This document shows positions 1 to 23,183 of a stretch of 23,183 nucleotides of DNA, one piece after another. The notes beneath the pieces are model-generated. The model saw only the letters and a program-made list of their open reading frames with translations, was not told where the DNA came from and ran no database searches. Origin of the DNA: a virus. The stretch covers positions 1-23,183 of IMG/VR virus record IMGVR_UViG_3300027759_000439; one strand, given 5' to 3'. Each line of letters starts with the position of its first letter. Within the stretch, counting starts at the first letter, position 1. The position numbers and the translations under genes are program-made.

Positions 1-60
1 AGCCAAATGTTTAATATACGCATCGATGGCTTCGTATAAACTCATATTAATTTTACTCAT
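1..60 (-). CDS. Unknown small protein, 3' part outside the window
   Basis: Only the first 20 codons are inside the window (MSKINMSLYEAIDAYIK...), so no function can be given. The ATG at 60 follows the stop codon of the gene at 62-346 after one base. AAGGTG, in the last codons of that gene, lies 4 bases before it and can serve as ribosome-binding site. It belongs to the same minus-strand run of small genes. Confidence 0.65.
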   Translation of the reverse strand, partial: MSKINMSLYEAIDAYIKHLA

Positions 61-61
61 A

Positions 62-346
62 TTACACCTTGCTCAAATTAATCACACGAAAATCAAATTC
101 CATAAAACTGGTCTGGTGTGGTACAAACATAATCTTACCAACACGATTCTTTTTATTGGGTTTGGTTTCAAACTTAACAAATTTGTCAGCAGTCACCGTA
201 ACCTTATAGCAATTAAAACCAGGTTCATTACAATTTGCCTGCTCTACCACACCTTCAATAAAAGCATCATCACGACCAGCACATGGTGCAAAATCGTATG
301 CACGAATCACATCACCAACTTTTGCAATACCTTCGAATTTCAACAT
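62..346 (-). CDS. Conserved small phage protein, function unknown
   Basis: A 94-residue protein with no membrane segment or signal peptide. The N-terminal part (KVGDVIRAYDFAP, then AGRDDAFIEGVVE) followed by alternating beta-type segments suggests a compact mostly-beta fold. From memory, similar proteins occur in other T4-like aquatic phages without a known role. The start at 346 is chosen over an in-frame codon six codons upstream because AAAGG lies 6 bases before it and the promoter at 376-403 fits this leader. It is the first gene after that promoter and is followed after one base by the next gene, so the two are probably co-transcribed. Confidence 0.8.
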   Translation of the reverse strand: MLKFEGIAKVGDVIRAYDFAPCAGRDDAFIEGVVEQANCNEPGFNCYKVTVTADKFVKFETKPNKKNRVGKIMFVPHQTSFMEFDFRVINLSKV

Positions 347-375
347 AATGTACCTTTCACTCAATTAATACTACC

Positions 376-403
376 ATTATACACTTACCACAGGGGTTTT
401 CAA
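376..403 (-). promoter_or_regulatory. Sigma70-like promoter P1
   Basis: Minus-strand TTGAAA (398-403), a 16-bp spacer, then TATAAT (376-381). The start of transcription should fall near 369, about 23 bases before the ATG at 346. The -35 box lies in the loop of the inverted repeat at 391-410. The 21 bases from the -10 box downstream (361-381) are identical at 20 positions to those at promoter P3 (3228-3248). Confidence 0.75.
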
Positions 404-410
404 GCCCCTG
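391..410. repeat. Inverted repeat around the -35 box of P1
   Basis: CAGGGG (391-396) and CCCCTG (405-410) form a 6-bp GC-rich stem with an 8-base loop that contains the -35 hexamer. It could be an operator or an attenuator-type hairpin for transcripts arriving from the gene at 427-558. There is no T-run after it, so an intrinsic terminator is unlikely. Confidence 0.5.
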
Positions 411-425
411 TTGTAAATATACAAC
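410..425. promoter_or_regulatory. 16-bp GTTGT-N6-ACAAC inverted repeat upstream of P1
   Basis: GTTGTAAATATACAAC is an inverted repeat with 6-bp arms ending 6 bp upstream of the -35 box of P1. Sites of the same size and arm sequence precede P3, P6 and P7. Their position suggests the binding site of a dimeric activator. The protein that would bind is not known. Confidence 0.6.
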
Positions 426-426
426 A

Positions 427-558
427 CTATTTGGTCTTTTTAATGGAATAACCCTTTAATAAAACCCATTCAACATATGCTTCAACGATTGCCGGTGTAT
501 CTGGCGTTTCCTGTTGTAATGCCTTTAATTCTTTGATTGTAAATTCCCATTTACTCAT
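427..558 (-). CDS. Small protein of unknown function (43 aa)
   Basis: A 43-residue mostly helical protein starting MSKWEFTIKELKALQQETP. The ATG at 558 has GGAG 6 bases upstream; the adjoining ATG at 561 is possible but too close to that site. The start lies inside the last codons of the gene at 551-1096, so translation is probably coupled. A longer in-frame reading to 657 is rejected because it only mirrors the upstream gene. The protein is not recognised. Confidence 0.65.
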   Translation of the reverse strand: MSKWEFTIKELKALQQETPDTPAIVEAYVEWVLLKGYSIKKTK

Positions 559-1096
559 CATTTTCTCCGTTTTCTTCTTCCCAAGCACGCATATCTTGTG
601 TGATGCCATACATTTCATCCAAAGCTTCTGGCAGATATTCTTCCGCTTCATCAGCACTCATGCCAGAATAATCGTAGCATTCATCAAAACCATCATACAC
701 ACCAGCAAAACCCATACCAGGTTCATAGTAATATGCACGAACATCAAAGCCTAATTCTTCCAGCTTTTCATACGCTACGATTGGAGGACCCCATGGTGAA
801 TCAAAGGTGCCATTTAGTGTATTGCCTTCGGCTTCACACTCATAAGGGCTGATATCCCACTTGGTACCCCAATTATTAATGCACCATGAGTACCAATCGG
901 CCGCACCGTATTTCTCCATCAACTGCTCGGTGGTTGCCGTTACTTCACGCACTGGTGATGTGGTATCTTGCAACTCAGCAGGCAACGGAATGAATTCATT
1001 CAAAAACCTACCATCTAAGAAAGCGGCCTTGGCACGCTCAATCATTGCTGGATCCTCATGGGATAACTCAATCGTATTATTACACCAATTTGGCAT
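551..1096 (-). CDS. Api92-like / YubB-type protein with ferredoxin-like fold
   Basis: A 181-residue acidic protein beginning MPNWCNN, the hallmark of the DUF1281/Api92-like ferredoxin-fold family found in phages and plasmids. A central block with WYSWCINNWGTKWD, then FDSPWGPP and YYYEPGMGFAG, matches the conserved layout of that family as I know it. Its biochemical role is unknown. The ATG at 1096 is chosen over a TTG two codons upstream because AAGGAG lies 8 bases before it, inside the preceding tiny gene. The C-terminus is very acidic. It sits in a run of small, probably early accessory genes. Confidence 0.85.
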   Translation of the reverse strand: MPNWCNNTIELSHEDPAMIERAKAAFLDGRFLNEFIPLPAELQDTTSPVREVTATTEQLMEKYGAADWYSWCINNWGTKWDISPYECEAEGNTLNGTFDSPWGPPIVAYEKLEELGFDVRAYYYEPGMGFAGVYDGFDECYDYSGMSADEAEEYLPEALDEMYGITQDMRAWEEENGENDE

Positions 1097-1098
1097 AT

Positions 1099-1182
1099 TC
1101 AAAACTCCTTAATCACAAAATAAATTAATAACGCTGATGCTACCATATACAACAAAATACAAATGCTAATCGCTAACATCAT
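1099..1182 (-). CDS. Predicted 27-aa single-span membrane microprotein
   Basis: Reads MMLAISICILLYMVASALLI..., one hydrophobic helix followed by KEF and stop. Its ATG codons overlap the stop of the gene at 1179-1301 (ATGA), and its last codons carry the AAGGAG used by the next gene, so it fits the tiling of the operon. AAGG lies just before the start, closer than ideal, so it would depend on coupled translation. A second microprotein of this type is at 2056-2133. No family is recognised, and a chance reading cannot be excluded at this length. Confidence 0.5.
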   Translation of the reverse strand: MMLAISICILLYMVASALLIYFVIKEF

Positions 1183-1301
1183 ACCTTGACCACTCGCTCA
1201 ATATTCAAAGCAATATCAAACTTGCGGAACTGGTCATTGGCATAATCAACAGCACGCTGATAACTATCAAAAAGTAAACCATCACAAACATAGAATGTCA
1301 T
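1179..1301 (-). CDS. Small protein of unknown function (40 aa)
   Basis: A soluble 40-residue protein (MTFYVCDGLLFDSYQRAVDY...). The ATG at 1301 has GGAG 7 bases upstream, and the promoter P2 lies directly before it. The pattern of a short beta strand followed by an amphipathic helix (SYQRAVDYANDQF) resembles small phage proteins, but I do not recognise a family. It ends in an ATGA overlap with the membrane microprotein. Confidence 0.7.
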   Translation of the reverse strand: MTFYVCDGLLFDSYQRAVDYANDQFRKFDIALNIERVVKV

Positions 1302-1324
1302 ACATTTTCTCCACTAAAAAGACC

Positions 1325-1352
1325 ATTATACAGGAAACTGGTAAAAAGGCAA
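1325..1352 (-). promoter_or_regulatory. Sigma70-like promoter P2
   Basis: Minus-strand TTGCCT (1347-1352), a 16-bp spacer, then TATAAT (1325-1330). Transcription would start near 1318 and reach the GGAG and ATG of the gene at 1301. The -10 box is one arm of a perfect inverted repeat (next entry). It lacks the GTTGT-N6-ACAAC element found at P1, P3, P6 and P7. Confidence 0.7.
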
Positions 1353-1388
1353 TACCCTGTATAATAGTCGACCATTCCGGTCAACTAT
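1325..1388. repeat. Two nested inverted repeats over promoter P2
   Basis: ATTATACAGG (1325-1334) is repeated inverted and without mismatch as CCTGTATAAT (1356-1365), 21 bases apart. This places TATAAT hexamers on both strands. Overlapping its right arm, ATAGTCGACC (1364-1373) pairs with GGTCAACTAT (1379-1388) with one mismatch across 5 bases. Together they look like operator sites for one or two dimeric regulators. The stretch also holds the end of the intergenic region before the gene at 1396-1683. Confidence 0.6.
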
Positions 1389-1395
1389 TGGTAAA

Positions 1396-1683
1396 TCAAT
1401 CAGCAAGATTTACCGAACAACCTAGGCGTAATTGCCGTTTTACTACATCCACACCAAGTATGGTATCGGCATTTGACCACCGAAGCGCACCATAACTGCT
1501 TTGGTCGGTACCAAGGCGACCAGAATTTTTCCACGCCTCACAGATTGCCAAACACACCGATGGCGTCAATTCACCATCATATTCAATATCGACCGAATCT
1601 TCCCAAACATCTTGGTACGAATGCATACGATAGGTGCCTTCGATTTGCTTCCTACTTTTTACTAATAATTTACCACCAAACAT
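1396..1683 (-). CDS. Protein of unknown function (95 aa)
   Basis: A 95-residue soluble protein starting MFGGKLLVKSRKQIEGTYR. The ATG at 1683 has GAGGAG 5 bases upstream. The alternation of basic N-terminus, acidic middle (DVWEDSVDIEYDGELTP) and a helix with AICEAWKNSG gives no family that I recognise. It follows the 61-residue gene at 1686-1871 with a gap of two bases and is probably co-transcribed with it. Confidence 0.75.
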   Translation of the reverse strand: MFGGKLLVKSRKQIEGTYRMHSYQDVWEDSVDIEYDGELTPSVCLAICEAWKNSGRLGTDQSSYGALRWSNADTILGVDVVKRQLRLGCSVNLAD

Positions 1684-1685
1684 AA

Positions 1686-1871
1686 TTACTCCTCACTTTC
1701 AGGTAATAAGTGTGGATAAAAATTTTCAATTTCTTCCACCAATTCATTATCAGACAAATCCTTTAAACGGCCATGAAGATAATCCGATGCTAATGCACAC
1801 AAATCTTGTATATCCATACCATCTATAATAGACTCCACATACTCCGATTGCAATTTATTACGGTCTATCAT
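1686..1871 (-). CDS. Conserved small phage protein (61 aa), function unknown
   Basis: An acidic, all-helical 61-residue protein. The pattern of YV..IIDGMD.QDL in the middle and ELVEEIENFYPHLL near the end resembles a small protein common in T4-like cyanophages and relatives. That likeness is from memory and no role is known for it. The ATG at 1871 has GGAG 5 bases upstream. The genes on both sides are separated by 2 bases each, so it is part of one operon. Confidence 0.75.
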   Translation of the reverse strand: MIDRNKLQSEYVESIIDGMDIQDLCALASDYLHGRLKDLSDNELVEEIENFYPHLLPESEE

Positions 1872-1873
1872 AA

Positions 1874-2059
1874 TTACTCCAATGTTAAATGCTCAATTTG
1901 CACATCCTCGGTTTCACCAAGGTTCTTTGTTGGTATCTGGTTTTGCACCATTTTCATGTATGCCTCCGCTTTTTCATAATTAGAAAAAGCTCTGAGATTC
2001 AACCATTCCCAACCACTAAAATCCACCAACTGGCCAGATTTTACGATATACACATTCAT
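1874..2059 (-). CDS. Small protein of unknown function (61 aa)
   Basis: A 61-residue protein starting MNVYIVKSGQLVDFSGWEWLN with a later amphipathic helix (NYEKAEAYMKMVQNQ). The layout of a two-strand hairpin plus helix is typical of small phage proteins of the kind that take a modification or display value (VYIV...), but no family is recognised. The ATG at 2059 overlaps the stop of the preceding microprotein (ATGA). GGAG lies 7 bases upstream, which decides against a TTG two codons earlier. Confidence 0.7.
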   Translation of the reverse strand: MNVYIVKSGQLVDFSGWEWLNLRAFSNYEKAEAYMKMVQNQIPTKNLGETEDVQIEHLTLE

Positions 2060-2133
2060 AAACAAACTCCAACTAATAATAATGCCAAACCAATACTAAA
2101 CCGAGTTAATAACAGTTTATCCAAATAGGTCAT
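2056..2133 (-). CDS. Predicted 25-aa membrane microprotein
   Basis: Reads MTYLDKLLLTRFSIGLALLL... with one hydrophobic segment after a short charged N-terminus. It overlaps its upstream neighbour by ATGA and its downstream neighbour by ATGA, which leaves no gap in the gene chain. The GGAG of the next gene lies in its last codons. It has no good ribosome-binding site of its own and would rely on coupling. It is too short to exclude chance, but the tiling on both sides supports it. Confidence 0.5.
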   Translation of the reverse strand: MTYLDKLLLTRFSIGLALLLVGVCL

Positions 2134-2306
2134 TCAAATTCCACCATATCAATTTCAATGGTTTCATTAGATTCCGCTTGATTTAATAATATCTTACGAA
2201 ATTCTAATGCTTTACCATGGTCGGTAAATACTTTGACCACTTCCGATGACCAATTACCAATTTCTACTTCAATATGCGAGGTAACCACAAACACATTATT
2301 CCGCAT
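2130..2306 (-). CDS. Small protein of unknown function (58 aa)
   Basis: An acidic 58-residue protein (MRNNVFVVTSHIEVEIGNWS...). A beta-rich N-terminal half is followed by a helix (HGKALEFRKILLNQ), the same strand-then-helix layout seen in its neighbours. The start overlaps the end of the upstream gene by 11 bases. No clear ribosome-binding site is visible, so coupling is likely and the start is less sure than the frame. Its stop overlaps the next ATG (ATGA). No family is recognised. Confidence 0.65.
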   Translation of the reverse strand: MRNNVFVVTSHIEVEIGNWSSEVVKVFTDHGKALEFRKILLNQAESNETIEIDMVEFE

Positions 2307-2439
2307 AATCAGTCCAGTATTCTACTGCCTGCTCTGCCATTTCCAACGAGCAACCTAATGCTTGGGAGATTTGGTCGGCATTGTAACCACACTCCAATAA
2401 TACCTGGACTTCATCCAGAAATGCTTTCATACCGCTCAT
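2296..2439 (-). CDS. Small helical protein (47 aa), possibly DNA-binding
   Basis: A 47-residue all-helical protein, MSGMKAFLDEVQVLLECGYN followed by ADQISQALGCSLEMAEQAVEYW. The second part resembles a helix-turn-helix (ADQISQALGCSLEMAEQAV), where ISQALG would be the first helix and turn. This is inference from pattern only. AAGGAGG lies 4 bases before the ATG at 2439, one of the best ribosome-binding sites here, and the start overlaps the stop of GP88 (ATGA). If it binds DNA it could be a regulator. Confidence 0.65.
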   Translation of the reverse strand: MSGMKAFLDEVQVLLECGYNADQISQALGCSLEMAEQAVEYWTDYAE

Positions 2440-3212
2440 ACTGCCTCCTTCATTTTAATAGTAAACTGGTAATCGCCAACAGGATACTTTACGAAACCGC
2501 TGGTATCCTTCTTTGCCTTACCTTTGGCATATAAACCAACCACACAACCTTTTGGATCAAGAAAACGCAAATCGCTATCATCACCATTAAACACGGATAG
2601 ATTATGGTTGAAGAATTTCTTAGGCATTGCGGTACCTTTCTTGATACCAAATACAACCGCCACATTCAATCCTTCTTCAACAGCACGCTTACAATCCATA
2701 TAATTGCCATCTGCCATAGAAAAGGTAAGATGATAATTTTTAATGCCAGCAACCTTACGACCAATCACTTTGGTATAATCATAGAATTGCACATCAGGAA
2801 AAGCTGCAAATATGTTAGTGAAAACTTCACCATTACGAACAACCTCATACTTTTCCCACGATAAATCAGAGGTGCCATTCAACCGAAATACGGGAATAAG
2901 ACCTAACCGCTTCGATTGCTTAATACCTAATTCAATATCAGAAACCAATTGAACCATAAAACTTGCACGATCCTCATAAAACATTTTAGTTTTACGAATC
3001 CGTGCTTGTTGAATAGTATTAGTAAATTCACCACGCTTAAACATACCGCCACGACCTGCCGTATTAAGGCAAGAAGCAATACAACCTGCAGTAGCCTTCG
3101 GGCAAGTATTATGACCAGATAAGTCAGCAGGCGCAAGATGCAATATGTAAGTATTGTAACCTTGTGCCAAACCTTTCAATATCTTAGGATTGCCAGTAGA
3201 TAATAATTTCAT
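2436..3212 (-). CDS. GP88-family phage protein
   Basis: A 258-residue protein that matches what I know of the GP88 family (named after a mycobacteriophage product). The N-terminus MKLLSTGNPKILKG is followed by HLAPADLSGHNTCPKATAGC, SCLNTAGRGGMFKRGE and LIPVFRLNGTSDLSWEK. The cluster of cysteines (near C42, C48 and C52) followed by RLNGTSD recalls metal- or radical-type cofactor binding, but no reaction is established. The ATG at 3212 is preferred over an earlier in-frame start because the family begins MKLLSTGNPK. It is the first gene after promoter P3. Confidence 0.85.
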   Translation of the reverse strand: MKLLSTGNPKILKGLAQGYNTYILHLAPADLSGHNTCPKATAGCIASCLNTAGRGGMFKRGEFTNTIQQARIRKTKMFYEDRASFMVQLVSDIELGIKQSKRLGLIPVFRLNGTSDLSWEKYEVVRNGEVFTNIFAAFPDVQFYDYTKVIGRKVAGIKNYHLTFSMADGNYMDCKRAVEEGLNVAVVFGIKKGTAMPKKFFNHNLSVFNGDDSDLRFLDPKGCVVGLYAKGKAKKDTSGFVKYPVGDYQFTIKMKEAV

Positions 3213-3242
3213 AATAAAAATTTCCAATCAATTAATACAACC

Positions 3243-3270
3243 ATTATATCAAAATGGTAGAGAAAATCAA
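3243..3270 (-). promoter_or_regulatory. Sigma70-like promoter P3 with extended -10
   Basis: Minus-strand TTGATT (3265-3270), a 16-bp spacer ending TGA, then TATAAT (3243-3248), so the -10 is of the extended TGnTATAAT type. Transcription should start near 3236 and reads into the GP88 gene at 3212. The early transcribed sequence (3228-3248) is nearly the same as at P1. Confidence 0.75.
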
Positions 3271-3286
3271 GATAAATCCGCACTAT

Positions 3287-3302
3287 GTTGCTAAAAAACA
3301 AC
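3287..3302. promoter_or_regulatory. 16-bp inverted repeat upstream of P3
   Basis: GTTGCTAAAAAACAAC has the same arms as the sites at P1, P6 and P7 apart from one base in the left arm. It lies 16 bp upstream of the -35 box, ten more than at P1. Confidence 0.55.
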
Positions 3303-3476
3303 AGACGAATGCTCTATATAACTTTTAGTAATATAGTCGCTAGCATAGTCGCCGCATAGGTGCTTCAAGCAGGTCTTAGTTTGTTTCCGCTATTCTCCGC
3401 ACATTTCCTACCATTTCCTGAGTATCCTAGAGTAATTCTAAGAAACTCAGAGAATGGCAGAGCATTCTCTATACTA
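3303..3476. other. Gene-free stretch with palindromes before P3
   Basis: No convincing gene on either strand. It holds a perfect hairpin (3449-3470), a TAGA/TCTA palindrome near 3429-3441, and the octamer ATAGTCGC twice near 3336-3355. It lies downstream of the 39-residue gene at 3477 and upstream of P3. It may contain a transcript end or a small structured RNA, but there is no T-rich tail to name a terminator. Confidence 0.5.
3449..3470. repeat. Perfect 8-bp hairpin
   Basis: AGAGAATG (3449-3456) and CATTCTCT (3463-3470) pair without mismatch around a GCAGAG loop, seven bases past the stop of the gene at 3477-3596 in its direction of reading. It may stabilise the 3' end of that transcript or pause polymerase. 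Confidence 0.55.
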
Positions 3477-3596
3477 CTATATCGGTTGATTCTCCGATAA
3501 TACTTCACTAATACGGTCACGCTGGTCTTCGGTAAAATCAAAGGCAAAGCGGTCTAACAAAAATACTATTACTTTGGTAATTATTTCATTAATCAT
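3477..3596 (-). CDS. Small protein of unknown function (39 aa)
   Basis: A 39-residue protein, MINEIITKVIVFLLDRFAFD followed by a charged helix (TEDQRDRISEVLSE). The first half is hydrophobic enough for membrane contact. The ATG at 3596 overlaps the stop of the upstream gene (ATGA), and AGAACCAAG before it offers only a weak ribosome-binding site. The frame is favoured over the overlapping TTG-started reading at 3365-3547 because it fits the chain of overlaps. No family is recognised. Confidence 0.6.
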   Translation of the reverse strand: MINEIITKVIVFLLDRFAFDFTEDQRDRISEVLSENQPI

Positions 3597-3769
3597 CTTG
3601 GTTCTTTCATAATTTTAAGGTAAACTAAATCATCAAGAGCATCATAAGCGGTATTCAATAACGCAACATACTCTGGATGGTCGATATAATACTGGTCTTT
3701 TAAAGAAGCAATATCATTACGGATGGCAACAATCTTAATATCAGTAGCGTTATCAAGCATATTCGGCAT
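3593..3769 (-). CDS. Small helical protein of unknown function (58 aa)
   Basis: A soluble helical protein. Two in-frame ATG codons, at 3769 and 3760, both lie in the end of the upstream gene and neither has a clear ribosome-binding site. Coupling is likely, and the true length is 58 or 55 residues. The middle carries DIKIVAIRNDIASLKDQYY and the end KIMKEPR. No family is recognised. Confidence 0.65.
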   Translation of the reverse strand: MPNMLDNATDIKIVAIRNDIASLKDQYYIDHPEYVALLNTAYDALDDLVYLKIMKEPR

Positions 3770-4034
3770 TCGTTCTGAGAATATCAATAGCATTTTGAAA
3801 TGAATTGGTATAATCAATTCTATTATATTCTTCGTGAGTAATATCTCCGAATTGGGTGGATTCTAGAGTATAAATTTCATACTGCGATTCGGAGAATTCA
3901 TTAAATGATTCTACGAAATACCCGAGCGGATTATCATTACTATCATATACTTCAAATTCATTTTGGTCACGGGAAGCGTAACTTTGCACGACATAATAAT
4001 CGGCAGTTTTTACTACAAATGCAACATTAATCAT
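3753..4034 (-). CDS. Protein of unknown function (93 aa)
   Basis: An acidic 93-residue protein (MINVAFVVKTADYYVVQSYA...) with alternating strands in the first half and a short helix at the end (SFQNAIDILRT). The ATG at 4034 has AAGAGAT 6 bases upstream. It is the first gene after a possible weak promoter at 4063-4091. Many Glu, Asp and Tyr residues give it the look of an early phage accessory protein, but I recognise no family. Confidence 0.75.
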   Translation of the reverse strand: MINVAFVVKTADYYVVQSYASRDQNEFEVYDSNDNPLGYFVESFNEFSESQYEIYTLESTQFGDITHEEYNRIDYTNSFQNAIDILRTNAEYA

Positions 4035-4062
4035 ATTTTTATCTCTTTCACTTTAAAAATCT

Positions 4063-4091
4063 ATTTTAACACAAAACGGCAATAAACACAA
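4063..4091 (-). promoter_or_regulatory. Possible weak promoter
   Basis: Minus-strand TTGTGT (4086-4091), 17 bp, then TAAAAT (4063-4068), about 28 bases before the ATG at 4034. It matches the consensus less well than P1 to P8. Confidence 0.35.
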
Positions 4092-4098
4092 GCATTAT

Positions 4099-4113
4099 TA
4101 ATACTTGAGTAAA
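4099..4113. repeat. 15-bp direct repeat, copy 1
   Basis: TAATACTTGAGTAAA, identical to 4780-4794. The two copies enclose a two-gene segment (4114-4662) and its promoter. This copy abuts the stop codon of the gene at 4114. Confidence 0.6.
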
Positions 4114-4323
4114 TTAGTCGACTATTTGCAAATCGGTATAAATCACTTGACCGGCATTGCGTTTAACTATGGCAATTTCATTGCATTTGCGTGTTTCTAT
4201 TGTCCAGTAATCTGGTTTTTGCACGACAAATTCGGTGGTTACAGTCAGGTTTAAATCAGACTGCAGCATTGCTAATAGTGTTTTCTTATCAGCAAGTGGT
4301 AATTCTCTTATTTTATCTAGCAT
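4114..4323 (-). CDS. Small protein of unknown function (69 aa)
   Basis: A 69-residue protein. The N-terminal helix pair (MLDKIRELPLADKKTLLAML) is followed by a beta-rich part with CNEIAIVKRNAGQVIY. The ATG at 4323 has AAGAGA 4-5 bases upstream. The opening is like that of its neighbour at 4387-4662, which also starts with a short helix, an acidic turn and a Lys-rich helix, so the pair may have a common origin. No family is recognised. Confidence 0.7.
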   Translation of the reverse strand: MLDKIRELPLADKKTLLAMLQSDLNLTVTTEFVVQKPDYWTIETRKCNEIAIVKRNAGQVIYTDLQIVD

Positions 4324-4342
4324 AGTATCTCTTTATAATAAA

Positions 4343-4379
4343 TTTACTAATAGCATCTCAAGCGAAATGCTACTATAAA
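4343..4379. repeat. Hairpin between two small genes
   Basis: TAGCAT (4351-4356) pairs with ATGCTA (4367-4372), and TTTA (4343-4346) with TAAA (4376-4379) beyond a small internal loop. It lies just after the stop of the gene at 4387-4662. A weak minus-strand promoter (TTGAGA 4356-4361, 18 bp, TATAAA 4332-4337) overlaps it. It could be an attenuator or a processing site. Confidence 0.4.
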
Positions 4380-4386
4380 CTCACTA

Positions 4387-4662
4387 TTAGGCGAATTTGG
4401 TAACTACAGGTTTACTAGGTTTGCGATTTGATTTAATCGCTTTAGCGCCCACTGGGTTGCGGAGCAATTCTAATTTTTGTTCTAATTTCGCAATGCGTTC
4501 TGCTTTTTTGGCAGCACGGAGAGCAGCAGAATTTTGTTTGCGTTGGAAATTGGCGTCACGATTAGCAGCAACATGCTCTTTAATCATTAATTTAATAGAT
4601 TTTACTAAATTGCGTTTTTCGGCAACGGTGAGGTTTTGGATTGTATCAATATATGAGAACAT
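4387..4662 (-). CDS. Basic coiled-coil protein, possibly nucleic-acid-binding
   Basis: A 91-residue, strongly basic protein. After a short N-terminal helix (residues 1-30) comes a long Ala-, Lys- and Arg-rich helix (RAAKKAERIAKLEQKLELL, about 48-67) with leucines at heptad spacing, then a basic tail with KSNRKPSKPVV. Such a composition fits binding to DNA, RNA or ribosomes; this is inference. The ATG at 4662 has GAAAGAAAA before it. It is the first gene after the near-consensus promoter P4 and should be strongly expressed early. Confidence 0.75.
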   Translation of the reverse strand: MFSYIDTIQNLTVAEKRNLVKSIKLMIKEHVAANRDANFQRKQNSAALRAAKKAERIAKLEQKLELLRNPVGAKAIKSNRKPSKPVVTKFA

Positions 4663-4709
4663 AATTTTCTTTCGTTTAATAAGTGTTAATGAATTACTAC
4701 AATAAGACT

Positions 4710-4737
4710 ATTATACACGAATTGGCGGCATTGTCAA
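4710..4737 (-). promoter_or_regulatory. Consensus sigma70 promoter P4
   Basis: Minus-strand TTGACA (4732-4737), 16 bp, then TATAAT (4710-4715), with both hexamers perfect. Start of transcription near 4703, 40 bases before the ATG at 4662. It follows the C-rich stretch that probably ends the upstream transcript. Confidence 0.85.
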
Positions 4738-4779
4738 ACGATTTTTTGCGTGGCGGTATGCTATTGATTTTATTGAGGA

Positions 4780-4794
4780 TAATACTTGAGTAAA
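4780..4794. repeat. 15-bp direct repeat, copy 2
   Basis: TAATACTTGAGTAAA, identical to 4099-4113 and 681 bp away. See copy 1. Confidence 0.6.
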
Positions 4795-4799
4795 ATGCT

Positions 4800-4890
4800 G
4801 GAGTATTCCGAGCCGTGTGGGGCAAGGGCGAGGCGGGCGAGTGGTGGTAAGGCGTGGCGAGCTGGCTCTGTGGTGGTAAGGCGGGCGAGT
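4800..4890 (-). terminator. Candidate Rho-dependent terminator region
   Basis: The minus-strand transcript of this stretch would be C-rich and G-poor, with repeats of CGCC and ACCACC, the usual make-up of a Rho utilisation site. It follows the last gene of the 8.5-5.0 kb gene run and precedes promoter P4, the place where a terminator is expected. It has no intrinsic terminator shape. This is inference from composition. Confidence 0.4.
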
Positions 4891-4915
4891 CTGAAAAGCG
4901 ACAGGAGAGCCTTGA

Positions 4916-4949
4916 TAGGACAGAGCAGTAGCTAGAAAAGCTTGTCCTA
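4916..4949. repeat. 10-bp hairpin with one bulge
   Basis: TAGGACAGAGC (4916-4926) pairs with GCTTGTCCTA (4940-4949), leaving one bulged G and a 13-base loop. It lies between the stop of the LpxH-like gene and the C-rich stretch, and may be a 3'-end structure of that transcript. Confidence 0.5.
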
Positions 4950-5041
4950 GGTCGGACTGTGAATTCAGTAACTTTTTTTCTAGGCTATTTTTTCAGGATT
5001 TTCGAATTCCTAAATTTTTTTCCAGGACCGGCCAAGAAGGA

Positions 5042-5797
5042 TTACGATTCGTCCTTCTCTTTGGTCCAATGGATAATCTCCCATGTTCCGTCATGGTGTT
5101 CTACCAGAGCGGTACAGGATTCTACCCAGTCACCGTCATTCATATAGAGAATACCATCTATCTCTTTTATCTCAGCATGGTGGATATGGCCACAGATAAC
5201 ACCATCAAAGCCACGTTTCTTACAGTATTCAGAGATATTCTTCTCAAAGCCTAACAGAAAATCTACAGAGGATTTTACTTTATATTTGAGGTACTTACTC
5301 AAAGACCAATAACCTAATCCAAAGCGTCTACGGAAAGAATTAAACTTTGAGTTCCATCCGAGTATCATATCATACAGTTTATCACCAAGGAAAGTCAACC
5401 ACGGAGCCAACTTAGAGATACCATCAAATAAGTCACCATGGGTAACCAGAAAGCGTTTACCATTGGCATCGATATGTTCGGTTTGATTGTGGATCTCTAT
5501 GGTACCAAAAGAGAATCCATATGGTATCATAGGTCGTAGAAACTCATCATGGTTACCAGCAACATAGATTACTCTGGTACCTCTCTTTGCATGACCAAGG
5601 ATTCTACGAACTACATTGGAATGAGATTGTTGCCACCTCCATTTGTTTTGTGTAATCTTCCAAGCATCAATGATATCACCGATAAGGTATAGAGTATCAC
5701 AGGTATTATGTTTAAGAAAATTATTCAGTTTATCGGCTTGACAATCTCTGGTACCTAAATGTACATCGGAGATAAAGATACTACGATAGGTTTTCAT
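5042..5797 (-). CDS. LpxH-like metallophosphoesterase (UDP-2,3-diacylglucosamine diphosphatase family)
   Basis: A 251-residue calcineurin-type phosphoesterase of the COG2908/LpxH-like family. All metal-binding motifs are there: DVHLG (D11, H13), GDIID (D41), GNHDE (N82, H83), THGD (H120) and GHIHH (H204, H206), plus the family's NDGDWVESCTA and EHHDG. LpxH cleaves UDP-2,3-diacylglucosamine in lipid A synthesis at the inner membrane; whether this homologue does so, or acts on another nucleotide-lipid, is not shown. The ATG at 5797 gives a normal family N-terminus and a 17-base overlap with the upstream gene. A start at 5866 would overlap it by 86 bases, and neither has a good ribosome-binding site. 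It is the last gene before a probable terminator. Confidence 0.85.
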   Translation of the reverse strand: MKTYRSIFISDVHLGTRDCQADKLNNFLKHNTCDTLYLIGDIIDAWKITQNKWRWQQSHSNVVRRILGHAKRGTRVIYVAGNHDEFLRPMIPYGFSFGTIEIHNQTEHIDANGKRFLVTHGDLFDGISKLAPWLTFLGDKLYDMILGWNSKFNSFRRRFGLGYWSLSKYLKYKVKSSVDFLLGFEKNISEYCKKRGFDGVICGHIHHAEIKEIDGILYMNDGDWVESCTALVEHHDGTWEIIHWTKEKDES

Positions 5798-5963
5798 CGT
5801 GTCGGATGATCCATTGGAGGGCTTCTGGAAGGTTTGAGTAGATGGGTGAGGCAGATTTTTCTTCATTAGTGTACCATTGGTAGAGAGTGGTTTCTCCGAT
5901 CCGCCACCGATTATTTTCTACATCCCACTTAGCGGTTCTATTGTATGTCTTATTTAGAACCAT
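5781..5963 (-). CDS. Small protein of unknown function (60 aa)
   Basis: A Trp- and Tyr-rich 60-residue protein (WDVENNRWRIGETTLYQWY...). The ATG at 5963 overlaps the end of the upstream 35-residue gene by 14 bases and has only a weak ribosome-binding site. The C-terminal helix (LPEALQWIIRHDEN) overlaps the start of the LpxH-like gene. No family is recognised; it is probably translated by coupling. Confidence 0.65.
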   Translation of the reverse strand: MVLNKTYNRTAKWDVENNRWRIGETTLYQWYTNEEKSASPIYSNLPEALQWIIRHDENLS

Positions 5964-6057
5964 ATAGTTGTTGTTCTAACTCTCGAATTCGTTCCAAAAG
6001 TTTTAGTACCTCTTGGATGGGTACCCATTTACCAGATACGTCAGTTGATATATTCAT
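5950..6057 (-). CDS. Short coiled-coil-like protein (35 aa)
   Basis: Thirty-five residues with a single helix (VPIQEVLKLLERIRELEQQL) whose leucines and isoleucines fall at heptad spacing, as in a short leucine zipper. The ATG at 6057 overlaps the stop of the upstream gene (ATGA). It would dimerise or bind a partner; nothing more can be said. Confidence 0.6.
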   Translation of the reverse strand: MNISTDVSGKWVPIQEVLKLLERIRELEQQLYGSK

Positions 6058-6290
6058 TCTATTAGTGTCCTATCTTGTATGTTCCAAAATCTCTCTACGG
6101 CTTGTTTGGCGAAATCAGAGTTAATATACATGCCTAATCCAATGGCCTTCTCGGTATCTGGATAGACGGTCGTGGTGTGTTTCGTATTGATTGAATGACC
6201 AGCACGGTTTACTTCACCGATAATCCGACCATGTTCATCATAATAGAGAAAGTGTGCTACGGTCTCTCCATCTTTCCATGAGCGGATCAT
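6054..6290 (-). CDS. Protein of unknown function (78 aa)
   Basis: A 78-residue soluble protein. The beta-rich first part (HFLYYDEHGRIIGEVNRAG) is followed by a helix near the end (DFAKQAVERFWNIQ). The pattern DEHGRIIGEV, then HTTTVYPDTEKAIG, is repeated in many small phage proteins of unknown role. The ATG at 6290 overlaps the stop of the upstream gene (ATGA). No family is recognised. Confidence 0.7.
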   Translation of the reverse strand: MIRSWKDGETVAHFLYYDEHGRIIGEVNRAGHSINTKHTTTVYPDTEKAIGLGMYINSDFAKQAVERFWNIQDRTLIE

Positions 6291-6454
6291 ATAGAAACCT
6301 CTGGTCGGTCAAAGACCATGGCAATACCACAGATGGTGATTAATTGAAAGCCTTTAGGAGTTTTTTCTCTGTAAAACCAGAATCTTTTGGAAAGGCAGAG
6401 AAAAGGATTTTCGAAAAGGTCGGTCCAGAATTGAAAGATGTGTAGTAGCCTCAT
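6287..6454 (-). CDS. Small aromatic-rich protein (55 aa)
   Basis: A 55-residue protein with many Phe, Trp and Leu residues (HIFQFWTDLFENPFLCLSKR) and a hydrophobic C-terminal segment (FQLITICGIAMVF). It may lie at the membrane. It overlaps both neighbours by ATGA, which supports the reading. No family is recognised. Confidence 0.6.
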   Translation of the reverse strand: MRLLHIFQFWTDLFENPFLCLSKRFWFYREKTPKGFQLITICGIAMVFDRPEVSI

Positions 6455-6651
6455 TTGGCGTTCTTATCTCGAATGAGTATGTTGATTCGTTCTCTACCAA
6501 ATTGGTCTACGCAGATCCAAGTATGGCTCAGCGGCTTCTGAGGACGGCAGGTGAGAATGATATTGGAATCTTTTGGTATCTCGGAAGCGCCTTGTCCGGA
6601 TGCGGCGGAAACGCAGAGGAATAAGAGAGGTACTAGGATTAGTTTTGCCAT
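6451..6651 (-). CDS. Small exported protein with signal peptide (66 aa)
   Basis: The N-terminus MAKLILVPLLFLCVSAASGQ is a clear signal peptide, with probable cleavage near residues 18-22, leaving a periplasmic protein of about 45 residues. Two cysteines remain (in LTCRPQ and WICVDQFGRE), which could form a disulfide. There is no clean lipobox. The ATG at 6651 lacks a good ribosome-binding site and lies 32 bases after the stop of the upstream gene. Confidence 0.65.
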   Translation of the reverse strand: MAKLILVPLLFLCVSAASGQGASEIPKDSNIILTCRPQKPLSHTWICVDQFGRERINILIRDKNAK

Positions 6652-6660
6652 GATATAGTG

Positions 6661-6683
6661 TTGCGTTTCGCTTTTGCGTTTCG
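6661..6683. repeat. Short tandem repeat in the 32-base gap
   Basis: TTGCGTTTCG occurs at 6661-6670 and again at 6674-6683, filling the gap before the exported-protein gene. The repeat replaces the ribosome-binding site one would expect there. Confidence 0.5.
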
Positions 6684-6854
6684 TTACTTGGTGAGATTAT
6701 TCCAGAGGTTCTTATAGGTTTCTATGAGGTCCATCCATAGAGAAAGAATGGTACGAATAGGATGTTCGATAAGGGTGGCCACAGCAATCAGAGTGGCTGG
6801 TACTGCCACAAGTATGGTGATGAGTATTCCAAATATACCAAATAATGTAATCAT
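6684..6854 (-). CDS. Small membrane protein (56 aa)
   Basis: A 56-residue protein whose first 29 residues (MITLFGIFGILITILVAVPA...) form one long or two short hydrophobic segments, followed by a soluble helix (LSLWMDLIETYKNLWNN). The ATG at 6854 overlaps the stop of the upstream gene (ATGA). Its layout is that of a small inner-membrane protein with a cytoplasmic or periplasmic tail. No family is recognised. Confidence 0.65.
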   Translation of the reverse strand: MITLFGIFGILITILVAVPATLIAVATLIEHPIRTILSLWMDLIETYKNLWNNLTK

Positions 6855-7153
6855 GTTTTTAAAAAGTCAATAATGCCTTGTGCTGTGTTGAAGTGGCGGG
6901 TTTTAAAGGAACGGTATTCTTCTAGTTCTTTTTCTAGTTCAAGTATACGTTTACGGAGTAATGAGTTCTGTTCTTCTGTATTGGGTAAATCTAATTTTAA
7001 TTGTGGGTCAGGTATGACGCCTTCGTAACCAGGATGATAAGGTGCTTCTTGTAGATAATCTTTTGGAGGCACAGCATGAATTCTTTCCAAGTATTTTTGA
7101 TATTCAGGAGAATTGACATAATTTTTTAAATCTTCGCTGGTAAAAGTTGTCAT
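6851..7153 (-). CDS. Coiled-coil protein of unknown function (100 aa)
   Basis: A 100-residue protein with a Pro- and Tyr-rich first half (LERIHAVPPKDYLQEAPYHP...) and a leucine-zipper-like helix at about residues 58-82 (EQNSLLRKRILELEKELEEY). The ATG at 7153 is chosen because AAGGAG lies 6 bases upstream; an in-frame start 15 codons earlier would reach into the GroES gene. No family is recognised. It follows groES and is probably in the same transcript. Confidence 0.75.
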   Translation of the reverse strand: MTTFTSEDLKNYVNSPEYQKYLERIHAVPPKDYLQEAPYHPGYEGVIPDPQLKLDLPNTEEQNSLLRKRILELEKELEEYRSFKTRHFNTAQGIIDFLKT

Positions 7154-7187
7154 ACGATTCTCCTTATTGTGGCGATTGATATATTTT

Positions 7188-7448
7188 TTATTCTTCAAAT
7201 ACTAATACAACATCATCTTCAGATATAATATAGAAATCGGTGGTCATGTACTTGGCAAGGCGTGCTTTGTTCCAATTGGGTAGAATCAAGTCACCTTCTT
7301 TAAGATCCAAAACATCTGGTCCGATTTTTAATACTTTACCTTTATTGGCTTCTGCTGGGTCAGCGGATGAAAGAACGATACCAGATTTGGTCACTTTCTC
7401 TTTTTCAATCAACTCAACGATTACATTATTCTTGATAGGCTTTAACAA
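7188..7448 (-). CDS. groES: Phage co-chaperonin GroES
   Basis: An 86-residue GroES (host proteins are about 97). LKPIKNNVIVELIE matches the first strand, KVTKSGIVLSSADPAEANKGKV (16-38) is the mobile loop with the GroEL-contacting IVL (24-26), and EGDLILPNW and EDDVVLVFEE match the rest. As T4 gp31 does, it probably replaces host GroES on host GroEL to fold a phage protein such as the capsid. The start must be the TTG at 7448: the codon before it is a stop, no ATG is near, and GGAG lies 8 bases upstream. It overlaps the upstream gene by 23 bases and has its own consensus promoter P5. Confidence 0.9.
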   Translation of the reverse strand: MLKPIKNNVIVELIEKEKVTKSGIVLSSADPAEANKGKVLKIGPDVLDLKEGDLILPNWNKARLAKYMTTDFYIISEDDVVLVFEE

Positions 7449-7653
7449 TTACAATTCTCCTTCCATCATTACATTCATCAATTACAAACTGTGGTACATC
7501 TAACTTATTTCTCAATACTGAATTACAATTATACTCTATAGAAACTTGTTTGTCAAACTTTTTATGGTAATCATCATTCTGAACAAAGAGGTAGGCAAAC
7601 GCCACCAAAAAAACACCTGAAAACACCTTGATGGTTTCGGTATTTGGCAGCAT
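7426..7653 (-). CDS. Small membrane-anchored protein (75 aa)
   Basis: An N-terminal hydrophobic helix (residues 8-24, IKVFSGVFLVAFAYLFV) is followed by a soluble part with two cysteines (YNCNSV and DECNDG) that could form a disulfide if it faces the periplasm. The ATG at 7653 has GGAG 6 bases upstream. Its coding sequence contains the whole of promoter P5, so its codons are under double use. No family is recognised. Confidence 0.7.
   Translation of the reverse strand: MLPNTETIKVFSGVFLVAFAYLFVQNDDYHKKFDKQVSIEYNCNSVLRNKLDVPQFVIDECNDGRRIVIVKAYQE
7528..7556 (-). promoter_or_regulatory. Consensus sigma70 promoter P5 inside a gene
   Basis: Minus-strand TTGACA (7551-7556), 17 bp, then TATAAT (7528-7533), with both hexamers perfect, within the gene at 7426-7653. 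Transcripts would begin near 7521 and carry groES with a leader of about 70 bases. Confidence 0.75.
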
Positions 7654-7662
7654 GATATTCTC

Positions 7663-8481
7663 CTATAATTTTAGCATTTGTTCGTAAGTGTAGTTGCGTA
7701 CCATAAATTTAGAAGGATCCGGTAGATACATGGCTTCTAAATCACCTGGCCTAGCATCCTTATATATCACATCAAAATCCACATTGTTGACTTCTTTAAA
7801 AATATTTACGATTTCTTTAACTGTTCTTGTATCATTATAGGCCAGATTCTCAACGCCATTGGTCGGAGTACCAATGGCTCGAATGAGAGCATCACATACA
7901 TCATTGACGTGAATATACTCTCTTACACAGGTGCCATCTTTTGTATTATAGTCCGTACCATGTAAATGAAACTTCTTTGTTTCTATCGCCTGAGTTAGAT
8001 TGTAGAATAACCCATCAGGATTGGTGGCAGGGAAACCACCAGTACCGGTAACATTGTAGAATCGGAATGTGGTGAAGTGTTTACATTGTTCGGACACAAT
8101 ATCTTCTGCAACTCGTTTCGATAGTCCATACGGAGATGATGGATTAGATGCTGCGCCAGTAGAGGCAAAGATAAAGTTTTTGTATTTGATTTTTTGTATT
8201 ACATTAAGAGTACCATTAATATTGGTATCGTAATACAATGTTGGATAATGTACTGATTCACCAACACGAACCAATGCAGCCAAATGAATCACTGCATCGT
8301 AGGTGTGAAAAGACGTGCCGCCAGATTTTAGTTCTTTGGCGTCACGGATGTCATAGTTGTATTGGTGCAAATCAAACTTGATATCATAGTCCAGTTTATG
8401 AACTTCATATCCAAGATTAACCAGTTTGGCACAAAGATGTTTGCCAATGTAACCGTTAGAACCGGTAACTAATATTTTCAT
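7663..8481 (-). CDS. NAD-dependent epimerase (GalE-like extended SDR)
   Basis: A 272-residue extended short-chain dehydrogenase. The Rossmann motif GSNGYIG (7-13) binds NAD(P); HLAA (67-70), STG (107-109) and YGLSK (Y118, K122) make up the active site. The C-terminal part with REYIHVNDV and a DARPGD motif matches UDP-glucose 4-epimerase relatives, though it is shorter than GalE (about 338). It probably makes a sugar nucleotide for host glycan remodelling or for modifying phage DNA or proteins; the substrate is not known. The ATG at 8481 overlaps the stop of the upstream gene (ATGA). Confidence 0.88.
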   Translation of the reverse strand: MKILVTGSNGYIGKHLCAKLVNLGYEVHKLDYDIKFDLHQYNYDIRDAKELKSGGTSFHTYDAVIHLAALVRVGESVHYPTLYYDTNINGTLNVIQKIKYKNFIFASTGAASNPSSPYGLSKRVAEDIVSEQCKHFTTFRFYNVTGTGGFPATNPDGLFYNLTQAIETKKFHLHGTDYNTKDGTCVREYIHVNDVCDALIRAIGTPTNGVENLAYNDTRTVKEIVNIFKEVNNVDFDVIYKDARPGDLEAMYLPDPSKFMVRNYTYEQMLKL

Positions 8482-8603
8482 GTTTGACCTAAATGTTGTT
8501 TTAGGCGGTTAATCAATTCTTGTATGCGCTGTCGAGCTTGACTACCTTCTGGTGTCCATACAATTAAACTTTTTAACCAATTTAATAATTCTCTTGGATC
8601 CAT
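8478..8603 (-). CDS. Small helical protein (41 aa)
   Basis: A 41-residue helical protein (MDPRELLNWLKSLIVWTPEG, then RQRIQELINRLKQHL). The ATG at 8603 overlaps the stop of the MazG-like gene by one base (TGATG), and its stop overlaps the start of the epimerase gene (ATGA), so it closes the gap between two well-supported genes. No family is recognised. Confidence 0.65.
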   Translation of the reverse strand: MDPRELLNWLKSLIVWTPEGSQARQRIQELINRLKQHLGQT

Positions 8604-8878
8604 CAGTTAAAAATATTAGACCAAGTTTTCAGTTTTATTTTTTTGTGTTCTCTAGCCGCATTCATAGCTTCATTATTCAATACACCTTGTTCGGTTAGAA
8701 TATCAATCATGGCCAATGTTTGACCAATCTCCATTTGCAATTCTTCTAAGGTTGTACCCGATTCTTCGGTTGGCCATCTAGATTCTGTACCAAAACGGGA
8801 TATCTTACAAGCCGCTTGAATTACTTCAGCACATTCTTCCTGTAAAATCAGTAGGGCTTCTTTTTGTTTATCATTCAT
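8603..8878 (-). CDS. MazG-like nucleotide pyrophosphohydrolase
   Basis: A 91-residue all-alpha protein of the MazG/PRA-PH type. EECAEV (14-19) gives the EExxE metal site, and EIGQTLAMID (50-59) the ExxxxxxxxD partner. These enzymes hydrolyse NTPs or dNTPs to monophosphates; phage members have been linked to clearing non-standard dNTPs or altering host nucleotide signals. Its length fits single-domain phage versions. The ATG at 8878 has GGAAG 6 bases upstream, which decides against the two in-frame starts before it. It overlaps the upstream gene by 8 bases. Confidence 0.8.
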   Translation of the reverse strand: MNDKQKEALLILQEECAEVIQAACKISRFGTESRWPTEESGTTLEELQMEIGQTLAMIDILTEQGVLNNEAMNAAREHKKIKLKTWSNIFN

Positions 8879-9125
8879 TATCATCTTCCACAAATTTAAT
8901 CACAGGCATATATTCTTCTACCTTTTTAAGTGCTTCCAATTTCGTGGGAGCAATTACTTTACAAGTATATAAGCCATCTTTCATATTAATGGTAAATGGA
9001 ACAACTCCATTTATAAACCATTCTTCTTGCACATAACACTTGATTGTCCATTCTCTGGCATCAAGGCATCGTTTAATCATTTCATCAGCGATCCGCTTAG
9101 GATCGAATTCATCTTCAGCAATCAT
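8871..9125 (-). CDS. Protein of unknown function (84 aa)
   Basis: An acidic 84-residue protein. An N-terminal helix (DPKRIADEMIKRCLDARE) is followed by beta strands (FTINMKDGLYTCKVIAPT) and a helix (KLEALKKVEEYMP), a small alpha/beta layout. The ATG at 9125 lies one base after the stop of the upstream gene without a good ribosome-binding site of its own, so coupling is likely. No family is recognised. Confidence 0.7.
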   Translation of the reverse strand: MIAEDEFDPKRIADEMIKRCLDAREWTIKCYVQEEWFINGVVPFTINMKDGLYTCKVIAPTKLEALKKVEEYMPVIKFVEDDNE

Positions 9126-9126
9126 A

Positions 9127-9339
9127 TTAGATATCGTTCCATTTTTCTACTAAAAAACTTGGACCTTTTCTTTCTTCGGCCAAAACATAATCTTCTGCCA
9201 TACCTTCTGCTTTCTGATAATCGGCAGTAACTTCTTTTTTAATTACCTTGTCATTAAGATAATAGACAATAGTATAATTGAAGTCTGCTCTTTCTACAAT
9301 GGCTTTCTTATCGCCATTCATAAATTTAGATAGTTCCAT
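9127..9339 (-). CDS. Small protein of unknown function (70 aa)
   Basis: A 70-residue protein with three strands (KAIVERADFNYTIVYYLNDK) and a helix (YQKAEGMAEDYVL). Its ATG at 9339 overlaps the stop of the CobT-like gene (TAATG), which ties its translation to that gene. The N-terminus MELSKFMNGDKKAIVER is not one I can assign with confidence. Confidence 0.7.
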   Translation of the reverse strand: MELSKFMNGDKKAIVERADFNYTIVYYLNDKVIKKEVTADYQKAEGMAEDYVLAEERKGPSFLVEKWNDI

Positions 9340-11453
9340 TATGCAATCATTCCTATAAATCGATTTAATACAACACGGTTAGACAACCTGTTGCCGGCGT
9401 ATTTACTGAACGCTGACACCAGACCACGAGTAGTAGCATTTTCTTTAACATGAAATTCTACACCATCATCAGTATCTAGGCCTTCTGAACGGAGTAAATA
9501 ATACTCATCAAAACCAGCATTGGTAATAATTTTATATTTCTCTTTACGGAATTCAGCTTTCAATTTCATATGGTCACTAGCTCTAGGATAGAATGTGTGT
9601 GCAACACGACCAAACTCACGGCCAGACAATACATAGAAGCCAATCACATTACATTGTGTTCTTGCTTTTAACAATTTAATGTAAGCGGCCATTAATTCTG
9701 GACCATATGGTTCATAAACCTTTTGTTCGTTCTTGGTAATTGGATCACGAATCACCAAAACTTTTTGTTTACCATATGAACTACCCGAATCTAAATCCGG
9801 ATTATTATAACCAGATAGTTGTTTTTCTTTGCCATCGGTATGCGTATGTGAAAACAAAACATTTCTTACTGGATTGCCTTCACCATCGGTTAGAAATACC
9901 GTATTGACAATTTGTAACTTGTAGTTCTTTTGAAACTCAGGTATAATCTTCATAGCAGCAATCACGGCTTCATAGAGTGGTGTGCCACCAAGATGAAACC
10001 AATGTGGACGGCAAGCACGGGGTTCAGCACAACGAACCAGAGCAGAGCAAGCATAAGTGAACTCAGAAGCCGACATTTTGCTCGATAACAAATTCATCAA
10101 TTTAAAACCATGTAAGTCCAAATCCCCGGCTTTGAAATCAACACTATACTTGTCGGTGTGTTCAGAAGTGAAAGCATATACTTCATAAGGAATATTTACT
10201 TTCTTACAGAACATTACCAGATTGATTAATTGCTTGACAGTATTCTCCATGTGGTCAGACATAGAACCAGACCAATCAAGGAACATAACAAGACCATGAG
10301 ATTTACCTTCAGGTAAAACTGTCATCTTCTTAAAGATATCTTCGGTAAATTGATACGCATAAACTTTGTTTAGATTCAATTCACCAGTTTTAGCTATCGA
10401 TGCACGTTTCTGTTGGTCAGCATTCTTGCGCAATTCAAATTCTTTGGCCAAATAACCAACAACTTTTTTGGCATCATTACGGATTTTCATAAAAGCAGTT
10501 GTATCAATACCAGAAATGTTGTATTTACCCAAATCATTTTTGTATTCAGCCCACAACTGTTTGTATGGAACAATAGCTTTTTTCAAATCGATATCATTAA
10601 TGTTACCATAGTAATAGTGCCTATCACTTGATTCAAATAATTTACTTTCGTTTTGACGATATGATTTATCAGTCAAAGAATCAAATTCTTCTCCAGTGGT
10701 ATCTCCACCTTCATGGCCAATTTGTTGTTCTTTGTAATCTTCATCAACTTCATCCATCGATTCATCGGCTTCAGAATTTGATTGTGAAAATTTCTCCATG
10801 GTGTCATCATCATAATCATCAGATTCTTCGTAACCTTCTGATTCAAACTCACCATCAGGATCTTCTTCAAATTCAGGATTTTGCAATTTGCGTTGTTCTG
10901 CTTCTTCTTTCAAATAATCCATAACGTCATACGCAAGCTTGATGACATCATCATATGATTCGGTATTTTCAATACGGTGAACTAACAATTTCTCAACATC
11001 AGTAAAACGAATGCCTTGTGCGGCTCCGCCTTTTGTGTAGAGATTAACACGGTCGATAAAATTCATATCATTGAGATCCGTGCCGTTTGTACCAAAGAAA
11101 TCTTTTTCAATTAGTTCACGGTAGCCACGGACAAAAGAGGAACGAATGCCGGGATATTTGTTTTTGATTTTTCTTTCAATACGGGAATCTTCCAGCACAT
11201 TCATAATACCCATTGGTATCTTTTCTTCGTGTGCCTTCATCATGCCGTCTAGGGGTGTGTATAGTGCATGGCCTACTTCGTGACCTAGAAAAAGGTCATA
11301 GAGATAACCTGAGATGTTTTTGTCGAGAACAGGAACGGTCAATACACGGTTCTTCACATCAAATGCGGCCGTGTTAGTATTACGCTGTTCGATAGTCAGA
11401 TTCTCATTTGCCATTAGTTTGGCAAGTAACGATTTAGATTGAATTAGTTCCAT
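9339..11453 (-). CDS. CobT-like VWA protein with a zincin (HExxH) motif
   Basis: A 704-residue protein. The first part has HEVGH (58-62) followed by NVLEDSR (E88), the spacing of a gluzincin metalloprotease. A very acidic, Ser-rich linker (about 185-260) comes next, then a von Willebrand A domain from about 385 with a complete MIDAS: DWSGS (D393, S395, S397), GGTP (T491) and LTDGEG (D523). The VWA part resembles the cobaltochelatase subunit CobT. In T4-like phages of aquatic bacteria such genes accompany a CobS/MoxR-like AAA+ gene, which is not in this window. Its role in infection is unknown; cobalt chelation is not shown. The ATG at 11453 has GGAG 5 bases upstream, and promoter P6 drives it. 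Confidence 0.85.
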   Translation of the reverse strand: MELIQSKSLLAKLMANENLTIEQRNTNTAAFDVKNRVLTVPVLDKNISGYLYDLFLGHEVGHALYTPLDGMMKAHEEKIPMGIMNVLEDSRIERKIKNKYPGIRSSFVRGYRELIEKDFFGTNGTDLNDMNFIDRVNLYTKGGAAQGIRFTDVEKLLVHRIENTESYDDVIKLAYDVMDYLKEEAEQRKLQNPEFEEDPDGEFESEGYEESDDYDDDTMEKFSQSNSEADESMDEVDEDYKEQQIGHEGGDTTGEEFDSLTDKSYRQNESKLFESSDRHYYYGNINDIDLKKAIVPYKQLWAEYKNDLGKYNISGIDTTAFMKIRNDAKKVVGYLAKEFELRKNADQQKRASIAKTGELNLNKVYAYQFTEDIFKKMTVLPEGKSHGLVMFLDWSGSMSDHMENTVKQLINLVMFCKKVNIPYEVYAFTSEHTDKYSVDFKAGDLDLHGFKLMNLLSSKMSASEFTYACSALVRCAEPRACRPHWFHLGGTPLYEAVIAAMKIIPEFQKNYKLQIVNTVFLTDGEGNPVRNVLFSHTHTDGKEKQLSGYNNPDLDSGSSYGKQKVLVIRDPITKNEQKVYEPYGPELMAAYIKLLKARTQCNVIGFYVLSGREFGRVAHTFYPRASDHMKLKAEFRKEKYKIITNAGFDEYYLLRSEGLDTDDGVEFHVKENATTRGLVSAFSKYAGNRLSNRVVLNRFIGMIA

Positions 11454-11476
11454 AGATTCTCCGAGTTAATAATAGT

Positions 11477-11505
11477 ATTATCTCATAAAAATCATCTACC
11501 GTCAA
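11477..11505 (-). promoter_or_regulatory. Sigma70-like promoter P6
   Basis: Minus-strand TTGACG (11500-11505), 17 bp ending TGA, then GATAAT (11477-11482). Start of transcription near 11470, 17 bases before the ATG of the CobT-like gene. The GTTGT-N6-ACAAC site lies 17 bp upstream of the -35. Confidence 0.7.
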
Positions 11506-11522
11506 GCGGTATCTTTTATGCT

Positions 11523-11538
11523 GTTGTTTTTATACAAC
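11523..11538. promoter_or_regulatory. 16-bp inverted repeat upstream of P6
   Basis: GTTGTTTTTATACAAC, 17 bp upstream of the -35 box and overlapping the stop codon of the AbrB-like gene. Its arms are the same as at P1 and P7. Confidence 0.6.
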
Positions 11539-11736
11539 GCTCTGATCCGGTAAGGCTTTTAGGTAGAGTTTTCCTTCTTTATATTCCATTTCGACCGCTT
11601 GACCTTCTTTCCAATGATTGTATTTTACAATTTCTTCAGGAAGAATTAGAATACCATCACCTGTACCATCATTCGCATCAACAATTTTTGTTAAATATCT
11701 CTTATTGGTAATATTCTTTGCGTTTTTGGTAGTCAT
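11530..11736 (-). CDS. AbrB/MazE-like DNA-binding protein
   Basis: A 68-residue protein with the swapped-hairpin AbrB layout: YLTKIVDANDGTGDGILILPEEIV followed by WKEGQAVEMEYKEGKLYLK. In bacteria such proteins are antitoxins or global regulators that bind DNA as dimers. No toxin gene lies next to it, so it may act alone as a transcription regulator, possibly at the inverted repeats of this window; that is speculation. The ATG at 11736 overlaps the upstream gene by 35 bases; no other start is near. The stop lies inside the P6 inverted repeat. Confidence 0.75.
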   Translation of the reverse strand: MTTKNAKNITNKRYLTKIVDANDGTGDGILILPEEIVKYNHWKEGQAVEMEYKEGKLYLKALPDQSVV

Positions 11737-11863
11737 TCAGGTCTTTTTCCATATTTGTAAGAGTTGCCCACTTGCGAGTTACGATATCTAAACGTTTCCA
11801 CGCAGGAATTTCATCATCATCTGCTTTGGCATCAAGCCAAATATAGTAAGGAGTATCATTCAT
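11702..11863 (-). CDS. Small protein of unknown function (53 aa)
   Basis: A 53-residue protein (MNDTPYYIWLDAKADDDEIP...) with a Trp-rich core (PAWKRLDIVTRKWATL) and a charged C-terminal helix. The ATG at 11863 has AAGGA 7 bases upstream and is preferred to a start 13 codons earlier inside the upstream gene. No family is recognised. Confidence 0.65.
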   Translation of the reverse strand: MNDTPYYIWLDAKADDDEIPAWKRLDIVTRKWATLTNMEKDLNDYQKRKEYYQ

Positions 11864-12044
11864 ATTTTTTTCCTTCGTTTTTATCGAAAATTCGCTGCTC
11901 AATTGCAGCTACAAGCTCTTCGGCAAGATTCGGATTGAACTTTACCAAGAAATACGCAACATCATCAGCTGGAATATGACGCAAATTATGCATAATTTCA
12001 TCAATTCCTCTATGTATCTGTGTTTCTTCCCATTGTTGCAACAT
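11856..12044 (-). CDS. Small helical protein of unknown function (62 aa)
   Basis: A 62-residue, mostly helical protein with DEIMHNLRHIPADDVAYFLV and a C-terminal charged tail. The ATG at 12044 has GAG 6 bases upstream. It overlaps the next gene by 8 bases. The helices have an amphipathic pattern, suggesting an oligomer or a protein-binding role, but no family is recognised. Confidence 0.7.
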   Translation of the reverse strand: MLQQWEETQIHRGIDEIMHNLRHIPADDVAYFLVKFNPNLAEELVAAIEQRIFDKNEGKKYE

Positions 12045-12051
12045 AATTTAC

Positions 12052-12219
12052 TCACATTTCATAAAAAGTTTCGCTCGGTACAATATTTTTGCCTTCTTTT
12101 TTTGCTTTTCCGAGCGTTTCAAGCAATTTTAACTCAATTTCGAGTTCTTTGGCAGTCAAACTGAGCAAATATTCCTCATATTCGTCCCAATCTTCATCAC
12201 TCCAACCTTTAGGATTCAT
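12052..12219 (-). CDS. Small acidic protein of unknown function (55 aa)
   Basis: A 55-residue protein whose N-terminal part is acidic (MNPKGWSDEDWDEYEEYLLS) and whose middle is a long amphipathic helix (AKELEIELKLLETLGKAKK). GGAG lies 10 bases before the ATG at 12219, within the last codons of the upstream gene. It lies in the same transcript as that gene, from promoter P7. No family is recognised. Confidence 0.65.
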   Translation of the reverse strand: MNPKGWSDEDWDEYEEYLLSLTAKELEIELKLLETLGKAKKEGKNIVPSETFYEM

Positions 12220-12225
12220 TTTTTA

Positions 12226-12570
12226 TCATCTCCGCATGCTGGAAATTTCTTTTGCTTCTTTATCCGTGAAAACCGGCACGGCATTTGACTTATGCATCGT
12301 AGCCACACCTTTCATTTTATCGCCGGTATACGAAAATGGAAGTTTTTTTGTGCAAGGTACAAAACCTGTATTTACGGACGCAAACCTAGGCGTTTCTCTA
12401 CCTGCAGGGATCTTAGGTAAAGGAACATTTGCGGAAATAATCTTGGATTTTGTTTTACTGAAATTGGTAGACATCGAATTGATGGAAAGTAGCCATTCTT
12501 CGTGTTGAAGTTTTTTTGCTTTTGAAACTTTCCGTTTTTTTGATTTTGGAATATAACCGTGAATAATCAT
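12226..12570 (-). CDS. Conserved phage protein with a YTGDKM...TMHKSN motif (114 aa)
   Basis: A basic 114-residue protein. The first 20 residues are Lys- and Arg-rich (PKSKKRKVSKAKK), the middle is Pro-rich, and the end holds YTGDKMKGVATMHKSNAVPV followed by ISSMRR. I have seen this C-terminal pattern in small proteins of many tailed phages, but I know no function for it. The ATG at 12570 is chosen over longer readings because GGAG lies 6 bases upstream and promoter P7 would start transcripts near 12589. Confidence 0.78.
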   Translation of the reverse strand: MIIHGYIPKSKKRKVSKAKKLQHEEWLLSINSMSTNFSKTKSKIISANVPLPKIPAGRETPRFASVNTGFVPCTKKLPFSYTGDKMKGVATMHKSNAVPVFTDKEAKEISSMRR

Positions 12571-12595
12571 AACAATTCTCCATTGTAGAAGAATC

Positions 12596-12624
12596 ATTAT
12601 ACTACGGAAATAAGTGTATGTCAA
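12596..12624 (-). promoter_or_regulatory. Consensus sigma70 promoter P7
   Basis: Minus-strand TTGACA (12619-12624), 17 bp, then TATAAT (12596-12601), both perfect. It drives the gene at 12570 and probably the small genes down to 11530. Confidence 0.85.
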
Positions 12625-12631
12625 TAGATGT

Positions 12632-12647
12632 GTTGTATGAAAACAAC
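12632..12647. promoter_or_regulatory. 16-bp inverted repeat upstream of P7
   Basis: GTTGTATGAAAACAAC, 7 bp upstream of the -35 box, with arms identical to those at P1 and P6. Confidence 0.6.
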
Positions 12648-12713
12648 ATTAATACCAATACCTTTATTTGAAACGGCAGCATACCTACTTATGTTAAAAA
12701 TAATTAAAAATTT

Positions 12714-12737
12714 AGGTAATATTACTTTTTTTTACCT
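12714..12737 (-). terminator. Possible weak intrinsic terminator
   Basis: On the minus strand AGGTAA (12732-12737) pairs with TTACCT (12714-12719), followed by AAATTTTTAATTATTTTT. The stem is short and AT-rich and includes the stop codon of the gene at 12722, so termination would be leaky. The place, just before P7, is right for one. Confidence 0.4.
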
Positions 12738-12904
12738 TGTGAAATTTCAAGTTCTTCGAAATTCTCATCTTGCCAATGTTTCATCTGCTTTTTTACTTCA
12801 GAATGTTCGCCTCTGCGTCTTTTACTATGTAAAAAGTTTTTGGCGTAAATGTAATCATCATTATAGTCTTGGTTCTTACGGAACTTACCTACAAATTTGG
12901 TCAC
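12722..12904 (-). CDS. Small basic protein of unknown function (60 aa)
   Basis: A 60-residue basic protein beginning with GTG (MTKFVGKFRKNQDYNDDYIY...). GGAG lies 7 bases before the GTG at 12904; a TTG two codons earlier is too close to it. The middle is rich in Lys and Arg (NFLHSKRRRGEHSEVKK). It could contact nucleic acid, but I recognise no family. It ends in a Lys run over the possible terminator. Confidence 0.65.
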   Translation of the reverse strand: MTKFVGKFRKNQDYNDDYIYAKNFLHSKRRRGEHSEVKKQMKHWQDENFEELEISQGKKK

Positions 12905-12914
12905 TTGCAATCTC

Positions 12915-13286
12915 CTATTTCATGGTTTCAAACGTTATGCCTTTTATTTTAGTTTCTGGCATATTATGCATATCCTCTTGTGACACATAAGTTATATCAG
13001 CATGAGGATAACAAATCTTTACAATTTTGAGAAGTTGGCAGACGGTGCCATCGGAATCATTGAATGAAAATACTTCATCAACATATTTTAAGCTTTTAAT
13101 AATTTCTCTGCGTGTATCATAGTTCTGTACGAAGCCTCCAAGTGCCCACATCATCCACCAGTCGGAATGGACGCCGACAATAAGGTGGTCACCACGGTGG
13201 TGACATCTTTTAATATAATTTAATTCTTCAATAGTGAGTGGATCAAAGGTACCGCAAATAACGACAATTCTCTCTTTTTCGTACAT
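12915..13286 (-). CDS. Nucleotidyltransferase-like protein with an altered HxGH site
   Basis: A 123-residue protein of the cytidylyltransferase-like Rossmann type (TagD, NadD and CoaD relatives). VVICGTFDPL (8-17) is the usual nucleotide-binding loop, DHLIVGVHSD (33-42) and RREIIKSLKYVDEVF (59-73) fit the rest. Where active enzymes have HxGH after the loop, this protein has TIEE (18-21), so transfer of a nucleotide by the usual route is doubtful. It may bind nucleotides without catalysis or act in a complex. The ATG at 13286 directly follows the stop of the DUF6433-like gene, so translation is coupled. Confidence 0.75.
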   Translation of the reverse strand: MYEKERIVVICGTFDPLTIEELNYIKRCHHRGDHLIVGVHSDWWMMWALGGFVQNYDTRREIIKSLKYVDEVFSFNDSDGTVCQLLKIVKICYPHADITYVSQEDMHNMPETKIKGITFETMK

Positions 13287-13712
13287 TTAAGGTAATAGAT
13301 TAGGGAAAGCTTCCTTTACAAATTTATAATCTAGGCCCCTTACACCCAAATCTTTACTTAAAATACCAATAATAACTTCGGCTTCACGGGGCTCTAATCT
13401 TTCTAACAACTGTAACAACAATTCTTTTCGTTTCTCCGCAGTTAACTTTTCTGCATTAGGGTGTCCTTTTTGAAACAAATATAATTTACGTAATTCAATT
13501 GATAATTGTGTTCCAGAAAGTCCAGGCAAAACATCTGTTGGCACTTCATAACCATCAGGCATTTCGGTTATTAACCATTGATTATTTGGATGGAAAGCCA
13601 ATTCAAGTACCTGTACCAATGTGGTTGACAGATTTTTTTCAATTACTGCCATTCTATCTTTTTTAGATGAAGCCATTTCAAATTCATCAAATACTTCATA
13701 TATGCTTTTCAT
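13287..13712 (-). CDS. DUF6433-like conserved phage protein
   Basis: A 141-residue helical protein. FDEFEMASSKKDRMAVIEKN, LELAFHPNNQWLI, IELRKLYLFQKGHPN and RKELLLQLLERLEPREAEVI follow the pattern I remember for DUF6433 proteins of T4-like cyanophages; no function is known. The ATG at 13712 has GAGGA 6 bases upstream and shares one base with the stop of the RNase H gene (TGATG). In related phages it also stands near replication genes, so a replication or repair role is possible but unproved. Confidence 0.75.
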   Translation of the reverse strand: MKSIYEVFDEFEMASSKKDRMAVIEKNLSTTLVQVLELAFHPNNQWLITEMPDGYEVPTDVLPGLSGTQLSIELRKLYLFQKGHPNAEKLTAEKRKELLLQLLERLEPREAEVIIGILSKDLGVRGLDYKFVKEAFPNLLP

Positions 13713-14557
13713 CAAAATTCCTCTATTACTTCCATTAAGTTTTTCAGTTTGTGTTCAATAAAATAATTCAACAACTTACCTTTAGCAGGTTTTGTTTCTT
13801 CATAGGTATTTATAATTTTGTTTTTAATATCACCTGGAATGTTTCTAAGGTCAATTAATGCTTGGTTACGAGAAAAACCATTTCTAGCATTTTCATCTTC
13901 CCAATCACCATAATTTTCAGCCAAATACTTTTCAATAACTTTCTGTGTAATTGGTTTCTGCCGTAAGTCACGGACAAAGCAATCCGATGGCGAAAAGATA
14001 TTGGGTATACCGTCACCTTTATCTCCACGAATAATCTTCTCTTTGAGTTCTAGGAGTGGATCCACGGACTTAACATATTTCTTTTGTGATGGATTGTATT
14101 GTTTAACATTATCACCATACATTTGTAATTGTAGGAAATCACCATCACTTGAAAGAATTAAAACTTTTTCATGTGGTGCATGACGTGGTACTAGTGTACC
14201 AATAATGTCATCTGCTTCAGCGCCTTCGACATCAATTACCTTATATGGAAAATTATCTTTTAATTCTTGTTTTAGTTTACCAAGAATATCGAAAATTAAA
14301 TGCCAATCTAAGTCCGATTTATCACGGTTCTTTTTACGATTTGCTTTATAGAAAGGAAAGAATTCTTTGCGCCAGTATTTACGGTTATCACAACACAATA
14401 CAACTTCACCATACTCCGCTTTAAAATTCTTTACATGAGTACGAATGATGTTTAACACCATATGCCGAATTAGGCTTTCTTCTAATTTGCCTTTATGATT
14501 AGCAATTTGTGCCATCAGACCAGCAAGTAATACTTGATTTAAGTCAATGAGAATCAT
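13712..14557 (-). CDS. rnh: RNase H / 5'-3' exonuclease of the T4 rnh (FEN) type
   Basis: A 281-residue FEN-family nuclease, close to T4 RNase H (305). The acidic metal ligands are all present: LIDLNQ (D5), CCDNRKYWR (D57), EGAEADDIIG (E114, D116, D117), SSDGDF (D138, D140) and RGDKGDGIPNI (D179, D182), the last beside the helix-hairpin-helix that grips DNA. It should remove RNA primers and adjacent DNA from lagging-strand fragments. The primase is encoded at 19920-20930. The ATG at 14557 gives the usual N-terminal aspartate strand. It has its own promoter P8. Confidence 0.9.
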   Translation of the reverse strand: MILIDLNQVLLAGLMAQIANHKGKLEESLIRHMVLNIIRTHVKNFKAEYGEVVLCCDNRKYWRKEFFPFYKANRKKNRDKSDLDWHLIFDILGKLKQELKDNFPYKVIDVEGAEADDIIGTLVPRHAPHEKVLILSSDGDFLQLQMYGDNVKQYNPSQKKYVKSVDPLLELKEKIIRGDKGDGIPNIFSPSDCFVRDLRQKPITQKVIEKYLAENYGDWEDENARNGFSRNQALIDLRNIPGDIKNKIINTYEETKPAKGKLLNYFIEHKLKNLMEVIEEF

Positions 14558-14587
14558 AACAAACTTTCAATAGTTTCCAATAAATCT

Positions 14588-14616
14588 ATTGTATCATATC
14601 TTCATCAGTTTGTCAA
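14588..14616 (-). promoter_or_regulatory. Sigma70-like promoter P8
   Basis: Minus-strand TTGACA (14611-14616), 17 bp ending TGA, then TACAAT (14588-14593), an extended -10. It overlaps the 3' end of the gene at 14594-14935 and drives the RNase H gene, with a start of transcription near 14581. Confidence 0.7.
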
Positions 14617-14935
14617 ACGTTTTTTGAACAAAGTCGTCAGATGTGGTAGTACGCTTTGCAAGTATACCAAACCAATTTTGTGTTATTAAGTTTGAAATGT
14701 ATTCGTATGGATCGGCAAAAATGGCTTCAAATTTATCAACATCATATAATTTACCATCTTCTTGTTCCTTGAATAATATTACATGATATTCATCACCCAT
14801 GGAATTGCCGCCAATTTTGTCACCAGGGTTTTTATATGTTGCGCCTTCAATATGTAAATCATCTTTCTTTTCGCCAGGCAAAAAGAAGATGGCATCGTGG
14901 CCGTCTTTACTAAATTCTTTTAAGAAGTCTAACAT
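14594..14935 (-). CDS. Protein of unknown function (113 aa)
   Basis: A 113-residue protein: MLDFLKEFSKDGHDAIFFLP, a middle with GDKIGGNSMGDEYHVILFKE, and a C-terminal helix (DDFVQKTFDKLMKI). The alternation of strands and helices suggests a small alpha/beta fold. AAAGGA lies 5 bases before the ATG at 14935, which overlaps the stop of the SegE-like gene (ATGTTAG). The last codons overlap promoter P8. No family is recognised. Confidence 0.75.
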   Translation of the reverse strand: MLDFLKEFSKDGHDAIFFLPGEKKDDLHIEGATYKNPGDKIGGNSMGDEYHVILFKEQEDGKLYDVDKFEAIFADPYEYISNLITQNWFGILAKRTTTSDDFVQKTFDKLMKI

Positions 14936-15333
14936 TGTAATCCTTTAATGTGTGATTTTCTAACTCGTACCATTATCCATGTGTTATAGTAATCTTCTGA
15001 TTCCATTACACCACGAACAAACTGTTCTTTTGCTTCGAGATAACCACATACACCTTTAGATTTGCATAAGTGTAGTATTTCACGGACAAAGTTTTTATGT
15101 CCTAATTGTAACACATCTTTCTGTAAGATGTCACTACTTCCGTAGTAAGTTTGCCAGTTCGAACTGGCTTTATACCGTTTCTTTTTACCTTTGACTTGTT
15201 TGGTTTTGGTAGAATAGAAAAATTTCTTACCTATGTATTTTTTACCATTCGTCAGATTAGTTATCTGATACACGAACCCGTAATTATCACCAATCAAGTC
15301 TTCCGTAAAATCTTTACCATTATATTGCCACAT
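14929..15333 (-). CDS. SegE-like GIY-YIG endonuclease-type protein
   Basis: A 134-residue protein with a GIY-YIG core: GFVYQITNLTNGKKYIGKKF (19-38), WQTYYGSS (60-67), and a following helix with LEAKEQFVRGV (E99 or E102 as catalytic glutamate). It matches the SegE-like GIY-YIG group of T4-like phages. T4 Seg proteins are free-standing homing endonucleases that spread between phage genomes; this shorter one has only the catalytic domain and no clear DNA-recognition domain. The ATG at 15333 has AAAGGA 8 bases upstream, held in a hairpin (next entry). It stands between an oxygenase-like gene and the replication genes, a typical homing position. Confidence 0.82.
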   Translation of the reverse strand: MWQYNGKDFTEDLIGDNYGFVYQITNLTNGKKYIGKKFFYSTKTKQVKGKKKRYKASSNWQTYYGSSDILQKDVLQLGHKNFVREILHLCKSKGVCGYLEAKEQFVRGVMESEDYYNTWIMVRVRKSHIKGLQC

Positions 15334-15335
15334 AC

Positions 15336-15363
15336 AAATAATCCTTTATTTGGATTATTTATA
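15336..15363 (-). promoter_or_regulatory. Hairpin hiding a ribosome-binding site, overlapped by a T4-type late promoter
   Basis: AAATAATCC (15336-15344) pairs perfectly with GGATTATTT (15352-15360), with a 7-base loop. On the minus strand the AAAGGA ribosome-binding site of the SegE-like gene spans loop and stem. TATAAATA, the T4 late promoter consensus, lies at 15356-15363 on the same strand. By the T4 spacing its transcript would begin near 15350 and lack the upstream arm, so the site would be free. Confidence 0.6.
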
Positions 15364-15964
15364 GTCCAAACAATATTCGTTTTGCATCTTCAAACGATAT
15401 ACTTTCTGAAAATGTTGGCCTTAAAGTTAACACGATTCTTTCATTTTTTGAACATCTATTATCGAAATCGTGATAAATGTCAGTATTAAATAATATACAT
15501 TCACCTTGTAATGCAACCATTGTTTTTTTTGGAATATGATTTTCTTTTACAAAGCCACTTACTTCTCTGGATTTATTTTTCCAATCCAAACCAACAATTT
15601 CATAATTTTTTAATTGTTCATCATCATACCAACTTGTGACACACTTATTATCCAATATTTTTATTGTATAGTTAAAGCTTATTTTGTTATCTACTCCATC
15701 TTTATGAGCTCGATAATAATAACCTGGTTTTGTTACAAATAAAGAAACTCTTGTTTTCTTTAATGGTATTTTTTTGGTGATTGGACAAAGATTTAATATT
15801 TTTTCAGAAACATCTAAACTAAATTTGTGGTGAGTAAAATTTTTTGTAAAAGTTTCTTTTAAAGATTCTTCTAAAGATATATCTATTATGTTCGATATAT
15901 TTTCATGAGAAAATCTAATATAGTATGGGCTACAATCTTCAATTATATTGTAAATTAATCCCAT
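15359..15964 (-). CDS. 2OG-Fe(II) oxygenase-like protein
   Basis: A 201-residue protein whose second half fits the double-stranded beta-helix of 2-oxoglutarate/Fe(II) dioxygenases. YYRAHKDG (H87, D89) gives the HxD iron ligands, IYHDFDNR (H165) the distal histidine, and ERIVLTLR (R176 or R182) the arginine for 2-oxoglutarate. Such phage enzymes may hydroxylate proteins, nucleotides or small molecules; the substrate here is unknown. It is richer in Lys, Ile and Asn than its neighbours, which hints at separate acquisition. The ATG at 15964 overlaps the zinc-ribbon gene by 10 bases, with GGAG very close, so coupling is likely. Confidence 0.72.
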   Translation of the reverse strand: MGLIYNIIEDCSPYYIRFSHENISNIIDISLEESLKETFTKNFTHHKFSLDVSEKILNLCPITKKIPLKKTRVSLFVTKPGYYYRAHKDGVDNKISFNYTIKILDNKCVTSWYDDEQLKNYEIVGLDWKNKSREVSGFVKENHIPKKTMVALQGECILFNTDIYHDFDNRCSKNERIVLTLRPTFSESISFEDAKRILFGL

Positions 15965-16140
15965 TCTCCAGTATCCAAATCATCTTCATCCTCTATATAG
16001 TCTTCCGATAATTCTTCAATCATTTCACCGCAGAATGGACAATGTTCAGGTAAATCTTGAGAAACCATTTCTTGCATAAACTGTACGCTATATGTTGATT
16101 CACAATTTGTGCATTCACCATTTAAGTTTTTATTTGTCAT
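15955..16140 (-). CDS. Small zinc-ribbon protein (61 aa)
   Basis: A 61-residue protein with two CxxC pairs (C10-C13 and C34-C37), as in a zinc ribbon, followed by a very acidic tail (MIEELSEDYIEDEDDLDTGE). It could bind a nucleic acid or a replication protein. Similar proteins occur in T4-like cyanophages, from memory. The ATG at 16140 has AAGGAA 6 bases upstream, and it follows nrdB by 9 bases. Confidence 0.75.
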   Translation of the reverse strand: MTNKNLNGECTNCESTYSVQFMQEMVSQDLPEHCPFCGEMIEELSEDYIEDEDDLDTGEWD

Positions 16141-16149
16141 TATAATTCC

Positions 16150-17136
16150 TTAATGAGCCCACACATCACTCCAATTTCCTGATAAAGCTCCTTTTGCATA
16201 ATCAGTAGCACGATTTTCAAAGAAATTGGTATGAGTTGGTGCGTTAATCATTTCCTCTACCCATGGTAAAGGATTGCGTTTCACTTTATAGATGCCTTTA
16301 AGACCAAGAGAAATCAATCTGCGGTCAGCAATATAACGAATATATTTTTTAACTTCTTCAGCAGTTAGTCCTTCCATTTGATTTACACCAAAAGCAAGGT
16401 CGATAAATTTATCTTCAAGTTGAACCATCTTTTCAGCAATGGTATAAATTTTAGATTTCAACTCATCATTCCAAATTTCACGGTTTTCTTCAATGTAGGT
16501 TCTAAACAATTTAATCATATTCTCAGCGTGCATCGTTTCATCGACAATTGACCAAGTAATGATTTGACCCATACCTTTCATCTTACCGTGGCGTGGGAAA
16601 TTTAGCAACATAATAAAAGAAGAAAATAATTGCATGCCTTCAGTAAATGCTGAGAACACAGCAATATGTGTAGCAGTATTTTCTTTTGTGGTATTCTTAG
16701 CAGAAATATCGAGAATGTAATCGTGTTTCTCTTTCATTTCTGCATATTCTAAAAATTCGTTATATGTTGTTTCTGGTAAACCCAAAGTTTCAATCAAATG
16801 AGAATATGCGGCAACGTGTAATGCTTCACGAGCAGCGAAACCGGCCAACATCATACGGACTTCTGGTTGTGGAAAATATGGTAAATAGTTTTTAATATAA
16901 CCACCAGCAACGTCAATATCACCTTGTGTGAAGAAACGAAAGATGTGAGTTAGAAATTGTTTTTCTTCTTTGCTTAATTTCTTTTTCCAATCTTTTACAT
17001 CCTCAAGCATTGGCACTTCTGTATGTAACCAATGAGATTGCTCATGTTTCAGCCAAGCATCGTATGCCCAAGGATAATTGAATGGCTTGAAATATGTTCT
17101 TTCTTCGGTAATATCTAATTCTGTTTTTTTAATCAT
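16150..17136 (-). CDS. nrdB: Ribonucleotide reductase class I, beta subunit (NrdB)
   Basis: A 328-residue beta subunit, which makes the radical for reduction of ribonucleotides. The diiron ligands are D73, E104, H107 (REALHVAAY), E166, E200 and H203 (VDETMH). Their spacing matches E. coli NrdB at D84-E115, E204-E238 and E238-H241. Tyr111, at the place of the radical Tyr122, is present, so it should use a tyrosyl radical. The protein is shorter than E. coli NrdB (376). It follows nrdA and the Fe-S carrier with gaps of 3-10 bases, so all three are one transcript. The ATG at 17136 has a weak ribosome-binding site. Confidence 0.95.
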   Translation of the reverse strand: MIKKTELDITEERTYFKPFNYPWAYDAWLKHEQSHWLHTEVPMLEDVKDWKKKLSKEEKQFLTHIFRFFTQGDIDVAGGYIKNYLPYFPQPEVRMMLAGFAAREALHVAAYSHLIETLGLPETTYNEFLEYAEMKEKHDYILDISAKNTTKENTATHIAVFSAFTEGMQLFSSFIMLLNFPRHGKMKGMGQIITWSIVDETMHAENMIKLFRTYIEENREIWNDELKSKIYTIAEKMVQLEDKFIDLAFGVNQMEGLTAEEVKKYIRYIADRRLISLGLKGIYKVKRNPLPWVEEMINAPTHTNFFENRATDYAKGALSGNWSDVWAH

Positions 17137-17146
17137 TTATTTCTTT

Positions 17147-17470
17147 CTAAGCACTAAAGGAAGAACCGCAACCACAAGTGGCTTTGGCACTAGGATTTTT
17201 TACTACAAATCTCGATTCAAAATTTTGTTCTACATAATCAACAGTTGATTCTTTTAAATATTCCATGGACATGTAATCAACAGCCACTTTAACATCATCT
17301 GATTCTATAATAAAGTCACTTTCTTCTATTGTATTTTCAAACATAAAATCATATTGAAATCCGGAACATCCACCACCTTTGACAGATATTCTTAAACATT
17401 TTATTTCTGGATCATTTTGGTCGATAATTAAATCTTTAATTTTGTTGGCAGCATTGGCTGTTAGTTGCAT
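17147..17470 (-). CDS. A-type iron-sulfur carrier (IscA/ErpA/HesB family)
   Basis: A 107-residue protein with the three cysteines of A-type carriers: C35 in KGGGCSGFQY, and C99 and C101 in TCGCGSSF. Its length and layout are those of bacterial ErpA/IscA, which bind Fe or Fe-S clusters and hand them to target proteins. Placed between nrdA and nrdB, it may help load the NrdB diiron site, a role for which E. coli has the ferredoxin YfaE beside nrdB; this is inference from position. The ATG at 17470 has AAGGA 6 bases upstream. HesB-like proteins are known from other aquatic T4-like phages. Confidence 0.93.
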   Translation of the reverse strand: MQLTANAANKIKDLIIDQNDPEIKCLRISVKGGGCSGFQYDFMFENTIEESDFIIESDDVKVAVDYMSMEYLKESTVDYVEQNFESRFVVKNPSAKATCGCGSSFSA

Positions 17471-17473
17471 CTA

Positions 17474-19258
17474 TTATCCTTCACAAGCAATACAATCGTT
17501 ACCTTGAGCAATTTGCTCCATATCTAATTCTTTAATTACTTGACGTTCAATCTTTTTAGATACCTTATCTGCCTTACCAATTTTCTCGGAACGGCAATAG
17601 TAAAGTGTTTTCAGTCCTTTTTTCCATGCCATGAAGTGAATTGCGTGAATGTATTTAATATGTGCATCTGGTCTAAAGAATAGATTCAATGATTGTGCTT
17701 GGTCAATATATTGTTGCCTATCAGAAGCCAAGTCAATCACCCAACGTTGGTCAATCTCCATTGATGTTTTAAACACATCTTTTGTTGCTTCATCTAAGAT
17801 ATCTAAATGTTGAACCGAACCATCGTTTGCAATAATTGATGACCAAACATCATTGTATTCATTTTCATCTTGTAGTTTCTCTTTGAGAATTTTATCCAGC
17901 CAACGATTTTTGTTTAAGAAAGAACCTGATAAAGTGTCTTGTCTGTAAGCATTGGCACGATAAGGTTCAATACTTGGGCTAGTATTCCCCATGATAATAG
18001 AAGAAGAAGCGTTGGGAGCAATAGCCATGAGATGACTAAACCTAAAGCCTGTACCGACAGCATCAGGAGCTTCGCCTCGCTCTTTACCCAATTCCAAATT
18101 AGCAACATTTAATTTCTCCCTAATATTTTTAAATATGCGATTGTTAGCGACTTTTGCCATGACGCCTTCAAAAGCAATGCCATTGCGCTGTAGATAAGCA
18201 TGGAACCCAAGAGCACCAATACCAATAGAACGTTCTCTTTCGGCACTATACTTTGCACGAGCGATATCATCAGGAGCATTAGCAATGAAATAATTAAGGA
18301 CGTTATCAAGCATTTCGGCAACGTCTTTAAGAAATAATGTGTTATCTTTCCATTCATCGTAATTCTCCAAGTTTAAGGAAGATAAACAACAGACAGCTGT
18401 TCTTTCTTCATTTGTCGGCAATATAATTTCAGAACAAAGATTTGATTGGTGAACTTTTAAACCCTTATCTTTCAACCAATGAGGTAATTCTTTATTACTG
18501 GTATCTATAAAATGTATGTATGGTTCACCTGTGTGCATACGGAGTTCTAGCACCATTTGCCATAAGTGTTTAGCAGATACAACTTCCCTCACTTCACCAG
18601 AATGAGGATCTTTTAATTCCCATGAATCATCCGCATCAGGATCTAACATACATTTTTCAATGATAGACATAAACTCATCATTGATATTGATGCCGTGATG
18701 TAGATTTAAACAACGTTGATTTGGGTCGCCTGTCGGCTTTCTCATCTCTAAAAAAGGAATGATATCAGGATGAGATATATCAAGGTAAGCGGCATAAGAA
18801 CCACGCCTAGTACGACCTTGGCGATAGGCAAGAGAACTCGCATCGTAAATCTTGAGGTGTGGTAATACACCAGTAGACTTATCATCAGCAGCCCGGATAC
18901 CAAAGCCAATACCCACGCCACCGCCGAGCATAGAAAGCCAATTTGTTTCTGAGAGGTTATCAACTAATCCCTCCGCAGTATCTTCGATATAGTTGAGAAA
19001 ACAAGAAATAGGCATCCCACGCTTACTACGGCCAAAACTAAGAATGGGAGTAGAATAAGAGAGCCAATGTTTGCTAGAGTATTCGTATAATCTCTGTGCG
19101 TGTTGCTGATTGGAACCAAACGCTTTTGAAACGTATGCAAATCGCTGCTGGGGTGACGATTCGTCCTCTCGCATGTATGATTCTTGTAGTCTTTTAATTC
19201 CGAGTTCATCAAATAATTTATCTCTTTCTAAATCTATACTAATACCTAGGTATTCCAT
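17474..19258 (-). CDS. nrdA: Ribonucleotide reductase class I, alpha subunit (NrdA)
   Basis: A 594-residue catalytic subunit. SNLCSEI (N273, C275, E277) is the active site with the thiyl-radical cysteine; C86 (PISCF) and C290 or C291 form the reducing pair; YY (553-554) takes part in radical transfer; CIAC (C589, C592) at the end is the shuttle pair reduced by thioredoxin or glutaredoxin. It lacks the N-terminal ATP-cone present in E. coli NrdA (761), so dATP inhibition through that domain is absent. With NrdB it supplies deoxynucleotides for phage replication. The ATG at 19258 has AAGG 7 bases upstream. It leads the nrdA, Fe-S carrier, nrdB run. Confidence 0.95.
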   Translation of the reverse strand: MEYLGISIDLERDKLFDELGIKRLQESYMREDESSPQQRFAYVSKAFGSNQQHAQRLYEYSSKHWLSYSTPILSFGRSKRGMPISCFLNYIEDTAEGLVDNLSETNWLSMLGGGVGIGFGIRAADDKSTGVLPHLKIYDASSLAYRQGRTRRGSYAAYLDISHPDIIPFLEMRKPTGDPNQRCLNLHHGININDEFMSIIEKCMLDPDADDSWELKDPHSGEVREVVSAKHLWQMVLELRMHTGEPYIHFIDTSNKELPHWLKDKGLKVHQSNLCSEIILPTNEERTAVCCLSSLNLENYDEWKDNTLFLKDVAEMLDNVLNYFIANAPDDIARAKYSAERERSIGIGALGFHAYLQRNGIAFEGVMAKVANNRIFKNIREKLNVANLELGKERGEAPDAVGTGFRFSHLMAIAPNASSSIIMGNTSPSIEPYRANAYRQDTLSGSFLNKNRWLDKILKEKLQDENEYNDVWSSIIANDGSVQHLDILDEATKDVFKTSMEIDQRWVIDLASDRQQYIDQAQSLNLFFRPDAHIKYIHAIHFMAWKKGLKTLYYCRSEKIGKADKVSKKIERQVIKELDMEQIAQGNDCIACEG

Positions 19259-19278
19259 GTATTCGCCTTACTTTATTA

Positions 19279-19920
19279 TTATGTTATAAATTCTTGAATC
19301 ATTGGGAAAACAGGTTCAATTGCTTTAGCACATGCCATGGCAATCTCACGATGTTCCTTTTGAGTACCTTTTTCGCTCCGTAACTGTATATAGTGTACCC
19401 AAGACCTCAGAGTACCATTCATGTACAACCTTGAAACTGTAATGCCTTCAGGCAAAACTGCTCGTGCCTGTTCTTTTGCAATACCGTGTTCAATAGCCCA
19501 ACGATATGCTTTTTCTGCTGCTACAATAACATAGTCTTGTTGTGTTTCCCAATTTAGTTTCAAACCAATGTTATCTGTTTCAATACTATTCTGTCGATTC
19601 TTTTCATCTTGTAATCTTGCTTCTTTAAATTCAAAACCCAAATCTGCTACAGCATATCTTTGAGAAAACTCTTGAAATGAAAAGGAACGATGTCTTAGTA
19701 TCTGTCTTGCTATATCTCTTGTAGTTTCAATTTCTAAACAAACATTCACCATTTCGAGTGGTGACCAGTGTTGATGCTTAATCAAATAACGAACTAACTT
19801 TTCAGCTGTTTCATTATTATCTTGATTTGATGGGTTTGAAACTCTAGCGGCATATGCTACTTGCTCTAGTAAGTTTTTACCATCTGTTCCTTGTGTGTAT
19901 GATATTAATTTTACATTCAT
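19279..19920 (-). CDS. thyX: Flavin-dependent thymidylate synthase (ThyX)
   Basis: A 213-residue ThyX that makes dTMP from dUMP with methylenetetrahydrofolate, FAD and NADPH. The signature RHRSFSFQEFSQRY (76-89) is complete, including the RHRxxSxQExSQRY residues that bind FAD and dUMP; HWSPLEM (51-57) and NGTLRSWVHYIQLR near the end also match the family. T4 itself has the unrelated ThyA, so this is the ThyX alternative common in aquatic phages. The ATG at 19920 overlaps the primase stop (TAATG). It supplies dTMP beside the ribonucleotide reductase genes. Confidence 0.95.
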   Translation of the reverse strand: MNVKLISYTQGTDGKNLLEQVAYAARVSNPSNQDNNETAEKLVRYLIKHQHWSPLEMVNVCLEIETTRDIARQILRHRSFSFQEFSQRYAVADLGFEFKEARLQDEKNRQNSIETDNIGLKLNWETQQDYVIVAAEKAYRWAIEHGIAKEQARAVLPEGITVSRLYMNGTLRSWVHYIQLRSEKGTQKEHREIAMACAKAIEPVFPMIQEFIT

Positions 19921-20930
19921 TATGTTTTTTTCCAACTCACGAATTCCATCTTTGCTCTAAGGTTTACAAAGGTATTTTTACTTATAATATCTTGGATTTC
20001 ATCTGGCGAAAAACCAGACAATATCATATCATTAATATCTTTTTCTTCAATCATTTCGGGCCATATAACGACATTGAAATGATTATCTATGGCGTGTTCC
20101 ATCTTAGCAACAATTTCTTTGTTACGTGGCTCATTGTCGAACACCAGAACCACCTTGGACTTGTCCAATACATCGGTAATCGATTCCAAATTAGAGTCTG
20201 CTGTTGCTATTGCATTCTCCAAAAACATTGAATCTATGGGACCTTCTAACACATATATTAATTCTTCTTCATTGATTCTGTCAAGCCCAAAAACTTTTTT
20301 ATTATCATCATGGAGTTTTAGTGTGATATATCGTAACTTGGACTCACCTAATGAACGGCCTTGTACAGCAATTAAATTTTTCTCTTTGTCATAGAACGGA
20401 ATAACAAGGCGCTTGTCTTCCTTAGAGAGTTCTTTTTGAATCCCCAAACTTTGTATGAAGGCTGCGAAATCTTCCGCAAAGTATAATTGCGAGTGAAAGG
20501 CTTCTGGAATCTTTCTTGACTGGATATATTTTTTAGCAAAATGCGCTTCTGGTAAAGAGTCAATAGATGGTAATTCCAAAGACTTCTTGAATGTTGGGGC
20601 CTCCGCCTTAAATTCCTCGAATACCGGTTTAGGATAGTTGTTGTTTCCCGTATCTCCATTTTTATACCTCTCCAATTGATACTCTTTTAATAACGATTCA
20701 TCTACTTGCTTTAGAAAATTATAAAATGTGGTTGATGCGCCACAGTTATGGCACATATAGAAGTAGTCATTCTTTTTGCGATAAACATAACCACGAGATT
20801 TTAGTTTGTTTTTTTGTGAGTCGCCACAAAGCGGACACCTGAAATTATAAAGGTCATCCTTCTTCTTGGTAAACCTTTGTAATTTAGGCGATACTTGTAA
20901 CAGGAAATTCCTGTCGATAAAAACACTCAT
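19920..20930 (-). CDS. DNA primase, T4 gp61 type
   Basis: A 336-residue primase, close to T4 gp61 (342). The zinc-binding domain has CPLCGDSQ (C32, C35) and CHNCG (C60, C63). The TOPRIM part has VLEGPIDSMF (E229), VFDNEPRN (D265) and KDINDMI (297-303). It makes RNA primers for lagging-strand synthesis with a DnaB-like helicase that is not in this window. The ATG at 20930 lies 19 bases after the stop of the upstream gene and has no strong ribosome-binding site. It forms one run with thyX and the nrd genes. Confidence 0.92.
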   Translation of the reverse strand: MSVFIDRNFLLQVSPKLQRFTKKKDDLYNFRCPLCGDSQKNKLKSRGYVYRKKNDYFYMCHNCGASTTFYNFLKQVDESLLKEYQLERYKNGDTGNNNYPKPVFEEFKAEAPTFKKSLELPSIDSLPEAHFAKKYIQSRKIPEAFHSQLYFAEDFAAFIQSLGIQKELSKEDKRLVIPFYDKEKNLIAVQGRSLGESKLRYITLKLHDDNKKVFGLDRINEEELIYVLEGPIDSMFLENAIATADSNLESITDVLDKSKVVLVFDNEPRNKEIVAKMEHAIDNHFNVVIWPEMIEEKDINDMILSGFSPDEIQDIISKNTFVNLRAKMEFVSWKKT

Positions 20931-20948
20931 AATATAGAAACCAATTAA

Positions 20949-21371
20949 TTATTTAATAAACTTAGATATTGTATCAGGATTGACGTGTGAAATCAACCAT
21001 GAGATTGCAATAATACCACCCGCTAACATCCACTTCCATTTGAGTAATGCATCTAGAGCATCTTTTTCGGCTTTATTATGGTCACTCATATCTCTACGGA
21101 GAGATTTAAATTCTTCCATAATTTCTTTGTTGGAACTTTCCATTTTATCCAAAACGGTATCAATTCGCTGATGTATTTCTTTAATATCAGCTTCTGTTTC
21201 TAGTCTGCGATTATCCATATCTGTGTATACCTTTGCAATATGCCGGTCGTGTTGATCTACCAGTTTTTCTATAACCTGGTCCATTTTATTACAAAGTGCA
21301 GATAAAGTCAACACTTGGGTTTTTAAAACACCAATGTCCACTTTGATATCGGTATCGTCAAACTCTGCCAT
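20949..21371 (-). CDS. Coiled-coil protein with a C-terminal membrane anchor, XhlA/holin-like
   Basis: A 140-residue protein. Residues 10-105 are a long heptad-rich coiled coil (LKTQVLTLSALCNKMDQVIE...); residues 112-128 (KWMLAGGIIAISWLISH) are a membrane helix. This layout, coiled coil then one C-terminal helix, is that of XhlA-type lysis accessory proteins, where XhlA works with a holin. It stands downstream of the endolysin and other membrane proteins, which supports a lysis role but does not prove it. The ATG at 21371 directly follows the upstream stop and has GAGAAG before it. Confidence 0.7.
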   Translation of the reverse strand: MAEFDDTDIKVDIGVLKTQVLTLSALCNKMDQVIEKLVDQHDRHIAKVYTDMDNRRLETEADIKEIHQRIDTVLDKMESSNKEIMEEFKSLRRDMSDHNKAEKDALDALLKWKWMLAGGIIAISWLISHVNPDTISKFIK

Positions 21372-21572
21372 TTACTTCTTCTCTGGAACTGCTGTGCCCT
21401 CTAACTTCTTATGCACTTTGATCTCTTTACATACTTCTTTTTCTTTACCTGTTTTCTGGTCTTTTTGCATGACACAGGCTTTCTTGGTTTCGGCAGCTTG
21501 TGCTGTATTAACAGCAGTTAATGCTACTGCTACTGCAATAAATGTCCATGCGAATGTATTGGATGCTTTCAT
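21372..21572 (-). CDS. Small exported protein with two cysteines (66 aa)
   Basis: A signal peptide (MKASNTFAWTFIAVAVALTA, cleavage at AQA-AET near residue 26) leaves about 40 residues, Lys-rich, with two cysteines (CVMQKDQ and EVCKEI) that could form a disulfide in the periplasm. The end, KVHKKLEGTAVPEKK, is distinctive and I believe seen in related phages. GGAAG lies 6 bases before the ATG at 21572, which overlaps the upstream stop (ATGA). It may work at the envelope in lysis. Confidence 0.72.
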   Translation of the reverse strand: MKASNTFAWTFIAVAVALTAVNTAQAAETKKACVMQKDQKTGKEKEVCKEIKVHKKLEGTAVPEKK

Positions 21573-21793
21573 TTCTGTTCTTCCTTTTTAGCAAATTTTT
21601 CTGAAGCGGTGAAACCTAATCCTGCAATCACCAAATATATCATCGAATCAAATAGTGATGGTGTTACTTTATAACCAAATATGTCGGCAATCAATGCAAA
21701 CCCACATATTAAAAAAGCCATAAACGTTATAACTCTTTTACTACTGACGGAACTATTGTGTCCATCCGATAACATACTATTTAACCAATTCAT
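21569..21793 (-). CDS. Two-span membrane protein, possible holin
   Basis: A 74-residue protein with two membrane helices (about 22-39, ITFMAFLICGFALIADIF, and 48-65, SMIYLVIAGLGFTASEKF), a short N-terminus and a charged C-terminus (KKEEQK). This is the shape of a class II holin or of a pinholin. It lies in the same run as the GH19 endolysin, which supports holin as the first guess. The ATG at 21793 lies one codon after the upstream stop. Confidence 0.65.
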   Translation of the reverse strand: MNWLNSMLSDGHNSSVSSKRVITFMAFLICGFALIADIFGYKVTPSLFDSMIYLVIAGLGFTASEKFAKKEEQK

Positions 21794-21796
21794 TTA

Positions 21797-22282
21797 TTAA
21801 ATCTCTGGTTGAGGTGGTTGAAGTGGTGCTGGTTTACCACCAAATCCTGTTACAACTGCTGGTGTAAATGGCGATGGTGCTGGTGCCGATGCAACGAAAG
21901 CAGGCGTTGTTACACCACTAAAACTTGGTGTAGATGGTGTTGTTGGTGCAGGACTTACTGTTGTAGGCCGTGTTGCAGCTTGTAGTGCCATCTTCTGTGC
22001 ATCTTTATCACCACCAGCCAACATGATACCAGACAATGTACCAGTTAAAAATGTGGCAATAGGTATAATCAACTCAAAGAATTTTTGGTCGATAGGTGAA
22101 ATGGCATTGAGTGGTTGTGTTACAAAGATTAATGAGTATAACACAACGAATACAATACCAAACAATGTAAGTGCCAAACAAATACCAATAAAGAACTTCA
22201 GACGAGCCATCAACTGCTCTTCGGTATACATGAAGTTATCTTCTGATTTCTTTTCTTCTTTATTAAAAATATTCAAGTTCAT
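21797..22282 (-). CDS. Membrane protein with a Pro/Ala-rich tail (161 aa)
   Basis: A 161-residue protein with two membrane helices (about 30-52, FFIGICLALTLFGIVFVVLY, and 70-88, FELIIPIATFLTGTLSGIML) and a disordered tail of about 65 residues rich in Pro, Ala, Ser and Thr. The tail could reach through the periplasm or cytoplasm as a flexible linker. The ATG at 22282 is chosen because it overlaps the upstream stop (ATGA), rather than a TTG two codons before. It may be part of the lysis system; no family is recognised. Confidence 0.7.
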   Translation of the reverse strand: MNLNIFNKEEKKSEDNFMYTEEQLMARLKFFIGICLALTLFGIVFVVLYSLIFVTQPLNAISPIDQKFFELIIPIATFLTGTLSGIMLAGGDKDAQKMALQAATRPTTVSPAPTTPSTPSFSGVTTPAFVASAPAPSPFTPAVVTGFGGKPAPLQPPQPEI

Positions 22283-22557
22283 TTGCAATTCGCTCCAGTT
22301 GTTGGCGTTATTGGTGTTGGTGTATTTTGTGCAATGGGTTTAGTTCCATCTGGTCCCAAGCGTGGGTCATTTTGACCCTTAAAAATATGTTGAGGACAAG
22401 TCCTTGTTACATCACAATATGGCAACTTGCATATATCTTTATCCCAATTTGCTGGGTCTTGGCATGGGTAACGGAACTTATCACCACTAAAATATGCCAA
22501 TGTCAATGGAAGCAATAATAAAATAATTAGGCCTTTGGCTAATCTTTTATCATTCAT
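22279..22557 (-). CDS. Small Cys-rich envelope protein (92 aa)
   Basis: An N-terminal hydrophobic helix (residues 8-22, KGLIILLLLPLTLAYF) as signal or anchor is followed by a Cys-rich stretch (YPCQDPANWDKDICKLPYC, then TRTCPQHIF) and a Pro/Thr tail ending in NCK. I have seen the YPCQDPANW pattern in T4-like phages of aquatic bacteria. It has no lipobox. By place and layout it could serve as the outer-membrane partner in lysis, but this is weak. The ATG at 22557 has GAGG 8 bases upstream. Confidence 0.7.
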   Translation of the reverse strand: MNDKRLAKGLIILLLLPLTLAYFSGDKFRYPCQDPANWDKDICKLPYCDVTRTCPQHIFKGQNDPRLGPDGTKPIAQNTPTPITPTTGANCK

Positions 22558-22558
22558 A

Positions 22559-22879
22559 TTATTTGCCTCGCTCTAATCGTTTTACTTTTTCTTCAAGAAT
22601 AGCAATATGTTCTTTATTCTGCTGAATACTATCACGATTACGTTGAACGGCTTCTGTCAAGTCTTGGCGTAGTTTTTCACGAGCAAGTTCAGCACCTGTG
22701 TTGCTTGCCTGTTTGTTGTCGCTGGTTACTACTAGGCTCACTTTTGCGTTTAGAATAGTTACATCATGTTGTAGTGCGCCTAATGCACTAATCAGATAAC
22801 CTGTGCAACCAATTAATAATGGTAATAGAGCAAACAGTAGTTTCTCTATAAATGCGCCTTTTGCGTTTTCGTCTGCCAT
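22559..22879 (-). CDS. Membrane protein with a periplasmic-type coiled coil, Rz/i-spanin-like
   Basis: A 106-residue protein with an N-terminal membrane helix (residues 12-33, EKLLFALLPLLIGCTGYLIS) followed by a coiled coil (60-104, ending HIAILEEKVKRLERGK). An anchor and then a long coiled coil is the layout of inner-membrane spanins such as lambda Rz, which disrupt the outer membrane at the end of lysis. The ATG at 22879 has AGGAG 6 bases upstream and follows the endolysin gene after one base, the usual Rz position. The sequence itself does not show the function. Confidence 0.7.
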   Translation of the reverse strand: MADENAKGAFIEKLLFALLPLLIGCTGYLISALGALQHDVTILNAKVSLVVTSDNKQASNTGAELAREKLRQDLTEAVQRNRDSIQQNKEHIAILEEKVKRLERGK

Positions 22880-22880
22880 C

Positions 22881-23183
22881 TTAAACTCCTAATATATGAA
22901 GTGCGTGTTCATAATGTTTAATTCTATCATCAAGTCCAATTGTACCACCATTGATACGCTTTGTTAATGTGAGAATGTCGCCTTTATCTGCCCATTGGTT
23001 TAGGTTATTTGTTTCCCAGAACCAGCAAGCAGATTGAGCTGCACCTTCAAATGTTTGTAGATATTCAGATGCTTGTTCAACAGGTATTTCAATTGAAGCA
23101 GCAAACCAAGAATAGTTTTCTTTACCTGTTAATTGAATTAGACCACGACCACAATATCTGAAACCATCACCAGAGGCCTCATC
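22881..23183 (-). CDS. Endolysin, glycoside hydrolase family 19, N-terminal part outside the window
   Basis: The last 100 codons of a GH19 enzyme (chitinase-like muramidase) that cuts the peptidoglycan sugar chain at lysis. GFRYCGRGLIQLTGKENY is the family's substrate-cleft motif (normally GRGPIQLTGxxNY); SACWFW and KRINGGTIGLDDR later in the protein also match. The part with the catalytic glutamates lies mostly beyond the window edge. It ends one base before the spanin-like gene, whose AGGAG overlaps its last codons, so lysis genes are ordered as endolysin then membrane partners. Confidence 0.92.
   Translation of the reverse strand, partial: DEASGDGFRYCGRGLIQLTGKENYSWFAASIEIPVEQASEYLQTFEGAAQSACWFWETNNLNQWADKGDILTLTKRINGGTIGLDDRIKHYEHALHILGV

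Follow-up and report, generated by a model that had tools for sequence, protein, structure and literature searches.

We propose, at a probability of roughly 0.55, that a 29-nt element directly before the SegE-like endonuclease gene of an uncultured, T4-like phage of a freshwater clade is a T4-type late translation-initiation region that was brought into the nrd operon together with a putative oxygenase gene, and that SegE is consequently made mainly late, with a lower, coupled contribution from read-through transcripts. Ribosome-binding-site hairpins that are cut by late promoters are already known; what is unusual here is the origin, in that the switch came along with a foreign gene, which now occupies the former start codon of the nuclease gene. 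The window, by which we mean the whole stretch of DNA analysed, is the 23-kb virus record IMGVR_UViG_3300027759_000439 (23,183 nt), a fragment that covers an early/replication-type region. The features concerned are as follows; handles beginning with L denote related contigs.

16150..17136, minus strand: nrdB, the operon's upstream gene (PF00268, E 7e-78)
15955..16140, minus strand: small zinc-ribbon-like gene (weak Zn_ribbon_8 match, below cut-off)
15955..15964, minus strand: ATGGGATTAA, where the zinc-ribbon stop overlaps the ancestral start of SegE, at present the start of the oxygenase (75 of 78 relatives; empty site of L003)
15359..15964, minus strand: putative 2OG-Fe(II) oxygenase, the inserted gene, 201 aa (not in empty-site relatives; homologues in L082-L085 and L146)
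15359-15361, minus strand: oxygenase stop TAA, inside the 5' arm (sequence)
15356..15363, minus strand: TATAAATA, candidate late promoter within the hairpin 5' arm, clade motif NATAAATA (exact match; ATAAATA enrichment)
15352..15360, minus strand: 5' arm of the stem, AAATAATCC (sequence and folding; identical in L082, L083 and L084)
15350, minus strand: predicted late transcription start (from T4 spacing)
15345..15351, minus strand: loop AAATAAA (RNA folding)
15342..15347, minus strand: Shine-Dalgarno AAAGGA of the SegE-like gene, its GGA paired in the stem (sequence)
15336..15344, minus strand: 3' arm of the stem, GGATTATTT (sequence and folding)
15331-15333, minus strand: ATG start of the SegE-like gene (sequence)
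14929..15333, minus strand: SegE-like GIY-YIG gene, 134 aa, new start ATG-TGG (PF19835, E 2e-38)

The hairpin and its candidate late promoter

The minus strand of the SegE start region reads CTATAAATAATCCAAATAAAGGATTATTTGTATGTGG, and on this strand TTTGGACTATAAATAATCCAAATAAAGGATTATTTGTATGTGGCAATAT holds the 9-bp stem, the AAAGGA and TATAAATA; re-reading it confirmed the coordinates that the original prediction had assigned to stem, loop, Shine-Dalgarno (SD) sequence, ATG, octamer and oxygenase stop. The stem is a perfect 9 bp in the DNA and extends to 11-12 bp with one G-U pair as RNA, in which form its 5' arm takes in the whole octamer and its 3' arm reaches the A of the AUG. RNA folding predicts a minimum free energy of -11.8 kcal/mol (z -4.5), a stability that 0 of 200 shuffled sequences equalled and that agrees with the earlier claim of an AAAGGA sequestered by the stem. 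Stems of at least 9 bp with loops of 3-12 nt number 2 in the window against 1.8 expected from shuffles, so a stem of this kind is by itself no rarity, and what counts as evidence is that stem, SD/ribosome-binding site and promoter motif coincide. The exact stem pattern matches 32 stretches in IMG/VR, which by our own estimate is roughly a chance number, among them the identical contig L082/L097 and the carriers L083 and L084.

Is the octamer more than a product of base composition? The original prediction had warned that it may occur a few times by chance, and for the full octamer this stands (2 copies in the window versus 3.0 expected), but its core, ATAAATA, does not litter the sequence: it is depleted, with 2 copies against 14.6 expected from dinucleotide shuffles. 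When all 7-mers were ranked by their excess within 60 nt upstream of genes, ATAAATA came first, with 38 occurrences there versus 2.9 expected in six relatives plus the window and 24 versus 1.6 expected in Methylophilales phage Melnitz. Among 11 further contigs, 104 of 183 ATAAATA copies lie upstream of genes (8.1 expected), and over 1,969 upstream regions there are 161 sense and 17 antisense copies. Judged by the other 7-mers of like composition, whose upstream copies have a median near 58, chance may account for about a third of the ATAAATA copies found upstream. By this enrichment, the T4-type late promoter motif supposed at the outset is a real element of the phage clade. In Melnitz it stands upstream of the annotated major capsid protein, tail sheath, baseplate wedge and tail fibre genes; the Melnitz annotations include the late-transcription coactivator, late sigma factor and sliding clamp (gp33, gp55 and gp45), while the window is a fragment. 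Any base may precede ATAAATA in these phages (A 46, T 45, G 30, C 25), as in NATAAATA of cyanophage S-PM2 (PMC2984593), and the CATAAATA that L084 carries where the window has TATAAATA therefore leaves the clade motif unbroken. Additionally, the distance of 22 nt from ATAAATA to ATG is typical in the clade. The enrichment before genes, the depletion elsewhere and the structural genes of Melnitz make a late promoter plausible, and we regard a functional one at this very site as likely; the early/replication setting of the window lowers the prior for it. A second copy of TATAAATA is found at 13807-13814 of the window, within the RNase H gene and about 94 nt before the DUF6433 gene; the 13 other relatives that match best have either TATAAATA or CATAAATA at this place, and it could be a late promoter or reflect merely coding constraint.

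The geometry of the element is that of T4-type cut hairpins: the SD and the A of the AUG are predicted to be held in a helix on the long transcript, and the late consensus is placed such that RNA starting at 15350, as T4 spacing would have it, drops the 5' arm. To open the SD, read-through RNA of three lengths is predicted to need 7.3-8.2 kcal/mol, versus 0.7-0.9 kcal/mol for RNA beginning at 15350, and geometry and folding are thus in accord with the proposal that a late transcript would lack the upstream arm and expose the site.

A putative oxygenase gene on the old SegE start codon

The original prediction was to fall if the stem and TATAAATA proved not conserved in relatives that have the SegE gene, and taken literally this is what the comparison gives. 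Among the 78 close relatives whose upstream sequence is readable, 75 have no oxygenase, hairpin or ATAAATA, because the element belongs to an oxygenase insertion that is absent there; every contig with the oxygenase beside SegE, in contrast, keeps the stem and ATAAATA (within CATAAATA in L084). In the 75, the SegE start (typically ATGGGACTAAAC-TGGCAA) overlaps the stop of the zinc-ribbon gene, and in the other three (L045, L075 and L080) different sequence lies between the two genes. In the window, the ancestral ATGGGATTAA start now begins the oxygenase, SegE begins at a new ATG that immediately precedes the conserved TGG codon, and the hairpin and promoter motif form the far end of the insert. 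The 5' ends of the oxygenase and SegE genes (window 15938-15964 and 15319-15333) share the 9-mer CAATATAAT, which flanks the insert, a microhomology that may be a mark of how the insertion arose.

The inserted protein gives weak matches to the Asp_Arg_Hydrox/2OG profiles and has an HxD...H...R pattern; its structure model is poor (pLDDT 46), and the dioxygenase-like Foldseek matches that it yields (best E 0.009) are a hint only. Together, these weak profile and fold hints and the pattern suggest a 2OG-Fe(II) oxygenase. No relative was found among INPHARED phages or, by sequence, in the PDB. In IMG/VR the oxygenase occurs in the identical contig L082 and in four relatives, of which L083 (oxygenase 90% identical) and L084 (83%) have the whole arrangement as in the window, while the more distant oxygenases of L085 (48%) and L146 (42%) stand on other contigs beside tRNA-like sequence, without the hairpin.

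How did the arrangement spread? Contig L003 has an nrdB that is 99% identical to that of the window, yet its site is empty, and divergence between the two rises sharply from about 16,100, in the zinc-ribbon gene, a point that we take from the sequences to be a recombination edge. The nrdB tree, built from 65 rows, scatters the carriers over three positions among relatives whose site is empty; its supported branches require three changes, and 0 bootstrap trees unite the oxygenase carriers. Over about 1 kb from ATAAATA, identity between L084 and the window is mostly 97-100%, whereas the L084 oxygenase is 78-90% identical. Our reading of these sequence relations is that the insertion probably arose once and was then exchanged between lineages. 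The 29-nt element, from ATAAATA through the base preceding ATG, is identical in L082, L083 and L084, i.e. in all three other contigs with the oxygenase beside SegE; in L083 and L084 it lies within recently shared tracts, so its identity there speaks for persistence and is no proof of selection, and the three copies, being alike, show no covariation. We put forward only tentatively the broader idea that oxygenase, late promoter, hairpin, ribosome-binding site and ATG make up a portable module, which would have taken a core gene's start codon and re-timed that gene from co-translation with the nrd operon to hairpin-gated late expression, and which would be exchanged by recombination at the SegE 5' junction.

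The junction into which the oxygenase was inserted seems to be a hot spot of insertion. Between its zinc-ribbon and SegE genes, L045 carries a second GIY-YIG type endonuclease gene in antisense orientation (4124-4714, minus strand; phrog_314, E 4e-22), and L080 has another inserted ORF (1906-2298). One position further upstream, between nrdB and the zinc-ribbon gene, L084 has a fatty acid desaturase gene (1316-2035; PF00487), and several other relatives have 0.7-1.5 kb of extra sequence.

Late transcription, coupling and other readings

The sequence of events that we favor starts from a SegE that was probably co-translated with the nrd operon: the overlap with the zinc-ribbon stop is seen in the relatives, and coupling across it is the presumed consequence. 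By comparison with the empty sites, the insertion then put the oxygenase ORF on the old SegE start codon and gave SegE a new ATG behind an SD of its own. On transcripts that come through the oxygenase this SD is predicted to fold into the hairpin, and the NATAAATA promoter in the 5' arm would, given the motif enrichment and T4 spacing, yield RNA from near 15350 that lacks the arm and leaves the SD exposed. SegE would therefore come mainly from late transcripts and to a lesser, coupled extent from read-through, when a ribosome ending the oxygenase melts the arm. Promoter activity, the timing of the nrd and SegE transcripts, and coupling are what we infer here. The late switch is supported by a motif enriched before genes, depleted elsewhere and at a typical distance from its ATG; by the difference in opening cost between read-through and late RNA; by an element unchanged in three nrdB lineages with a layout proven in T4-type phages; and by similar cut hairpins, with other stem sequences, at a head-tail adaptor gene of relatives.

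Against it stands the position of the oxygenase stop in the 5' arm, as a result of which translation of the oxygenase would open the hairpin. In the original prediction, read-through from the nrd genes was to keep the site shut, and this part is not supported, because a ribosome terminating at this stop would unfold the stem and leave a predicted opening cost of 0.4-0.5 kcal/mol; folding with the ribosome in place gives substance to the weakness that the prediction had itself named, namely melting of the stem by ribosomes at the oxygenase stop. That read-through shuts the site is doubtful; it would do so only if the oxygenase were poorly translated.

The same observations feed the strongest competing explanation, translational coupling without a promoter, in which SegE depends on ribosomes finishing the oxygenase, the coupling broken by the insertion has been restored, and TATAAATA is a by-product of a stop codon in an A/T-rich arm. 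Besides the low opening cost with a ribosome on the stop, this explanation can point to the 25 nt from oxygenase stop to SegE start, to the start/stop overlap of the empty-site relatives, which is the usual coupling layout, to mobE of phage Aeh1, which likewise joins a hairpin with stop/start coupling, and to the stop itself, which in the window, L083 and L084 alike falls inside the arm, despite the 1-nt deletion that shifts it in L084. What it leaves unexplained is why ATAAATA should be intact, given that the window otherwise avoids this motif and that it is kept beside that very deletion, and we consider coupling without a promoter possible but on the unlikely side. Lower still do we place the idea that stem and octamer are regulatory bystanders which merely came with the donor junction, SegE simply using a new ribosome-binding site. 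The chance expectations for stems of this size (about 1.8 per window) and for the octamer (2 found versus 3.0) suit it, as does the CAATATAAT microhomology, and a single insertion origin with recent sharing would account for the identity of the element; however, that so stable a stem (z -4.5) falls precisely on the SD, with a clade late motif in the arm that T4 spacing would remove, makes an unlikely triple coincidence, and we judge this idea rather improbable. A transcription terminator or RNA-processing hairpin, as might be expected of a stem-loop immediately behind the stop codon of the oxygenase, we reject as very improbable, for the stem has two G-C pairs only and no T run, the terminator scan missed it, no Rfam family comes near threshold, and it is too short for RNase III.

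Related systems and further observations in the clade

The mechanism in which a hairpin over the ribosome-binding site is cut by a late promoter is established for I-TevI and gene e, has been shown in part for mobE, and has been proposed for I-TevII, I-TevIII and segB (PMC2988022, PMC3014915). The I-TevI logic invoked by the original prediction is matched by the published hairpins of I-TevI, mobE, segB and gene e (PMC2988022, PMC3014915), and the present case, on sequence evidence, would work like I-TevI, mobE and gene e. Its nearest likeness is mobE of Aeromonas phage Aeh1: both are endonuclease genes in an nrd operon with a hairpin at the ribosome-binding site and an adjacent late promoter, and the stop/start arrangement that suggests coupling of mobE is also found here; mobE, however, is an HNH gene interrupting nrdA, whereas here the gene is a GIY-YIG core gene and the hairpin arrived with a cargo gene (PMC2988022). 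T4 I-TevI, as well as I-TevII, I-TevIII and segB, shares a site that is hidden on read-through RNA and freed on late RNA without the upstream arm, but I-TevI is intron-borne, while here a translated gene lies upstream and its stop codon falls in the arm (PMC2988022, PMC3014915). In the leaders of T4 gene e and soc the late promoter likewise lies within the 5' strand of an inhibitory structure, in their case with no link to an insertion (PMC3014915). The late promoter of cyanophages S-PM2 and Syn9, NATAAATA, has the same 7-base core and free first base and stands before structural genes (PMC2984593); here the phages are of an uncultured freshwater clade and the promoter is a candidate read from the DNA. 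Lastly, nuclease genes are described at phage exchange boundaries (PMC10448857), and here too a nuclease gene lies at the junction of recombining segments (L084 and L003); the gene in the window differs in being near-universal and is known from sequence alone.

If the tentative idea of a portable module is true, the window and L003 would be a natural example of how inserted cargo rewires regulation, its filled and empty sites being near-isogenic. The two contigs form a before-and-after pair, L003 without and the window with the insert, in which a translation start has been replaced, such that the origin of this kind of control, beyond its end state, becomes open to study. The T4 hairpin/late-promoter switch would also be extended to an uncultured freshwater clade. 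A note of caution goes with this, as such hairpins may gate through coupling to the upstream gene as much as through promoter choice.

There are suggestive signs that the clade uses the T4 layout more than once. A short hairpin that pairs the bases just after ATAAATA with the SD precedes the head-tail adaptor gene (phrog_211) in three related contigs, G001 (at 127165), G008 (14005) and G010 (30402), with stem sequences that differ, and a like hairpin follows ATAAATA at a gene for a 114-aa protein in G001 and G010; in more distant orthologues of these two genes the hairpin was not found. For promoters at most 26 nt from a start, pooled with the window excluded, we count 7 strong own-arm pairings versus 1.9 in permutations (p 0.0008), strong cases that include orthologues; the fresh set alone gives p 0.08. 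The start GGATTATTTATATG in Melnitz resembles the 3' arm of the window, and we rejected it as a relative of that arm, as it belongs to the bidirectional late-promoter region of a tail gene.

The SegE-like protein itself scores 131.8 bits against PF19835 (SegE_GIY-YIG; curated cut-off 25), and its GIY-YIG, E and N motif residues are invariant in nine relatives including Melnitz, which is the closest named relative by this protein (51.5% identity) and has the gene order primase-nrdA-nrdB-SegE. The gene stands behind nrdB in 147 of 148 relatives' loci, a count from two overlapping search sets in which some contigs appear twice; with such near-universal rather than sporadic presence, the label of a mobile, free-standing homing endonuclease is unwarranted. 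Identity at synonymous codons is raised to 0.74-0.80, versus about 0.55, at the zinc-ribbon/SegE overlap, also in loci picked by nrdB. We considered local homogenisation of SegE by homing and set it aside, since the rise is mainly at the overlap and overlap constraint suffices to explain it. The family of window 14929-15333 is labelled 'NAD synthetase' by PHROG 447 and in many phage records; Pfam has it as a SegE GIY-YIG endonuclease, and the former label looks like a propagated mislabel.
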